Assembly (NCBI GenBank): GCA_903910555.1 | Contig: CAIVZZ010000005.1 | Span: 62,001 to 126,000 of the forward strand | Length of the DNA stretch: 64,000 bases | Direction of reading: 5' to 3' | Origin: an uncultured Gemmatimonadota bacterium | GTDB taxonomy: Bacteria; Gemmatimonadota; Gemmatimonadetes; Gemmatimonadales; Gemmatimonadaceae | Part shown: positions 1 to 64,000 of the stretch, piece by piece | How the letters are laid out: the number at the start of each line of letters is the position of its first letter | Position numbering within the stretch: position 1 is the first letter of the stretch | Position numbers and translations under genes: made by a program | The notes under the pieces: model-generated | The model's database searches: none | Told to the model about the DNA's origin: nothing | Seen by the model: the letters and a program-made list of their open reading frames with translations, nothing else

Positions 1-1
1 C

Positions 2-862
2 GAAGGGGGCGTGTCGGCCGCCGCATTCGGCCAGACGATCTTCGCGCGAGGCGGCAGCTTCAGCGGATTCATCCGCGAGCGCCGCGCGATCGATGCGGGC
101 GGCGTGTGGGTCGGCGCAGCGCTCGGCGGAACCTCGCGCGACAACGTTGCCAGTCACTCCACGGCGTTTGACGCAGGCGGCTGGTGGCGCATCGGTGACT
201 TCGAGGCGTCAGCCTCGGTGACCCGGCTGCGCTCCGAGGACATTCCGCTGCTGCAGGCCGCCGAGCTCTTTCTATCCGGCGACGCGACGGTCTACGATCT
301 CGTGGATGTCGCAACCGACCTGCATTACGAGCACGGCCCATTCTATATCGAGGCGAGCGAGACGTTCCGCAACGGCCTGCGTGCGACGAGCGCAAACCAG
401 TCCGCGCTGTACATCTCCGCGGTGTACACATTCTCGCCGCGCTACTCGTTCATAATCGGCACGGGGTGGCTACTTGCCGATCCGGTGCGCGGCATCCCCG
501 ATGCAACGGTCACGTCGGCGGCGATTCGTGTTGCGCTCGTTCCTCTCCGCGCGCCCACGCCGGCGGCTGAGTCCCGTGGCGCGGCGTTCGTATCGCTCTC
601 CCCGAAGTCGAGCGGCGCGGTGCTAACGGTGCGTGTGGTCGCCGACGATGGCGCGTCGGTGGAAGTGGCGGGGAGCTTCTCCGCGTGGAAGCCGGTTCCT
701 CTCGTGCGGATCAACGACGCGTGGGAAGCGGAGATCGCGCTGCCTCCGGGGAGCCATCGTGTGGCGGTGCGGATCAACGGCGGACCGTGGCAGGCACCGC
801 GCGGAATGGCGCGCGTGAAGGACGACTACGGCGGCGCGGCCGGGCTGATCGTCGTTCCCTGA
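2..862 (+). CDS. Outer-membrane barrel-like protein with C-terminal glycogen-binding-like domain (5' end cut off)
   Basis: The reading frame is open to the left edge of the window, so the N-terminus and any signal peptide are missing; a GTG at 11 is only an internal candidate. The first two thirds show alternating hydrophobic/polar segments rich in aromatic residues (for example LHYEHGPFYIEASETF and ALYISAVYTFSPRYSFII), the pattern of outer-membrane beta strands. The last 75 residues (ASVEVAGSFSAWKPVPL ... GSHRVAVRINGGPW) match the fold signature of the AMPK/CBM48 glycogen-recognition domain, with the usual FSAW/PGSH spacing. Function is unknown; carbohydrate or polymer binding at the envelope is an inference. 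It ends 185 bp before the next gene, with a palindromic repeat in between. Confidence 0.7.
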   Translation, partial: EGGVSAAAFGQTIFARGGSFSGFIRERRAIDAGGVWVGAALGGTSRDNVASHSTAFDAGGWWRIGDFEASASVTRLRSEDIPLLQAAELFLSGDATVYDLVDVATDLHYEHGPFYIEASETFRNGLRATSANQSALYISAVYTFSPRYSFIIGTGWLLADPVRGIPDATVTSAAIRVALVPLRAPTPAAESRGAAFVSLSPKSSGAVLTVRVVADDGASVEVAGSFSAWKPVPLVRINDAWEAEIALPPGSHRVAVRINGGPWQAPRGMARVKDDYGGAAGLIVVP

Positions 863-880
863 GAGAGTATCGGCTCTTCA

Positions 881-986
881 TCTAGTGTCTTCTGTCTAGC
901 GTCTGAAAACCCGCAGTTTGCGGTTCTCAGCTCACAACTGCGAACCGCGGGTTGTCAGACTCAAGATTCAAGACTTCAGACTCGAG
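881..986. repeat. Palindromic intergenic repeat, GTCTAG family, copy A
   Basis: This is an imperfect inverted repeat of about 106 bp between two plus-strand genes. The inner stem pairs TCTGAAAACCCGCAGTTTGC on the left with the GCGAACCGCGGGTTGTCAGA side on the right. The outer arms are degenerate units such as TCTAGTGTCT and AGACTTCAGACT. A possible -10 box (TATAGT, 1015-1020) for the next gene lies just outside it. There is no T-tract. Confidence 0.85.
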
Positions 987-1046
987 AAATTGTGTCCCAC
1001 GGGTCAGACGCAGATATAGTTAAAGTATCCCACACCGGATCTGCCC

Positions 1047-2339
1047 ATGACGACCCGTAGAAATTTCGTTCGCGGCCTCGCAGGTGCGAGCATCGCACTT
1101 CCCGTCATGCGCGAAGATGCGTTCGGGCAGCTGTTCAAGGCCAACGCGATCGCGGGCGATCGATCCGCCGCCGCGCTTGCGGAAGAAGAGCCGTACTGGA
1201 GCCAGATCCAGCGCGCGTTCGACATCGATCGCACGATGATCAATCTCAACAACGGCGGCTGTTCGCCGGCGCCGACGCACGTGCTCGAGCAGATGATTCG
1301 CGACACGCACTTCGTGAACGAGCTCCCGGTCGAGAACATGTGGCGCACACTCGAGCCGCGGATGGAGAGCACGCGCCGCGACCTCGCGCGTGATTTTGGC
1401 GTCGACCCGGAAGAGATCGCCGTGGTCCGCAACGCGACCGAGGCCAATGAGATCGTCATCTTCGGCATGAATCTGAAAGCCGGCGATGAAGTCATCTCGA
1501 CGAACCAGAATTATCCACGCATGACGACGTCGTGGCAGCAGCGCGTCCGTCGTGACGGAATCGTGTTCAAGGAAATTTCGTTCAAGGTTCCGCCGCCGTC
1601 GGATGCCTATCTCGTCGATCAGTTCCGCAAGGCGATTACGCCGCGCACGAAGGTCATCGAGGTCACGCACATCACGAACCTCACGGGCCAGATCATGCCG
1701 GTGCGCGACATCGTGCGCATGGCGAGGCCGCTCGGAATCGAAGTGCTCGTCGACGGCGCGCATGCGTTCAATCATTTTCCGTTCAAGCGCGACGATCTCG
1801 AGTGCGATTATTACGGCGTGTCGCTGCACAAGTGGACGCTCGCGCCGATCGGATCCGGATTCCTGTATGTACGGAAAGCAAAGATCCCGGAGATCTGGTC
1901 GCTGCAGGGTTCCGACGATTCACTCAAGGACAATATCAGGAAGTTCGAGCAGATCGGCACGCATCCGCAGCCGATCTACAACGCCGTGAGCACGGCGCTC
2001 GCGTTCAGCCGCGGGATCGGTGCGGACAAAAAAATTGCGCGCCTCCGATTTCTGCGAGACCGCTGGGCCAACAGACTGCTTGCCGCGAGCGATCGCGTGA
2101 AGGTTCTCACGCCACTCGGGCCGGACAAGAGCGGCGCGATCTGCCTCTTCAACGTTGAAGGCCTCGATCAGGGAAAACTCGGCGGCTGGCTCAGCAGCAA
2201 GTACCACATCGTGACCACGCCGATGGCGCACCCGGAGTTCAGCGGCATTCGCATCACGCCGAACGTCTATACGACGCTCGACGAGATCGACACGTTCTCG
2301 GATGCAGTGCTGAAGGCGATCAAGACGGGGATTGCGTAG
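1047..2339 (+). CDS. Tat-exported class V aminotransferase-fold PLP enzyme
   Basis: This is a fold-type I PLP enzyme of the class V / isopenicillin-N-epimerase-like group (430 aa). The N-terminus carries a twin-arginine signal (TTRRNFVRGLAGASIALP) ending near the AFGQ site, so export to the periplasm in folded form is expected. The motif VSLHKWTLAPIGSGFLYV places the PLP lysine at K262, and VDGAHAFNHFPF carries the PLP-nitrogen aspartate. The ATG at 1047 is the only start that keeps the Tat motif intact. It is followed by the EVE gene with only a few bases between them. The substrate cannot be read from the sequence; exported members of this family are widespread and poorly characterised. Confidence 0.85.
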   Translation: MTTRRNFVRGLAGASIALPVMREDAFGQLFKANAIAGDRSAAALAEEEPYWSQIQRAFDIDRTMINLNNGGCSPAPTHVLEQMIRDTHFVNELPVENMWRTLEPRMESTRRDLARDFGVDPEEIAVVRNATEANEIVIFGMNLKAGDEVISTNQNYPRMTTSWQQRVRRDGIVFKEISFKVPPPSDAYLVDQFRKAITPRTKVIEVTHITNLTGQIMPVRDIVRMARPLGIEVLVDGAHAFNHFPFKRDDLECDYYGVSLHKWTLAPIGSGFLYVRKAKIPEIWSLQGSDDSLKDNIRKFEQIGTHPQPIYNAVSTALAFSRGIGADKKIARLRFLRDRWANRLLAASDRVKVLTPLGPDKSGAICLFNVEGLDQGKLGGWLSSKYHIVTTPMAHPEFSGIRITPNVYTTLDEIDTFSDAVLKAIKTGIA

Positions 2340-2343
2340 CAGT

Positions 2344-2904
2344 ATGGCTGCAAAGAAGAAGGCGGCGAAGCCAAAGGTCGTGAAGGCACCAGCACCGCAC
2401 GCTGACGGAAAGTGGGCCGAGTGGTTCACGCGGAAGAGCGGGGAGCGCCGGTACTGGCTCGTAAAGAGTGAGCCGGAGGTGTTCTCGTTCGACGATCTCG
2501 TACTCGCGCCAAAGCGCACGACGCACTGGGATGGCGTCCGAAATTTCGCGGCGAGGAATTTCTTGCGCGACGGAATGAAGCTCGGCGACCGCGTGTTCTT
2601 CTATCACTCGATGGCCGACCCGCAAGTGATCGTCGGAATCTGCGAGGTCGTACGCGAGGGCTATCCCGATCCTACGGCGTTCGACAAGAAGAGCTACGGC
2701 TACGATGAGGACTCGAAGCCCGACGACCCGCAGTGGTACATGGTCGATCTGCGCGCAGTCGAGCAACTTCCGCGGCCCGTGACACTGCCGGAGATCAAGG
2801 CGCGAAAGGAGCTCGCGGACATGGCGCTCATTCGCATCGGCCGGCTTTCGGTTACGCCGGTGCGGGCGAAGGAATGGGAGACGATCGTTGCGATGGCGGG
2901 GTAG
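2344..2904 (+). CDS. EVE domain protein
   Basis: This is a 186-residue protein consisting of a short lysine/alanine-rich N-terminus followed by one EVE domain (about residues 36-180). The family hallmarks are all visible: YWLVKSEPEVFSFDDL, the HWDGVRNFAARNFL segment, and GDRVFFYHSM. EVE proteins belong to the PUA/YTH-like fold and are thought to bind modified bases in DNA or RNA. The ATG at 2344 is preferred to a TTG at 2332, because the latter overlaps the stop of the previous gene and adds only four residues. The gene follows the aminotransferase closely and its end overlaps the predicted start of the next gene by 17 bp. No restriction or defence genes are adjacent. Confidence 0.88.
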   Translation: MAAKKKAAKPKVVKAPAPHADGKWAEWFTRKSGERRYWLVKSEPEVFSFDDLVLAPKRTTHWDGVRNFAARNFLRDGMKLGDRVFFYHSMADPQVIVGICEVVREGYPDPTAFDKKSYGYDEDSKPDDPQWYMVDLRAVEQLPRPVTLPEIKARKELADMALIRIGRLSVTPVRAKEWETIVAMAG

Positions 2905-4588
2905 TCGTTCCGCAGCGGCAGCGGCAGCGGCAGCGGCGGCGATTGCGGCGCTTGTATCGGTCCTGCCCGCAGCGCTGACTGCACAAAATCTTCGGGGCGC
3001 GGTGCGCGACAGTGCGACCCAGCAGCCTGTTGCGGGCGCCGTCGTGATGCTGCTCGACGCCGCGGGCGCGGTACTCGGCAGAAACATCACCGATTCGAGC
3101 GGGCTCTATCGTCTCACGCCGCCGGCTGCGGCGATCGCGGCGCGCGTCGTGCGCATTGGATTTCAGCCGCGCGACGTCCGCCTGCCGCCGCCAGCCGACC
3201 GCGCGGCGTCATTCGATTTCACGATTGTGCCCGTTCAAACGATGCTCTCCGCAGTCAGCGTAAAAGAGAAATCCAAATGCGGGCACAAGCGTGACGATGC
3301 TGCCGCGGCCGGGTTGTGGGGGCAAGCGCGCGCCGGACTGCTCGCGACGGTCGTCGCACGCGATGCGAACCCCGCGAGCCTCGTACGGCTTTCGTTTCAG
3401 CGCACCTTCCAGGGGAATACCGAGCGCATTGCGCGGTTCAGCGTCGACAGAGATTCGGCCGATCGTGTCGACAACTCGTTCGGCGCCGCGCGCAGCGCTC
3501 ATGAGTTCACCAGTTCCGGGTTCGCGACCGACAGCGCTGATTCGCAGATTTTGTTCGGTCCCGATGCCGACGTGCTGCTCTCCGACGCGTTCGCAGCCGC
3601 GTACTGCTTCCACCTCGCGGAGCCGTCGCGGGTGCGCGCAAATCAGGTTGGACTTTCTTTCAGTCCGGCGCAGCATCCGCGCGACCGGATCGACATCGAC
3701 GGCACGCTGTGGGTAGATACGGTGCGGCGTGTGCTGGTCGACATCGAGTTTCACTATCTCGGCATGGAAAAAAATACGGACGAGTTCGTGCCCGGCGGTC
3801 TCGTTTCGTTTCTGCAGATGGCGAATGGAATCGTGCTCGTCGATCGCTGGTATCTTCGCGGTGTGACGACGCAAAAAAATGTCTCCGGTCTGGCAGGGCA
3901 TCCGGTCATTCGCTATGGCATGGCGGCGGTTGAAATCGGCGGAGAGCTCGCGCGCGCAGAATGGCGGGGCGGAACCGTGTGGCATTCTCCGCTTGGCACG
4001 ATTCGGCTGCACGCCATGAAAACGTCGGGCGATCCTGCGGTGGGAGTGAGCATCGTTCTCGCGGACACGCACTATCGTGGCAGGACAAACGCAAACGGTG
4101 ATCTCACACTGGACGAACTGCTCCCGGGACCGTACTCGCTGCAGATTGTCGATCCGCAGCTGGCGACGCTCGGACTGTCGATGCCGTCGACGGTATCGTT
4201 CGTCGCATCTCGCGATTCCATTTTTCGTGCGATCGTCACCGTACCGACGGCAGAGGAATTCGTGACGAAACGCTGCGTCGACGCGCGGCAGTGGATCGCC
4301 GGCGATTCCGTCTTGCTGCTCGGGCGGATCCTCGACGGGGCCGGCAATCCGGCAAGCGAAGCGAAGGTGACGTTCTCCGTGGAATCAACGACCGGGCAAT
4401 GGACCGAGCTCCGCAACTCGTGGACGACGGAAGCGGACGGACTCTTTCAGTCGTGCGTGCCGGGGTTTGATCTCGGCGGCACAGTGCGGATCCGTGTGCG
4501 GCCGCTCAATGGTGACGAGATAAACGCGAGTGCCGTACTGAAGACCAAGCTGACGCTGATTCCGCTGAGCGTGCCCGGCGCACCTTAA
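2888..4588 (+). CDS. Secreted carboxypeptidase-regulatory-like domain protein
   Basis: This is a 566-residue exported protein. A poly-alanine/leucine signal peptide (cleavage near LTAQ) is followed by a carboxypeptidase D regulatory-like beta domain (LRGAVRDSATQQPVAGAVVMLL, continuing to GFQPRDVRL). A large unassigned middle region follows, and two further regulatory-like domains sit near residues 380-440 (VSIVLADTHYRGRTNANGDLTLDELLPG) and 475-560. The chosen start is a TTG that overlaps the EVE gene by 17 bp; no better in-frame start precedes the signal peptide. The (GCAGCG)n tract encoding the alanine run is a simple repeat. Such proteins often sit at the cell surface or accompany TonB-dependent systems; the precise role is unknown. 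Confidence 0.72.
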   Translation: MRWRGSRSAAAAAAAAAAIAALVSVLPAALTAQNLRGAVRDSATQQPVAGAVVMLLDAAGAVLGRNITDSSGLYRLTPPAAAIAARVVRIGFQPRDVRLPPPADRAASFDFTIVPVQTMLSAVSVKEKSKCGHKRDDAAAAGLWGQARAGLLATVVARDANPASLVRLSFQRTFQGNTERIARFSVDRDSADRVDNSFGAARSAHEFTSSGFATDSADSQILFGPDADVLLSDAFAAAYCFHLAEPSRVRANQVGLSFSPAQHPRDRIDIDGTLWVDTVRRVLVDIEFHYLGMEKNTDEFVPGGLVSFLQMANGIVLVDRWYLRGVTTQKNVSGLAGHPVIRYGMAAVEIGGELARAEWRGGTVWHSPLGTIRLHAMKTSGDPAVGVSIVLADTHYRGRTNANGDLTLDELLPGPYSLQIVDPQLATLGLSMPSTVSFVASRDSIFRAIVTVPTAEEFVTKRCVDARQWIAGDSVLLLGRILDGAGNPASEAKVTFSVESTTGQWTELRNSWTTEADGLFQSCVPGFDLGGTVRIRVRPLNGDEINASAVLKTKLTLIPLSVPGAP

Positions 4589-4606
4589 TGCGACGTTCGT
4601 GCGGGT

Positions 4607-5773
4607 TTAATGCGTCCAGATGACGATCGATCCGCAGCCCGTGGAAGACGTCAAATCGTACTGCGCCGGTATCGTTCCGGGATTCGAGTAGACCTCTATT
4701 CCTTTGACGCTGGCAATTGGAATCGACGCGTCCACGTCGGCGTATCCGGCTTTGAACGGTGCGCCATCAACGTAGAAGTTCGGCGTGCAGTGAATGCTGG
4801 TGAAATCCGAAATGCCGAGCATTTGGACTAATGGACGGCAGGGGACGCCTTGGATGCCGTGTTTCTCCGCGTTGCACTCGACTCGCACGCCCGGGATACT
4901 CCGAAAGACTGACGCGAGATCGAAATAGTTGTGTTTGCCGATGTCTTCTGCCGTGACGTATGCGCCCAATCCGTGGCCGCGGCGTTCGTCGAATCCGCTG
5001 AGCGTCATCCATGACGGCGCTTTCGCACTCGCCTCGACGGTGACCGCCCGCAGCTGCTGTGCCCCGCGTGTGACCGGTGTGGGTTCCGCCGCCGCGCGCA
5101 CGACGGTGTCCTTCTGGCTCAGCGAGAAATCAACGCGGCTAAAGAGGCGGCCTTCCATCGCGAGCGCAGTGGGGCCGGCGGCAAACGCACCGAGTTCTGT
5201 CTTCACTTCCACGGCCACGTCTGTCGGCACATTGCAGAGCAGATAAATTCCGCCGGCGTTCGTGCGCGTCGACGCGCGCATGATCGTACTCGCCGTGTGG
5301 CCTCCGCCCAGCGAATACTCCTTCCACTCGGTGGTGACGGCCGCGTCGGGAACCGGCGTTTGACCGTCTGCGCCGCGAACGCGGCCGACGACCATTCCTG
5401 TCGATCGTTCGTGCCCGCCGGGACACAGGAGCGCGTACATCGTGGCAGAGCTTGGCGTCGCGAGCGCGACGGTCGCGCGCTTCGCGCCGAGAACACTCAC
5501 CGCGATGATCGGACCCTGTACGTCGAGCGAATCAAGCACTGCGTGCGTGAAGCCGACGGTATATCGGCCGTCCGGCACACTGTCGAATGTGAATCGCCCG
5601 CGCGAGTCCGTGGTGGTGTAGCGCGACTGCTCGACGAGCACGACCGTTGCGTTGGCCAGCCGCGCACGTGTGCGGAGTGAATCGTAGACCGTTCCTGCGA
5701 TGCTGCCCTGTGCGCTTGCGCGCGCCGAGCAGAGCAACAGGACGGCAGTTCCGAGCGAGCGGGCAACTCTCAT
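4607..5773 (-). CDS. Secreted carboxypeptidase-regulatory domain plus TonB-plug protein (no barrel)
   Basis: This is a 388-residue protein. It has a signal peptide (VARSLGTAVLLLCSARASAQ), one carboxypeptidase regulatory domain (GSIAGTVYDSLRTRARLANA), a second similar region near residue 155, and a C-terminal TonB-receptor plug-like domain. The plug signatures are DLASVFRSIPGVRV, FYVDGAPF and IASVKGIEVYSNPGTIP. It ends where the plug ends, with SIVIWTH, so the 22-strand barrel of a true receptor is absent. A longer upstream frame exists, but the ATG at 5773 is the one that exposes the signal peptide. It converges on the preceding gene with an 18-bp gap. Plug-only proteins of this kind are common in Gemmatimonadota-like genomes; the function is unknown. 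Confidence 0.8.
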   Translation of the reverse strand: MRVARSLGTAVLLLCSARASAQGSIAGTVYDSLRTRARLANATVVLVEQSRYTTTDSRGRFTFDSVPDGRYTVGFTHAVLDSLDVQGPIIAVSVLGAKRATVALATPSSATMYALLCPGGHERSTGMVVGRVRGADGQTPVPDAAVTTEWKEYSLGGGHTASTIMRASTRTNAGGIYLLCNVPTDVAVEVKTELGAFAAGPTALAMEGRLFSRVDFSLSQKDTVVRAAAEPTPVTRGAQQLRAVTVEASAKAPSWMTLSGFDERRGHGLGAYVTAEDIGKHNYFDLASVFRSIPGVRVECNAEKHGIQGVPCRPLVQMLGISDFTSIHCTPNFYVDGAPFKAGYADVDASIPIASVKGIEVYSNPGTIPAQYDLTSSTGCGSIVIWTH

Positions 5774-5910
5774 CGTCTCCCCGATTCGATCCACGCTATC
5801 GAGGTTAGCGCCGCATCTATGATGCCGCAACTTCCGCGGGCGGTTGTGCTGGACCCGCACCGCTCGTAAATCATAGCGATCCCACGACGCCCATCGACGG
5901 AGACGAGACG
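5774..5910. promoter_or_regulatory. Divergent promoter region with a clear ribosome-binding site for the amidase
   Basis: This 137-bp gap separates divergent genes. GGAG at 5899-5902 sits eight bases before the amidase ATG. TTGTGC (5844-5849) and TAAATC (5867-5872), 17 bp apart, could form a weak promoter; the match is poor. Confidence 0.35.
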
Positions 5911-7848
5911 ATGCACGACGGAAAAATGCACGACGAGCTGGACCTGCTCGACCAGGCGCAGACTGACGCGGAACGCACTGCGGACGAGATGGTATTCGAG
6001 AGCGGTATCGACCGGCGGCAGTTCGTGTTCTTCTCGCTGGTGAGCGCGGCCGCGACGACGTTCGGTTTCGGCGCAAAGGCGATCGCGCAAGGCGCGGGAG
6101 GCGGTGGGGGTGCAGGCGCGCGCGGCGCACAAAATCCGGAACCACCCGTGCCGCTCGACAACATGGAACCGGTCTCGTGGACGTTTCAGCCGTACCCCGG
6201 CGGCACCGGCTCGCTGCTCGAGAAGACGTATCGCGAGAAAGGGGTCGCGGCTTTCACGCGCCAGCGCTTCGCATGGGATGCGGCGACGGCCGGTGCATTC
6301 AAGATCGCGCCGTGGGGAAACGGCCCGCTCCCCGCGACTGATGAAGAAATCGCATTCCTTCCGGCGCACCGGCTCGCGGCCGCGATTCACGCGCGAAAGC
6401 TCACGTCCGTGCGCATCACAACTATTTACCTGGAACGCCTCAAGCGGCTCAACCCGACGCTGCTCTGCGCGGTCACGATTCTTGAAGATCGCGCGCTTGC
6501 CAATGCGGCGGCGATGGACGCGGAAATCAAAGCCGGAAAATATCGCGGGCCGCTCCACGGAATCCCGTGGGGTGTGAAGGATCTATTCGCGGTGAAGGGT
6601 ACGCCGACCACGTGGGGCGCGGCCGACTTCGAGACGCGCGTGATCGACGAAGACTCAGAGATTGTCCGCCGTCTGAGCGACGCCGGCGCCGTGCTCATTG
6701 CAAAACTCTCCACCGGCCAGTTTGCACAGGGCGGCAACTGGTTTCGCGGCGGCACAAAAAATCCGTGGAACACGTCGCAGGGTTCCGGCGGTTCGTCCGC
6801 AGGGCCGGCGTCAGCGACCGGCGGAGGATGCGTCGCGTTCGGCATCGGCACGGAGACAAACGGTTCTATCGTCGGGCCGGCCAGCACGTGCGGTATCAAC
6901 GCGCTGCGACCGACATTCGGACGGGTGAGCCGCTTTGGCGGAATGGTGCTCGCGTGGTCGCAAGATCGCGTCGGACCTCTCACGCGGACTGCAGAGGATG
7001 CGGCGATGGTCTTCAACGTGATTCACGGTGCCGACGAGAAAGACCCGGGTACGATCACGATGCCGTTCCACTTCAATAACAACATCGATCTCGCGTCCGT
7101 GCGGATCGGCGTCCGCCATCAGAACCAGCCAACTCCGGACGCAAACTTTGCAGCGTTCCTGGAAAAACTGAAATCACTCGGCGCGAAGCCAAAGGAAATG
7201 GCCGATCCGCCGACAGTCGCGGGCGCGCGTGATGGCTTGAATGAAGAATCGGCGGCGGCGTTCGACTCATATGTGCAGTTCAAAGCGAAAGAGCTGGGGA
7301 TGGACATGGCTGCCGTGATCGCGGCGTATGGATCGGGCGGACGCGGCGGGCGCGGCGGCGGAGCAGCTGCGCCGGGGACTCCAGCCGCACCGGCCGCGCC
7401 GGCAAACAACGGCCAGCTCAATCGCTGGGTGCCGGGCCGGCTTCCGACGGCGATGGATTTCATTCAGGCGCAGCGTCGCCGTCAGATGCTCATCGTCGCG
7501 TGGCAGGAATATCTCAAGGACACCGATGTGTATATCGGCGCCTCCGACACGAACGTGCATGCGGCCACGGGCCATCCCGCGGTGGTGGTGCCGATCGGGT
7601 TTGGAATCCGCGCAGGTCGGGGCGGTGGTGGCGGCGGTGCGGGTGCCGGTGCGGGCGGTGGACGCGGCGGGCGCGGTGATTCGACTGTTGCGCCGGCGGC
7701 TCCAGCGCCGCCGCCAGTTCCGCTCAACGCGCAGCCGATCTGCGCACAGATCGCCGGGAATCTTTACCTCGACGACATCGTCATTTCCGTCTCGCACAAA
7801 TACCAGGTGAATACGGCATGGCATCTCGAGCGTCCGAAGCTGGGCTGA
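5911..7848 (+). CDS. Tat-exported amidase (amidase-signature family)
   Basis: This is a 645-residue amidase-signature hydrolase. A twin-arginine-like export signal (DRRQFVFFSLVSAAATTFGFGAKAIAQ region) begins about residue 32. The Ser-cisSer-Lys triad is visible: K223 in PWGVKDLF, the cis-serine in GGSSAG (residues 293-298), and the nucleophile S319 in TETNGSIVGP. Two low-complexity inserts break the usual fold: a Gly/Arg/Ala/Pro stretch near residues 475-495 and a Gly/Arg-rich stretch near 568-592. The family hydrolyses amide bonds of diverse small molecules; the substrate is not readable here. A gatA role in tRNA amidation is excluded by the export signal and by the lack of gatB/gatC neighbours. 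Confidence 0.87.
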   Translation: MHDGKMHDELDLLDQAQTDAERTADEMVFESGIDRRQFVFFSLVSAAATTFGFGAKAIAQGAGGGGGAGARGAQNPEPPVPLDNMEPVSWTFQPYPGGTGSLLEKTYREKGVAAFTRQRFAWDAATAGAFKIAPWGNGPLPATDEEIAFLPAHRLAAAIHARKLTSVRITTIYLERLKRLNPTLLCAVTILEDRALANAAAMDAEIKAGKYRGPLHGIPWGVKDLFAVKGTPTTWGAADFETRVIDEDSEIVRRLSDAGAVLIAKLSTGQFAQGGNWFRGGTKNPWNTSQGSGGSSAGPASATGGGCVAFGIGTETNGSIVGPASTCGINALRPTFGRVSRFGGMVLAWSQDRVGPLTRTAEDAAMVFNVIHGADEKDPGTITMPFHFNNNIDLASVRIGVRHQNQPTPDANFAAFLEKLKSLGAKPKEMADPPTVAGARDGLNEESAAAFDSYVQFKAKELGMDMAAVIAAYGSGGRGGRGGGAAAPGTPAAPAAPANNGQLNRWVPGRLPTAMDFIQAQRRRQMLIVAWQEYLKDTDVYIGASDTNVHAATGHPAVVVPIGFGIRAGRGGGGGGAGAGAGGGRGGRGDSTVAPAAPAPPPVPLNAQPICAQIAGNLYLDDIVISVSHKYQVNTAWHLERPKLG

Positions 7849-7937
7849 TGTGAGACGGGCAGCGCGCAGCTGCGCCGCCCGTTCGGCTGCCTGATCGGCC
7901 TCGCGGCAAACACTGACGCGAGGTACCTTCAGCCGCC

Positions 7938-10640
7938 GTGGACGCACTCGAAAATCTTCAGTCCGCACTGGCGGGACGTTATTCCGTGTTGCGCGAAGTC
8001 GGCGCCGGCGGGATGGCCACGGTATTTCTCGCACGCGACGTCAAGCACGACCGCCACGTCGCGCTGAAGGTCCTGCGCCCGGAGCTCGGCGCCGTGCTCG
8101 GTGTCGAGCGGTTTCTCTCCGAGATCAAAGTCACGGCACACTTGCAGCATCCGCACCTTCTCCCGCTGTTCGATTCGGGTGAGGCGGCGGGCCTTCTCTT
8201 TTACGTCATGCCGTTCGTCGAGGGAGAATCACTCCGCGCGCGGCTCGATACGGAGCATCAGCTTCCCATCGACGAGGCGCTCCGGATCACTCTCGCCGTG
8301 GCGAGCGCACTTGAGTACGCACACAAACAGGGCGTGATCCACCGCGACCTGAAGCCCGAGAACATCCTCCTCCAGCACGGCGAACCCGTCGTTTCCGATT
8401 TCGGGATTGCACTTGCCGTATCGAATGCCGGGGGCGCGCGCGTCACGCAGACGGGACTTTCGCTCGGCACGCCGCAGTACATGAGTCCGGAGCAGGCGAC
8501 AGGAGACAGAGTCGTCGACGCGCGGAGCGACATCTACTCGCTCGGTGCTGTGCTCTACGAAATGCTCACGGGAGAGCCGCCGCACTCCGGGAAAACGGCT
8601 CAGGCGATCATCGCGCGCGTGCTGACCGAGAAAGCGACGAGTGCGCGCATTACGCGGGACACGGTTCCGGAGCACGTCGATGCGGCCGTACTCAAGGCGC
8701 TCGCGAAGCTTCCCGCCGATCGGTTCGCGAGCGCCGCAGAGTTCGTGGCCGCGCTCAAGAATCCGGCGCTGATGTCCGCAAGTGCTGCGACCGGCAGCGA
8801 TTCGAGTGGAGCGGGCGGAGTTGCGCGCGGCGCGGCGCCGCGCTCAATCGCGATTCGCGCTCGCACGGCGTTGCCGTGGGTCGTGGCGGTCATCGCACTC
8901 ATGTTTGCCATCGCGCCGAGATTTGGCGCGACCTCGTCGTCGATCGCGACCGATCGCCTGGTGCGGTTCAACGTGGCGCTCCCCGCATCGGTGGGGTTTG
9001 GCACTACGGGTTCGGCGCTCGCGATTTCGCCTGACGGCTCCGAGTTCGTGGTCGGGTCGCTCGTGCAGCGTGCCGTTGGCCTTTCCGTGCGCACGATGGA
9101 TGATCCGCAGCTGAGATTGCTCGCCGGTACCGCGGGCGCGTCGAGAGCAGTCGCGTATTCGCCGGACGGCAAGTGGATCGCGTTCGTTCAAGGCGGAGCG
9201 CTCGTCAAGATTCCCCACGATGGCGGTGCTATCGTGACGGTCGCGCAGGGAGCCACGCAGAATGCGGGGATCGCCTGGGGCGACGGCGACCAGATCGTGT
9301 TCGGCAAGACCAGCACCTCTGCAAGGGGCGCGGACGGACTCTGGCTCGTCTCCGCGTCCGGCGGCGAAGCGCGGCGGCTCACATCAGTCGACACGACGCG
9401 GGAAATCGCGCACAGCGCGCCGTCGTTCCTGCCCGGGGGGCGCACGATACTTTACTCGAGTACTCCTGCCGGCGCGGCGGCAGGTCGAGTCGCACCGCTC
9501 GTCGCCCTTTCGCTCGACGGAAAAGTGACGAAACTGTCCGTGAGCGGGATCTCGCCTCAGTACACAGACGATGGCCACCTCGTGTACTTCGATCTCCTCG
9601 GCAATGTGCTGTCCGTGCAATTCGATGCGCGCTCGTTGCGTACAACCGGCGAACCGACGCCGATCGCGCGAAGCGTCGCGCAGCGTAATGGCGCCAGCGG
9701 GATGTGGGCTATCTCACGGAACGGCACGCTCGTGTATTACGTCGGCTCGACTCCGTCCACGCTCGTGTCGGTTGATCGCGCCGGTGTGGCAACGCCGCTG
9801 TATTCGGAACCGCGCGGGTTTCGACGGCCGCGCGTCTCGCCCGATGGCCGCCGCGTTGTGGTCGAGATCGGGACCGGCGGGACTGCGGGATCCGGTGCGT
9901 CGGTCGATCTGTGGATGCTCGACCGTGCGTCTGAAACCTTGAACCGTTTTACGTTTGGAGCGGCGAGCTCCGATCCGCTGTGGACACGTGACGGGACGCG
10001 TGTAGCATATGCGCGCGCTGAGACGTCAGGCGTCGGTTCAGATATATGGTGGCAGCCCGCGGACGGGAGCGGAAAGGCAGAGCCCTTGTACGAAGCGCCC
10101 GGTTCGCAGTGGCCATACGGGTTCACGCCGGACGGAAAGACGCTTGTCTTCAATCAGAATGGCACGTCTCAGCTGGGAATTTTCCGGATGCAGGTCGGGG
10201 AGAAGACGGCGACCAGAGCCTTCGACTCGGACTTCCAGTCACGACTTCCCGATCTCTCGCCGGATGGAAAGTGGGTGACGTACGCGTCCAATGAATCGGG
10301 TGGACGGTTCGAAGCATACGTGCGGCCATTTCCCGGGCCCGGCGGGAAGTGGATTGTGAGCACGAACGGGGGCGACCAGCCGCTCTGGAATCCGAATGGA
10401 AAGGAGATCTTCTATCGCGACGGCGCGAACGTCATCGCCGCGACCGTGAGCACCTCGCCAACGTTCTCCGTGCTCTCGCGCAAGGTCTTGTTCGAGGACA
10501 AGTACGACAACGCGGGCACGCAGGATTGGCATGTCTTTCCGGACGGCAATCATTTTGCAATGGTGAAGCCGGTGCAGACCGAGTCACAACTCATCGTGAC
10601 GATGAATGCCTTGGCGCCGCTGAACGCCGCCAAGAAGTAG
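7938..10640 (+). CDS. Membrane Ser/Thr protein kinase with C-terminal PD40/TolB-like propeller
   Basis: This is a 900-residue receptor kinase. The N-terminal Hanks-type kinase (residues about 15-275) has the Gly loop GAGGMATVFLA, the ATP lysine in HVALKVL, the catalytic loop HRDLKPENILL, DFGIA, and the GTPQYMSPEQ activation segment. A single transmembrane helix (LPWVVAVIALMFAIAP) follows near residue 315. The extracytoplasmic part holds repeated blades with the PD40 signature (SPDGKWIAF, SPDGRRVVV, TPDGKTLVF, SPDGKWVTY), predicting a beta-propeller sensor. The start is GTG. This architecture is recurrent in Gemmatimonadota and Acidobacteriota. The ligand and the phosphorylation targets are unknown. 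The ribokinase-family gene follows after 29 bp. Confidence 0.92.
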   Translation: MDALENLQSALAGRYSVLREVGAGGMATVFLARDVKHDRHVALKVLRPELGAVLGVERFLSEIKVTAHLQHPHLLPLFDSGEAAGLLFYVMPFVEGESLRARLDTEHQLPIDEALRITLAVASALEYAHKQGVIHRDLKPENILLQHGEPVVSDFGIALAVSNAGGARVTQTGLSLGTPQYMSPEQATGDRVVDARSDIYSLGAVLYEMLTGEPPHSGKTAQAIIARVLTEKATSARITRDTVPEHVDAAVLKALAKLPADRFASAAEFVAALKNPALMSASAATGSDSSGAGGVARGAAPRSIAIRARTALPWVVAVIALMFAIAPRFGATSSSIATDRLVRFNVALPASVGFGTTGSALAISPDGSEFVVGSLVQRAVGLSVRTMDDPQLRLLAGTAGASRAVAYSPDGKWIAFVQGGALVKIPHDGGAIVTVAQGATQNAGIAWGDGDQIVFGKTSTSARGADGLWLVSASGGEARRLTSVDTTREIAHSAPSFLPGGRTILYSSTPAGAAAGRVAPLVALSLDGKVTKLSVSGISPQYTDDGHLVYFDLLGNVLSVQFDARSLRTTGEPTPIARSVAQRNGASGMWAISRNGTLVYYVGSTPSTLVSVDRAGVATPLYSEPRGFRRPRVSPDGRRVVVEIGTGGTAGSGASVDLWMLDRASETLNRFTFGAASSDPLWTRDGTRVAYARAETSGVGSDIWWQPADGSGKAEPLYEAPGSQWPYGFTPDGKTLVFNQNGTSQLGIFRMQVGEKTATRAFDSDFQSRLPDLSPDGKWVTYASNESGGRFEAYVRPFPGPGGKWIVSTNGGDQPLWNPNGKEIFYRDGANVIAATVSTSPTFSVLSRKVLFEDKYDNAGTQDWHVFPDGNHFAMVKPVQTESQLIVTMNALAPLNAAKK

Positions 10641-10669
10641 CCATCCGAACTCTGCCGAGTCTTTCTCCC

Positions 10670-11593
10670 ATGCCGCGCATCACGATTCTCGGCACATTCG
10701 TTGCCGATCTGGCTTTCCGCGCCGACCGCCTCCCGACGTGGGGAGAGACGGTACTCGGCAGCGCATTTCGCATGGGCCCGGGCGGCAAAGGATCCAACCA
10801 GGCTGTCGCGGCCGCACGGCTTGGCGCGAACGTGAGCATCATCAGCAAGGTCGGTCTCGACGAGTTCGGCAACATCGCGCGACGCACGTGGGCGGATGAA
10901 GGGATCGACACGCGGTTCGTCGTGGACACTGCGGAGTTCGAGACCGGATCGTCGACGATCACGGTGCACGAAACGACCGGCAACAATGCGATCGTCGTCG
11001 TGCCGGGCTCGGGGTTTCGTATCACGCCTGACGAAGTCGAACTCGCGCGCGATGCTATTGCCGAGTCGGCGATGTTCATGACCTGCCTTGAGCTGCCGAT
11101 CGCCATCGTGCGACATGGGCTCGCGCTCGCGAGGAGTCTCGGCGTTCCGACGATCCTGAATCCCGCACCTGCGCAACCGCTGGCCGACGACGTCTACGCG
11201 CTCTGTGACTACATCACGCCGAACGAAACCGAGGCGACGCGGCTGAGCGGTGTAATGGTGTCGAATGCAGAAAGTGCGGCGCGGGCGGCGGAGGTGTTGC
11301 TGGCGCGGGGCGCGCGCACGGTGATCGTGACGCTCGGCGAGGGCGGCGCGATGATCAAGACCGCGACGCTCACGGAACATGTGCCATCGTTTCGCGCTGG
11401 CGCGGTTGTCGAGACCACCGGCGCCGGCGATGCATTCAATGGCGGCCTCGCGGTCGCGCTCGCCGAAGGCAAGGAGATCGTGGACGCCGTGCGGTTCGGA
11501 TGCGCGGTCGCGGCGATTTGCGTGACGCGGTACGGAACGACGCCCGCGATGCCGACGCGTGGAGAGCTTAGCGCGTCAGGCCTCCTGCCATAA
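10670..11593 (+). CDS. rbsK: Ribokinase-like PfkB-family sugar kinase
   Basis: This is a 307-residue PfkB-family kinase. The N-terminal signature is [15 protein letters not shown], and the C-terminal PfkB signature is [19 protein letters not shown], which contains the catalytic aspartate of GAGD and the anion hole. The N-terminal signature is the form typical of ribokinases, so ATP-dependent phosphorylation of ribose or a related sugar is likely. No ribose transporter or RbsD is next to it, so substrate assignment is inference. The ATG at 10670 gives the expected family length; the open frame continues upstream into the kinase gene as a shadow. Its 3' end overlaps the convergent decarboxylase gene by 26 bp. 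Confidence 0.83.
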
Positions 11594-13040
11594 GTAACGC
11601 TTCGATCCCCGAGGCGAGTGCCTCGTAGTCTTCCCACCGGCTCCGGTGGTTCGAGCACGCCACGCGAATGATGTAGCGTCCTGCGATCTTCGACCCGCTC
11701 GGAATCGCGAGCCCGGTCTCCTGGATGCGCAGCAGCAACTCTTTATTGAGCGCGTCCTGCTGCTCTGGTGACAGCGACGGAGGCGCGACGCGAAAGCAGA
11801 CGACATTCAGTGAGACCGGCGCGCTGAGCACCACGTTCGGAACCTTGACGATACGTTCGGCGAACCGGCGCGCCTGCAGCACGTTCTGCTCGATCACTCG
11901 CGCGAACTTGTCGACGCCCTCCGCCTTCAGCGAGAGCCAGACTTTCAGCGCCTTGAAGTTTCGCGTGAGCTCTACGCCGCGATCAGCAAACGGAAGTCCG
12001 CCGGCGATCACGCCGCGCCCTTCGTCGGTGAGATAACTCGGCGTCACCGAGAACGTCGCCTCGTGAATTTTGCGATCGCGCACGAGCACGCACGCGACTT
12101 CGTACGGCAGATACATCCACTTGTGGAGGTCGAACGCGAGTGAATCGGCGCGCTCGATTCCCTTGAGTGCCGGCGCGAGCGATGGGACGAGCCGCGCGAG
12201 CGCACCGAACGCGCCATCTATATGAAACCAGAGCTTCTCCTTGGCGCAGAGATCTGCGAGTGCATCGAGATCGTCTGTCGCACCGCTATTCACCGTGCCC
12301 GTCGTCCCGATCACGCAGATCGGCTTGCATCCGGCGACACGATCTGCAGCGATCATCTCGCGCAGCGCGTCGATACGAATTCTGAAATCGGCATCAACCG
12401 GAACGCGGCGCAGCGACGAGTTTCCCATGCCGAAAAGTTCAACCGCTTTCTGCGCCCAGCTGTGCACCTCTGCCGACGCGTAGACCGTAAGCTTTTCTTG
12501 GGTCCCCTGCATCCCGAGCTCGCGCACATTGAATCCCGCGCGCGCGTGCCGCGCGACCGCGAGGCCGAGCACGTTCGCCATCGTGCCGCCGCTCACGAGT
12601 ATTCCGCTCGAATCGTTCGGGAATCCCATCAGCTCGGCGAGCCATGAAATCACCTGGAGCTCGACCAGCTTCGGCGCCTGATCCAGTCCTGCGCAGTGTG
12701 CGTTCATCCCCGCCGCCAGCATGTCTGCCATCATGCCGAGTGGCGTGCCGTTTCCCTGGATCCAGCCCCAGAAGCGTGGATGACGGTTTCCGTTTGTATA
12801 TGGAAGGACGTTCGTCAGGAATTCTTCGTATGCGCGATCGGCTGATTGCGGTGAACGCGGGAGCGGCTCGGATGTAAGCGCCGCGCGGACCACTGGAGGC
12901 AGCGGCGTCCACGGCGCGCGCTCACCGAGTGTCTTGAGATGGTCGAGCGAGTCGTCCACCATGCGGTGGGCGAGCGCGCGAAACGCTTCCCAGTCGGCGG
13001 GGTCGAGCGATTCTTCGGGATGCGACACTGAATCGGTCAT
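11568..13040 (-). CDS. Group II PLP-dependent amino acid decarboxylase
   Basis: This is a 490-residue decarboxylase of the aromatic-L-amino-acid/glutamate group. The PLP-binding lysine is K307 in [17 protein letters not shown], the PLP-nitrogen aspartate lies in [10 protein letters not shown], and the ring-stacking histidine in [26 protein letters not shown] near residue 90 is also characteristic. The ATG at 13040 is preferred to an upstream start because the extra N-terminal residues come from the 3' end of the permease gene. It lies 19 bp downstream of the permease on the same strand and may be co-transcribed with it. The substrate (tyrosine, tryptophan, aspartate or other) is not determinable by eye. 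The family uses a cytosolic dimer to convert an L-amino acid to an amine plus CO2. Confidence 0.87.
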
Positions 13041-13059
13041 CCCGAAGATTAACGTCTTT

Positions 13060-15747
13060 TTACTCTTCGCGTAGCGCTTCCATTGGATCCAGTCGAGCCG
13101 CACGCCAGGCGGGAATCGCGCTCGCAGCGAGTGCGACCACCGCGAGTACCGCGCCAGAGAGTGCGTAGGTCGTGACGTCGGTCGGAGTCACGCCATAGAG
13201 GAGCGACGAAATCCACCGCGTCGCGCCGATCGCGAGTGCAATCCCCGCGACGATCCCGCCGAACACCATCCAGCCCGCCTCGCCGAGCACCATCGCGAGC
13301 ACACGCGTGCGCGCGGCGCCGAGCGCGATGCGAATTCCGATTTCGTTTCTGCGACGTTCGACGCTGTACGTCATCGTGCCGTACAACCCGACAACCGCAA
13401 GGAGCAGTGCCAGCATTCCGAAAAAAAGCGACAGCTTTGCGAGCAGCCGCGGCCGCGCGAGCGAGTTGCTCACGAGGCCATCGAGCGTGTTGAAGTTGAA
13501 CGAGATAAGGCCGTTCATGTCTTTGATTGCGGAGCGCACGGCGGGGATCACCGCGGCCGTCGGGCCTTCCGTGCGAAGTACGTAGACGGTGCCGGGCCGC
13601 GGAGCCGTCTCCTGTGCCGCGGAAAAGAAAATCGTTTCCGATCTCTCCTCGGTAATCGACCGATACTTGGTATTCTTCACGACCCCGACGATTTCGTATT
13701 TCTCGCCGGGATTTCCCCTGTCGTCGAGCGCGAAGGTCTGACCTACGGCATTCTTTCCGGCGTAGAACCTCGCGGCCACGGCTTCGTTTACGATTGCGAC
13801 TTTCGGCGAAGACCGCGTGTCGCTCGCGCCAAAATCACGGCCCGCGACCATGCGGGTGCCGATCGTCTCGAAGTATCGCGGGCTCGCCGCGTCGACCCAG
13901 ACGGTCGCATCGTCCTCGTTCTGCGGCTCGAATCCATCGACGTGGATGCGGGTACTCCCGGACATGTTGCCGAACGGAATGATGCCGGTCATGGCCGCTA
14001 CGCGTACGCCGGGCACCTGGCGAAGGCGGTCGAGCAACGCGCGAAACAGTTCCGGCCTGCCATCCCCGGCGATTCCCATCTGCCGGGTATCGACTTGCAC
14101 GACGAGTACACCTTCGCCGCGAAAGCCCAGATCGATCGACGTCTGGTTCTCGAACGAGCCGAGCAGCAGGCCGGCCGCGACGAGTAACACGAGAGACAGT
14201 GCGACCTGCCCGACGACGAGGGTCTTCGCCAGCGGGAACCTGCCGCGTTCGTCGGTGATGCCGCGGCCCGACCCGCGCATCGCCTCCTGCGGATCGACGT
14301 TTGCGGAGCGCCACGCCGGCACGATTCCAAAGAGAACACCGGTGAGGATCGCGATCGTCGACGTGAACGCAAGGATCCGAATGTCGACGGTGAGATCCAG
14401 CGAGACGGCGCCGCGTCCGACGGACAGCAGCGAGACGAGCACGCGCGTTCCCCACATTGCGAGGAGAACCCCGGCCACGGTGCCGAACATCGACAGCACG
14501 AGACTCTCGGTGAGCAGTTGCCGCACAAGGCGGCTGCGTCCGGCGCCGACGGCGAGCCGAACTGCGGCTTCGCGCTGGCGGACCCGCGCCCGCGCCAGCA
14601 ACAAATTCGCGACGTTTCCGCACGCGATCAGCAGCACGACGGCGACGACGACCATCAGCGTGTACAGGGCCGTCCGGTATCGGTCGCGGAACCCCGTCAG
14701 TCCCGCAGTTCGTGGTTCGATCGACAGCGTGCTCTTCACGAAGTTCTGCTGCTGCTTCACCTCCTGGTTCGTCGGCATCGCCGATTCGAACACGGGCACC
14801 GAGATTGCCTTGAGGCGGCTCGCGATCTGCGCCGCGGCGACGTTGGGCCGCACGCGTGCGGTGATCGTGATCCACCAGTTGTCGCGCTCGTCGAGATCGG
14901 CCTCGCTCCCGCTGATTACGGCTTGAGCACAGAGCGGGACATAGACCTGAGTAGGGGACCCGACGGCGATGCCGGAATACGCCGGATCGGCGACGCCGAC
15001 GATCTCGAATCGTTTTCCGCTCAGCTCGATCAACGTGCCGACGGCGTGCGGGTCGCCGCCGAACTCGCTGCTCCAGAACGCGCTGCTGAGCACGGCGGTC
15101 GCGCGGCATCCGCGGACGTCGTCGGTGCGATAGAACAGGCGCCCAGCGGCGGGGCGCACGCCAAGTACGTTGAAATAATCGCCGCTGACAAATTCTCCGC
15201 TTGCCTGCTGCGCTTCGCCGCCGGTCGTGAGATCGAACCGGGTATTGGCCGTCGCAAACGTGCCGGCGAACATGTCGGCCCGGTCGCGAATCGCCTCCCA
15301 CAACGGATTCGTGAAGTAATAATCGCTCGGGCCCGCCCCGACCGCCTTGACCGCGACGAGCTGTTCGGGATGGCTCACAGGCAGCGACTTGAGCATCACC
15401 GCGTCGATCAGGCTGAAGATCGCCGTGTTCGCGCCGATGCCGAGCGCGAGCGAGAGGATCGCGACGAGCGCGAAGGCCGGGCTGCGGCGCAGAGCGCGAA
15501 ATGCATAGCGGATATCGGCGAGGCAGGTCTCGAGCCACATCATCAGGTCGACATCGCGCGTGCGCTCCTTCTGTGACGTGGCGTTGCCGAACTTTCGTCG
15601 CGCCTCGGCGTCTGCGTCGTGTGCGTTCATTCCGGAGTCCATCAGTGTGTCCCTGCGTTCCGCGAGGTGATGTGCAAACTCACGGTCGAGGTCGCGTGTG
15701 AGTTTTTCGGAGCGCGTGAGGTTGAAGAGGCGGCGATACCAAGACAT
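13060..15747 (-). CDS. ADOP-family ABC transporter permease (MacB/FtsX type)
   Basis: This is an 895-residue permease. An N-terminal ADOP-specific segment of about 80 residues ([13 protein letters not shown] ... [18 protein letters not shown]) precedes two FtsX-like halves. The first half carries a MacB periplasmic core region after the helix [21 protein letters not shown]. Transmembrane helices recur near [48 protein letters not shown] and [22 protein letters not shown]. No ATPase is encoded beside it. Such permeases, always paired with a PadR regulator, are highly expanded in Acidobacteriota and Gemmatimonadota and are presumed exporters or mechanotransmission-type transporters. The ATG at 15747 lies 13 bp after the PadR gene; the upstream in-frame extension merely reads through PadR in another frame. 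Confidence 0.9.
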
Positions 15748-15760
15748 GAGAGGCCTCCGG

Positions 15761-16096
15761 TCAGGCGTACTGGAGGACGCGGGCGACGCCGTCCGTGAGC
15801 CGGCTCCAGCTGGCCTGCTCGTGGACGAGCTGCCGCCTGCCCGCGGCAGTAAGCGTGTAGAAGCGGGCATCGCGGTTCTTCTCGGAGACTCCCCATTCGG
15901 CTTTGAGCCATCCATCCTGCTCCATGCGGTGCAGGGCGGGGTACAGTGATCCTTCTTCCACGCGCAGCAAGTCGGAGGACGCGGCCTGGATGTGACTCGT
16001 GATGGCGTAACCGTGAAGTTTGCCGCGGGCGGCGAGGCTTTTCAGGATGAGAAGGGCGAGCGTGCCCTGCAGGATGTCGTTCTTGGATTTTGACAT
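15761..16096 (-). CDS. PadR-family transcriptional regulator
   Basis: This is a 111-residue winged-helix regulator. The PadR hallmarks are LQGTLALLILKSLAARGKLHGYAI at the N-terminus and VEEGSLYPALHRMEQDGWL in the recognition/wing region, followed by YTLTAAGRRQL. It lacks the long C-terminal domain of PadR-s1 proteins, so it is the short form typical of permease-linked regulators. It is the first gene of a two-gene minus-strand unit with the ADOP permease 13 bp downstream, and the decarboxylase may be a third member. Autoregulation through the TAGCTA boxes just upstream is an inference from position. Confidence 0.93.
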   Translation of the reverse strand: MSKSKNDILQGTLALLILKSLAARGKLHGYAITSHIQAASSDLLRVEEGSLYPALHRMEQDGWLKAEWGVSEKNRDARFYTLTAAGRRQLVHEQASWSRLTDGVARVLQYA

Positions 16097-16106
16097 TCGT
16101 CTCAGG

Positions 16107-16149
16107 TAGCTAGGTATAGCTATCTATGTATAATGGCCGTCACTGTCAA
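16107..16149 (-). promoter_or_regulatory. Promoter and probable PadR operator
   Basis: On the minus strand, TTGACA (16144-16149) and TAGATA (16121-16126) are 17 bp apart. Two TAGCTA palindromes (16107-16112 and 16117-16122), centred 10 bp or one helical turn apart, overlap and follow the -10 box, which is where a repressor would block initiation. Confidence 0.55.
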
Positions 16150-16250
16150 CGCAGGTGCAGCCTCGTCCGTTGTTCTTGGAGGCCTGCTGTCGCAAAAGGG
16201 TTGCCGGACAGGCGTCACGGACCGGCAAAATCAGCACCCCGCCAATGCCA

Positions 16251-16280
16251 TTGATAACGGCGTTCGGCTACCTTTAAAGA
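16251..16280 (+). promoter_or_regulatory. Possible citrate synthase promoter
   Basis: TTGATA (16251-16256) and TAAAGA (16275-16280) are 18 bp apart, and the start codon follows 45 bp later. The -10 match is only moderate. Confidence 0.35.
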
Positions 16281-16325
16281 CTCCGATTACCCGCAGCTTT
16301 CTTCAGCCAAACCCGGTATCGAGCA

Positions 16326-17657
16326 ATGTCTGGTACGAGCGCAGCAGCACCATCCGGCGACCACCTCGAGATCAAGGACTCCCGCACTGGAAAGTCCTAC
16401 AACGTCCCGATCACCGACGACACGATCCGCACCGCTGACCTGAAGCAGATCAAGGTCAACGCTGAAGATTTCGGAATGATGGGTTACGACCCGGCATTCA
16501 TGAACACGGCGTCGTGCCGCAGCGCGATCACTTTCATCGATGGCGACAAGGGAATCCTGCGCTATCGCGGATACCCTATCGACCAGCTCGCAGCCAAGGC
16601 GGATTTTCTTGAGATCGCGTGGCTCCTGCGTCACGGCGAGCTGCCGACGCAGGCCGAGTACGACCAGTGGGTGAAGGACGTCACGTACCACACGTACGTG
16701 CACGAGAACATCAAGCATTTCATGGAAGGGTTCCGCTACGATGCGCATCCGATGTCGATGCTCACCGCCGGCGTTGCCGCGCTGTCGTCGTTCTATCCGA
16801 CGGCGAAAAACATCCACGATGAAAAAGAGCGCGACATCGCGTTCGTGCGTCTCATTGCGAAGATGCCGACGATCGCGGCGTTCGCATATCGTCACGTAAA
16901 GGGAATGCCGTACGTCTACCCGGACAACTCGCTGCCCTACGCCGAGAATTTCCTCTCGATGATCGCGCGCATGTCCGAGCCGAAGTATGAGGCGCATCCG
17001 GTGTACGCGAAGGCGATCAACATCCTGTTCATCCTGCACGCGGATCACGAGCAGAACTGCTCGACTAACGCGGTGCGCGCGGTTGGTTCGTCGCACGTCG
17101 ATCCCTACTCGGCGGTCGCCGCGGGTGTTGCCGCGCTGTACGGACCGCTGCACGGCGGCGCGAACGAAGCGGTGCTGCGCATGCTCGAGCACATCGGCCA
17201 TGTGAAGAACATCCCGGCGTTTATTGCCGAGGTGAAGAGCGGGAAGGGCGAGAAGCTGATGGGCTTCGGCCACCGCGTGTACAAGAGCTACGATCCGCGC
17301 GCGAAGATCGTGAAGGGGCTGTGCGACGACGTCCTGAAGATTTCGGGGATGTCGCACGACATGGAGATTGCGCTGGAGCTCGAGCGCATCGCGCTGAGCG
17401 ATGACTACTTCGTTTCGCGCAAGCTGTACCCGAACGTCGATTTCTATACGGGACTGATTTATCGGGCGATGCATTTCCCGACGGATTATTTCACCGTGTT
17501 GTTCGCGATTGCGCGGACGGCGGGGTGGTTGTCGCAGTGGGAGGAGATGCTGCTGGACAAGGAACAGAAGATTGCGCGGCCGCGGCAGATCTACACGGGG
17601 TACGCGGAGCGGCCGTATTCGACGAAGCTCGACTACTCGCACAAGATTACGAAGTAG
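16326..17657 (+). CDS. gltA: Citrate synthase
   Basis: This is a 443-residue type II citrate synthase, catalysing oxaloacetate plus acetyl-CoA to citrate at the entry of the TCA cycle. The conserved blocks are visible: the N-terminal beta-rich segment (GILRYRGYPIDQLA), the active-site histidine in YGPLHGGANEAVLRML, and the signature MGFGHRVYKSYDPRAKIVK with the second catalytic histidine. The aspartate region DFYTGLIYRAM follows. The length is typical. It stands alone, read away from the PadR unit and converging on mutY, with a palindromic repeat between them. Confidence 0.97.
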   Translation: MSGTSAAAPSGDHLEIKDSRTGKSYNVPITDDTIRTADLKQIKVNAEDFGMMGYDPAFMNTASCRSAITFIDGDKGILRYRGYPIDQLAAKADFLEIAWLLRHGELPTQAEYDQWVKDVTYHTYVHENIKHFMEGFRYDAHPMSMLTAGVAALSSFYPTAKNIHDEKERDIAFVRLIAKMPTIAAFAYRHVKGMPYVYPDNSLPYAENFLSMIARMSEPKYEAHPVYAKAINILFILHADHEQNCSTNAVRAVGSSHVDPYSAVAAGVAALYGPLHGGANEAVLRMLEHIGHVKNIPAFIAEVKSGKGEKLMGFGHRVYKSYDPRAKIVKGLCDDVLKISGMSHDMEIALELERIALSDDYFVSRKLYPNVDFYTGLIYRAMHFPTDYFTVLFAIARTAGWLSQWEEMLLDKEQKIARPRQIYTGYAERPYSTKLDYSHKITK

Positions 17658-17660
17658 TTC

Positions 17661-17780
17661 TCTAGAGTCTGCAGTCTTGTGTCTAGAGTCTGAAAACCCG
17701 CGGTTCGTCGTTCACAGCTGTGAACCGCGAACAGCGGGTTTTCAGACGCTAGACAGTAGACCTTAGACGCAAGACGCAAA
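17661..17780. repeat. Palindromic intergenic repeat, GTCTAG family, copy B
   Basis: This is an inverted repeat of about 120 bp filling the gap between the convergent gltA and mutY genes. The centre TTCACAGCTGTGAA is a perfect palindrome, flanked by GAAAACCCGC on the left and GCGGGTTTTC on the right, and by GTCTAGAGTCT / AGACGCTAGAC arms. It could act as a two-way terminator here, although there is no T-tract. Confidence 0.88.
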
Positions 17781-17783
17781 GCG

Positions 17784-18479
17784 CTATTCGGCGCTCTTGC
17801 ACGTCCGCCTTAGCGGGCAGGCACCGCAGCGCTTCACGCGCGCGGTGCACACCAGCGCGCCGAGTTCCATCAGCGCCTGATTCTGCGTCCACACCGCCGC
17901 GCCGGTGCGGGGGAGCGTTTGCTCGGCGATCGCCCAGATCCTTTTGAGATCGGCTGGACGCTTCGGATTCAGCTTCGGTGCGAACACTCTCGATAAAACG
18001 CGCGCGACGTTGGTATCCACCAGCGCGGCGCGCTTTTCGTACGCGAAGCTCGCCACGGCGCCCGCCGTGTACGCGCCGATTCCGGGGAGCTTTCTGAGTT
18101 CGGCCGGATCAGAAGGCAGCGTCCCGTCCGCGCCTTCGCGCGTGACATGCTTTGCGAGCTTATGGAGATTACGCGCGCGGGCGTAGTAGCCGAGTCCTTC
18201 CCATGACTCCATGACGCGCTTGGGCTTGGCGTCGGCCAGGTGCTGAATGGTTGGAAAGGTCTCCAGAAATCGCGCGTAGAAATCGAGTACGCGCGAGACC
18301 TGCGTCTGCTGGAGCATCAGCTCCGAGATGAGCACGCGGTAGGGATCGCGCGTTTTTCTCCAAGGGAGATCGCGATGATTCCGGCGGTACCAGGCGCGAA
18401 GGCGTGCGCCGAACGCGACGGCGAGGTCGGGGGCGATCTTCGGAATAGGAGGGGTTTTGCGGCGGGCGGGCACGCGCAA
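17784..18479 (-). CDS. mutY: Adenine DNA glycosylase, short single-domain form
   Basis: This is a 231-residue base-excision repair enzyme that removes adenine mispaired with 8-oxoguanine. MutY-specific features are SELMLQQTQV (catalytic glutamate), the helix-hairpin-helix LPGIGAYTAGAV with the tyrosine that replaces the endonuclease III lysine, and VDTNVARVLSR with the catalytic aspartate. The 4Fe-4S cluster cysteines are C-x6-C-x2-C-x5-C at the extreme C-terminus. The protein stops seven bases' worth of codons after that cluster, so the usual NUDIX-like C-terminal domain (about 120 residues) that reads 8-oxoG is missing. The stop codon borders the palindromic repeat. Confidence 0.9.
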   Translation of the reverse strand: MRVPARRKTPPIPKIAPDLAVAFGARLRAWYRRNHRDLPWRKTRDPYRVLISELMLQQTQVSRVLDFYARFLETFPTIQHLADAKPKRVMESWEGLGYYARARNLHKLAKHVTREGADGTLPSDPAELRKLPGIGAYTAGAVASFAYEKRAALVDTNVARVLSRVFAPKLNPKRPADLKRIWAIAEQTLPRTGAAVWTQNQALMELGALVCTARVKRCGACPLRRTCKSAE

Positions 18480-18566
18480 GAACTTAACCCGTGCGCGCCG
18501 CGCCGTCGCGCACGACGCGGCTATCTTTTCCCATAGTCACTTCACCCATAGACCTGGGAGTCTCAG

Positions 18567-18863
18567 ATGGCGGCCTACGTGATTGCCGATGTTTCGGTGC
18601 ATGACGCGGAGCAGTACAAGGAGTACATCGTGTTGGCGCCTGTCTCGATCGCGCAGTACGGCGGACGCTATCTCGCGCGCGGCGGGGCGAAGGAATCGCT
18701 CGAAGGAACCTGGCAGCCAACACGGCTCGTGATTCTCGAGTTCCCGACGATGGCGCGCGCGAAGGAGTGGTGGAGTTCACCGGAGTATGCGCCGGCGAAG
18801 GCGCTGCGCAATAAGACGGCCTCGGCGAATTTGATGCTGCTCGACGGGTACAATCCGGTCTAA
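18567..18863 (+). CDS. DUF1330 family protein
   Basis: This is a 98-residue protein of the DUF1330 group of dimeric alpha/beta-barrel proteins. The features used are AAYVIADVSVHDAEQYKEY at the start, GGRYLARGG in the middle, and RLVILEFPTMARAKEWWSSPEYAPAKALRN, which is the conserved family core. It diverges from mutY across 87 bp and is followed 24 bp later by the TRIC-type channel gene. No catalytic role is established for the family. Confidence 0.88.
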   Translation: MAAYVIADVSVHDAEQYKEYIVLAPVSIAQYGGRYLARGGAKESLEGTWQPTRLVILEFPTMARAKEWWSSPEYAPAKALRNKTASANLMLLDGYNPV

Positions 18864-18887
18864 CATCCCGAACAGCTAGCTTTCCGC

Positions 18888-19562
18888 ATGGGCAACTTGA
18901 CGGGCACGTTCACGCACATCAATCCGAGCCTTCTCCTCGAGGGCTCCGCCGTTGTCGTCGCGGCGCTCTCGGCGATGATCACGGCCGCCAAAAAACAAAT
19001 GGATTTTGTCGGTGTCTACGCGCTCGCGCTGGTGACATCGTTCGGCGGCGGCACGATTCGCGATTTGCTGCTCGACCGCCGGCCGTTCTTCTGGGTGGAG
19101 CGTTCCGAATATCTGGTGATCGTGCTCGCGCTGTGCGTGCCGTTTGTGTACAGCCGCGCGCTCTACCGATGGAGCACGACGTTGCTCGCGCGCGCGGATA
19201 TTATTGACGCGCTCGGACTCGGGTTCTTTACGGTCTCCGGAACGGCGCTCGCGGCGAAGGCCGGCATGCCTGCGATTATCTGCGCGTTGCTGGGTGTGGT
19301 CACCGGCACCGGCGGCGGCGTGATTCGCGATTTGATCGTCAACGAGATCCCGGCGCTGTTCAAACACGGAAGGCTGCAGGCGACGGCTGCGTTTGCGGGC
19401 GCGGCGGTTTATCTCGCGCTCCGTGCGTTCGACGTGGCCGATGGGGTATGCGTGGCGGTGTCGGTTGTGGTCATCGTCGCGCTGCGGCTCACTGCGCTCT
19501 GGGGCGGGGCGGCGCTGCCGCGGCCGCATTGGCTCAACACGGGAAATTGGCGCGCGCCGTAA
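18888..19562 (+). CDS. Trimeric intracellular cation channel (TRIC/UPF0126) family membrane protein
   Basis: This is a 224-residue integral membrane protein with about seven hydrophobic segments. The duplicated family motif is visible twice: TSFGGGTIRDLLLDRRPFFW and GTGGGVIRDLIVNEIP, each with the glycine-rich kink and the R-D pair. Prokaryotic members form trimeric cation-permeable channels in the inner membrane; the earlier name was UPF0126/YicG. The gene lies 24 bp after the DUF1330 gene and converges on the nickel transporter with a gap of 13 bp. Confidence 0.9.
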   Translation: MGNLTGTFTHINPSLLLEGSAVVVAALSAMITAAKKQMDFVGVYALALVTSFGGGTIRDLLLDRRPFFWVERSEYLVIVLALCVPFVYSRALYRWSTTLLARADIIDALGLGFFTVSGTALAAKAGMPAIICALLGVVTGTGGGVIRDLIVNEIPALFKHGRLQATAAFAGAAVYLALRAFDVADGVCVAVSVVVIVALRLTALWGGAALPRPHWLNTGNWRAP

Positions 19563-19575
19563 TGGCGACTCTAGA

Positions 19576-20244
19576 CTACTTGGGAATCCAGCTCGGCGCA
19601 GTCGAGAATAGTCCGCCCGTTACAATAATTTCGCGTGCCACGAAAATTCCGAATGCGAGACTGAGCGCACCGGCGGCGAACCGAATGCCGCTCTGCAACC
19701 GGACTACGCGATCGGCGGCGTAGACCGACGGCACCGCGAGCATCGCGGTGATCAGCGTCATCCCGGCGATCGTGCCAACGCCAAAGATGAACAGATACGC
19801 CAGCGCGTACGACGTCTGCGGAATCGCCGCGAGGACGAGCAGCGCAGCGGCGGCTGATCCTGCGAGACCGTGCACCACACCGATCGCGATCGGGCGAACC
19901 CCGTTGAACTTCAGCGGAACGTCGTGCGCGTGTGGCATCGCGGCACCGGGCCGGAGATTGTTGAAGCCGAGCATGATCAGCATCAGCGCGACGCCGAACT
20001 CGAGCGCGAGCCCGACGCGCGGTGGCATCGCGATCCGGAAAATCACGAGCGCGCCGCCGACGAGGAGAACGGTCAGCGAGTGGCCGATTCCCCAAAGACC
20101 GCCGATCCACGCTGCGCGGCGAAAGCTTTTTTCGCGCGAAACGATCGTCGTGATCGCAACCACATGATCGGCATCGGTCGCGTGCTTGAGGCCAAGCAGA
20201 AATCCGAGAACCGCCGCCGAGAGCACGCTGAAGCCGGCCGGCAT
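19576..20244 (-). CDS. NiCoT-like nickel/cobalt transporter (UreH/HoxN-related)
   Basis: This is a 222-residue membrane protein with about six helices. The signature H-x4-D-H appears in LLGLKHATDADHVVAITTI, and GLWGIGHSLTVLLVGGALV provides the second histidine motif. In the family these residues bind Ni2+ or Co2+ on its way through the inner membrane. The short length fits the UreH-like subgroup rather than full HoxN. It starts on the stop codon of the VWA gene (TAATG, one-base overlap), so the two are translationally coupled. No urease or hydrogenase genes occur in the window; a corrinoid adenosyltransferase lies 18 kb away. Confidence 0.85.
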   Translation of the reverse strand: MPAGFSVLSAAVLGFLLGLKHATDADHVVAITTIVSREKSFRRAAWIGGLWGIGHSLTVLLVGGALVIFRIAMPPRVGLALEFGVALMLIMLGFNNLRPGAAMPHAHDVPLKFNGVRPIAIGVVHGLAGSAAAALLVLAAIPQTSYALAYLFIFGVGTIAGMTLITAMLAVPSVYAADRVVRLQSGIRFAAGALSLAFGIFVAREIIVTGGLFSTAPSWIPK

Positions 20245-21539
20245 TACGACACGGTCTTGGTTTTGCGCTTCAGGAAATCCATCAGGATGAACTGGCCGAG
20301 CGACATCGTATTCGTGAAGTACGCGCGCCCGCGCGTGATGCTCGAGACCATCTTCACGAACTCGACAAGAGCGCGATCGCGCGCGAGCATGAAAGTGTTG
20401 ATCATGATGCCGGAACGGCGGCAGTCCGTGACTTCTTTGAGTGTCTCCTGCAGCACGTACGCATCCAGCCCCATCGAATTCTTATAGATGCGGCCGTCGG
20501 GCATCGTGAGCGCGCTTGGTTTGCCATCGGTGATCATCACGATCTGGCGCATGTCTTTCCGCTGCGCCATCAAGAGGCGCTTCGCGATTTTCAATCCCTC
20601 GGCCGTGTTCGTGTGATACGGGCCGACCTGCGCGCCCGCGAGCGCGGCGAGCGGGATCTCTTCAGCTGAATCGTGAAAGAGCACGATCTTCAGCGTGTCG
20701 CCGGGAAACTGCGTGCGGATCAGATGGGTCAGTGCGAGCGCGACCTTTTTAGCCGGCGTGAAGCGATCTTCGCCGTATAGAACCATCGAGTGCGAGCAGT
20801 CGAGCATCAGCACGGTCGCGCAGCTCGAGCGATACTCGGCTTGGCGCACCATCAGGTCGCCATAGTCCAGGTCGATCGGGACGTCGAGATTGCCGTTTCG
20901 CGCGAGTGCGTTCTTGAGTGTCTCGTTGACGTCGATGTTCAGCGTGTCGCCGAATTCGTACGGTTTGCTCCAGCCATCCGATTCGATTCCGGTCGCGAGG
21001 TACGCGGTGTCGTGCGCGCCGAAGTTCGACTTGCCCAGCGACGATAGAATTCCGCGCAGCGCTTTGTAGCCGAGGAAGTCGACGCCTTTGTCCGTGAGAT
21101 TGAACTGCACGTCGCGCGCCGCGGCCTGCGCCAGGCCGCCGGGGCCGGTGACGTTCTGGTGGCCGGCCGGCATCTCGGGAGCTTGGTCGAGGTTGAGATA
21201 GCCTTCGTCCATCAGCCGTTTTACGATGCTGTCGAGCATTTCGGCGAGCTTCTGCTCGGAGAGTTCGTCGCCATCGCCACGGAGGGCGTCGAGCATCTCG
21301 GGCGTCATCTGCCCGCTTTCGATCAGCGCGTCGAGGATCGCCTGCTTGAGCGCGTCGAGTGAATGGTCGGCGTCATCGCCGGTCTCGCCCCAGTAGGGGT
21401 GGAAGTGCGACCCGCCCGCGAATCCAGATTGGAGAAGAAAGTCAGCGAGGTTGTCGAGCAGCGACTGGAGATCGACGGCGTCTCCCATCGCGGGGCTGAA
21501 TTTTGTGTAGGTATGGGAACGCATGGCTGCATTGAACAT
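20244..21539 (-). CDS. VWA domain protein (MoxR/chelatase partner type)
   Basis: This is a 431-residue cytosolic protein. The N-terminal half is helical and acidic (residues 30-130, with long leucine-rich helices around [11 protein letters not shown] and [19 protein letters not shown]). The C-terminal half is a von Willebrand A domain with a complete MIDAS: D247-C-S-H-S, a threonine in [11 protein letters not shown], and the aspartate in [14 protein letters not shown] proteins of this type pair with MoxR/ChlI-like AAA ATPases in metal insertion or chaperone-like complexes. The likely partner is encoded at 26188-27666, 4.6 kb upstream on the same strand. It is coupled to the nickel transporter by a one-base overlap. 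Confidence 0.86.
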
Positions 21540-21565
21540 ACTATGGTTTCGAGCGTTGCGTGTTC

Positions 21566-21683
21566 AGTCTGGAGTCTAGAGTCTGTTGTCTAGCGTCTGA
21601 AAACCTGCCGTTTGCGGTTCAGAGTTGTGAACTGCGTACTGCGGGTTTTCAGACGCTAGACAGAAGACCTTAGACTGTAGACT
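21566..21683. repeat. Palindromic intergenic repeat, GTCTAG family, copy C
   Basis: This is an inverted repeat of about 118 bp in the gap between the divergent VWA and four-helix-bundle genes. Its core runs from TCTGAAAACCTGCCGTTTGC to GCGTACTGCGGGTTTTCAGA; the arms contain GTCTAGAGTCTGTTGTCTAG and AGACGCTAGACAGAAGACC. A divergent position is incompatible with a pure terminator role. Confidence 0.9.
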
Positions 21684-21741
21684 GGCTGGCGGCGGAAGGA
21701 TTCGCCGCGAAATAGCGCGATGACGGTCGCGCGACAGGTCG

Positions 21742-22146
21742 ATGCTACCGTGCACCGTGCACAACTTTCGCCGTCTACTGGTCTGGCAAAAAGCTCACGC
21801 AGCAGTCGTCGAGATTGAGCGGCTTGTCATGAGGATCCCGCGACGGGACAATGCAGAGCTCATCAGCCAGCTTCGACGGGCCGCAGTTTCGATTCCCGGA
21901 AACATCGTTCACGGCAGTTGCCGTTCGACCGACCGGGAGTTCGTCCGCTATCTCGGAATCGCTCTCGCGTCGGCGGGTGAAGTCGAGTATCACCTCGAAC
22001 TGGCTGCTGACACCGGAAGGATTCCTCGCGACGAATTTGAAAAGCGGCGGGCCGAAGTCGCCGAGATCAGTCGAATGCTGGTTGGGTTAATTCATCGATT
22101 CAATTCCAGCAGCGCCCCGCCAGTCTCGAGTGCAGACGTAGTCTAG
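21742..22146 (+). CDS. Four-helix-bundle protein (23S rRNA intervening-sequence protein family)
   Basis: This is a 134-residue, fully helical protein of the family first found in 23S rRNA intervening sequences. It shows the usual opening LLVWQKAHAAVVEIERL, the central LISQLRRAAVSIPGNIVHG with the conserved SIPxNI turn, and REFVRYLGIALASAGEVEYHLELA. ATG at 21742 is used; a GTG at 21757 would give the more typical short N-terminus. Family members form small multimers and lack a defined enzymatic role; the related Avd protein serves diversity-generating retroelements, but no reverse transcriptase is present. The gene is bracketed by repeat copies C and D, and its last codons (GTA GTC TAG) are part of copy D. 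Confidence 0.9.
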   Translation: MLPCTVHNFRRLLVWQKAHAAVVEIERLVMRIPRRDNAELISQLRRAAVSIPGNIVHGSCRSTDREFVRYLGIALASAGEVEYHLELAADTGRIPRDEFEKRRAEVAEISRMLVGLIHRFNSSSAPPVSSADVV

Positions 22147-22257
22147 CGTCTAAGGTCTGTTGTCTAGCGTCTGAAAACCTGCTGTTGTCAGTTCACGGCT
22201 GTGAACTACGTACTGCGGGTTTTCAGACGCTAGACACAAGACTCCAGACTCTAGACT
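22140..22257. repeat. Palindromic intergenic repeat, GTCTAG family, copy D
   Basis: This is an inverted repeat of about 118 bp. The left arm starts inside the four-helix-bundle gene and supplies its TAG stop. The outer 40 bases of the two arms align without gaps as inverted copies, for example GTTGTCTAGCGTCTGAAAAC on the left against the complement of GTTTTCAGACGCTAGACAC on the right. It ends 25 bp before the MFS start codon. Confidence 0.9.
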
Positions 22258-22282
22258 TCATCGGTCGACTATCTTTCTGCGA

Positions 22283-23518
22283 ATGGCCACCGCCGTGCGC
22301 TCCGCAAACCCGTTTCGAACCCTCGCCCGGCACCGGAATTTCCGGCTTTTCTGGTTTGGGCAGACGATTTCGCTCGTCGGAACATGGATGCAGCAGATCG
22401 CGACGGGGTGGCTCGCGCTCCAGCTCACCAACAGCGCGTACATGGTCGGATTGGTGGCCGCGGTTGGATCGCTGCCGATTCTGCTCTTCTCGCTGCCGGC
22501 CGGCGTGCTTGCCGATCGCACCGACAAGCTGCGAATAGTCCGCATCGCGCAATCGCTGATGCTCGTGGAAGCGTCGGTGCTCTGGTGGTTCGCGTGGTCC
22601 GGACACATCACGATTCACTGGCTGCTCGCGCTGGTGCTCGCGGGCGGAGTGCTCTCGTCGATCGAGATTCCAGCGCGACAGTCGCTGATTATTGAACTCG
22701 TCGTGAAAGACGACTTGCTCGATGCGATCGCGCTCAACTCAGGCGGATTCAATCTCGCGCGAATTCTTGGACCTACCGTCGCAACGCTCGTCATTGCATC
22801 GCTCGGACTTTCATGGTGCTTTGGATTCAACGCGCTGAGCTATCTCGCCGTGCTCATCGGGCTGGCGATGATCCGGCTTCCGAAGAGCATCCCGTCCGTT
22901 GAGGCCGCGGCGTACCCATCGGCAATCGCGGGAATGCGCGAGGCGCTTCTCTACGTTCGCAACGATCGCATCATGTGGATTCTCATGCGGATCGTCTGCG
23001 TGTTTTCAATCTTGAGCGTGCCGATTCTCACGCTGCTGCCGGTGGTCGCGCGTGACCAGCTGCACCTCGACGTGTCGGGGTACGGCCTCTTGATGACCTG
23101 CTACGGTGTGGGCGCGACGCTCGGCGCGCTCGCGATTGCATCGCAGGGAGGGAAGCTCAAACGGGGAAGAACGCTCACGATCAGCTCGCTTGGCCTGGGC
23201 ATCACGATCCTCGCGTTCTCGCTTTCACATTCGGTGATATTCTGCGGCGTGATGCTGTTCGCGCTCGGAGTCGCCGTTATCACCAACAACGCGCTGATCA
23301 ACACGCTGCTCCAGCACCGCGTGCCGAACGAACTGCGCGGGCGGGTGATGTCGATCTATGTGATGGTGTACGTGGGGATGAATCCGGTGGGATCGTATAT
23401 CGGCGGATGGGTGGCGTCGTATGTCGGGGCGCAGTGGGCAATCGGGGGGATGGCGGCGCCGATGGTCTTGTTTACGATTTGGGCGTTTCGGCACTACAGC
23501 GAGCTACGGCGAGCGTGA
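22283..23518 (+). CDS. MFS transporter, EntS/DHA3-like exporter
   Basis: This is a 411-residue major facilitator with 12 predicted helices. The N-terminus (NFRLFWFGQTISLVGTWMQQ), the loop 2-3 motif GVLADRTDK, and the second-half repeat VPNELRGRVMSIYVMVYVG are those of the MFS_3/EntS-like drug or siderophore exporters of the inner membrane. The substrate cannot be inferred because no biosynthetic genes are adjacent. It lies immediately after palindrome copy D and ends 10 bp before a perfect hairpin shared with the convergent histidine kinase. Confidence 0.9.
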   Translation: MATAVRSANPFRTLARHRNFRLFWFGQTISLVGTWMQQIATGWLALQLTNSAYMVGLVAAVGSLPILLFSLPAGVLADRTDKLRIVRIAQSLMLVEASVLWWFAWSGHITIHWLLALVLAGGVLSSIEIPARQSLIIELVVKDDLLDAIALNSGGFNLARILGPTVATLVIASLGLSWCFGFNALSYLAVLIGLAMIRLPKSIPSVEAAAYPSAIAGMREALLYVRNDRIMWILMRIVCVFSILSVPILTLLPVVARDQLHLDVSGYGLLMTCYGVGATLGALAIASQGGKLKRGRTLTISSLGLGITILAFSLSHSVIFCGVMLFALGVAVITNNALINTLLQHRVPNELRGRVMSIYVMVYVGMNPVGSYIGGWVASYVGAQWAIGGMAAPMVLFTIWAFRHYSELRRA

Positions 23519-23528
23519 AGACTGAAAA

Positions 23529-23563
23529 GCGAGTGAACTGTTAGTGGTTAACAGTTCACTCGC
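23529..23563. terminator. Perfect hairpin between convergent genes (GTTAAC family)
   Basis: GCGAGTGAACTGTTA (23529-23543) and TAACAGTTCACTCGC (23549-23563) form a perfect 15-bp stem with loop GTGGT. It is followed on the plus strand by a T-rich run (TATGTTTTCTTACT). It lies between the convergent MFS and kinase genes. The stem sequence recurs at 54.1 kb. Confidence 0.75.
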
Positions 23564-23574
23564 CGTATGTTTTC

Positions 23575-25317
23575 TTACTCGTCAATCGAAGAATCCAGTG
23601 CCCCCCGCACCATGTGCCCCAGCGCCTGCGCCGTGAAGGGCTTCGCCAGGAAAAACAGCGTCTGTGCCCGCAGCTGCTGCAGCAGCGCAACGTCATCGGT
23701 GTAGCCCGAGACAAACACGACCTTCATCGCCGGCCGAAGTTTGCGCACGGCCTCCGCAAGTTCGCGGCCGTTGATTCCCGGCATGATGACGTCCGACAGC
23801 AGCACGTCAATCGTGCCGATGTGATCGCGCGCCAAATCCAGCGCCTGCCTCGGACCGGCTGCGGCGATCACACGGAACCCAAGCCCCTCGAGCATCCGCG
23901 ATGTCACGCGGCGCACGGCATCATCATCTTCCACCAACAGCACCGACTCTCCGCCGCCAACGGCATCGGTCCCGTGCTGCGGCGTGAGGCGAGGCGTGAC
24001 TTCGCCCGCGCAGAATGGCAGATACACTCTGAGCGTCGTGCCCTCGTCGACTTTCGACTGCAGCCGAACCTGTCCGCCCGCCGACTGCACGATGCTGTAC
24101 ACCATCGACAATCCGAGCCCGGTGCCCTTGCCGCGCTCTTTCGTCGTGAAGAACGGTTCGAACGCGCGCTCGGCCGTTGCAGCGTCCATACCCATTCCAT
24201 TGTCGGCGACGGCGAGCAGCACCCAGCGTCCCGCTGCGAGTCCCGCCGGCACCGCATCGGGCGAGAGCGTGTTCACGTGAATCACCGCCGAGCCGCCGTT
24301 GGGCATTGCGTCGCGCGCATTGACCAAAAGATTCAGCACGACTTGCTCGAGCTGACTCGGGTCCGCGCGCACGGTGCACGCCGCGCGATCAAGCCGCAGG
24401 TCGAGCTTCACATGCTCGCCGAGCGTGCGCACGAGCAGCGGCTGCATCCCGCGAACGATATCGCGCATGTCGGCGAGCACGGGCGCCGAAACTTTCTGCC
24501 GCGAGAACGTGAGCAGGCGCTTGGTGAGGTCCGTTGCACGCATCGCCGAGCCGCGCGCGTGGCGCAGTTCGTCGGTCGCTTCATGCTCTTCGGGAAGTGC
24601 GGATATCGCGAGGTCTACACTCCCGAGAATCGCCGTGAGCAGGTTGTTGAAGTCGTGCGCGATTCCGGCGGCGAGACTGCCGACGGCTTCGATCTTCTGC
24701 ATCTGCCGCAGCTGCGCCTGCGACGCTGCGAGCGCGGCCTCGGCGCGATGGCGCTCGGAGATGTCGTGAATCACGACGAGATACGAATTGCGGCCGCCCC
24801 AGATGATCGGCGACGCGTTGATTTCCGCTTCGAACGTTTCGCCCGATTTCACACGATACGTCCAGATCCCGGTGTCGTTGCGCCGTGCGAGCGGCCCGCT
24901 GATGAGTTCTTCGAAGTGCGAGTGCTGGTTCGGCGGGCGCACGTCCAGCGCCGTCATCGAGAGAAATTCGTCGCGTGAATATCCGAATCGCTCGATCGTC
25001 GCGTCGTTCACGGCAAGGAATCGGCGTGTCGACAACTCCCAAATCCACATCGGAAGCGGATTCGCCTCGAACACGAGGCGGTATCGCCGCTCGTTTTCGG
25101 TGAGCGCTTGCGTCTGCGATTCGACCGTTTCGGCCATTTGGTTGAACGCCGCGGCAAGCGTGCCGACTTCGCTCGTTGCCGTCACCGATCCGCGCCGCGC
25201 GAGATCACCGCCGGCAATCGCCTGGGCATCAGCGGTGAGTGCGATGATCGGCCGGCTGATCCGGCCGGCGACGAGCGCGGCAATCAGCAGCGCGAGCACG
25301 ACGGTCAGCACGATCAC
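23575..25317 (-). CDS. C-terminal fragment: TM helix, HAMP, PAS, HisKA, HATPase, receiver
   Basis: This is the open frame downstream of the TGA, 580 residues from a GTG. It contains the complete cytoplasmic signalling half but only the last transmembrane helix of the sensor. If translation restarts here, the product would be an unregulated or differently regulated kinase. The GTG lies inside the hydrophobic helix codons, and no Shine-Dalgarno sequence is evident, which argues against it being the native start. Confidence 0.6.
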   Translation of the reverse strand: MIVLTVVLALLIAALVAGRISRPIIALTADAQAIAGGDLARRGSVTATSEVGTLAAAFNQMAETVESQTQALTENERRYRLVFEANPLPMWIWELSTRRFLAVNDATIERFGYSRDEFLSMTALDVRPPNQHSHFEELISGPLARRNDTGIWTYRVKSGETFEAEINASPIIWGGRNSYLVVIHDISERHRAEAALAASQAQLRQMQKIEAVGSLAAGIAHDFNNLLTAILGSVDLAISALPEEHEATDELRHARGSAMRATDLTKRLLTFSRQKVSAPVLADMRDIVRGMQPLLVRTLGEHVKLDLRLDRAACTVRADPSQLEQVVLNLLVNARDAMPNGGSAVIHVNTLSPDAVPAGLAAGRWVLLAVADNGMGMDAATAERAFEPFFTTKERGKGTGLGLSMVYSIVQSAGGQVRLQSKVDEGTTLRVYLPFCAGEVTPRLTPQHGTDAVGGGESVLLVEDDDAVRRVTSRMLEGLGFRVIAAAGPRQALDLARDHIGTIDVLLSDVIMPGINGRELAEAVRKLRPAMKVVFVSGYTDDVALLQQLRAQTLFFLAKPFTAQALGHMVRGALDSSIDE

Positions 25318-25413
25318 GACCAGCTCATCGCGCGACCGCGCAGACTGCTGGGTGGTTGCTTCCGACGTCGCGATACCGACTACGACAAACCAGGGAGTGT
25401 GCTCAACGTGCTG

Positions 25414-26184
25414 TCACGCGCGAATCCGGTCGACGCCGTCGATCGGGCTGACGCCGGACGTCGTTCCGCGCGGCGTCGATGCCATTTCGCGGAAGCCGTC
25501 GAACGTGCTGACATCGCGGCCAACGAGCGTCTCCGATCCAGTCGAGCGAAACACGACACGACCGCCGTTATCGATGACGGTCACCACTGATCCGCGCGGA
25601 AGCGTGCCGACGTCCGCCATATAGCGGAGTGAATCGAGAAAGTAGGTGGCGAACGCGACCGCCACGAAAGCTCCGTTCCGCCCACGAATCGGGAGTCCGA
25701 ACCCCATCATCCATTTGGTTGAATCCGGCCGCGACCTCACCGGCTCACCGATCGCAAACTTTCCGCTGCGCAGCGCCTCGGCGTAGTAACGCCGGTCGTC
25801 GAGCGAATACGAACGCAGTGCCTTGAGGTTCGCGGCGGACGATCCGATGTTCCCCTTGCCGACGCCTTGCACGTTCAGCGTGCCCACTCCGCCGACGACA
25901 CGTTCGTCGAGCACGGTGAGCACGCTGTCGTTATAGCGAATGTCGGGCGGGTCTACGCGGGCGAGCACAGCGACGGCGTCGAGTGTCCCCTCGGTGCGCC
26001 GGACGTATTCGCCCGCGCGCGACGCAATCAGACGCGCGACTTCCGTGCTGCGTTCAGTGATGTGCGAGCGCGAATCCGCGCGCTCCTCCGAGAAATGCCA
26101 CGCGGCGATCGCCACCATCGGCGTGAGCAGCGCCAGCGTCAGCAGCGTCAGGCGTGCGCGGATGCCGAGCTGGAGGGGGCGCAC
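25414..26184 (-). CDS. N-terminal fragment: periplasmic Cache-like sensor
   Basis: This is the upstream open frame, 256 residues, ending at the TGA. It carries the first transmembrane helix and nearly all of a periplasmic sensor domain (YYAEALRSGKFAIGEPVRS and WMMGFGLPIRGRNGAFVAV are typical double-Cache segments). It lacks a second membrane helix and any signalling domain. Confidence 0.6.
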   Translation of the reverse strand: MRPLQLGIRARLTLLTLALLTPMVAIAAWHFSEERADSRSHITERSTEVARLIASRAGEYVRRTEGTLDAVAVLARVDPPDIRYNDSVLTVLDERVVGGVGTLNVQGVGKGNIGSSAANLKALRSYSLDDRRYYAEALRSGKFAIGEPVRSRPDSTKWMMGFGLPIRGRNGAFVAVAFATYFLDSLRYMADVGTLPRGSVVTVIDNGGRVVFRSTGSETLVGRDVSTFDGFREMASTPRGTTSGVSPIDGVDRIRA

Positions 26185-26187
26185 GCG

Positions 26188-27666
<1,479 letters not shown>

Positions 27667-27705
27667 GATGCTGTCCGGTGCGAGAGAAGTAGAATCTAGC
27701 GCCGT

Positions 27706-29808
27706 TCAGTCCGCTGGCGAGACTTCCACGAGGTTGTCATAGAAGACCGGGCCGTGGCCCATGTCAGTCTCGCGCTGGGAGGTGGTCGCGTTCGCATTCG
27801 CGTGGTCGGGCGCAAGCTTCATCCACCAGATCGACGGCGCCCATACGACGCCTTCGCGGATCGAGTCGCCGATCTTCACCACGCCGGTGAAATGTCCGCG
27901 GTCGTTCTCCACCACCACGCGCATCCCCGCCGCGATTCCACGGCGCTCCGCGTCATGCGGATGCACGAGGACTTCAGGTTCGGCGTTCCGCCGCAGTGAG
28001 TCGATGTTTACGAACGTGGAATTCAGGAACTGGTGACGGGGCGACGAAATCAGCGTCAATGGAAAACGCGCCGCGAGTTCCGGAGCATTCTCCGGAAATT
28101 CGTATGGCGGCGTGAACGCCGGGAGCGGATCGAGTCCCATCTCCTTCATCCGGTCGGAGACGAACTCACACTTCCCGCTCGGCGTCGGGAACCCGCCTTC
28201 GGCAAACGGCACGTGCGGCACCGGCACATTGAGCCGTGTCCAGCCGTTCTTCATGAGCGTATCGAACGTGACCGATTTCATCATGTCGTGAGTGCTATCC
28301 AGCGCCTGACGAATCAGTGAGACATCGTCGTCCTGAAGCGCGGGGTGCGTCATCCCCATGCGCGCTGCAAGAAGACGGAATATCTCCGTGTTCGGCTTCG
28401 CGTCTCCCATCGGCTCGATTGCCGGCTGGTTCAGCGTGACGTACAGGTGGCCGTAGGAGAAATGCACGTCCCAGTGTTCGAGCTGCGTCGTTGCGGGGAG
28501 CACCCAGTCGGCCCAGTCGGCGGTGTCGGTCTGGAAGTGCTCGAGTACAACTGTGAAGAGATCTTCACGCGCGAGCCCGCGCAGCACCGCGTTCGAATCG
28601 GGCGCGACGGCAGCGGGGTTCGAGTTGTAGACGACGAGCGCTTTCACCGGTGGTCCGCCGACTCCGGCATCGTTCTGCGTGAGCGCGTCGCCGAGGCGGA
28701 TCATGTTGATCAGGCGCGCGGGCTTCGCGAGATCCGGCCGCTCAAGCGCTTTCTTGTTGAATTGGAAACTCGCGCTCGTGGAGAGCTGAATGCCGCCGCC
28801 CGCGCGACGCCAGTGTCCGGTGACCGCAGGCAGGCATGCGATGGTGCGCACGGCCATTCCGCCGCCAGCGTGACGCTGCAAGCCGTAGTTGATGCGCACG
28901 AATGCGGCTTTGGCGCGGCCGTATGCGCGAGCGAGCTCTACGATTTTGTCCGCAGAAATTCCGGTGATCGACGCAACGCGTGCCGGCGGGTATTCGAGCG
29001 CGCGCATTTTCAGCTCCGCGCCGCCGAGCGTGTATTGCGCGATGTAGTCATCGTCCTGCAGTCCTTCGGCAAAGATGACGTGCATCATGCCCAGCGCGAG
29101 CGCGGCATCCGTGCCGGGACGAATGCCGATCCACTCATCGCACTGATCTGCCGTGCGCGTGCGTATCGGATCGATCGCGATGATCCGCGCGCCGTTTTCG
29201 CGCGCCTTCAGAACGAACGGCCAGAGGTGCGGGTTCGCGGTGAGCGTGTTCGTTCCCCAGAGGAGGACGAGATCGCTCTGCGGCATTCCTTCACCGTCGG
29301 CGCCGACACTCGCGCCGACCGTCATGCGCATCCCCATCGTGCCGGCCATCGAGCAGATCGTGCGATCGAGCAGCGACGCACCAAGCATGCCGAAGAAGCG
29401 GCGGTCGATCGACGAGCCCTGTATGAGTCCCATCGTGCCCGCGTACGAGTACGGCAGGATGGCCTGCGGCCCGTCGCTCGATTGCGCGATGGAGTTCAAC
29501 TTCTTGGCGATCGCATCAAGCGCTTCATCCCAGGTGGCGGGGACGAACTCGCCGCTCCCCTTGGGGCCGACGCGCCGCAGCGGTGTCGTGAGGCGGTCGC
29601 GGTGGTACGTGCGCTCGAGGTAGCGGTTCACCTTCGCGCAGAGAAAGCCCTGCGTGAACGGATGGTCCGGGTCACCCTGGATTCGTGTCGCGCGGCCCGC
29701 CTCGACGGTTACCAGCGTCGAGCAGCAATCGGGGCAATCGTGGGGGCACGCGCCGCGGATCACGGTTGGCGCGGCTTCGTCGACTGATGGGATTGTGGGA
29801 GCGGCCAT
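27706..29808 (-). CDS. Molybdopterin oxidoreductase (DMSO reductase family)
   Basis: This is a 700-residue molybdopterin enzyme. The N-terminal 4Fe-4S cluster motif is GACPHDCPDCC ... GFLCAKV. The molybdopterin-binding segments DLVLLWGTNTLTANPHLWPF, IAIDPIRTRTADQCD and the C-terminal dinucleotide-binding domain (HPHDAERRGIAAGMRVVVEN) follow in the expected order. A cysteine in RTICSMAGTMGM could ligate molybdenum. There is no Tat signal, so the protein should be cytosolic. No iron-sulfur or membrane-anchor subunit lies beside it, so the electron partner is unknown; it resembles the soluble formate-dehydrogenase/assimilatory-nitrate-reductase-like group. The ATG at 29808 is chosen; the longer frame runs into the lipoprotein gene on the other strand. 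Confidence 0.88.
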   Translation of the reverse strand: MAAPTIPSVDEAAPTVIRGACPHDCPDCCSTLVTVEAGRATRIQGDPDHPFTQGFLCAKVNRYLERTYHRDRLTTPLRRVGPKGSGEFVPATWDEALDAIAKKLNSIAQSSDGPQAILPYSYAGTMGLIQGSSIDRRFFGMLGASLLDRTICSMAGTMGMRMTVGASVGADGEGMPQSDLVLLWGTNTLTANPHLWPFVLKARENGARIIAIDPIRTRTADQCDEWIGIRPGTDAALALGMMHVIFAEGLQDDDYIAQYTLGGAELKMRALEYPPARVASITGISADKIVELARAYGRAKAAFVRINYGLQRHAGGGMAVRTIACLPAVTGHWRRAGGGIQLSTSASFQFNKKALERPDLAKPARLINMIRLGDALTQNDAGVGGPPVKALVVYNSNPAAVAPDSNAVLRGLAREDLFTVVLEHFQTDTADWADWVLPATTQLEHWDVHFSYGHLYVTLNQPAIEPMGDAKPNTEIFRLLAARMGMTHPALQDDDVSLIRQALDSTHDMMKSVTFDTLMKNGWTRLNVPVPHVPFAEGGFPTPSGKCEFVSDRMKEMGLDPLPAFTPPYEFPENAPELAARFPLTLISSPRHQFLNSTFVNIDSLRRNAEPEVLVHPHDAERRGIAAGMRVVVENDRGHFTGVVKIGDSIREGVVWAPSIWWMKLAPDHANANATTSQRETDMGHGPVFYDNLVEVSPAD

Positions 29809-29846
29809 GGCTGTTGTTCGAATAATGTAATATGCCGTCTTCGGCC

Positions 29847-29942
29847 TTGACCCTCCCCCTGAGAATCCGTACCTTTGGGCGCTGTCCGAGGACTGCGTAT
29901 AAGGCGCAGTCTCGATTGTGCCTATCCAGTACTCGTAAGGAG
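29847..29942 (+). promoter_or_regulatory. Promoter and ribosome-binding site of the small lipoprotein
   Basis: TTGACC (29847-29852) and TACCTT (29870-29875) are 17 bp apart. A strong AAGGAG Shine-Dalgarno sequence (29937-29942) lies eight bases before the ATG, leaving a leader of about 70 nt. Confidence 0.55.
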
Positions 29943-29950
29943 ATTCCCCC

Positions 29951-30178
29951 ATGAAGAAGCTTGCATTTGTCGCTGCCGCACTCGTGCTCACCGCTTGCTC
30001 GGGAGACGACAAGAAGGCTGATGCTCCTGCCGCAGCCGCTCCGGCCCCCGCAGCAGCCGCCGCACCGGCAGCTGACACGGGCATGAAGATGACGGATTCG
30101 ATGACGAAGAAGACGACGACCACGACGACGACCACCAAGGTCGACTCGTCGATGAAGGCTCCTGCGAAGAAGCCGTAG
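29951..30178 (+). CDS. Small Ala/Pro- and Thr-rich lipoprotein
   Basis: This is a 75-residue predicted lipoprotein: a lysine-led signal and lipobox LTAC place the lipidated cysteine at C16. The mature chain is low complexity: an Ala/Pro stretch, then MKMTDSMTKK, then eight consecutive threonines encoded by ACG/ACC triplets, and a lysine-rich tail ending APAKKP. It has its own promoter, a strong ribosome-binding site and a canonical terminator, so it is a separate, probably abundant transcript. No family is recognised; a small envelope-spacing or wall-associated lipoprotein role is only a guess. Confidence 0.88.
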   Translation: MKKLAFVAAALVLTACSGDDKKADAPAAAAPAPAAAAAPAADTGMKMTDSMTKKTTTTTTTTKVDSSMKAPAKKP

Positions 30179-30201
30179 TCTCGGCCTTTCTCAGACAGCA
30201 A

Positions 30202-30236
30202 ACGGGCGTCGCTCTTTGAGCGACGCCCGTTTTATT
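30202..30236 (+). terminator. Rho-independent terminator
   Basis: ACGGGCGTCGCTC (30202-30214) pairs perfectly with GAGCGACGCCCGT (30218-30230) across a TTT loop and is followed by TTTATTTAT. It closes the lipoprotein transcript. Confidence 0.95.
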
Positions 30237-30247
30237 TATCGTTGTTG

Positions 30248-30362
30248 AGTCTGGTGTCTAAAGTCTTCTGTCTAGAGTCTGATAACCCGCTCTCGTCAGT
30301 TCACAGCTCTGAACCGCGAACTGCGGGTGATCAGACGCTAGATGCAAGACATTAGACAGAAG
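30248..30362. repeat. Palindromic intergenic repeat, GTCTAG family, copy E
   Basis: This is an inverted repeat of about 115 bp between the convergent lipoprotein and ygfZ genes. The core is TCTGATAACCCGC ... GCGGGTGATCAGA around AGTTCACAGCTCTGAAC, with arms GTCTTCTGTCTAGAGTCT and AGACGCTAGATGCAAGACA. The paired changes GATAAC/GTGATC preserve part of the stem. It sits just beyond a bona fide terminator, so it is not needed for termination. Confidence 0.87.
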
Positions 30363-30371
30363 TAAACTGCC

Positions 30372-31433
30372 TTATCCAAACGGAATCTCGCACACCCGAG
30401 CGGATCCTTCGCCTTCTGGCCACCGCGCGGTAACATCCGCCGCCGTCTCCACCTCACGCCGCAGCATCGCCAAACCGATCGGCCCGAGCCGCGGAGACGT
30501 CACGCTGCTCGTAACAGTGCCGACTGATTTGTCGCCTTCAAACAACTCGGCGCGGGACGGAATCTCGACCGCGCTCTGAATCCCGCGCAGGTGCCGGTTC
30601 ACGTGGCCGCGGAAATGCACACGCGCGACCGTCTCCTGCCCGGTGTAGCATCCTTTCGTGTAAGAGATTCCGCCGAGCGTGTCGAAATTCGCTTCCTGCG
30701 CGAGCGTGTTCTCATCCATGTCGATCCCCCACATGGGCCGCCCGGCTTCGACGCGCGCGATCTCTGTGGCGTCACGCCCGACCGGCGTCGCTCGCGCCGC
30801 GACGAGCCGCGACCAGAACAGCTCGGCGATTTCCACAGGTACAAAGCAATCGAATCCCTCGCCGCCCAGATCCGGGACGCGCGCGATGAACGCGCTCGCA
30901 CCCGCAATATCAAAGCCGAGGTGGTGATACTCTCCAAGTCCGCGCAGCGCAGCGACAGTCGTCGGCGGCGCGCCCTCGGCGAGCAGTACCGATGCAAGCG
31001 CGGCGTGCGCGCGCGGTCCAAAAATTCCGATCGTCCGCAGTACCGCGCTGACGTCTGCGTAGCGCGCGAGGCGCGGGTTCACATACTTCCGGATCATTGC
31101 CGCGAATCCCGGGCCCGCACTCGCGGGTGCGTCGAGCAGGAGATCATCGACGCGCGCGAAGATCCGCACGTCGGCGATCACCTTTCCTTTTGCCGTCAGT
31201 GCCGCCGCGTACTGTCCGGCGCCGGCGTGGAGGCTTCCGACATCGTTGGTCACGAGTCCGGTGAGTGTCTCCACAGCCTGCGCGCCGCCAATGAGCATTC
31301 GCAGTCGGGCGCTGCGATCGACAACGCCGGCACCTCCGCGCAGCGCGGCGTATTCCTCTTCGATCGACGTGAAGAGCGCGGCGTTCTCGTAGCCTGGCGC
31401 CGCGATGGCGGCTGCGATATTCGGGGCGGTCAT
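30372..31433 (-). CDS. ygfZ: Folate-binding Fe-S cluster protein YgfZ (GcvT-like)
   Basis: This is a 353-residue member of the YgfZ/IBA57 branch of the aminomethyltransferase family. The diagnostic motif K-G-C-Y-T-G-Q-E appears in SYTKGCYTGQETVARVHFRG, and LTGLVTNDVGSLHAGAGQYAAALTAKGKV matches the folate-binding N-terminal region. YgfZ proteins use tetrahydrofolate in the assembly or repair of certain iron-sulfur enzymes, including those that modify tRNA. Its start overlaps the end of the HAD gene by four bases (ATGA), so it is the last member of a run with glcDEF and that gene. The glycolate oxidase iron-sulfur subunit in the same run is a plausible client, by inference. Confidence 0.9.
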   Translation of the reverse strand: MTAPNIAAAIAAPGYENAALFTSIEEEYAALRGGAGVVDRSARLRMLIGGAQAVETLTGLVTNDVGSLHAGAGQYAAALTAKGKVIADVRIFARVDDLLLDAPASAGPGFAAMIRKYVNPRLARYADVSAVLRTIGIFGPRAHAALASVLLAEGAPPTTVAALRGLGEYHHLGFDIAGASAFIARVPDLGGEGFDCFVPVEIAELFWSRLVAARATPVGRDATEIARVEAGRPMWGIDMDENTLAQEANFDTLGGISYTKGCYTGQETVARVHFRGHVNRHLRGIQSAVEIPSRAELFEGDKSVGTVTSSVTSPRLGPIGLAMLRREVETAADVTARWPEGEGSARVCEIPFG

Positions 31434-32125
31434 CGCACGCCGGCGCCTGCGGCGAGCCGCATCAAATTGGCAACGGTCGCGCCTTGAAGCGACGTGAGAT
31501 ATCCGTCGCCGGCAAACGCGAGTGCGGGCGATACCGGTCCCACGACAATCGGATGAAGTCGCGCTGCGCGCGCAGCAGCTACGGCGTTCAGCGATGCAAC
31601 CAGCGCGATCCCGCCGCCGATGGTCACAGGCTGGCCGCGCGCCATCCGGCCGATCGCGATATCAAACGGATCGCTCGCCGGTTCCTGGCCGGTGTAATCC
31701 TCGGCGGATACGACGCACTCGAACGAATCGGCGAGACCGGAGAATGAAAGCACAAGATCGACGTCGCGCCGCGGTGCGCGCGTGACGATGCCGAGGCGTG
31801 CGACACCCGCGGAGCCGCGCACGAAATCTGAAGCGCCGCGGGCGAGCGGAATGCCGCGCGCGGTGGACTCGCCAAAGGCGCGCGCCGCACGCAGCGCGGC
31901 GAGTTCGATCGTTGTTTCATCGGCGGCGCGGCCGGTGATGTTCGCAACACGGATTGCCGCGCGTGCCGCGCCGGCGAATGAAAGCCCGAGGCATGCGTCG
32001 TCGAAGCTGTCGTCCGAAAACTCGACGCCTTCAACGCTCAGCGCGCCGCGGAGCGCGGCAAGCCGCGGCGCGCGCGTTTCCGCGAGCACATCGTCGAAGT
32101 CGAGAAAAATGATCGGTGCCGACAT
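31430..32125 (-). CDS. HAD-superfamily protein with degenerate motifs III and IV
   Basis: This is a 231-residue HAD-fold protein. Motif I is intact (IIFLDFDDVLAET, with D-F-D), and motif II (LGIVTRAPRRDVD) has the threonine. The region that normally reads GKPAPDP is GQEPASDPF, so the motif III lysine is absent. The motif IV region reads PVTIGGGIALVASLNAV, with no acidic pair for Mg2+. Its position after glcDEF would suit a phosphoglycolate phosphatase that supplies glycolate, but the missing residues argue against normal phosphatase activity. The ATG at 32125 begins the HAD fold; a longer frame upstream runs through the end of glcF. It overlaps ygfZ by four bases. Confidence 0.75.
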   Translation of the reverse strand: MSAPIIFLDFDDVLAETRAPRLAALRGALSVEGVEFSDDSFDDACLGLSFAGAARAAIRVANITGRAADETTIELAALRAARAFGESTARGIPLARGASDFVRGSAGVARLGIVTRAPRRDVDLVLSFSGLADSFECVVSAEDYTGQEPASDPFDIAIGRMARGQPVTIGGGIALVASLNAVAAARAARLHPIVVGPVSPALAFAGDGYLTSLQGATVANLMRLAAGAGVR

Positions 32126-32147
32126 TGCATCTATATATAAAGCCCGC

Positions 32148-33422
32148 TCAGCTTCGTCGCGCGTAGGATGCGTCGAGAAGCTCGACCGGATGGCGCAATT
32201 GTGTCGTGCTTCCCGACCGAATAAGCCCCGCACCGATCTGCATCAGGCACCCTGGATTGCCTGTTGCGACCACGGGTGCGCCGGAGGCGGCGATGTTCGC
32301 GAGCTTCGGCGTCAGCACGAGATCCGAGATCGTCGGTTCTACCAGATTGTAAATGCCGGCGCTTCCGCAGCACTGATCGTTGTCCACGAGAGGGACGAGC
32401 CGCAGTCCGGGGATCGCCGCGAGCACCGCGAGCGGCGGTGAGGCGACGCGCTGTCCGTGGAGCAGATGGCACGGTGCGTCGTATGCGGCCGTCATGGGAA
32501 GAGTGCCGCCGAGAACCGGGCCGGCGGCGGCGAGAAGCTCGCTGACGTCCCGCACTTTCGCGCTGAACGCTTGAGCGCGGCTGCGCCACGCATCATCGGC
32601 CGCGAGCAGGTGCCCATACTCTTTCATTGCCGCGCCGCAGCCCGCCGAGTTCACGGCGATGAATTCCGCGCCGCTCTTTTCGAACGCTGCGATGTTCGCG
32701 CGCGCGAGATCGCGCGCCGTGGACGCATCGCCGGCGTGCGCATGCAGCGCGCCGCAGCAGCGCTGACCTTCGGCGTGCACGCATACGTAGCCATTCACGG
32801 TGAGAGTTCTTTCGGTCGCGCGATTCGCGGGAGCGAACAAGCCTTCCATCACACAGCCGTCGAGCGTTGCGACCGTACCGCGCGATTGGTCACCCTGCGC
32901 GTTGTACGTACGCGACGATTCGTCGCCGCGGCGGCGCGTGGATGCGAGCATCGCCATCGCGAATCCCAGCCGTCCGGGGAGATGCGCGAGCAGCGCCGGA
33001 ATTCCCGTCGCGCGGAACACACGCGCCTTCCACATCGAGATTTTCAGGAGCGCCGGACGGGAAAAAACGAACAGGATCAACCGCGCCACGATCGGCAGTG
33101 CGCGCGTTTCCGCCGCGCGTTCCCGCGTGAGTTCGAGCAGCTGACCATACGGCACGCCCGACGGGCATGCGGTCTCGCAGGCGCGGCAGCCGAGGCAGCG
33201 ATCGATGTGCAGCCGCGCATCCGGATCATCGAACGACATCAAACCATCTGCGATCGACTTCATGAGAACGATTCGGCCGCGCGGCGAATCATTCTCGTCT
33301 TCGAGTGCGAGATACGTCGGACAAGCCTGAAGACAGAATCCGCAGTGGACGCAGTTCTCCGAGCCGGGGAGGGGCAGGGCGTTGCCGGCGGGCTTGGCAG
33401 AGTTCGAGGTGCTGACTGTCAC
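32148..33422 (-). CDS. glcF: Glycolate oxidase iron-sulfur subunit
   Basis: This is a 424-residue subunit that passes electrons from the flavin subunits to the respiratory chain. Two 4Fe-4S ferredoxin motifs are clear: CVHCGFCLQACPTYL and CLGCRACETACPSGVPYG. Two cysteine-rich CCG-type domains follow (HAEGQRCCGALHAHAG with NSAGCGAAMKEYG, and DAPCHLLHGQ with DNDQCCGSAGIYN). It starts on the end of glcE (ATGA overlap) and completes a glcD-glcE-glcF operon. Confidence 0.95.
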   Translation of the reverse strand: MTVSTSNSAKPAGNALPLPGSENCVHCGFCLQACPTYLALEDENDSPRGRIVLMKSIADGLMSFDDPDARLHIDRCLGCRACETACPSGVPYGQLLELTRERAAETRALPIVARLILFVFSRPALLKISMWKARVFRATGIPALLAHLPGRLGFAMAMLASTRRRGDESSRTYNAQGDQSRGTVATLDGCVMEGLFAPANRATERTLTVNGYVCVHAEGQRCCGALHAHAGDASTARDLARANIAAFEKSGAEFIAVNSAGCGAAMKEYGHLLAADDAWRSRAQAFSAKVRDVSELLAAAGPVLGGTLPMTAAYDAPCHLLHGQRVASPPLAVLAAIPGLRLVPLVDNDQCCGSAGIYNLVEPTISDLVLTPKLANIAASGAPVVATGNPGCLMQIGAGLIRSGSTTQLRHPVELLDASYARRS

Positions 33423-34300
33423 GCGAGTGCCTCGCCAAGGATGCCGGGATTCAGAATGTGCGCGGGGTCGAATTGTTTTTTCACGCGCTGAGAGAGCGGA
33501 TCTGCCAGGGCGTTCGTGGCGAGCGGGCCGCGCGGCCGCGGATCAGATTCGCGGAGCCGCGTCCAGCTTTCCGGGTCAGCGCTGACTGCGGCGCCGAGTG
33601 ACTTGACCGCTTCGCGCGACGCGGCGACGAACGCGGCGTTCCCGCCGATCCGCACGAGCGACCGCCCATTGAAGTTTTCCATTGCCAGCGGCGCCAGCGG
33701 CCCACGCCTGAATTCGTCGAGACGTGCGGCGGAAGCGTCGTCCGCTTCAATCTCCACACTCCAGGTTTCATCAACGGCGGGCCGCGCGCGGAGGCGCACA
33801 CTCACCTCGGTGATCACGCCAAGCGTTCCCCACGATCCGATCAGCAAACGGGTGAGATCGAAGCCCGCGACATTTTTTACGACGCGTCCGCCGGCACGAA
33901 TCAGTGCACCGGTGCCGTCGACGAACTGCATGCCGATCGCGTGATCGCGCGGTGCGCCAAGCGAGGCTGAGCACGGCCCGTGCGTCGCAGTCGAGAATGT
34001 CGCGCCGAGCGTCCCGCCGTCGCCGCCCCACGGGAGCAGGGGGCACCATTGTCCGTTCGCGCGGGTCGCTTCTTCGATTTCGGCGAGCGTGGTGCCTGAC
34101 TTTGCAGTGAGCGTGAGATCGCCGGGAACGTACTCGACGACTCCCGAAAGCGCGGATACGTCGAGCAGTGCAGCATCGGTCGCGACTGCAGCTGTGCGCG
34201 CCGGCCAGCTCCCCCGGGCAACGATACGCAGCCGCGCACGGGCGTCATGCGCGTCGCGAACGATTTCGCTGAGCTCTGTCGTGCTCGTTGCGCGCGGCAT
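33419..34300 (-). CDS. glcE: Glycolate oxidase FAD-binding subunit GlcE
   Basis: This is a 293-residue FAD-linked subunit with the PCMH-type FAD fold. The evidence is the FAD-binding core GVVEYVPGDLTLTAKSGTTLAEIE, PLLPWGGDGGTLGATFSTATHGP, and GGRVVKNVAGFDLTRLLIGSWGTLGVITEV. The C-terminal FDPAHILNPGI motif closes the fold. The ATG at 34300 follows the glcD stop by one base and gives the family's compact length; the longer frame upstream is a shadow of glcD. It overlaps glcF by four bases. Confidence 0.94.
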   Translation of the reverse strand: MPRATSTTELSEIVRDAHDARARLRIVARGSWPARTAAVATDAALLDVSALSGVVEYVPGDLTLTAKSGTTLAEIEEATRANGQWCPLLPWGGDGGTLGATFSTATHGPCSASLGAPRDHAIGMQFVDGTGALIRAGGRVVKNVAGFDLTRLLIGSWGTLGVITEVSVRLRARPAVDETWSVEIEADDASAARLDEFRRGPLAPLAMENFNGRSLVRIGGNAAFVAASREAVKSLGAAVSADPESWTRLRESDPRPRGPLATNALADPLSQRVKKQFDPAHILNPGILGEALA

Positions 34301-34301
34301 C

Positions 34302-35717
34302 TCAGCTATGCGCTCCCGGCGCAGCGAGCCATTCGCGGCAGCGGTGCGACGGCACAACCTTCCCCGGATTCGCGCGCCGCTCCGGATCAAACGCGTCGCG
34401 CAGCCGGCACATCGCGTCGAGCGAATCGCCTGGAAAGAGACTTTCCATATAGCCGATTTTGTCGAGACCAACGCCGTGCTCGCCTGTGATCGCGCCGCCC
34501 TCGGCGATGCACATCTCCATAATTTCGCGCATCGCCGCATGCACGCGCGCGGTCTCGTCCGGATCGTTGCCGTCGTACGGAACGTTGGGATGGAGATTGC
34601 CGTCGCCGGCGTGGAACACGTTGCAGACGGTGATTCGATATTTCCCGCCGATCTCAGCGATGCGCGCGAGAATCGGTGCCAGACGCGTGCGCGGCACGAC
34701 CGCGTCCTGAACCGCGAGATGCGGTGCCATGCGGCCCATCGCGCCGAACGATTTCTTTCGCCCCTGCCAGAGGCGCGCACGTTCGGTCGCGTCGCTGGCG
34801 GTGCGGATTTCGCGGGCGCCGCAGTCGCGGCAGAGGCGCTGTACTTCGCGAACGTCTTCGTCGAGTCCGGCGAGCGCGCCGTCCACTTCGATCAATAGAA
34901 CCGCCGCGGCATCGCGCGGATATCCCGCTGCGTAAATCGACGATTCGACACATTCGATCGTGCCGTGATCCATGAGCTCGAGCGCCGCCGGCAAGATTCC
35001 CGCCGCGACAATCGCGCTCGTGGCGCGCGCGGCATCGTCGACCGAAGTAAAGTCCGCGAGCATCGTGAAGACGCCCTCGGGATTCGGCGTGAGCCGCACA
35101 GTCACATCGAGTGTGACTCCAAAGCAGCCCTCTGAACCGACGTACGCGCCGAGCAGATCGTAGCCCGTGTGGTCAGCGGTCGGGCGCTCGAGCTTCACGA
35201 CGTCGCCGCCGGGGAGTACGACGGTAGCGGCGATCACATGGTTCAGTGTGACACCGTACTTGAGACAGTGCGGACCACCGGAGTTTTCGGAGACGTTCCC
35301 GCCGATCGTGCACGCACTCTGGCTCGATGGATCGGGCGCGTAGTGAAGGCCGAACGGCGCAGCGGCTTTGGTGAGGTTCACGTTGACGACGCCGGGCTCG
35401 ACTGTCGCGGTGCGGGCGGACGGATCCACTGAAATAATTTTTCGCATCCGCTGCAAGCCGAGCAGCACGACGTCGTCGGCGAGAGCACCGCCGGAGAGGC
35501 CCGTGCCGGCGCCGCGCGGCACGAACGGCGCGCGCGCAGCGTGCAGGGCGCGCACGACTGCGATGGCTTCGTCGCGCGTTCCCGGGAAGACGGCGAGGCG
35601 CGGTTTTTTATGGTAGCCGGGGAGCGCATCGCTTTCGTAGACGAGCAGCTCGGTCGCGCGCTCGAGCACATGGCGGGCGCCGACGATGCTGCTGAGTTCG
35701 TCCGAGAGCAGAGACAC
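34302..35717 (-). CDS. glcD: Glycolate oxidase subunit GlcD
   Basis: This is a 471-residue catalytic FAD subunit oxidising glycolate (or another 2-hydroxy acid) to the 2-oxo acid. The FAD-binding motif is VPRGAGTGLSGGALAD, with IGGNVSENSGGPHCLKYG, GSEGCFGVTLDVTVRLTP, the C-terminal HAGDGNLHPNVPYD, and EGGAITGEHGVGLDK containing the catalytic histidine region. It is the first gene of glcDEF. A D-lactate dehydrogenase role is the main alternative, but the three-gene set favours glycolate. Confidence 0.94.
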   Translation of the reverse strand: MSLLSDELSSIVGARHVLERATELLVYESDALPGYHKKPRLAVFPGTRDEAIAVVRALHAARAPFVPRGAGTGLSGGALADDVVLLGLQRMRKIISVDPSARTATVEPGVVNVNLTKAAAPFGLHYAPDPSSQSACTIGGNVSENSGGPHCLKYGVTLNHVIAATVVLPGGDVVKLERPTADHTGYDLLGAYVGSEGCFGVTLDVTVRLTPNPEGVFTMLADFTSVDDAARATSAIVAAGILPAALELMDHGTIECVESSIYAAGYPRDAAAVLLIEVDGALAGLDEDVREVQRLCRDCGAREIRTASDATERARLWQGRKKSFGAMGRMAPHLAVQDAVVPRTRLAPILARIAEIGGKYRITVCNVFHAGDGNLHPNVPYDGNDPDETARVHAAMREIMEMCIAEGGAITGEHGVGLDKIGYMESLFPGDSLDAMCRLRDAFDPERRANPGKVVPSHRCREWLAAPGAHS

Positions 35718-35735
35718 GATGCCAATCTAACTTAA

Positions 35736-35777
35736 GTGCGAAGGGCCAAGTCGATTTCTCGACCTGGCCCTTCGCAC
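35736..35777 (-). terminator. Hairpin following the sigma factor gene
   Basis: GTGCGAAGGGCCA (35736-35748) pairs perfectly with TGGCCCTTCGCAC (35765-35777); the inner GTCGA/TCGAC pair extends the stem. Read on the minus strand it follows the sigma gene and is trailed by TTAAGTTAG, so it could insulate glcD from sigma transcription. Confidence 0.7.
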
Positions 35778-35824
35778 CATTCACGCCGGCCACACCGGGG
35801 CAGCCGACGGGTGGGGATTTCAGC

Positions 35825-36718
35825 TCAGGTTACTTCCCAGAAACCGTTCAACGACCGGCCTTCCGGCGACTCGCGGAGCTTCTCGAACGCACGCTCGCGA
35901 ATCTGACGGATACGCTCGCGCGTCACGCCCATCAGCGCGCCGATCTTCTCGAGCGTCATCGCCTCTGCGCCTTCATCCAGCCCGTAGTACAGGTGGAGAA
36001 TCTTCCGTTCGCGCGGCGTGAGATAATCCTTGAACACGCGATCGATGCACTCGCGCATCAACTTGAAATCTGTTGTCTCCTCGATCTCCGCGCCGTCGCC
36101 GCCGGTGAAGCGCTCGCCGAGCGTGCAGGCTTCGCGGTCACTGCGATCGATCGGCGCGTCGAGCGAGAGCTCGGTGGCCGACATCTGTTTTGCAGAGCGA
36201 ACCTGCTCCGGCGTCTCTTCGAGCAGGCGGCCGATTTCATGATCCGTCGGGTCTCGCTTGAGTACCTGCGCGAGCACTGTTTCCGCGCGGGAGAGACGAA
36301 TCAGCTGTGAGTTCTTGTTGAGCGGGATTCGCACTGAGCGCGTCTGCTCGGCGAGCGCCTTGAGGACTGCCTGGCGCACCCACCACACGGCGTACGAGAT
36401 GAACTTTACGCCTTGATCAGGATCGAACTTCCGAACGGCTTTGAGGAGTCCTTCGTTGCCGATCGCGACGAGTTCGGAAAGGTCGAGTCCGTGGCCCTGA
36501 TACTTCTTCACATACGAGATGACGAACCGGAGATTCGCCGTGACGAGCCGCTCAGCTGCGGCTTCGTCGCCCTTCTGCGCGAGCCTGGCGAGACGTCGTT
36601 CCTCGGCCGGGTCCGTGATCAGTGGGAGCTTCTGAATGTCCTGGAGATACTGGTCGAAGGCCGTGGAGGGGGAGGAGCGAAAAAAACCTTTCGATCTCGA
36701 TTCAGTCGCATGCTGCAT
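35825..36718 (-). CDS. RNA polymerase sigma factor, sigma-70 group 1/2 (RpoD/SigA type)
   Basis: This is a 297-residue sigma factor with regions 1.2 to 4.2 and no long N-terminal 1.1 domain. Region 1.2 is FDQYLQDIQKLPLIT. Region 2 includes LVTANLRFVISYVKKYQGHGL and GNEGLLKAVRKFDPDQGVKFISYAVWWVRQAV, the -10 recognition helix. Region 4.2 is MTLEKIGALMGVTRERIRQIRERAFEKLR, the -35 helix-turn-helix. An acidic insert (GERFTGGDGAEIEETTDFK) separates regions 3 and 4. The length is that of the short primary sigma factors of Bacteroidota and Gemmatimonadota. ATG at 36718 is preferred to a GTG six bases upstream. Confidence 0.92.
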   Translation of the reverse strand: MQHATESRSKGFFRSSPSTAFDQYLQDIQKLPLITDPAEERRLARLAQKGDEAAAERLVTANLRFVISYVKKYQGHGLDLSELVAIGNEGLLKAVRKFDPDQGVKFISYAVWWVRQAVLKALAEQTRSVRIPLNKNSQLIRLSRAETVLAQVLKRDPTDHEIGRLLEETPEQVRSAKQMSATELSLDAPIDRSDREACTLGERFTGGDGAEIEETTDFKLMRECIDRVFKDYLTPRERKILHLYYGLDEGAEAMTLEKIGALMGVTRERIRQIRERAFEKLRESPEGRSLNGFWEVT

Positions 36719-36804
36719 ACACACCCCGGTGCGGCGTTGGGAAGTGAAATCGCGTTCTGGGCCCGCGTCTGCACGGAACTTCCGTGTAGGACTCAGGGAC
36801 GGTC

Positions 36805-36834
36805 AGGATATGCAGAGGTACACTCGCGGGTCAA
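36805..36834 (-). promoter_or_regulatory. Sigma gene promoter
   Basis: On the minus strand, TTGACC (36829-36834) and TATCCT (36805-36810) are 18 bp apart, with TGCA just before the -10 box. This gives a leader of about 80 nt before the sigma ATG. Confidence 0.5.
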
Positions 36835-36888
36835 CAACCAAATCGTATGCCAGTGATTCCGGCGGGGGTGCTCAGAGCGCGATATCGT

Positions 36889-36907
36889 TGCAAATCAATG
36901 ATTTGCA
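36889..36907. promoter_or_regulatory. Perfect 19-bp palindrome upstream of the sigma promoter
   Basis: TGCAAATCA and TGATTTGCA flank a single central A. It lies between the aroB stop and the sigma promoter and could be an operator or a weak terminator; there is no T-tract. The rest of the 206-bp gap shows nothing else recognisable. Confidence 0.45.
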
Positions 36908-36924
36908 CGCCGCAAAACCGGGCA

Positions 36925-38046
36925 TCACAAACTTGCGCGGGTCTCTCCGATGGCCTCGACTATTACCGAATCAGGGACCGGGATCGCGTAGCCGCGGTCG
37001 GCGCCGGCCATCGCGCCGAGCTTCGCCGGGAGCGCGTATTCGACCGATCCGGCGCGAGCTTTTTTGTCGCTGCGCGTCGCGTCGATCACCGCGGATGCCG
37101 TCATCGAATCGGGCACCGCGAATGGCAACGACGCGGCGCGAAGCAGTTGCACAATCGCTCCCGCGAGCGCCGCGTCCGCTTCGCCAAGCTTCGCCGCAAT
37201 GCGCGCCTCGACCACCATGCCGACTGCGATGCACTCGCCATGCAGCATCGTGTAGCCGCTGAGCGATTCAACTGCGTGGCCGATTGTATGACCGAAGTTC
37301 AGCGTCTTGCGCACGCCGCTTTCTCGCTCGTCGCGAGCGACGACATCGGCTTTGATTTCGATGTTCGTGCGGACCAGGCGCTCCGCGAGCGCGGCATCGG
37401 GCCCGCCCTCGCGCAGCAGTCCGCGGACGTTCGCTGCGATCCATTCGAACTCCGCGGCACTCGCGATGACGCCGTGCTTGATCGCCTCGGCGAGGCCGTT
37501 GCGCAGATGCACCAGCGGGAGCGTCGAGAGCGCGCGCGGGTCGACGATCACGAGCGCCGGATGATGAAACGCACCAACCAGATTTTTCCCCGCGCTCGTG
37601 TCGACGCCCGTCTTTCCGCCGATCGACGCGTCGATCATCGCGAGCAGCGAGGTCGGCATCTGCACGAACGGAACGCCGCGCATGTAGGTCGCGGCGACGA
37701 ATCCGGCGAGGTCACCAATGACGCCACCGCCGAGTGCGATGATCGCCGAGTCGCGGCCGAAGCCGGCGCTCAGCAGTTCATCGGTCAGCCGCGCCCACTG
37801 CTCCCGCGTCTTGCTCGCTTCGCCTGCGGGAATCGTGAAGAGCGTGACCGATGCCGGCGCACACGCAGCGGCGACCCGCGCGGCGTAGATCGGAGCAACG
37901 ATATCGTCGCTGATGATCGCGAAGCGCCGATTCGGGAGCGCGGTGCGCAGCTCTGCACCGCACGAATCGAGCACTCCCGCGCCGATGACGATTTGCGAAC
38001 CGTGAAGCTCCAGTCGCCCGTCGCCCGTCGCCAAATCGCCCCTCAT
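36925..38046 (-). CDS. aroB: 3-dehydroquinate synthase
   Basis: This is a 373-residue enzyme of the shikimate pathway, converting DAHP to 3-dehydroquinate with NAD+ and Zn2+ or Co2+. The conserved blocks are PAGEASKTREQW, ALGGGVIGDLAGFVAATYMRG, QMPTSLLAMIDASIGGKTGVD, and the metal ligands in NGLAEAIKHGVIA, NFGHTIGHAVE and LHGECIAVGMV. The family length is normal. It lies 25 bp after the cobalamin adenosyltransferase gene on the same strand. Confidence 0.96.
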   Translation of the reverse strand: MRGDLATGDGRLELHGSQIVIGAGVLDSCGAELRTALPNRRFAIISDDIVAPIYAARVAAACAPASVTLFTIPAGEASKTREQWARLTDELLSAGFGRDSAIIALGGGVIGDLAGFVAATYMRGVPFVQMPTSLLAMIDASIGGKTGVDTSAGKNLVGAFHHPALVIVDPRALSTLPLVHLRNGLAEAIKHGVIASAAEFEWIAANVRGLLREGGPDAALAERLVRTNIEIKADVVARDERESGVRKTLNFGHTIGHAVESLSGYTMLHGECIAVGMVVEARIAAKLGEADAALAGAIVQLLRAASLPFAVPDSMTASAVIDATRSDKKARAGSVEYALPAKLGAMAGADRGYAIPVPDSVIVEAIGETRASL

Positions 38047-38071
38047 GCTTCGCCCGTCCCTGTCGTGCGGT

Positions 38072-38623
38072 TTACCATGTCACTTCGCCCGCACCCGCGC
38101 GCCTGTTCGCAACGCGGGCGAGGACGAAGAGCAGATCGGAAAGGCGGTTGAGATAGACGACGATGATTTGCGGCACTTCATCCGTGCGCTGGAGCGTGAT
38201 CACCGAGCGCTCGGCGCGGCGGCAGACGGTACGCGCGACGTGCAGCGCGGCCGCTTTCGGCGTGCCGCCCGGCATGATGAACGCCTTCAACGGCTCGAGC
38301 TCCTCTTCGCCATCGTCGATCGCCTGCTCGAGCTGGGCGATGCGTTTGTCGGAGAGGCGCGCCTTCTCGAGCTGCTCTTTGTATTTCTCCGGATGCGGTG
38401 TGGCGAGCAGCGCGCCGATCGCGAACAGATCGCGCTGAATCGGCGCGAGCACTTCGTCAATGCGCGGCATCATATCCACCGCGCGCGCGGCGCCGATTAC
38501 GGCGTTGAGTTCGTCGACGTCACCGTACGATTCGACGCGCACATGATCTTTCTCGACGCGGCCGCCGCCGAAGAGGCCGGTGCGGCCGTCGTCGCCGGTT
38601 GTGGTGTAGATCTTGGGGGCCAT
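38072..38623 (-). CDS. Cob(I)alamin adenosyltransferase, PduO type
   Basis: This is a 183-residue trimeric ATP:cob(I)alamin adenosyltransferase. The N-terminal ATP-binding motif is KIYTTTGDDGRTGLFGGGRV, followed by KDHVRVESYGDVDELNAVIG, and the C-terminal helix carries ARTVCRRAERSVI and LNRLSDLLFVLARV. It makes adenosylcobalamin for mutases or ribonucleotide reductase; no B12-dependent enzyme lies nearby. It appears to be the first gene of a unit with aroB. Confidence 0.94.
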   Translation of the reverse strand: MAPKIYTTTGDDGRTGLFGGGRVEKDHVRVESYGDVDELNAVIGAARAVDMMPRIDEVLAPIQRDLFAIGALLATPHPEKYKEQLEKARLSDKRIAQLEQAIDDGEEELEPLKAFIMPGGTPKAAALHVARTVCRRAERSVITLQRTDEVPQIIVVYLNRLSDLLFVLARVANRRAGAGEVTW

Positions 38624-38670
38624 GCGGGAAACTTAGCGAAGCGAGGATCGGTGTGTGGTATTCAGTTCAA

Positions 38671-38809
38671 AGTCTACAGTCTACAGTCTAGAGTCTGAGA
38701 ACCTGCCGTTTGCAGTTGACGGCTGTGAACTGCGTACCGCGGGTTGTCAGACGCTAGACGCTAGACACTAGACACCACACACCAGACACCACACACCAGA
38801 CTGCAGACC
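38671..38809. repeat. Palindromic intergenic repeat, GTCTAG family, copy F (expanded arm)
   Basis: This is an inverted repeat of about 139 bp between two minus-strand genes. The left arm is a near-perfect heptad array (AGTCTAC, AGTCTAC, AGTCTAG, AGTCTGAG). The right arm contains CTAGACG/CTAGACA units and then a duplicated ACCACACACCAGAC unit. The core TGCCGTTTGCAGTTGAC ... GTGAACTGCGTACCGCGGG is closest to copies C and D. Confidence 0.9.
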
Positions 38810-38817
38810 ACCTCGAC

Positions 38818-39852
38818 TCAGCTCCCAAAAACCTTCGACCAAACGGACTTCCCATCCTTCTTCGCCTGCGGCGCTGAATCGGGCGCCTTCCGCGGCGCAC
38901 TGGTCGGCGGGCGGTAGGACGATGGGAACTGCTTCGCGAGGTGACTCTGCAGCCGCTCGGGTGAACCCGGCGACCGCTGCTTCGCACACCATTCGTCGAG
39001 CGACATGCCGAACATCGCCGCGTTCGGGCGCATCATTGCGTCCTTCGCGATCGCGAGCGAGAGCAGACCGGTGATGCTCTGGTCGAGATCCGGAAGCAGG
39101 CCGCGCAGATCCGGCGACGGCGCGATCACCACTTCGTCGAGCGCCGCCTCTGTTTCCTGTTCGCGAAAGAGCTGCTGCAGTGCGAGCAGCTCGAACAGCA
39201 CCACACCGGTGGAGAAGATATCCGTGCGCCAGTCGACGTTCTCTCCCACGATCTGCTGCGGGCTCATGTAGTGTTTCTTGCCGATCGTCATGCGGCGCTC
39301 TTCGGCGGGATCGCGCATCGACCGTGCTTTCGCGATGCCGAAATCGGCGAGCTTCACCTGCCCGTCCCACGTGAGCAGGACGTTGCCGGGCGAGACGTCG
39401 CGGTGGACGATGTAGAGTCGGTTGCCGGAGTCGTCGACGAAGTTGTGCGCGTAGTCGAGCGCGCGGCACACGCGGCTCACGATGTACGCGGCGAGCGGCG
39501 CCGGCATCGGCTCACCGATCGCGCGGTGATGGTCGATGAGCGCGCGAAGCGTGACGCCGCGGATGTACTCCATCGCCATGTAAAACTGTCCGTCGACTTC
39601 CTCGAACTGGTAGATCTGCACGATGTTGCCGTGCACCAGATTTGCCGAGAGCTTTGCCTCGTCGATGAACAGCTGAAGCCATTCCGGCTGCGCAGCGTAC
39701 TTCTCGTGAATCACCTTGAGCGCGACGCGCTTGGTGAAGCCGCGGTCACCCATTTGCTCCGCCTCGTACACGGTCGCCATCCCACCGCTCGCGATGCGGC
39801 GGAGGAGGCGGAACTGGCCGTGATATTCGATCGTGCGAACTGCGTCGGTCAT
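38818..39852 (-). CDS. Ser/Thr protein kinase (soluble, Hanks type)
   Basis: This is a 344-residue kinase without a membrane helix. The kinase domain (residues about 10-270) has IASGGMATVYEAEQMG, the ATP lysine in KRVALKVIHEKY, the catalytic loop HRDVSPGNVLLTWDG, and DFGIAKARSM. The HRDVSPGN form (serine in place of the usual lysine-proline) is the type often seen in myxobacterial and related kinases. A disordered tail rich in Pro/Ser/Lys follows. The DinB-family gene precedes it by 15 bp on the same strand. The substrate is unknown. Confidence 0.9.
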   Translation of the reverse strand: MTDAVRTIEYHGQFRLLRRIASGGMATVYEAEQMGDRGFTKRVALKVIHEKYAAQPEWLQLFIDEAKLSANLVHGNIVQIYQFEEVDGQFYMAMEYIRGVTLRALIDHHRAIGEPMPAPLAAYIVSRVCRALDYAHNFVDDSGNRLYIVHRDVSPGNVLLTWDGQVKLADFGIAKARSMRDPAEERRMTIGKKHYMSPQQIVGENVDWRTDIFSTGVVLFELLALQQLFREQETEAALDEVVIAPSPDLRGLLPDLDQSITGLLSLAIAKDAMMRPNAAMFGMSLDEWCAKQRSPGSPERLQSHLAKQFPSSYRPPTSAPRKAPDSAPQAKKDGKSVWSKVFGS

Positions 39853-39867
39853 TCGGGTTTTCCGGTC

Positions 39868-40371
39868 CTAGTGTTCGTCGGCCGACGGACCGTACATCCC
39901 CGGTACCGGGACGTCGTTCAGACGGAGGTATACGCCGAGCTGCGCGCGATGATGGATGATGTGGTTCATCACGAAACTGCGGAGCACGTTGAGCCGCGGC
40001 ATCGCGAAAATCTGGTGACCGCCGGCCTTCAGCGTCCACATGCCGGCGAGATGTTCATCGCTCACGCCGGCGAGCGCGGTGCGCGCAGCAGCCACTTTTT
40101 TGTCGAACGAGTCGAGCAGCTTCTCTCGTGAATCGACAACGGGCTGTGCCGGACGCGGCACGCCAACCGGCGCGAAATCGAGCTCGTCCTTGCTGATCGT
40201 CTCGACAACCCAGTGCGGAAGATCGGCCACGTGCCAGGCCAGCCAGCCAAGCGAACCCGACTTTGCGTGGGGCTTGAAGTCCGCTTTGTCGACAGGGACC
40301 CGCTCGAGAACCTTGCGGGTACTTGCCATCTCCATGTCGAACTCGGGCAGCAGGGCATCGCGAATGGCCAT
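39868..40371 (-). CDS. DinB/YfiT-like metal-dependent protein
   Basis: This is a 167-residue four-helix DinB-superfamily protein. The three metal-ligand histidines can be picked out in LGWLAWHVADLPHWV and MNHIIHHRAQLGVYLRL, which carries the family's HxxxH-like motif, and the ending NDVPVPGMYGPSAD is typical. In other bacteria the fold hosts thiol-dependent S-transferases and hydrolases; the activity here is unknown. The start is set by a strong GGAGG Shine-Dalgarno sequence at 40380-40384; the long open frame upstream is a shadow of the reductase gene. Confidence 0.88.
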   Translation of the reverse strand: MAIRDALLPEFDMEMASTRKVLERVPVDKADFKPHAKSGSLGWLAWHVADLPHWVVETISKDELDFAPVGVPRPAQPVVDSREKLLDSFDKKVAAARTALAGVSDEHLAGMWTLKAGGHQIFAMPRLNVLRSFVMNHIIHHRAQLGVYLRLNDVPVPGMYGPSADEH

Positions 40372-40425
40372 CTTTCGTTCCTCCAACAGGTTGATTCGGC
40401 CTCTCACGGCGGCGAACTTTCTCCA
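40372..40425. promoter_or_regulatory. Divergent 54-bp promoter gap
   Basis: GGAGG (minus strand, 40380-40384) serves the DinB gene. No convincing -35/-10 pair is visible for the plus-strand reductase run that begins at 40426. Confidence 0.4.
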
Positions 40426-41442
40426 ATGGCACGCGAGATCAGGGATATCACGATAATTGGGGCGGGGCCTGCGGGCCTCTTTGCACAGTTTTATGCCGGT
40501 ATGCGAGGCGCCACCGCCCAGATTGTTGACGCGCTTTCGGAGCCCGGTGGACAGCTGACTGCGTTGTACCCCGAGAAGTACATCTTCGATGTGGGCGGCT
40601 TCCCAAAGATACTCGCGAAAGACCTCGTCCGCTCGCTGGTGGAACAGGCAGCGCAGTTCGGTCAGCCCGTGCACTGCAACCAGCGCGTGATCGCGCTCGA
40701 AGAAGCGGATGGAATTTTCACACTCGTCACCGAGACCGACCGCTTTCCGACGCGCGCGATCGTCGTCGCGGCGGGCATCGGCGCGTTCGCGCCGCGGCGC
40801 CTCCCGCAGCCTGTTGCCGAGCAGTGGTATGGGCGCGGAATTCACGACCGCGTTTCCGATCCCGCCGCGTTCGCCGGCCAGCATGTCGTGATCATCGGCG
40901 GCGGCGACTCGGCGTTCGACTGGGCGCATCAGTTGCGCGGGCGCGCCGCGAGCGTCGCTCTGATACACCGCAGCGATCGCTACCGTGCGCACGCGGCAAC
41001 GGTCGCCGAAGTGCACGCCGCCGCCGCCGCCGGAGAGACGCTGCTGCATCCCTTCCACGAACTCCACGACGTGATTGCTGAAGACGGCCGGATCGTCGCG
41101 CTCGATCTCAAGGACATCAAGGCAAAATCCACGCGCCGGATCCGCGCCGATGTGGTGCTGCCAATGCTCGGATTCGTGAGCGACATCGGCGCGCTCGCCG
41201 ACTGGGGACTGCAGGTCGAGAACGACGAGATCGTCGTGAACTCGCAGATGGAAACCGGGCGTGCGGGCGTGTACGCCGCCGGCGACATCAACACATATCC
41301 GGGCAAACTGAAGCTGATCGCGACGGGATTTGGTGAGGCCGCGACTGCTGTGAATCAGGCCGTGCACCACATCTACCCCGAGAAGAAAGTGAACCCGGGG
41401 CACTCGTCGAACCTCGCGATTTTCGGACAGAAGGACGACTGA
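40426..41442 (+). CDS. Ferredoxin--NADP+ reductase, thioredoxin-reductase-like
   Basis: This is a 338-residue flavoprotein of the TrxR-like FNR class. The FAD-binding motif is IIGAGPAGLFAQFYAGMRG, the NADPH-binding motif is VVIIGGGDSAFDWA, and the second FAD motif is GVYAAGDINTYPGKLKLIATG. The CxxC redox pair of true thioredoxin reductase is absent, which separates the FNR branch. It shuttles electrons between NADPH and ferredoxin in the cytosol. ATG at 40426 matches family length. It opens the long plus-strand run, and its TGA overlaps the TamA start by one base. Confidence 0.92.
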   Translation: MAREIRDITIIGAGPAGLFAQFYAGMRGATAQIVDALSEPGGQLTALYPEKYIFDVGGFPKILAKDLVRSLVEQAAQFGQPVHCNQRVIALEEADGIFTLVTETDRFPTRAIVVAAGIGAFAPRRLPQPVAEQWYGRGIHDRVSDPAAFAGQHVVIIGGGDSAFDWAHQLRGRAASVALIHRSDRYRAHAATVAEVHAAAAAGETLLHPFHELHDVIAEDGRIVALDLKDIKAKSTRRIRADVVLPMLGFVSDIGALADWGLQVENDEIVVNSQMETGRAGVYAAGDINTYPGKLKLIATGFGEAATAVNQAVHHIYPEKKVNPGHSSNLAIFGQKDD

Positions 41443-43727
41443 TGATTCCACGCGGCCGTCGAGGTGGCTGGGCCCTGCTGCTGGCCGTCCTCCTCGCGGT
41501 AACCGCTCGCACGTCGCGCGCGCAGGAACTGAGGTGCGAACGCGGCGATGTCGAGGTGATGAAACTCACGTTTCAGGGCAACCACGCGTTTGCGGGGAGC
41601 GTCCTGCAGGACGGCATCGTCACCGCGCCCTCGTCGTGGTGGCAGCGCACGATCCGCCTCGGCGGCTTCGGCACGCGGCGCTGCTTCGAGTCCGACACGC
41701 TCGCGCACGACCGGCTGCGCCTCATCATCTGGTATCGCAATCATGGCTACGCGAGCGTCACCGTCGACACCGTCGTCGCACGACTGAGCCCGTCGCGGCT
41801 CACCGTGCGGTTCTCGATCAACGAGGGACCGCCGACGATCGTCGACTCGCTTGCGATCACCGGGCTCGACTCCGTGCCCGAGCAGGAACGTGCGGCGGTT
41901 CTCAAGGGACTGCCGTCGCGCAAAGGACAGCCGTTTGACAAGTACGCCAACGACACGACGCGTGCGATGATGACCGAACGGTTGCACAACGGCGGCTATC
42001 CGGATGCGGAGGTCCTGATCAACTCCGACACGAGGCTCGCGGCGCGGCGCGCGAGTGTGGAGTTCGCCGTGTCGACCGGCGCGCGCATGCATCTCGGAGC
42101 GATCGTGCTCAAAGTGGACCCGAGGCCGGGCGCGACGCGTGCCGTGATGGACAAGACGATCCGGCAAGTCGCGTCGCTCAACGAAGGCGATCTGTACTCG
42201 CAGGAAGCGCTCGAACGCGCGAAGCGCGTGCTGTATCAAACGCAGGCGTTTACGCGCGTCGGCGTGACGCCCGATTCAACGCGCACGAAGGGCGACTCGC
42301 TTGTGCCGGTGACGCTGCAGCTCACAGAGGGCTACATGCACCAGGCGCATGCGGGCGTTGGATACGGCACGCTCGACTGTTTCCGCACCACCGGCGATTA
42401 CACGGCGTACAGCGTCGGCGGGAGCGCCACGCGGCTCGATCTGAATGCGCGCGTGTCGAAGATCGGCGTCGGCGAACCGCTCACGGGACTGGGTGCGCTC
42501 TGTCCGACCGCGGCGAGCGATCTGTACAGCAAAGATCTCAACTACTTCGGCGGCGCCACCTTCTCGCGACCCGCGATTTTCCGCGGCGTGGTGCCGTCGT
42601 ATTCGCTCTACAGCGAGCGCCGTTCGGAGTTCGACGCATATCTGCGCACGACGCCGGTCGGCGGAAACGTGACGCTCGCACGTCCGCTTGGCCTCGTCAC
42701 CGAGGCGGTCTCGTACTCGGTCGAATACGGGCGTACGCAGGCACAGCCGGCGCTCTTGTGCGCCGTGTTCAATGCGTGCGACGCGGCAGACCAGACGGCC
42801 GTGCAGCGCTTGCAGCGCCTCGCGGTCGTGTCGTTCTCGATCGAACGCAACGGCAGCGACAACCCGGTGAATCCCACGCGCGGGTCCGTGCTGCGGTTCG
42901 AGTTTCGCACGGCGGGCGCGTACACGGGCTCGGATCCGTCGCTGCACTTCAACAAAGTGCTCGTCGACGGATCGGTGTACGTGCCGGCGACGCGCAACAT
43001 CGTGCTTGCCGCGCGCCTGCGATTTGGTGCGGTGCTCGGATCGAGCTTCGGGTTCGACAACTCGGCGACGTTTATTCCGCAGCAGGAGCGTCTGTTCGGA
43101 GGCGGCCAGACGACGGTGCGCGGATTCCAGCAGAACGAACTCGGGCCCGCCGTCTACATCCCGGCGGCGTACGATACGCTGCACGCCGACGGCTCGGCCT
43201 TCGCGCACGGCGTGGCTCTGAAGCAGGGGGACACGGCGTATTTCAGCTCGAGCAGCGCCGCCGGGGGGCTGCGCACGGTCCCCACTGGCGGCAACGCGCT
43301 CGCGGTTGCCATGGTCGAGGCGCGCATTCGCAGTCCGTTCCTGCCGAAGATTCTCGAGTGGGCGATTTTCCTCGACGGCGGAGCCGTGTGGAACGTCGGC
43401 AAGGAAGACGAGAGCGTCGGCTTTAATTCTCTGCGCTGGACGCCGGGATTCGGCGCGCGCATCCACACCGGATTCGGTGCGCTGAGGCTCGATCTTGCGT
43501 ACAATCGGTATCAGCAGCCGGCGGGCGCGGCGTACTTCGACGCACCGGTTCAATCCGGCGGCGCGCTCTACTGCGTGAGCCCGAAGAATACGCTTCCGGT
43601 GACGGTCGGAACGAACAACGCCATCACGCAGGCGTCGGGCCTCTGCCCCGGTTCCTTCCAGCCGCCGCTGCAGAGCGCGTGGTACCGGCGGTTTGCGTTC
43701 GTGCTCACACTCGGCGAGGCGTTCTAA
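41442..43727 (+). CDS. tamA: Outer-membrane assembly protein of the Omp85 family (TamA-like)
   Basis: This is a 761-residue Omp85 protein. A signal peptide (LLLAVLLAVTARTSRAQ) is followed by POTRA domains (VEVMKLTFQGNHAFAGSVLQDG; SINEGPPTIVDSLAITG; AMMTERLHNGGYPDAEV) and a C-terminal barrel of about 400 residues. The barrel holds the lid-loop type motif RLFGGGQTTVRGFQQNELGP and ends with a terminal strand SAWYRRFAFVLTLGEAF, whose final phenylalanine is the outer-membrane sorting signal. With TamB next to it, it should form the translocation and assembly module for outer-membrane proteins or lipids. It is coupled to the reductase by a one-base overlap and to tamB by 3 bp. Confidence 0.9.
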   Translation: MIPRGRRGGWALLLAVLLAVTARTSRAQELRCERGDVEVMKLTFQGNHAFAGSVLQDGIVTAPSSWWQRTIRLGGFGTRRCFESDTLAHDRLRLIIWYRNHGYASVTVDTVVARLSPSRLTVRFSINEGPPTIVDSLAITGLDSVPEQERAAVLKGLPSRKGQPFDKYANDTTRAMMTERLHNGGYPDAEVLINSDTRLAARRASVEFAVSTGARMHLGAIVLKVDPRPGATRAVMDKTIRQVASLNEGDLYSQEALERAKRVLYQTQAFTRVGVTPDSTRTKGDSLVPVTLQLTEGYMHQAHAGVGYGTLDCFRTTGDYTAYSVGGSATRLDLNARVSKIGVGEPLTGLGALCPTAASDLYSKDLNYFGGATFSRPAIFRGVVPSYSLYSERRSEFDAYLRTTPVGGNVTLARPLGLVTEAVSYSVEYGRTQAQPALLCAVFNACDAADQTAVQRLQRLAVVSFSIERNGSDNPVNPTRGSVLRFEFRTAGAYTGSDPSLHFNKVLVDGSVYVPATRNIVLAARLRFGAVLGSSFGFDNSATFIPQQERLFGGGQTTVRGFQQNELGPAVYIPAAYDTLHADGSAFAHGVALKQGDTAYFSSSSAAGGLRTVPTGGNALAVAMVEARIRSPFLPKILEWAIFLDGGAVWNVGKEDESVGFNSLRWTPGFGARIHTGFGALRLDLAYNRYQQPAGAAYFDAPVQSGGALYCVSPKNTLPVTVGTNNAITQASGLCPGSFQPPLQSAWYRRFAFVLTLGEAF

Positions 43728-43730
43728 GCA

Positions 43731-46700
43731 GTGGGACGCCGCCGGCTCGTCGTGCTCCTCAGCGCGATCACGATGATGCTGATCGGCGCGGGAGTCGTCG
43801 GCGCGCTCATCACCGCAACGCAGAGCGATGGCGGCCGCGCGTGGATTCGCACCCAGCTCGTGCGACTTGCCGGGCGCGGCGTGCATGGAAGGTTGTTCGT
43901 CGGCAATCTCTCGGGGTCGTTCATCACCGACTTTGCGGTGGATTCGGTGGCGATCATCGGACCCGACGATTCGGTGTTCATTGCGACCGGACCGGCGCAC
44001 GTGACGTACGATCCGCGCGACTTGATCGACGGGCGCATCATCCTGCGCTCCGTGGAGCTGCAGCACCCGTTCTTCGTGATTCGCAAAGAGAACGACAATG
44101 TCTGGAACTACAACAAGGTTTTCCCTCCGGGGCCAAGCGAGCCGAGCGGTCCGCCACCGTCGCGGAGTGCATTCGGCGCGATCGTGCAATTCAGAAATGT
44201 GCGCATCCGCGGGCTGCAGTTTCAGCTCACGCTGCCGTGGTCACCGGACGACTCGCTGAAGGGTGCGCGCAGGGACAGCGCGATCGTGCGCAATCTCGCG
44301 GCCAAAGATCAGGAGATTCGCGCGGTTACGGTGAAGGGGAAACGCGGCTACCAGCGCACGACGCGGTGGACCGAAGGGAATTTCACGTTCAACCGGATCC
44401 GCTTTCGCGATCCGCTCCGGCCGGGGCGCCAGTTCGAGATCGCGCGCTTCGACGTCAACGAGCAGTCGCCGCCGTTCAACATCCGCAACATGCGCGGTCT
44501 GGTGCTCTGGCACGGCGATTCCATCACGCTGGACATCCCGCATTTGGAACTGCCCGGGTCGGTGGCGCACGCAACCGGGCGGCTCGACTGGGCGAACAAC
44601 AAGCCGGTGAAATTCGATCTGCGCATCCTCAGCGATTCCGTGTCGCTGAGCGATGTCGCGTGGATCACGTCTGTGATTCCGAAGACCGGCGGCGGCTCTG
44701 TCGATTTGAGGATCAAGTCCGACAAAGACCCGCGTCTGCTCGATTATGTGATTGCGGCCATGGACCTGCGCACGAACGCGTCGCGATTGCGCGGAGCGAT
44801 GACATTCGCGGTGGGCGGTCCCGTGCTGATCGTGAAGGACTTGGACGTCGATATGCTGCCGCTCGATTTCCAGCTGATCGACACGATGAACGGCGGGCCG
44901 TTTGCGCAGCCATGGAACGGCACGTTCACCGGCAGGCTGCGCGCGCGGGGCGGTCCGGTAAATCATTTTTTCATCGACGAACTGCGCGTCACGTACGCCG
45001 ACCGGAATGTGGCCGGCGCGAACTCGGCGTTCGTCGGGACGGGCGAGATGGACATTCTTCGTCCCGCCGACGCGACGTTCCATGGATTCCACCTCGCGCT
45101 GACCAGGTTCGATTTGCGCACGGCGCAGGCGCTCGACAAAGGCTTCCCGCGTCTCAACGGCACGATTTCGGGCGACGCAATTCTCGATTCGATCTGGACC
45201 GATGTACGCTTCCGTGAGGCGGACATCACGCATCGCGATGGTGACAGTGACAGCACGGGACAAACGCCGCCGTCGCGCTTCAAGGGAGAAGGCCGGGTGA
45301 CGAGCGGCGGCGTGAACCTCGGTTTCGATCTGTCGGTCGCCGCGCTCCCGCTCTCGCTGAATACCATCGCGCTCTCGTATCCGGGGATCCCGGTGCGCGG
45401 CATATACACCGGACCGATTCGGCTGCAGGGCGACATCACCGATTTCAGTGCGACCGCCGATCTCGCCGGCGACGGCGGGCGACTCCAGCTCGAGGGGCAG
45501 TTCGATGCATCCGCGCCGGGTTATCGCGCGTTTGCGCGCGGCTCCGTCGGCAACCTCGACCTTCACTCGGTGATGGCACGCACCGGCGGCCCCGTGACGA
45601 ATCTCAACGGACGCTTCGTGACATCGCTCGAGTTTGATTCGCTGCCAAACATGCTCGGTGATGCGCAGTTCTCTATTGATCGATCGGTGGTCGATGGTGT
45701 GCGCATGTATTCCGGACAGGCCAACCTCCACTTCGCGCGCGGCGCAATGCTGGTCGACACGCTCCGCGTTGAATCGACAAGCTTCGGACTGACCGCGCAC
45801 GGCGGACTCGGCCTCGCGTCGACGCGCAGCGATTCGCTCCTGTTCCATGTCGAGATCGACTCGCTCGGCGGACTCCGGCGCTATCTCGTGAAGGCGCGTC
45901 CACCGCGCGACAGCACCGCGCCGCTCGACACGGCCGCGGTCGCCGCTGCGGCGCTCGCCGATTCGCTCGGCGGCTCCCTCACTGCAAACGGAACGGTCTT
46001 CGGAAATCTGTCATCGTTTGGAGTGCGCGCGACCGGAAATGGCACGCAGCTGCGGCTCGGCGCCGTCACGGCGCGCCAGTTTGCAATCGTCGCGAACCTC
46101 AAGGCGCTGCCCGATTCCGCGATGGGCGTGGCAACGTTCACGATCGACACACTGCACGCCGGCTCGCTCGCGTATTCACGCGTCTCCGGGCGCGACAGTC
46201 TCATTTCTCACAACCGGCAACGCGTGACCGTGTCGGCAAAGTCCGTGCTCGATTCCGCGCGGGCGACGGCCGATGTCGGCTTCCATGGCGACTCGACGGA
46301 CATTCGTTTCGACAGCCTCGCGATCACGACGCTGGCGGACAGCTGGTTTCTGCGCCGTCGCGCGCAGATCGAGATCGTGAAAGGTTCGGTGACCATCGAC
46401 TCGATCGCACTGAGCGGCAAGACCGGCGGATCGCTAGCACTGAGCGGCGGCTTTGGTGCGGACTCTGCGCTTTCGCTCGCGATCCGCACCGACTCCGTTC
46501 CGCTCGCCGACATCGGCGAGATGATGCAGGTGCAGGCGCCGTTCGAGGGGACGGTCACGCTGCGTGCCGATCTCAACGGAACGCGCGAGAGTCCGCTCCT
46601 CAAGTTCGACGGTACGCTTCGGCATGGAGTGTTCCTCGGGCTGCGGCTCGATGAGCTCCGGACGAGCGGCAACTATGCCGCCCGGAGTCTCTCCGCGTCG

Positions 46701-48314
46701 GTCGAATATTTTCGGCTCGGGCTCCCGGCGGTCCATGGCACGGCCAAACTTCCGATCGACCTCGCATTCAGCGCGATCGGCTCGCGGTTGATCGAGTCAC
46801 CGATAGTAGCGAGCATCCACACCGACAGCGGCGGGATGGCGGTATTCGCGTCGATGTCGAAATCCGTGACCAAGGCGAATGGATCGCTCGCGCTTGATGC
46901 TGACGTGAGCGGCACCTGGAAGCACCCGCTGATCAACGGCGCGCTCATTGTTCACAACGGCGAACTGTCACTCGAGCCGCTGGGCGCAGTGCACCTCACC
47001 GCGGTCGAAGCGAACGTCGCGTTCAAGGGCGACAGCATTTCCGGAAAGATCAGTGCGCACAGCGGCAAGACGAAGCCGGCAACCGGAGAGCTGTCCGGGT
47101 TCGTCGGCATTCGCGACATCCAGAATCCGACGTACAACCTCAAGCTCGTCGCGCAGAGCTTTAACGTGATCGACAAGGCTCGTTTTGCGACGCTCGATCT
47201 CACGGGAACTGTCGCGCTCACCGGAAAAAGCGACGACGCCGTCCTCACGGGTGCGCTGACAGTAGACCGTGGAAACATCTTCATCCCCGAGTTGTTCTCC
47301 AAGCACGTGATCTCGCTTGACGATCCAGAGTTCTACAAGGTGGTCGACACGACGGCGTTCGAAGACCGCCACCTGCTTCCTGCGGCGCCGCTGGCATTCA
47401 TCACGAAGCTTCAGGTTCCCAACCTGACTGTGCAGATGGGCCGTGACGTCTGGCTGCGGTCGTCCGAAGCGAACATCAATCTCGGCGGGCAAGTCACGAT
47501 TCAGCGGCAGTATTCCCAAAAGTCAAAAAACGCGGGACGCGTACAGCTGACGCTCGATGGCACTCTCCAAACGGTCCGCGGCACGTATCGCCTCGGTCTC
47601 GCGCCAGGCGTCTCGCGCACATTCGCCGTTGAGAACGGAAATGTGCGTTTCATCGGCGACGAGGATCTCAACGGGTATCTCGACATCAACGCGCTGTACG
47701 CGGTCAGGCAGTCGAGCTCGCAGGGTGCCCGTCCCGATGTCCGCGTTCGCGTTCACCTCGCCGGCACGCTGCTCTCGCCGACCATCGAACTGTCGAGCCC
47801 GGATTCGCAGCGTGTCTCGCAGGCCGATCTCGTGAGTTATCTCGCGACCGGCCAGCCTAGCAATCAGATCGGCGGCCCGACCGGCGATTACACATCAACG
47901 GCCGTGAACGTGTTTTTGAATTCCGGATTTCAAATCAACACGAGCTTGTGCGACGAGACCGGCTTCAGCGCCGGTGTGTACGACGCATCGCAGCCTCGCA
48001 GCGCGAGCGTGCTCTCCGGAGCGCGCATCAACTGCGGACGGCAACTCGGTGAGAAGGCATTTCTGCGCCTCGACTACGGTCTCTGCCGGGTAGGCCAGCT
48101 CGTCGGCGGCAACAGCGGCACGAGCGACCCGCTCACCTTTGCCGACGCGATCGGTTTGAAGGTCGACTATCAGCTCACGACAGTGCTGACGCTCTCCGGC
48201 GGTATCGAACCGCCCACGAGCGCAGTGCTCTGCACGAACGACGCGAGCGCGCGCGGCTTCGCACCAACGCCACGGCAGTTCGGCATCGACCTCCTCAGGC
48301 TCTGGCGATTCTAA
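43731..48314 (+). CDS. tamB: Translocation and assembly module protein TamB
   Basis: This is a 1527-residue inner-membrane-anchored protein. A single N-terminal helix (LVVLLSAITMMLIGAGVVGALI) is followed by a very long beta-rich region of amphipathic repeats, the bridge-like groove expected of AsmA/TamB proteins. The C-terminal TamB/DUF490 domain holds PNLTVQMGRDVWLRSSEANINLGG, GRVQLTLDGTLQTVRGTY and DLVSYLATGQPS. It likely spans the periplasm to TamA, moving phospholipid or assisting barrel assembly. The start is GTG, 3 bp after tamA; the histidine kinase begins two bases after its stop. Confidence 0.93.
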   Translation: MGRRRLVVLLSAITMMLIGAGVVGALITATQSDGGRAWIRTQLVRLAGRGVHGRLFVGNLSGSFITDFAVDSVAIIGPDDSVFIATGPAHVTYDPRDLIDGRIILRSVELQHPFFVIRKENDNVWNYNKVFPPGPSEPSGPPPSRSAFGAIVQFRNVRIRGLQFQLTLPWSPDDSLKGARRDSAIVRNLAAKDQEIRAVTVKGKRGYQRTTRWTEGNFTFNRIRFRDPLRPGRQFEIARFDVNEQSPPFNIRNMRGLVLWHGDSITLDIPHLELPGSVAHATGRLDWANNKPVKFDLRILSDSVSLSDVAWITSVIPKTGGGSVDLRIKSDKDPRLLDYVIAAMDLRTNASRLRGAMTFAVGGPVLIVKDLDVDMLPLDFQLIDTMNGGPFAQPWNGTFTGRLRARGGPVNHFFIDELRVTYADRNVAGANSAFVGTGEMDILRPADATFHGFHLALTRFDLRTAQALDKGFPRLNGTISGDAILDSIWTDVRFREADITHRDGDSDSTGQTPPSRFKGEGRVTSGGVNLGFDLSVAALPLSLNTIALSYPGIPVRGIYTGPIRLQGDITDFSATADLAGDGGRLQLEGQFDASAPGYRAFARGSVGNLDLHSVMARTGGPVTNLNGRFVTSLEFDSLPNMLGDAQFSIDRSVVDGVRMYSGQANLHFARGAMLVDTLRVESTSFGLTAHGGLGLASTRSDSLLFHVEIDSLGGLRRYLVKARPPRDSTAPLDTAAVAAAALADSLGGSLTANGTVFGNLSSFGVRATGNGTQLRLGAVTARQFAIVANLKALPDSAMGVATFTIDTLHAGSLAYSRVSGRDSLISHNRQRVTVSAKSVLDSARATADVGFHGDSTDIRFDSLAITTLADSWFLRRRAQIEIVKGSVTIDSIALSGKTGGSLALSGGFGADSALSLAIRTDSVPLADIGEMMQVQAPFEGTVTLRADLNGTRESPLLKFDGTLRHGVFLGLRLDELRTSGNYAARSLSASVEYFRLGLPAVHGTAKLPIDLAFSAIGSRLIESPIVASIHTDSGGMAVFASMSKSVTKANGSLALDADVSGTWKHPLINGALIVHNGELSLEPLGAVHLTAVEANVAFKGDSISGKISAHSGKTKPATGELSGFVGIRDIQNPTYNLKLVAQSFNVIDKARFATLDLTGTVALTGKSDDAVLTGALTVDRGNIFIPELFSKHVISLDDPEFYKVVDTTAFEDRHLLPAAPLAFITKLQVPNLTVQMGRDVWLRSSEANINLGGQVTIQRQYSQKSKNAGRVQLTLDGTLQTVRGTYRLGLAPGVSRTFAVENGNVRFIGDEDLNGYLDINALYAVRQSSSQGARPDVRVRVHLAGTLLSPTIELSSPDSQRVSQADLVSYLATGQPSNQIGGPTGDYTSTAVNVFLNSGFQINTSLCDETGFSAGVYDASQPRSASVLSGARINCGRQLGEKAFLRLDYGLCRVGQLVGGNSGTSDPLTFADAIGLKVDYQLTTVLTLSGGIEPPTSAVLCTNDASARGFAPTPRQFGIDLLRLWRF

Positions 48315-48316
48315 GC

Positions 48317-51300
48317 ATGAGCGACGCCAAGACCACGGCTGCCGCCGAGGCGCCGACGTTTGATCCGCGGCTGAACGAGCTGCTGCTGGAACTGCCCGAG
48401 GCGCTCGCGACCGTCGTGCACAATCTTCTGCTGGAGCGCGAGAAACTCGTCGCGCTGGCAGACAGCCGGTCCGAACGGCTTCAGCAGCTTCAGGAAGTGA
48501 ACGCCGCGCTTTCACGATCGCTCGACCGCGATGACGTCGAGCACGAACTCGCGCGGCATGTCGCGCGAATGATCGCGTGTACGGGTGTCGTCGTCTCGAG
48601 GGCTGCGGACGGCGGCGCGTCGTCCGTCGTGCTGCACTGGCGTGACGGTGCCGGCCAGGATGTTGGCGGCGCGGCACACGTGCTCGAGGCGATTGCAGAA
48701 GCGGAGCGCACGGGCCGGTCCGCGCGATCAGCGCCCGACGCAACACCGGTTCTCGCGATCCCGCTGCGCGTGGGCTATAAGCTCGTCGGCGTTCTCGCGG
48801 TCTATGGCGACGAGTCGCGCGATTTCGGCGGCGATGACGAAGAGCTGCTGACCACACTGAGTTCCACCGCCGCGACCGCGCTCGTGAATGTGAATCTCTT
48901 TGCCGAGAGTCTGCGCGACAAACGGCAGAGTGAAGCGCTGGCCGCGCTCGCCGCGTCGCTCGGCCAGTCGCTGAAGCTGTCCGAAGTGCTGCGGCTCTCG
49001 CTGAGGCACGCGGCGGCGATTCTCGGTGCGGCGGGCGCGGTGGTGGCGCTGCGGCGGAACGACTTTCTGCACATCGTCGCGGCCGAGGGAACGGCTGCGG
49101 CGGTGCAGGGGATTTACGTGCCGATCGCGGAGAGCAGGATGGGGCGCGCGATGCTCGAAGGACGCTCGCTGATCATCAACAATGTTGTTGCAGACGACGA
49201 GACGTATGAGCGCACCCGCGCCATCGGGCCTGTTGAGAAAGCCGTGTCCGCGCCGCTGCTCACGCCGGACGGCCCGATTGGCGTGCTGAGCGTTGCCAAC
49301 CGCGCGGCGGATTTTACTGAAGAAGACGCACGTGTTCTGGAGCGCCTCGCCGCGCAGCTCGCGCTCGCCGTGGTGAACGCGCGCTTGTACGAGGAAGCGA
49401 GCGACGCGACGCGCGAGCTGACGGTTGCCTTCGACGCGATTGCGGGCGGCGTGGTGGTGCTCGACAGCGAAGGCTTTATCACGCGGCACAACGCCAAGCT
49501 CGCCGCGTTCTCCGGTCTCGCTCCGGGCGAGCCGCTGATCGGGCGCGCGCTTTTTGCGGTGCTCCTCGGAGAATCGCGCGAGCTCGATGAAACCGACCCG
49601 CTCGGCGCGGCGATCCTCCGGCGCGAAGTCGGACGCGGCACGGTGCGGCAGTCGTGGAGCGGAAACGTGTTCGATATCGTCGCGTCACCGCATCCGGCCG
49701 GCGGAGCGGTGGTCACGGTCGACGACGTAACGGGCTTTCATGCACTCGCCGAGCGTTACCGGCTGGTGGTCGAATCGACGGCGGACGCCATTTTAATTAC
49801 CGCACGCAATGGCGCGATCGAGTTTGCGAACGACGCGGCGATCACGCTGCTCGCGCCGCAGGGAGCGCTCGACGGCGTGCCGCTGGCGTCGTTCGTGCCA
49901 CCAGCGACGATAAAGGAATTCGAGGGACACGTTTCGCGCGCGGTGCGCGGCGAGGCGATGCGGTTCAATGGCTCGATCATGCGCGGCGACGGTGAAGAGC
50001 GCCGCGTCTCGATGAGCCTCGCGCCGATTCGCGGCGGCGGGCCGGTCACAGGACTGGTCGCGTCGATCCGCGATGTGAGCGACGAGACGCGTGCGCGTGA
50101 CGAAGCCGCGGCGGCGAACGCCCGCTATCGCAATCTCGTCGAGGTCGCGTCGGACGCGATCTATACACTCGACGCCCAGGGAATTTTCACGGCCGCGAAT
50201 CTGGCCACCGAGACGCTGCTCGGCATTCCGCGCGACGCACTGCTCGGCCGCAGTATCGTGCCCTTTCTCGAGCCGGCCGAGACGGCGGAACTGCGTGCGC
50301 ATTTTGCGTCGGCAATCGGCGGCACCGCGCGACGGTACGAATGTCATGTGGTACGGCCGGATGGTACACGCCGCCTCGTGTCAGTTTCGAATACTCCCAT
50401 CAAACGCGGCATGCGCGTGATAGGCGTGCTCGGTGTCGCACGTGATGTGACGGACGATCGCGCCCGCGCCGCCGCACTGGAGCGCGCCGAAGCGCGGTAC
50501 ACGCGTCTCGTGGAATCGGCGGAAGACGCGATCTGCACCGCGGACGAAGAGGGGAACTTCACCTCGGTGAATCGCGCGCTTGAGAAAGTGATGGGTCGCG
50601 GCCGCGAGGCACTGCTCGGCACGCACTTCACCGAACTCGTCCATGCCGACGAGCGCGGAGAGCTCTGGCTGATGTTCGTCGCGACACTTGAAGGAAAGCG
50701 TCAGCGCCGCGAGATGCACTTCACGAGGGCGGACGGTGTGGAGCGCGTCGCGACCGTGATCACCGCGCCGATTTACGAGCATGGGCAGGTCAGCGCGGTG
50801 CTGGCAATCATCCGCGACGTGACCGAAGAGCGCATGTTGCTCGAGCAGGTGGTGCGGCGCGAGAAGCTCGCGGCGCTCGGCGAGCTGGTGGGCGGTGTCG
50901 CGCATGAGGTGAACTCGCCGCTCACCGGGATACTCGCGTTCGGTCAAATTCTCCAAATGGAGGGCTCGGCCAATGAGGAATCGCGCCGGGCGGCGGATAC
51001 TATAGTAGCGGAGGCGAAACGCGCCGCGCGGATCGTCGGGAAGCTCCTGACGTTTGCCCGGCAGAACCCGCCCGAGAAGATGCGCACTGAGCTGAATCAG
51101 GTGCTCCAGGATACCATTGAACTGCGGCGCTATCCGCTGAAGATGCAGCAGATTGCACTCGTGGTAGAATTCGCCGGGGACCTGCCCGCAACCTGGGCGG
51201 ATCCCTTTCAGCTCCAGCAGGTTTTCATCAACTTGCTATCGAACGCGGAGCAGGCTCTGGCCTCGCGTTCAGGGGAACGGCGCATCACTGTTCGTACAGG

Positions 51301-51556
51301 GCTCCGCGGCCGGCAGCTGGTGGCGAGCATCGCCGATACCGGCCCCGGCATTGCGCCGGAGCATCTGCCGCACATTTTCAACCCATTCTATACGACAAAA
51401 CCCCGGGGCGTCGGCACCGGCCTCGGACTATCGATCAGCTTCGGCATCGTGCGCGAACATGGCGGCATATTGCAGGTTGAATCGGAAACCGGAAAGGGTG
51501 CAGTGTTCGAGGTTTTATTGCCGGTCGTGACACCCCCCTCTCAAAGCGGCGAATAG
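48317..51556 (+). CDS. Soluble multi-sensor histidine kinase (2 GAF, 4 PAS)
   Basis: This is a 1079-residue cytosolic kinase with no transmembrane helix. It has two GAF domains (about residues 65-195 and 205-355), then four PAS domains (about 365-475, 480-595, 605-720 and 725-845). HisKA follows (LGELVGGVAHEVNSPLTGIL, phospho-histidine near 862) and HATPase_c (NLLSNAEQAL; IADTGPGIAPEHLPH; GVGTGLGLSISFGI). The absence of a receiver domain and the adjacent regulator gene indicate a classical pair. It lies in one run with tamAB, with gaps of 2 and 3 bp, so it may respond to cytosolic redox or small-molecule cues linked to envelope assembly; that link is inference. Confidence 0.92.
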   Translation: MSDAKTTAAAEAPTFDPRLNELLLELPEALATVVHNLLLEREKLVALADSRSERLQQLQEVNAALSRSLDRDDVEHELARHVARMIACTGVVVSRAADGGASSVVLHWRDGAGQDVGGAAHVLEAIAEAERTGRSARSAPDATPVLAIPLRVGYKLVGVLAVYGDESRDFGGDDEELLTTLSSTAATALVNVNLFAESLRDKRQSEALAALAASLGQSLKLSEVLRLSLRHAAAILGAAGAVVALRRNDFLHIVAAEGTAAAVQGIYVPIAESRMGRAMLEGRSLIINNVVADDETYERTRAIGPVEKAVSAPLLTPDGPIGVLSVANRAADFTEEDARVLERLAAQLALAVVNARLYEEASDATRELTVAFDAIAGGVVVLDSEGFITRHNAKLAAFSGLAPGEPLIGRALFAVLLGESRELDETDPLGAAILRREVGRGTVRQSWSGNVFDIVASPHPAGGAVVTVDDVTGFHALAERYRLVVESTADAILITARNGAIEFANDAAITLLAPQGALDGVPLASFVPPATIKEFEGHVSRAVRGEAMRFNGSIMRGDGEERRVSMSLAPIRGGGPVTGLVASIRDVSDETRARDEAAAANARYRNLVEVASDAIYTLDAQGIFTAANLATETLLGIPRDALLGRSIVPFLEPAETAELRAHFASAIGGTARRYECHVVRPDGTRRLVSVSNTPIKRGMRVIGVLGVARDVTDDRARAAALERAEARYTRLVESAEDAICTADEEGNFTSVNRALEKVMGRGREALLGTHFTELVHADERGELWLMFVATLEGKRQRREMHFTRADGVERVATVITAPIYEHGQVSAVLAIIRDVTEERMLLEQVVRREKLAALGELVGGVAHEVNSPLTGILAFGQILQMEGSANEESRRAADTIVAEAKRAARIVGKLLTFARQNPPEKMRTELNQVLQDTIELRRYPLKMQQIALVVEFAGDLPATWADPFQLQQVFINLLSNAEQALASRSGERRITVRTGLRGRQLVASIADTGPGIAPEHLPHIFNPFYTTKPRGVGTGLGLSISFGIVREHGGILQVESETGKGAVFEVLLPVVTPPSQSGE

Positions 51557-51559
51557 CAG

Positions 51560-52915
51560 ATGGCGAGCATTCTTATCATTGACGACGAAGTCGCGATCGC
51601 CTCGGCGTTCGCAATGTTCTTTCGCCACGACGCGGCACATGTCGTGACGGAGGCGCATTCCGGCATCGATGGAATCGAAGCGTACAAACGCGTGCGGCCG
51701 GATCTGGTGCTGCTCGATGTGCGCCTGCCGGACATGACCGGCTTCGATGTGCTTTCGAAGATTCGAGAGGACAATCCAGCCGTGATCATGGTGACCGCGT
51801 ATGGCGATGTGCCGATGGCGGTCGATGCGCTCCACCGCGGGGCTGAAAATTTCCTGACGAAGCCGGTGGACTTGAGCCACCTCGCGGCGGCCGCCGAGCG
51901 CGCGCTCGAGAAAGCGTCACTGCGGCGCATGAACCGTTATCTGTCCGATCGCCGCGGCGGCGCGGCCGATCTGCTACTCGGCTCGTCGGCGGCGATGCGC
52001 GAACTTTCCGCGCAGATCTCGCTGCTAGCGGCGAGCGACCGCACCACAGCGCTGATCGTTGGCGAAAGCGGATCGGGGAAGGGGCGCGTTGCAGAACTCG
52101 TCCACGCACAGAGCCCGCGGTCGGCCAAGCCGTTCGTGCAGGTGAACTGCGCTGCGCTGACCGCCGAATCGCTCGATTCGGAATTGTTTGGCGTGGAGTC
52201 GTCGACGGATGGCACCGGCGGCCCGACCAAGCGCGGCCTCTTTGAAATTGCCGACGGCGGCACGCTCTTTCTGGACGAGATCGGTGATCTCGATTCGCAT
52301 CTCCAGCCGAAGCTGCTGCGTGTGCTCGAAGGGAAGGGATTCCGCCGTCATGGCGGGACGACCGAGATCACGCCGAACGTGCGCGTGATCGCGGCGACGA
52401 GCAAAGATCTCGTGAACGAAGTGACCACCGGCCGCTTCCGCGAGGATCTGTATTATCGGCTGTCGGTCATGCCGATCAACCTGCCGCCGCTGCGTGCGCG
52501 GTCACGCGAAGATCTCGTCGATCTCGCCGCGCATCTGCTCGACGAGCTCTCGCCAACGGTTCAGGGTGCGCCGACGACACTCGGCGACGACGCGTTGGAT
52601 TCAATTTTGCGTTACGCGTGGCCGGGTAATATCCGCGAGCTGCGCAACGTCCTCGAACGCGCGATGTTGATGGCGCGCGGCCAGCCGAAGATCGAGATGC
52701 CGCACCTTCCGCGCGAAGTGCAGGGCGCGAGCGGTGCGGATGTCGCGCACCACGTACCGCGCTCGCTCGCCGAAGTCGAGAAGGCGCACATCGATCGCAC
52801 GCTGAAGGCAAACGCGCACAATCGTACGCATGCGGCGAAAGAACTCGGCATCTCGCGCGCGACGCTCATCAAGAAGATCAAGGAGTACAACCTTCTCGAC
52901 AAACCCCGTTCTTAG
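51560..52915 (+). CDS. NtrC-family response regulator lacking the GAFTGA loop
   Basis: This is a 451-residue regulator. The receiver (residues 1-120) has the acidic pair in LIIDDEVAIA, the phospho-acceptor in DLVLLDVRLPDMTGF, and LTKPV. The AAA+ domain (about 135-375) has Walker A GESGSGKGR, Walker B GGTLFLDEIGDL, and RFREDLYYRLSVMPINLPPLR. The C-terminal HTH (TLKANAHNRTHAAKELGISRATL region) is Fis-like. Where sigma-54 activators carry GAFTGA, after ELFG, this protein reads VESSTDGTGGPTKRGLFE, so the sigma-54 contact loop is missing. It may therefore act on other polymerase forms or as a repressor. It is adjacent to its presumed kinase, 3 bp away. Confidence 0.92.
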   Translation: MASILIIDDEVAIASAFAMFFRHDAAHVVTEAHSGIDGIEAYKRVRPDLVLLDVRLPDMTGFDVLSKIREDNPAVIMVTAYGDVPMAVDALHRGAENFLTKPVDLSHLAAAAERALEKASLRRMNRYLSDRRGGAADLLLGSSAAMRELSAQISLLAASDRTTALIVGESGSGKGRVAELVHAQSPRSAKPFVQVNCAALTAESLDSELFGVESSTDGTGGPTKRGLFEIADGGTLFLDEIGDLDSHLQPKLLRVLEGKGFRRHGGTTEITPNVRVIAATSKDLVNEVTTGRFREDLYYRLSVMPINLPPLRARSREDLVDLAAHLLDELSPTVQGAPTTLGDDALDSILRYAWPGNIRELRNVLERAMLMARGQPKIEMPHLPREVQGASGADVAHHVPRSLAEVEKAHIDRTLKANAHNRTHAAKELGISRATLIKKIKEYNLLDKPRS

Positions 52916-52935
52916 TTCACGAGACCGGAGAAACA

Positions 52936-53112
52936 ATGGCTGAAACAGACGCGATGCAGTGCAGGGCCTGCGGCCGCACGGAGCGGGCGTCGGAAGGGTA
53001 TCCCTGCCGCGGCTGCGGTACTTTCATCTGCGTGCTTTGCAATTTGCGCGGTGTCGTGTTCTGCGCTGAGTGTACGGCGAAAGGACTCGTCGCGGAACAG
53101 TCTCCCGCGTGA
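52936..53112 (+). CDS. 58-residue zinc-finger protein with four CxxC pairs
   Basis: This small gene encodes 58 residues beginning MAETDAMQCRACGR. Eight cysteines fall as C9-x2-C12, C24-x2-C27, C32-x2-C35 and C43-x2-C46, a spacing compatible with two structural zinc sites in a cross-braced or tandem ribbon. There is a good ribosome-binding sequence (GGAG, 52927-52930) six bases before the ATG. It lies 20 bp after the response regulator, and its TGA overlaps the GTG start of the peptidase by four bases (GTGA), which supports a real translated gene in the same operon. No named family is recognised; nucleic-acid or protein binding is possible. Confidence 0.72.
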   Translation: MAETDAMQCRACGRTERASEGYPCRGCGTFICVLCNLRGVVFCAECTAKGLVAEQSPA

Positions 53113-54086
53113 ACCCGGGCGGGCAGCTCGACCGTCACGGGTTTGGAATCGCGGTCGGACACGCGACCGATGTCGCCGGTGCGACGGGACTCACGGTCGT
53201 GCGCGGAGTCGATGGACCGCTGCGCGCTTCGGCGCATGTACTTGGGCGCGCCACCGGGTCACGCGAACTCGCACTGCTCGATCCGTCCGCGCATAACGAT
53301 CGCATCGATGCGATCATGCTCACCGGCGGCTCGGCCTACGGACTCGATGCCGCCGCCGGCGTGATGCGGTGGATGGAAGAGCGCGGACGCGGATACGCAG
53401 TGTCGGGTGGAGTGGTGCCGATTGTCCCCGCCGCGGTGCTGTTCGATCTCGCGCCGCTCGGTCGCTTCGACGCGCGGCCCACAGCGGAGATGGCGTATCG
53501 CGCGTGCGACGATGCGAAGGCCGATAGGATCGAAGAGGGAAGCGTTGGTGCGGGAACTGGATGCACGGTGGGTAAGGCGGCGGGTTCCGCGCGCAGTATG
53601 AAAGGCGGCGTTGGAATCGCTGTTTCCGGCGCCGAGGGCGCAGACGGTGTGATGGCCGCGGCAATCGTGGCAGTGAACTCGGTTGGTCACGTGCGCGATA
53701 TGGACGGGACGATCATTGCAGGACCGCGCGGCGCAGATGGGAAGCCGGGGGATGCTGAACTGATCATCGCAGCCGGCGCACCACGGCCCGAACGCGAATC
53801 AGGGGCGAACACGACGCTTGCGGTGGTCGCCCTCAATGTTGCGATGAGCAAAGTCGAGCTGCATCAAATCGCGAGAGCTGCGAGCGCGGCACTGTACCGG
53901 CGGATCGGGCCGGCGGGGACGAGCTTTGATGGTGATGTGGTTTTTGCGGTCTCGCCGATGAGCGGGCGGACGGGGTCGCTGATTCAGGCGGAGGTTATCG
54001 CGGTCGCGGCGCTCGAAGAGGCGATTGTGAGGGCGGTGCAATTCGCAAAAGGGCGGGAAGGAATTCCTGGACTGCAGGAGCTTTGA
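53109..54086 (+). CDS. P1/S58-family peptidase (DmpA/aminopeptidase-like)
   Basis: This is a 325-residue self-processing N-terminal-nucleophile hydrolase of family S58. Typical segments are GFGIAVGHATDVAGATGLTVV, IDAIMLTGGSAYGLDAAAGVM, EGSVGAGTGCTVGKAAG, and the processing region SGANTTLAVVALNVAMS. The Asn-Thr bond at N234-T235 is the predicted autocleavage site, with threonine as nucleophile as in ThnT-like members rather than the Gly-Ser of DmpA. There is no signal peptide. The GTG at 53109 overlaps the zinc-finger stop and is preferred to a GTG at 53070. It is the last gene of the run beginning with the reductase. Confidence 0.88.
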   Translation: MNPGGQLDRHGFGIAVGHATDVAGATGLTVVRGVDGPLRASAHVLGRATGSRELALLDPSAHNDRIDAIMLTGGSAYGLDAAAGVMRWMEERGRGYAVSGGVVPIVPAAVLFDLAPLGRFDARPTAEMAYRACDDAKADRIEEGSVGAGTGCTVGKAAGSARSMKGGVGIAVSGAEGADGVMAAAIVAVNSVGHVRDMDGTIIAGPRGADGKPGDAELIIAAGAPRPERESGANTTLAVVALNVAMSKVELHQIARAASAALYRRIGPAGTSFDGDVVFAVSPMSGRTGSLIQAEVIAVAALEEAIVRAVQFAKGREGIPGLQEL

Positions 54087-54098
54087 ACTGCATACCAC

Positions 54099-54243
54099 GA
54101 GTGAACCGTTAACCACTAACTGTTGGTCGGTGTTCTGTTAAAAAATCAGTCCTGGCATCGAGCTGCGTCGAAGCGGGCCGTGGCCAGGACTGATTTTCTT
54201 ACCTTGGTTAACCAACCAACAGTTAGTAGTTGACAGTTCACTC
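54099..54243. terminator. Nested double inverted repeat between convergent genes (GTTAAC family)
   Basis: The outer arms (54099-54127 and 54215-54243) read GAGTGAACCGTTAACCACT... and ...AGTTGACAGTTCACTC, the same sequence as the 23.5-kb hairpin. Inside them is a perfect 15-bp stem, AAAATCAGTCCTGGC (54142-54156) and GCCAGGACTGATTTT (54183-54197), A-rich on one side and T-rich on the other, which is a good two-way terminator. Confidence 0.8.
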
Positions 54244-54255
54244 GCCGTTGCCCTT

Positions 54256-54678
54256 TCAACTAACCAAGCCATTCATCGGCGCCACCGGCGCCCCCACACG
54301 GACGTGCAGAAACACCTCCGCTCGCAGCTCCCCGTCGATATCCACTTTCATCGTGTGTGGCCCCGCATGCTGCAGCGGCAGATCGATCGCCGCGATCACG
54401 GGAATATCCAGCTCGTACGAGCCCGCCGGCGGTTTGCCGACTTCGATCTCGCCCGACGATGACCAGATCTCTTCGCCGCCCGGCCCCATCCAGCCGAACG
54501 CGAGTGTGTGCATCCCCTCGTCGCCCTCCTCGGCTTTCAGGCGCACGACGAGCGTCGCGCGCGGGTGCACGGCGGGAAGCGCACCGATCTGCAGCGCGTC
54601 GAACACGCCGAGGATGTTGAGCTTCCCTTCCTGGGAAATGTTGGCGGCGTCGGCGAAGAGAGCGAAGGAAACATGCAT
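54256..54678 (-). CDS. Uncharacterised cytosolic beta-rich protein (DUF6941-like)
   Basis: This is a 140-residue protein with no signal peptide. It opens HVSFALFADAANISQEGKLNILGVFD and continues with HPRATLVVRLKAEEGDEGMHTLAF and GPHTMKVDIDGELRAEVFLHV. This alternating pattern predicts a beta-sandwich. It resembles the small DUF6941 family seen across many phyla, which has no known role. Its ATG lies in an ATGCATGC palindrome beside a GC-rich hairpin that separates it from the divergent transporter gene. Confidence 0.7.
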   Translation of the reverse strand: MHVSFALFADAANISQEGKLNILGVFDALQIGALPAVHPRATLVVRLKAEEGDEGMHTLAFGWMGPGGEEIWSSSGEIEVGKPPAGSYELDIPVIAAIDLPLQHAGPHTMKVDIDGELRAEVFLHVRVGAPVAPMNGLVS

Positions 54679-54690
54679 GCTTGAAACTAC

Positions 54691-54752
54691 AGACGGCGGA
54701 CGGCGGACGGCAGACGGCAGCTGAGTTTTCCGCCGTCTGCCGTCCGCCGTCT
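54691..54752. repeat. GC-rich palindrome of AGACGGCGG units
   Basis: The left arm AGACGGCGGACGGCGGACGG plus CAGACGGC pairs with CCGCCGTCTGCCGTCCGCCG plus TCT around the loop AGCTGAGTTTT. The left arm has one extra CGGACGG unit. It fills most of the 90-bp gap between two divergent genes, flanked on both sides by ATGCATGC. Confidence 0.85.
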
Positions 54753-54768
54753 TTGGTTACTTTTATGC

Positions 54769-55683
54769 ATGCCTGACGAGTCACGCCGAAACGTTCTGGT
54801 CACCGAGGGGCTGCTGGTGCTCATGTCCATCATCTGGGGCATGAACTTCGCCGTCATGAAATACGGCACCGACGTCCTCGAACCGTTCGCGTACAACGGG
54901 GTGCGGCTCGCGATCGGTTCGATCGTGATGCTCGCGATCCTCTATACGCGTAAAATGCCGCACCTTCCGTGGCGCGACATTCGCGGACTCATGCTGCTCG
55001 GATCGCTCGGGACCGGTCTCTACCAGCTCTTCTTCATCACCGGCCTCGCGATGACGCGCGCCGGCACCGCATCGCTCGTGATCGCATCGAGTCCCGCGAT
55101 CATCGCAATCGTCGGCCGGTTCATGGGCGTCGAGAAAGTCAGCGGGCGGGCGGTGTGGGGGATCGTGATTTCGCTCGCGGGAATCGCGTTTGTGATTCTC
55201 ACGTCGGCCGATTCGAACGAAGGAAATCCGTCGATGGTTGGCGATCTCCTCGTGCTCGCGTCGGTCGTCTGCTGGTCGTTCTACACGCATCTCATGCGGC
55301 CATACACGGTGCGCATCGACGGAATTCAGATTGCAACCTGGTCGCTGATCGGCGGCACGATACCCGTTTTCCTGATCGCGATTCCGTCGATGATGCGCGT
55401 GCACTGGGCTGCGGTCGCACCGCTGACGTGGGGAGCGATTCTCTACAGCGGCATCGGCAGCATGGGGATCGCGTATTTATTTTGGTATCGGGGGGTGCGC
55501 GTGATCGGGTCGACCCGAACGGCGATGTTTTCGAATCTCCAGCCGATCGTCACGCTTGCGGGATCGTGGCCGCTGCTCGGTGAGCAGCCAACGCTCGTGC
55601 AGGGAGTCGGCGTCGCTGCGGTGCTCGGCGGACTTCTGCTCACGCGCCAGCCTTCCGCACCTGAACCCGCGCACGGCGAATGA
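54769..55683 (+). CDS. EamA/DMT-family transporter
   Basis: This is a 304-residue inner-membrane protein with ten predicted helices in two EamA repeats. The first begins LVLMSIIWGMNFAVMKYG and the second begins LVLASVVCWSFYTHLMRPY; each ends with the conserved glycine/proline-rich helix (GTASLVIASSPAIIAIVGRF; STRTAMFSNLQPIVTLAGSW). Members move metabolites such as amino acids or purines; the substrate is not readable. It is the first gene of an overlapping run; its TGA overlaps the next ATG (ATGA). Confidence 0.92.
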   Translation: MPDESRRNVLVTEGLLVLMSIIWGMNFAVMKYGTDVLEPFAYNGVRLAIGSIVMLAILYTRKMPHLPWRDIRGLMLLGSLGTGLYQLFFITGLAMTRAGTASLVIASSPAIIAIVGRFMGVEKVSGRAVWGIVISLAGIAFVILTSADSNEGNPSMVGDLLVLASVVCWSFYTHLMRPYTVRIDGIQIATWSLIGGTIPVFLIAIPSMMRVHWAAVAPLTWGAILYSGIGSMGIAYLFWYRGVRVIGSTRTAMFSNLQPIVTLAGSWPLLGEQPTLVQGVGVAAVLGGLLLTRQPSAPEPAHGE

Positions 55684-56372
55684 AGATCGTCCTCTTCGAT
55701 ATCGACGGCACGCTGCTGTGGACGAAGGGTGCGGGCCGCCGCGCGATGGAGCGCGCGCTCGCGGCAAACATCGGCACGAGCGGACCAACGGAACACCGCT
55801 ACGACGGGAAGACCGACCGGCAGATCATTCGCGAAGCGATGAGCATGTCGGGGTTTGCAGACGCTGATGTCGAATCGAAAATGGAGCCCGTGCTCGCGAG
55901 CTACATCGCGGAGCTGTTTGTCGAGCTCGATCGCGACGACCATGGTGTTGAGCTCCTTCCCGGTGTACACGCATTGCTCGACGCGCTCGAGCAGCGCGAC
56001 GATGTCGTGCTCGGGCTGCTCACCGGAAACATCGTCGACGGCGCCGAGCGAAAACTTCGCACGGTTGGGATCGACTTCGCGCGCTTTCCGGTTGGCGCGT
56101 ATGGAAGCGACGGTGAACATCGGCACGATTTGCCCGCCATCGCGCGCGACCGCGCGAGCGCGCACATTGGCCGCGCGGTCAGCGGCGATGCGTGCGTGAT
56201 CATCGGTGACACGCCGAGCGACGTGTCGTGCGGACGCGGAATCGGAGCGCGCGCGATAGCCGTTGCGACCGGGCACTACGACGTTGCCGCACTCGCGGCG
56301 TGCAATCCGTACGCCGTGTTTGCCGACCTCACCGACACCGCCGCGCTCGTGCAGGCGATCGTCGATGCGTGA
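55680..56372 (+). CDS. HAD-superfamily phosphatase (phosphoglycolate-phosphatase-like)
   Basis: This is a 230-residue HAD hydrolase with intact motifs: KIVLFDIDGTLLWTKGAG (nucleophile and general acid), LGLLTGNIVDGA, and CVIIGDTPSDVSCGRGIGA (Mg2+ ligands). The cap region is helical, subclass I. It likely removes phosphate from a small metabolite in the cytosol. In contrast to the HAD protein beside glcF, its catalytic set looks complete. It overlaps EamA by four bases and the CYTH gene by eight (ATGCGTGA). Confidence 0.9.
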   Translation: MKIVLFDIDGTLLWTKGAGRRAMERALAANIGTSGPTEHRYDGKTDRQIIREAMSMSGFADADVESKMEPVLASYIAELFVELDRDDHGVELLPGVHALLDALEQRDDVVLGLLTGNIVDGAERKLRTVGIDFARFPVGAYGSDGEHRHDLPAIARDRASAHIGRAVSGDACVIIGDTPSDVSCGRGIGARAIAVATGHYDVAALAACNPYAVFADLTDTAALVQAIVDA

Positions 56373-56955
56373 GGTTGAACTCAAGAGCGTCGTGCCCGAT
56401 CCGGCACGTTTGCTAGCGGCGCTGCGCGCGGCGGGCGCCCTGAGCGCGCTCGAAGGGCGCCTGAGCGACACGCGCTACGATACGCCGGACCGCTCGCTCC
56501 TGACGCGCGATCATGTGCTGCGGCTTCGCGTTTTTTCAGACGACGCCGGTTCACAGGCGAGCCTCGACTGGAAGGGGCCCACTTCGCTCGCCGACGGGTA
56601 TAAAGTTCGTGAAGAGCTCAGCACGACTGTCGGCGATGCGAACGCGCTCGCGCGGCTTCTCGAAGGTCTGGGGTACGTCGTGATCCGCGAAGTGCAGCGC
56701 GAAATTTCGCAATTCAAGTTTCGTGATACCGTCGTCCGCGTCGAGCAATACCCGCGGATGGATGCGCTCGTTGAGGTCGAGGGTGAGCCGGCCGCGATCG
56801 AGTCGGCGATCGCCGGCATGGGTTTGCCCCGTGCGGGATTCACGCCCGAACGTCTGGGCGATTTTGTCGCACGCTTCGAGGCGCGCAGTGCACAACGCGC
56901 CGCGCTGAGCGATCGCGAACTCGCCGGTGACTATCGTTACGCTACCAATGCCTGA
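56365..56955 (+). CDS. CYTH-domain protein (class IV adenylate cyclase-like)
   Basis: This is a 196-residue CYTH/triphosphate-tunnel protein. The N-terminal ExExK signature is REVELKS, and the tunnel strands follow as LSDTRYDTPDRSLLTRDHVLRLRVF, WKGPT, and VRVEQYPRMDALVEVEGEP with alternating charged residues. The closest described groups are CyaB-like adenylate cyclases and thiamine triphosphatases; the activity cannot be chosen by eye. The ATG at 56365 overlaps the HAD stop by eight bases, and its own stop overlaps the M14 gene by eight. Confidence 0.88.
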   Translation: MREVELKSVVPDPARLLAALRAAGALSALEGRLSDTRYDTPDRSLLTRDHVLRLRVFSDDAGSQASLDWKGPTSLADGYKVREELSTTVGDANALARLLEGLGYVVIREVQREISQFKFRDTVVRVEQYPRMDALVEVEGEPAAIESAIAGMGLPRAGFTPERLGDFVARFEARSAQRAALSDRELAGDYRYATNA

Positions 56956-59635
56956 AGGCACGCCGCCCGGTTCGCAGGCCGCTCCCGAGGCCGCCGCTTT
57001 CGCGATGCCGGAGTTCACACGCGCACTCCGCGGAATCGCATCGGCGAACGGACTCGGGCGTGCCGAGCACGCGGGCGTGTTTGGTCCTCTGCTCGCGGCG
57101 CGCAAACTTGCGGAACAAGCCGGAAGTGTGCGCGCGCGTGTCGCTGCGTTCGATGCCGCACGCCTCAAGCGCGCATGGCTCGAGTCAATCGAAGCGATTT
57201 CCAGTGCGCGTGTACCGAAGGACGGGCCCGACCGTCGCGCGCTTCATGCGCGCATTCTCGAACAGGCCGAGCCGGTGATGGCGGCGATCCCTGCGCTGGA
57301 AGCCGCGGCGGTCCGACTGCGCACCGCCGGCGATGCGCCCGACGCCACCGCATGGCAGCTGTGGCTTCGCGCGGTACAAGCGCTGTTCGATGCCGCTGAT
57401 CGCTTTTGGTTCGCGATCGAGCCCGAGCTTGGGCCGCGTCCGCGCACGAAGCAAAAAGCACCGGGCAAAATCGCGCGCGTGCTGGCGGTCGTCATGTTCG
57501 GGCTTTCGGTGTTCGCGGGCGCCGCGCAGGCGCAGCACGTTGTCGTGCGCGTCCCCGGTGTTTCACCCGATTCGTTGCGCGCGCACGGATTCGATGTGGT
57601 CGGTTCTGAACGGGGCACGCCGATCGTCGTCGCGGACCCGGCGCAGCTCGCGAAGATGGCGGCGCGCGGCTGGCGCGCGACTACCATCAAGGCACCGGGA
57701 ATCCCTGTGGTGAGCCGCATAGGCGCACAGGTGATTCAGGCCACCACGGTTTATCGCGACTACGACGATCCCGCGCGCGGCGTGCGTTTTTTCATCGATT
57801 CAATGGTGAAGAACAATCCTCGTGTCTCCGTCGACACGCTGGGCCTTTCGTATCAGGGCCGTCCGATGATTGCCGTGAAAATCGGCGCGAAGGACGACAG
57901 CCCGCAGCGCCCGAACGTGCTCTTCATGGCGACCTACCATGCGCGCGAGTGGGCGGCGACAGAGATGGCGATGCGGCTCATTAAGTATCTCGCGGCGCCG
58001 CCGGGAACGAATGCACGCGTCGATTCGCTCGTGCAGGCCCGTGATATATGGATCCTGCCGGTCGCGAATCCGGACGGATACGAATACACCTTCACGAACG
58101 ATCGGCTGTGGCGAAAGACGCGGACGCCGCAGGCAGGCGGCGCGTTTGGAGTCGACATGAATCGCAATCACAGGCAGAACTGGGGCCTCGACGACGTCGG
58201 CTCGTCGTCCGACCCGACCTCGGATATTTATCGAGGCACGGCACCGGAATCGGAAATCGAAGTGCGGAACATCGTCGCGTTTCACGCGGCGCATCCGCCG
58301 GTGATTTCGGTGAGTTACCACACGTACGCCGGCCTGCTGCTCTTTTCGCCGAGCGCGGTGTACGGACAGCTCTCGGCGGATCTCCCGGTGTACCGCACCC
58401 TCGCCGGCACCAATCAGCGCAGCGCGATCAAAGACAATCTCCCCGGCGCACAGCGAAGCTACTACTCGCCGAACACGGCGTGGACGCTGTACACGACGAA
58501 CGGCGAGTACAACGACTGGGCGTCGGCCAAGTACGGCACCGTTTCGTTCACGCCGGAAATGACCAGTGGCTATCAGAACAGCAATTACTACGGCTTCGAA
58601 TTCCCGGACGACGAGTCGCAGCTGCAGCAGCTGTTCACCGACAACCTTCCATTCGCGCTCGATGCAATTGAGAGTGCGCGCGATCCCCTTGGCTATGTGA
58701 GCCCGACGACGTTCTATCACGCGGATCGCGTCGTGCTCGAAAGCGTGTCGCCGACCGTTCAGTTTACGGTTCCGGCGGCGATGGCATCGGGCGCATCGGT
58801 ATCAGCGCCCAATCCGCTCTCGTTTCGGATCGATACCACGGACGCCGGGAAGTACACGCGCCGCGTAATCGCTGCCCCTCCTGCGCGCCCAACGGGCCTC
58901 AGCATCAGTGCCGGCGGCCAGACCGCGAACTTCAATGTGCTTGCGATCAACGGCGGCGAGCCGGCAGAAACAGGATGGACCGGCAATCAGTTCATCCACG
59001 ATTCTACGTTCGCCGTTGCCGGAAAGTATTCGTGGTATTCCGCGAGCGGCGGTGATCTCAAGTCTCCAGTCATAGCCGTCCCCGCTGCGTCCGATACCGT
59101 TTCACTCTTATTCTGGACACGCTACGCGGGAAGCGGCTACAGCGAACTGCCGTACGGCGACGTCAACTTGTCGATCGATGGCGGCACGACGTTCCAGCGC
59201 ATCATGCGCCTCGAAGGATTCGCACCACTGTTCTATCCCGAGCAGGTGACGGTGGGCGGAGTGAAAGGGAAGAACGTCGTGTTTGATTTTGTGCCGAACG
59301 GTCTCCCCTGGAGCCTGGATGAGATCGCGGTGGTCGCGCACGGCGCCGTCACCACGACGCCGACGTCGAATACCTTCGCGCTGATCCCCTCGGAAAACCC
59401 GGTGCATCATAGCATCGTGTATTTCCCGTGGCCGTTCGCCAACGCAACCGGTGACATTCTCGCGTACGATTTCAGCGGGCGTCTCGTCTGGAAAACGAGC
59501 GTCACCACGGCCGGCGGCAACATCGCGTGGGACCTCAACACGGGACGTGTGGCGAATGGCGTGTATGTCGTGATCGCGCGAAGCGGAACCAGGACGCTCC
59601 GGCTCAAACTCTTCGTGGTGAGGAACGGGTCGTGA
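56948..59635 (+). CDS. M14 zinc carboxypeptidase with N-terminal cytoplasmic extension
   Basis: This is an 895-residue protein. Residues 1-175 are alpha-helical and lack an export signal. A hydrophobic segment (RVLAVVMFGLSVFAGAAQAQ, about 177-197) looks like a signal or anchor. The M14 peptidase domain follows with Zn ligands H331 and E334 (TYHAREWAATE), H458 (SVSYHTYAG), and catalytic E537 (SFTPEMTSG). Downstream is a beta-sandwich region, and a C-terminal FlgD/type-IX-sorting-like Ig domain (YDFSGRLVWK, NGVYVVIARSGTRTLRLKLF). No usable start codon with a basic n-region precedes the hydrophobic segment, so the extension appears genuine. ATG at 56948 is favoured over GTG at 56927. It overlaps acpS by four bases. 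Confidence 0.88.
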   Translation: MPEGTPPGSQAAPEAAAFAMPEFTRALRGIASANGLGRAEHAGVFGPLLAARKLAEQAGSVRARVAAFDAARLKRAWLESIEAISSARVPKDGPDRRALHARILEQAEPVMAAIPALEAAAVRLRTAGDAPDATAWQLWLRAVQALFDAADRFWFAIEPELGPRPRTKQKAPGKIARVLAVVMFGLSVFAGAAQAQHVVVRVPGVSPDSLRAHGFDVVGSERGTPIVVADPAQLAKMAARGWRATTIKAPGIPVVSRIGAQVIQATTVYRDYDDPARGVRFFIDSMVKNNPRVSVDTLGLSYQGRPMIAVKIGAKDDSPQRPNVLFMATYHAREWAATEMAMRLIKYLAAPPGTNARVDSLVQARDIWILPVANPDGYEYTFTNDRLWRKTRTPQAGGAFGVDMNRNHRQNWGLDDVGSSSDPTSDIYRGTAPESEIEVRNIVAFHAAHPPVISVSYHTYAGLLLFSPSAVYGQLSADLPVYRTLAGTNQRSAIKDNLPGAQRSYYSPNTAWTLYTTNGEYNDWASAKYGTVSFTPEMTSGYQNSNYYGFEFPDDESQLQQLFTDNLPFALDAIESARDPLGYVSPTTFYHADRVVLESVSPTVQFTVPAAMASGASVSAPNPLSFRIDTTDAGKYTRRVIAAPPARPTGLSISAGGQTANFNVLAINGGEPAETGWTGNQFIHDSTFAVAGKYSWYSASGGDLKSPVIAVPAASDTVSLLFWTRYAGSGYSELPYGDVNLSIDGGTTFQRIMRLEGFAPLFYPEQVTVGGVKGKNVVFDFVPNGLPWSLDEIAVVAHGAVTTTPTSNTFALIPSENPVHHSIVYFPWPFANATGDILAYDFSGRLVWKTSVTTAGGNIAWDLNTGRVANGVYVVIARSGTRTLRLKLFVVRNGS

Positions 59636-60015
59636 TCGCAGGTATCGGCATCGATCTCGTCGACATCAGCCGTGTCGAACGCATGCTCGACGACAAAGGC
59701 CAGCGCGTACTCGATCGTCTGTTCACGCCTGATGAAGTCGCGTATGCCATGGCCCGGGCCCGCCCCGCCATGCATCTCGCGGCGCGCCTGGCCGCAAAGG
59801 AAGCCGCCTTCAAGGCGCTCGCCGGCTCCGACGATGCGCGGTTGATCGGCTGGCGTGAGGTGGAGGTCGTCGCGCGCGAGGGCCACTCGCCCACGATAGT
59901 CCTGCGCGGACGCGCCGATATCCGCGCGCGCGAGCTCGGCATCCAACATTTGTGGCTCTCACTCACGCATACCGATTCGGCGGCAGCGGCCACCGTTATT
60001 CTCGAGCGGGCGTAG
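59632..60015 (+). CDS. acpS: Holo-[acyl-carrier-protein] synthase
   Basis: This is a 127-residue phosphopantetheinyl transferase that activates acyl carrier protein with CoA. The Mg2+/CoA motif GIDLVDISRVER includes D8, and ARLAAKEAAFKAL carries the conserved glutamate and lysine. The start is a GTG that overlaps the M14 stop (GTGA); upstream in-frame starts lie inside the peptidase gene. The length matches the trimeric AcpS class. Confidence 0.95.
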   Translation: MIAGIGIDLVDISRVERMLDDKGQRVLDRLFTPDEVAYAMARARPAMHLAARLAAKEAAFKALAGSDDARLIGWREVEVVAREGHSPTIVLRGRADIRARELGIQHLWLSLTHTDSAAAATVILERA

Positions 60016-60044
60016 TCTTTTCGCTTCGCCGTTGTTGGTTGTCT

Positions 60045-61091
60045 CTAGTTCGCGAGCGGCATCGACGAAAACGCGTTCAGCGAGAGCTGTGACCTCTCGC
60101 CACGCTCGAGATGAAACAGCGCCGCACGGGCGATCATCGCGGCGTTGTCCGTCGCCAGCCGCGGACTCGGTGCGTAGACCATCGCGTCGTTTCCCACCTG
60201 CGCGCGCACGCGATCGCGCACCGCGCTCACGAGCGCTGCGTTGCACGCCACGCCTCCACCGAGCACCACGCGCGTGCGCTTCTTCGCGACCGCCGCGCGG
60301 ACTGTTTTCGCCGCGAGCGTCTCGATCAGCGCGTCCTGGAACGCTCGCGCGAGGTCCGCACGTTCCGCGTCGAGCGCGCCGCGCTGCTCCGCGTCGCGCA
60401 CGGCGTGCAGCACCGCGGTCTTCAGTCCGCTGAACGAGACGTCGTAGTAGTCGGCATCGCCCGCGCGCTGTCCGCCATTTAACATCGGGCGCGGAAAACG
60501 GAATCGCTTTGCGCTCCCTTCTTTCGCGAGTGCCTCAATGTGCCGCCCGCCGGGATACGGCAGGCCGAGCAGCTTCGCGACTTTATCAAACGCTTCACCG
60601 GCGGCGTCGTCACGCGTCGCGCCGAGCAGGTTGTACTCGCCCCACGCGGGCACGTCGAGCAGCATCGTGTGGCCGCCGCTTACAAGCAGCGCGGTGAACG
60701 GCGGTACGGCGCTGGCATCTTCAAGCGCCGTGGCAAATAGATGTCCCTCGAGATGATTCACTCCGATCACCGGAATGCCGAGCGACGCCGCAAGCGCTTT
60801 GGCGAAACTCACGCCAACAAGCAGCGCGCCGACAAGACCGGGTCCGTTCGTCACGCCGATTGCGTCGATACCGTCGAGCGGGCACCCCGCATCGGCGAGC
60901 GCGCGCTTCACCACGGGCGCAACCGCGGCAAGGTGCGCGCGCGAGGCGATCTCCGGCACGACGCCGCCAAAGATCGTGTGCACATCCTGCGATAGAATCA
61001 CCAGCGACTCGAGCGCCGCCGTTCCGCCGTCGGACGAGATCACCGCCGCGGACGTTTCGTCGCACGAACTCTCGATGCCGAGGACGCGCAC
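60045..61091 (-). CDS. tsaD: tRNA N6-adenosine threonylcarbamoyltransferase TsaD
   Basis: This is a 348-residue Kae1/TsaD protein that transfers threonylcarbamoyl to A37 of ANN-decoding tRNAs. VLGIESSCDETSAAVI opens the ASKHA fold. The metal ligands are in IGVNHLEGHLFATAL (HxxxH), LLVSGGHTMLL is the nucleotide-binding stretch, and GGGVACNAAL lies near the C-terminus. The GTG start directly follows the stop of the thioredoxin-like gene, with no gap. It is the last gene of the rsmB-rpe-thioredoxin-tsaD run. Confidence 0.96.
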   Translation of the reverse strand: MRVLGIESSCDETSAAVISSDGGTAALESLVILSQDVHTIFGGVVPEIASRAHLAAVAPVVKRALADAGCPLDGIDAIGVTNGPGLVGALLVGVSFAKALAASLGIPVIGVNHLEGHLFATALEDASAVPPFTALLVSGGHTMLLDVPAWGEYNLLGATRDDAAGEAFDKVAKLLGLPYPGGRHIEALAKEGSAKRFRFPRPMLNGGQRAGDADYYDVSFSGLKTAVLHAVRDAEQRGALDAERADLARAFQDALIETLAAKTVRAAVAKKRTRVVLGGGVACNAALVSAVRDRVRAQVGNDAMVYAPSPRLATDNAAMIARAALFHLERGERSQLSLNAFSSMPLAN

Positions 61092-61655
61092 TTACGAACC
61101 TGGTTCGGCGAGCAGCTGGCGCAACAGCGCCTTCTGCGGCTCTGCGCTCCAGTCAGTCGCCGCGATCACGCGCTTCCGGATGACGCCGTCGCGACCGATG
61201 ATGAACGTCTCGGGAAATCCCGTGGCCTGATAGTCGTACTGAATTTTTCCGTCGGGCGCGTAGAGGATCTCAAAAGTCAGCCCGAATTCCTTTTGGAAAT
61301 CGCGAATCGCGCTCTCCATGCCGGCGTTGTCGACGCTCACGGCGACGATCTTCAATCCGCGCGGCCCAAGCTCTTCGTGCAGCTTTTGCAGACTTGGCAT
61401 TTCCGAACGGCACGGGCCGCACCAAGTCGCCCACAAATTGAGCAGCACGACCTGACCCTTATAGTCCGCGAGCGTTTTTTGCGTGACCGGCGCACCGGCA
61501 GCTGTCGTGGCCGCATGAAACGGCGGCGCGACACTTCCCGCTTCGACCGGCGCAATGTGGCTGCCGATCACATCAGTCGCGTACAGCAGTCCGACAATCG
61601 CCACCGTCACTATCGCACCGACCGCAATCCACTGCCCGCGCGCCTTCATCAACAT
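61092..61655 (-). CDS. Membrane-anchored TlpA/ResA-type thioredoxin
   Basis: This is a 187-residue thiol-disulfide protein: an N-terminal anchor (IAVGAIVTVAIVGLLYATDVI) and a thioredoxin fold with the redox motif in LLNLWATWCGPCRSEMPSL and the cis-proline in ATGFPETFIIGRDG. The insertion SVDNAGMESAIRDFQKEFG is typical of TlpA/ResA, which reduce periplasmic disulfides, often during cytochrome c maturation; no ccm genes are nearby. The start could be ATG at 61655 or at 61649. Confidence 0.92.
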   Translation of the reverse strand: MLMKARGQWIAVGAIVTVAIVGLLYATDVIGSHIAPVEAGSVAPPFHAATTAAGAPVTQKTLADYKGQVVLLNLWATWCGPCRSEMPSLQKLHEELGPRGLKIVAVSVDNAGMESAIRDFQKEFGLTFEILYAPDGKIQYDYQATGFPETFIIGRDGVIRKRVIAATDWSAEPQKALLRQLLAEPGS

Positions 61656-61667
61656 TTCACGAACGCC

Positions 61668-62354
61668 TCATGCCGTCTCGGCGCACAGCGCGCGCAGGGC
61701 GCGCACTTCCGCGGCAGGGTCCTTCGCGCTGAATACGGCGTTGCCGGCAACGAACGTGTCGGCGCCCGCGCGCCAGCAGGCGTTGATCGTCTCGCGGCTG
61801 ATGCCGCCGTCCACCTCAAGTGCGGCCGAACTTCCGGCCGCGTCGAGCAGCGCGCGCGCGCGCCGGATTTTGTCGAGCGATTCCGGAATGAACGCCTGCC
61901 CGCCGAACCCCGGGTTCACGCTCATGATGAGCAGGAGATCGAGGTCGGCGGCGACTTCGCGCACTGAATCGAGCGATGTCCCGGGATTCATCACAGCGCC
62001 GGCGGCGCAGCCGAGTTCCTTGATGCGCATCACCTGGCGGTGCAAATGCGGCGCGGTCTCGACGTGAATCGTCATCACGCTTGCGCCCGCTTTCGCAAAG
62101 CTGTCGAAATATTTTTCCGGCTCGACAACCATGAGATGTACGTCGAGCGGCAGCTTCGTAATCGAGCGGCAGGTCGCGATGACCTTCGCGCCGAAACTGA
62201 GATTCGGAACGAACACGCCGTCCATGACATCGACGTGCAGCCAGTCCGCACCACCCGCTTCGATCTGCGCGATCTGCTCTTTCAGCCGCGCGAAATCTGC
62301 CGCGAGCAACGAAGGCGCGATGCGTACTTTTCTGGAAAACGCACGCGAAACCAT
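61668..62354 (-). CDS. rpe: Ribulose-phosphate 3-epimerase
   Basis: This is a 228-residue TIM-barrel enzyme interconverting ribulose-5-phosphate and xylulose-5-phosphate in the pentose phosphate and Calvin pathways. The signatures are RIAPSLLAADFARL, WLHVDVMDGVFVPNLSFG, LDVHLMVVEPEKY, MSVNPGFGGQAFIP and LEVDGGISRETI, with the metal-binding His and Asp residues present. It begins immediately after the rsmB stop and lies 12 bp before the thioredoxin gene. Confidence 0.97.
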   Translation of the reverse strand: MVSRAFSRKVRIAPSLLAADFARLKEQIAQIEAGGADWLHVDVMDGVFVPNLSFGAKVIATCRSITKLPLDVHLMVVEPEKYFDSFAKAGASVMTIHVETAPHLHRQVMRIKELGCAAGAVMNPGTSLDSVREVAADLDLLLIMSVNPGFGGQAFIPESLDKIRRARALLDAAGSSAALEVDGGISRETINACWRAGADTFVAGNAVFSAKDPAAEVRALRALCAETA

Positions 62355-63713
62355 TTAGCTCGCGCTCCTGCGCAGGCGCGCGGCGAACGATCCGTCCGCG
62401 CCGTGCCGCTGCGGCAGCACGCGAAGGCGGCCCGCGTCGAGCACTGCCGCCGGCACCGTTCCCTCCGGCGGCGGTTCGAGCGTGAACTCCGGATGGCCTG
62501 CGAGAAAAGTCTCCACCTGTGAATCGTTCTCCTCTGTTTCGAGCGAGCAGGTGCTGTACACCAGCAGTCCGCCCGGTGCGACGTGCGATGCGGCGGCGTG
62601 CAAAATCGAACGCTGCGCGGCCGCGAGAACCGCAACGTCGTTCGGCGTCAGACGCCAGCGCGCATCGGGATGCCGCCGGAACGTGCCGGTTCCGGTGCAC
62701 GGCGCGTCGACGAGCACGGCGTCCACGGGTGCGATTGCCGCTGCGCGCGCATCGGCCGCGACAGGATAAATATTCCGGATCTCGAGTCGCGCGATGGTCT
62801 CGCGCAAACGCGACAAGCGCGCCGCCGACGCATCCGCCGCAATCACAAACTGCGCCGTGCGCGAAAGCTCGACCGCTTTTCCGCCGGGCGCGGCGCACAG
62901 ATCAGCAACACGCGCATTCATCGGGATCGCGGCGTACTGCGTGACGAGCGTCGCGGCCGGATCCTGCACAAAAAACAGTCCCTGCTGAAAAGCGCCGAGA
63001 TCGCGAAGGCCCACGCCACCGCCGATCATCAGGCTGTCGCGCACGAGCACGGAGTCGCCGACTTCAACGCCCGACGCTTCGAGCATCGCCTCGAGCTGCT
63101 CGCGCACGACGCCATACGGGCGAATCACGAGCGGCGCCTGCCGGTTGTTCGCGTCGAGCAGCGCAGCCGTCTCGTCAGCGCCCCACCGCGCGACCCAGCG
63201 TGCTACGAGCCAGCGCGGATGCGAGAACTGGAGCGCGAGCGCTGTGATCGGATCGGCCGGCGTCTCGACCTTCAGTTCGCCGCGCTCGCGATCGAGGCGG
63301 CGCAGCACCGCGTTGGCGAGTTTGCTCGCGCCGATCCCGTGGCGCTGCTTGGCGAGCTCGACTGTTTGGGCGATGGCCGCATACGGTGGCACGCTTCCCA
63401 TATGAAAGAGCTGTTGTGCGCCGAGCCGCAGCAGATCGATGAGATCAGGGTCGAGGCGCACGAGGCCGCCGCGCACCCGGTCGCCGATCAGGGCGTCGAG
63501 CTGGCTCCGGCAGCGCAGCATTCCATAAACGAGTTCCTGGGTCCACCGGCGATCGCGCGCATCGAGGCCACCGGTGCGGCGATCGAAGGCCGCGTCGAGC
63601 AGCGCCCCCGCGCGGAGGTCGGCGAGCACCTCGGCGGCTGCGATTCTCGCGTCTGTTACCCCCGCTCGCGATGCTCCAGCGGTGATTGTCGATCCCGGAC
63701 CGGACGGCGTCAT
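62355..63713 (-). CDS. rsmB: 16S rRNA (cytosine-967-C5)-methyltransferase
   Basis: This is a 452-residue methyltransferase. The N-terminal NusB-like RNA-binding domain (residues about 15-150, with RRWTQELVYGMLRCRSQLDALI) is followed by a SAM-dependent domain with VADLCAAPGGKAVELS, the motif IV catalytic pair in VDAPCTGTGTFRRHPDARW, and the motif VI cysteine in YSTCSLETEEND. It is the first gene of the four-gene minus-strand operon. The 3' end abuts rpe without a gap. Confidence 0.95.
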   Translation of the reverse strand: MTPSGPGSTITAGASRAGVTDARIAAAEVLADLRAGALLDAAFDRRTGGLDARDRRWTQELVYGMLRCRSQLDALIGDRVRGGLVRLDPDLIDLLRLGAQQLFHMGSVPPYAAIAQTVELAKQRHGIGASKLANAVLRRLDRERGELKVETPADPITALALQFSHPRWLVARWVARWGADETAALLDANNRQAPLVIRPYGVVREQLEAMLEASGVEVGDSVLVRDSLMIGGGVGLRDLGAFQQGLFFVQDPAATLVTQYAAIPMNARVADLCAAPGGKAVELSRTAQFVIAADASAARLSRLRETIARLEIRNIYPVAADARAAAIAPVDAVLVDAPCTGTGTFRRHPDARWRLTPNDVAVLAAAQRSILHAAASHVAPGGLLVYSTCSLETEENDSQVETFLAGHPEFTLEPPPEGTVPAAVLDAGRLRVLPQRHGADGSFAARLRRSAS

Positions 63714-63884
63714 AGGGTTAATGATAGCGTCCTCACCAAGCCCATGGCCTTAGGCAAAAACGGCCTCTTTTCGGTATCCGGCCCCGCGGTTGTGGCCGGC
63801 GGGACGGGCCTCCCCCGGTTCCCCGGAGGGCCCATCCGTTACCGCGTGACGGGTCGAGACGTCTTGTTTGAGCAGACGAACAGG

Positions 63885-63916
63885 CTGCGGGCCCAATGGT
63901 TTATTGGCGTCCGCAG
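63885..63916. other. Hairpin in the terminal intergenic region
   Basis: CTGCGG (63885-63890) pairs with CCGCAG (63911-63916), and CCAAT (63893-63897) with ATTGG (63903-63907). It lies in the divergent gap upstream of rsmB; its role is unknown. The remainder of the 63714-63942 gap is GC-rich with no other recognised signal. Confidence 0.4.
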
Positions 63917-63942
63917 GCTGGTTGCAGCGGTATCGGCAACGC

Positions 63943-64000
63943 ATGTCCATTCGTCAATCTCCGAAGAGACTTACCAGCACACGGAGTGCTGATGCTCGGC
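63943..64000 (+). CDS. Possible start of a plus-strand gene, cut by the window edge
   Basis: An ATG at 63943 opens a frame (MSIRQSPKRLTSTRSADAR) that is still open at the window end, divergent from rsmB. Only 19 residues are visible, and the region could equally be untranslated. No family can be named. Confidence 0.3.
   Translation, partial: MSIRQSPKRLTSTRSADAR

What the first reader, a model, noticed from the sequence alone, without database searches (positions are those of the whole stretch)
21566..22257. Four-helix-bundle gene bracketed by two palindromic repeats: a possible free-standing IVS-like cassette
A gene of the 23S-rRNA intervening-sequence protein family sits alone between two copies of the same 118-bp palindrome (copies C and D), and its final codons including the TAG stop lie inside copy D. 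The distances from the outer repeat edges to the flanking genes (VWA and MFS) are both about 25 bp, as if a unit of about 690 bp had been placed between two divergent genes. Known intervening sequences in 23S rRNA carry this same protein family inside a base-paired stem; here a comparable arrangement exists outside rRNA. The idea that the protein recognises, or the repeat mobilises, the unit is inference.
Basis: partly seen in the sequence, partly recalled or inferred. Interest (0 to 1): 0.8.

Follow-up and report, generated by a model that had tools for sequence, protein, structure and literature searches.

The report
Free-standing IVS-like heptamer-armed gene cassette
A small gene of the protein family known from 23S rRNA intervening sequences sits, here and in many other bacteria, between mirror-image arrays of a 7-base repeat whose sequence differs from element to element; this looks like a widespread hairpin element outside rRNA that could explain unexplained 7-base repeats in bacterial genomes.

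Summary
The PF05635 gene (21742-22146) lies between two 118-bp palindromes; its stop codon is inside the right one, and the flanking start codons are 25-26 bp away. Two close relatives have an empty site (92-95 bp versus 748 bp). The same holds in 84% of genus loci and about half to two thirds of loci from other phyla (controls 2-4%). The arms are tandem arrays with period 7, sometimes 8; the unit sequence varies freely. In the genus, solo hairpins share sequence with arms of particular genes and were absent from 400 kb of the four genomes without such genes. Arm and protein similarity correlate, some cassettes are inverted between species, and the protein is under purifying selection. Stem mismatches show no RNA wobble signature. 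I read it as a free-standing relative of 23S rRNA IVSs with a REP/RAYT-like layout but no known transposase. The copying mechanism is inferred, not shown.

The parts
21566..21683 (.). Left bracketing palindrome (copy C), about 59-nt arms; begins with degenerate tandem heptamers GTCTGGA GTCTAGA GTCTGTT GTCTAGC GTCTGAA (21567-21601)
   Evidence: period 7
21742..22146 (+). Four-helix-bundle protein gene (PF05635 / TIGR02436, 134 aa); predicted four helices, mean pLDDT 91; sequence relative of PDB 2GSC (XCC0516) and 2RLD
22140..22257 (.). Right bracketing palindrome (copy D); holds the gene's stop codon (22144-22146); heptamers of the AGACNNN type in the second half
872..989 (.). Solo palindrome of the same family, no gene
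17659..17776 (.). Solo palindrome of the same family between convergent genes (citrate-synthase-like and MutY-like ORFs); the same slot holds a different heptamer hairpin (GGATTCG) in G001 and G005
30248..30365 (.). Solo palindrome of the same family; no such hairpin at this position in G001 and G005, only a short heptamer stretch in G009
38664..38781 (.). Solo palindrome of the same family
54098..54244 (.). Solo palindrome of another family, matching the arms of the PF05635 gene at the ychF-pth site (L031) of the same genome
54672..54771 (.). Solo palindrome of (GACGGCR)n heptamers; matches arms of a PF05635 element in G001 (L101); no cognate gene seen in this genome

Best explanation
The unit is a free-standing, IVS-type hairpin element: one gene for a four-helix-bundle (PF05635) protein held between inverted arrays of tandem 7-nt (sometimes 8-nt) units. 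Shown: the arms pair with each other, keep a 7-nt period while their sequence changes freely, have a fixed polarity (the strand running inwards is G/purine-rich), stay associated with related proteins, and in this genus have gene-less solo copies that share their sequence. Inferred: gene and arms spread together as a unit; the protein binds its cognate hairpin (as DNA, more likely than as messenger RNA) and promotes copying of the hairpin by host enzymes, with 7-nt realignment and fold-back synthesis giving the tandem units and keeping the two arms complementary. Solo hairpins would then be non-autonomous offspring or relics, as REPs are to RAYTs.
For: Enclosing inverted repeat (>=30 bits): 84% of 56 genus loci and 52% of 82 cross-phylum loci, against 2-4% with mismatched flanks and 3-4% for other ORFs; 21 of 30 Pseudomonadota loci; several cyanobacterial plasmid loci. 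Period: 31/45 cross-phylum elements best at 7 and 11/45 at 8; genus 35/50 at 7; lag-7 z of 13-20 with negative controls. Solo hairpins: 20 of 23 in 224 kb of this genome match arms of a PF05635 element, against 4/153 random segments; none in 400 kb of the four gene-less genus genomes. Arm and protein similarity correlate at non-orthologous sites, Mantel r=0.37, 0/2000 permutations. Empty site. Inverted cassettes between species. Purifying selection: dN well below dS in all 12 pairs. At the ychF site, arms are complementary within a species but unlike between most species. No excess of G.U over A.C mismatches in stems.
Against: No nuclease, transposase or reverse-transcriptase domain in the element, and no RVT_1 match in the genome. 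No target-site duplication was recognised. Cassettes in one genome are diverged (nearest protein at another site in this genome about 67%), so no recent full-length transposition is visible. Some PF05635 genes have no inverted repeat (L071, L075; about half of the cross-phylum loci fall under 30 bits). Outside the genus, several genomes with 8-11 such genes showed no long hairpins in the 20-60 kb sampled. Binding of protein to hairpin is untested.
Confidence: 0.5

Rival explanations
1. RNA-level element: as in 23S rRNA IVSs, the stem acts in the transcript (RNase III cleavage, excision from operon mRNAs or bidirectional termination). The arms are kept by selection on RNA pairing, and the protein binds the stem to regulate itself.
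For: Same protein family and stem layout as 23S IVSs, which RNase III excises (PMC4990558). Several cyanobacterial cassettes sit inside operons, e.g. between cas6 and cas4. RNA fold z=-16.
Against: Stem mismatches do not favour G.U: 117 vs 94, 35 vs 49 and 13 vs 38 against A.C in three sets. Solo hairpins occur in all gene orientations. It does not explain the constant 7-nt period with free unit sequence.
Confidence: 0.25
2. Host-driven hairpins: heptamer hairpins arise and drift by ordinary slippage, or are moved by an unseen transposase (for example a RAYT/IS200-like enzyme elsewhere in the genome). The PF05635 gene is a passenger that inserts into, or survives best between, such hairpins.
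For: Solo hairpins outnumber gene-bearing ones; different families occupy the same intergenic slot in related species. Y1 transposases were not searched genome-wide.
Against: Genus genomes without PF05635 genes have no such hairpins in 400 kb; each solo family matches the arms of a particular gene, usually in the same genome; arm-protein correlation; PF05635 enclosure in many phyla.
Confidence: 0.15
3. Domesticated host gene whose flanking hairpins are merely insulating or regulatory; the protein has a cellular role unrelated to the hairpin.
For: Long-term retention at one site (ychF-pth) in 12 of 16 genus genomes compared, with purifying selection; some copies lack arms (L071, L075).
Against: Patchy presence (0-14 copies per genome in the family), an empty VWA-MFS site, differing sites between species, and sequence-matched solo families.
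Confidence: 0.1

Closest known systems
23S rRNA intervening sequences (IVS) with S23p ORF (Leptospira, Coxiella, Salmonella)
   Same: PF05635 ORF in the loop of a stem formed by inverted terminal repeats; the Coxiella IVS even has tandem heptamers (GACAGAT) that vary in number between strains, just upstream of the ORF (PMC4990558)
   Different: Not in rRNA: no rRNA match in the window or in 40 cross-phylum loci. Several diverse copies per genome, long arms, a different unit for each gene, and solo hairpin families
REP/RAYT (REPIN) systems
   Same: Gene always flanked by inverted palindromes, cognate dispersed palindromes, palindromicity kept while sequence changes (PMC2817692)
   Different: Protein is a four-helix bundle, not a Y1 (HUH) transposase; arms are tandem heptamers, longer, and vary between elements
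Heptameric simple sequence repeats of Xanthomonas and Nostoc (GGGANTN, GGGGAYT) and cyanobacterial STRR repeats
   Same: 7-nt units, intergenic, often in inverted pairs in Xanthomonas; their origin is unexplained in PMC4692102. The best homolog found of the Xanthomonas PF05635 protein (L340, 66% identical) is bracketed by inverted GGGATTC units
   Different: Not connected before with a PF05635 gene in the literature I could search
DGR accessory protein Avd (four-helix bundle)
   Same: Related fold, as far as I recall; nucleic-acid-binding pentamer (from memory)
   Different: No RVT_1 reverse transcriptase found in this genome

Membership tests
23S rRNA IVS | Located inside a 23S rRNA helix | tested here: not met
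   No rRNA family match in the window or in 40 cross-phylum loci
23S rRNA IVS | S23p/PF05635 ORF in the loop of complementary ends | tested here: met
23S rRNA IVS | Excised from the transcript by RNase III | not testable with these tools
   needs RNA data; stem mismatches show no G.U excess
REP/RAYT | Y1 tyrosine (IS200/IS605-like) transposase gene between the palindromes | tested here: not met
   the enclosed gene is PF05635 only
REP/RAYT | Dispersed palindromes related to those flanking the gene | tested here: met
REP/RAYT | GTAG/CGTC head tetranucleotide | not tested
Transposon / MITE | Transposase in the element, target-site duplication | tested here: inconclusive
   no transposase domain in the element; intergenic DNA too diverged to recognise duplications
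Diversity-generating retroelement | Reverse transcriptase | tested here: not met
   no PF00078 match in the genome
Heptameric tandem repeats (SSR/STRR) | Tandem 7-nt units | tested here: met

The most novel reading that the evidence does not exclude
PF05635 genes and inverted heptamer arrays are together a widespread class of selfish hairpin element with no known transposase, in which a four-helix-bundle protein drives self-templated 7-nt reiterative copying of its own hairpin. 23S rRNA IVSs are the special case that landed in rRNA, and heptameric repeats of bacterial genomes are largely its offspring.
Probability: 0.3. Interest if true: 0.95.

Novelty: new variant of a known kind. Interest (0 to 1): 0.85.

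Why it matters
Two old puzzles may have one answer: what 23S rRNA intervening sequences and their S23 proteins are, and why 7-nt tandem repeats are over-represented in bacterial genomes (PMC4692102). The rule found here (PF05635 gene, inverted tandem heptamers of any sequence, cognate solo hairpins) gives a simple prediction that can be checked in any genome and a clear bench test: does the protein bind and amplify its own hairpin?

Tried and rejected
Reverse-transcriptase (DGR-like) mobility: no RVT_1 match in the genome. The idea that the loci are really in rRNA: rejected for the window and 40 loci. The idea that this one repeat family marks PF05635 genes: only 1 of 11 genes carries it. Sense-RNA pairing as the selected feature: no G.U wobble excess. 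Presence in phages: no match in 50,697 phage records. A simple rule that all genomes rich in these genes are rich in solo hairpins: true in the genus, uneven in the family. Exact target-site duplications: not recognisable because intergenic sequence is too diverged. Paper searches found no earlier description of the association; most subscription journals and preprints are not held.

Full report
What is in the window. The gene at 21742-22146 encodes a 134-aa protein of Pfam PF05635 / TIGR02436, predicted as four helices with mean pLDDT 91 and related to PDB 2GSC (XCC0516 of Xanthomonas campestris) and 2RLD. It lies between two 118-bp repeats, 21566-21683 and 22140-22257, each itself a palindrome. 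The stop codon is inside the right copy, and the divergent VWA and MFS start codons are 25-26 bp from the outer edges. The stretch folds far better than shuffles (z=-16). In the related genomes G001 and G005 the VWA-MFS junction is 92-95 bp and has no gene or repeat.

The repeat has about 26 near-full copies in the genome, and the genome has 11 PF05635 genes. Only one of them carries this repeat, but all 11 are enclosed by an inverted repeat, each of a different sequence. Of 167 other predicted genes in 224 kb of the genome only one has an enclosing repeat of at least 35 bits. With the same measure (blastn between 450-nt flanks, at least 30 bits), 84% of 56 genus loci and 52% of 82 loci from many phyla are enclosed, against 2-4% when flanks of different loci are paired and 3-4% for other ORFs of the same loci. 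A separate set of 30 Pseudomonadota loci gave 21. Cyanobacterial plasmid genes show the same. None of the 40 cross-phylum loci tested lies in rRNA.

The arms are tandem heptamers. Autocorrelation of the arms peaks at 7, 14 and 21 nt (z=13 in the genus, 20 across phyla at lag 7), with negative values at lag 7 in control segments. Element by element, 31 of 45 cross-phylum elements have best period 7 and 11 have 8; in the genus 35 of 50 have 7; controls are spread. In Pseudomonadota, 18 of 21 have 7 and 3 have 8. The unit differs: GTCTNNN here; GGGAGTA, GGGAACA, GTGTAGG and TAAAAGC in cyanobacteria; AGTAGCTG and GACGAGTT (8 nt) in Bacteroidota. The strand running inwards is G-rich in 99 of 112 scored elements with a G/C difference. 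The Coxiella 23S IVS has tandem GACAGAT heptamers of variable number in front of its S23p gene (PMC4990558), a known member with the same feature.

Solo hairpins. Sampled stretches of G000 hold 24 long hairpins in 224 kb; G001, G005 and G009 hold 3, 4 and 4 in 140, 58 and 40 kb; the four genus genomes without PF05635 genes hold none in 400 kb. Twenty of 23 gene-less hairpins of G000 match the arms of a PF05635 element, usually one in the same genome, against 4 of 153 random segments. In the wider family the picture is weaker: 47 in 804 kb with genes and 6 in 760 kb without, but the excess comes mainly from the genus and a few other genomes, and some gene-rich genomes showed none.

Evolution. 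The ychF-pth junction carries the gene in 12 genus genomes and lacks it in four. The proteins there are mostly each other's nearest relatives. The arms pair within each species, but between species most are no more alike than chance; G000/G009 and G011/G017 are exceptions. At other junctions, related species hold hairpins of different families in the same slot. At two sites the gene is inverted between species relative to conserved flanks. The proteins are under purifying selection (for example dS 0.55, dN 0.04). Arm similarity follows protein similarity at non-orthologous sites (Mantel r=0.37, 0 of 2000 permutations), as expected if gene and arms travel together or coevolve. Site orthology was judged from flanks on draft contigs, so some 'different' sites may be rearranged identical ones.

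DNA or RNA. If pairing in the gene's own transcript were what selection keeps, G.U should exceed A.C among stem mismatches. It does not: 117/94, 35/49 and 13/38. This favours a DNA-level process or copying between arms, without proving it.

Mechanism. The best-supported reading is a hairpin element with its own protein. The 7-nt period with free sequence suggests a measuring step, such as realignment of a growing end by one unit during copying, with fold-back synthesis keeping the arms complementary. The ring-shaped PF05635 pentamer reported for the Xanthomonas campestris S23p (cited in PMC4990558) is a candidate for that measuring device. These steps are inference; no enzyme activity is known for the family.

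Comparison with known systems. It works like a 23S rRNA IVS (same protein, same layout) but is not one, because the rRNA location is not met. It resembles REP/RAYT in population structure, but the protein is not a Y1 transposase. It is not a DGR (no reverse transcriptase found). Heptameric repeats are reported as over-represented and unexplained in bacteria, with inverted pairs of GGGANTN common in Xanthomonas (PMC4692102). The closest homolog found of the Xanthomonas PF05635 protein (L340, between accB- and accC-like genes by my reading of the sequence) is bracketed by inverted GGGATTC units. I found no earlier description of this link in the papers I could search.

Limits. Hairpins were counted in sampled stretches; Y1 transposases were not searched genome-wide; mobility itself was not observed; and the cross-phylum set consists of the best hits to one conserved peptide.

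Noticed in passing
window 54672-54771: Solo (GACGGCR)n heptamer hairpin whose nearest arms belong to a PF05635 element in relative G001 (L101); no cognate gene seen in this genome, perhaps an orphan of a lost cassette.
   Followed up: partly
window 17659-17776 and orthologous slots in L253, L254: Same convergent gene junction holds a GTCTNNN hairpin here and a GGATTCG hairpin in two relatives: shared slot, different family.
   Followed up: partly
L317 1495-1854 and L318 1495-1863: PF05635 genes with heptamer arms sit between cas6 and cas4 on cyanobacterial plasmids (type I-D CRISPR locus on L318).
   Followed up: no
L095 versus L028/L072; L107 versus L108/L110: PF05635 gene inverted between species relative to conserved flanks, probably by recombination between its arms.
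   Followed up: partly
L245 (G002), ychF-pth junction: Gene-less junction with remnants resembling the G012 arms, suggesting loss of a cassette.
   Followed up: partly
L215 15317-16060: An ordinary-looking lipoprotein-like gene lies between two inverted hairpins of the L033 family without a PF05635 gene.
   Followed up: no
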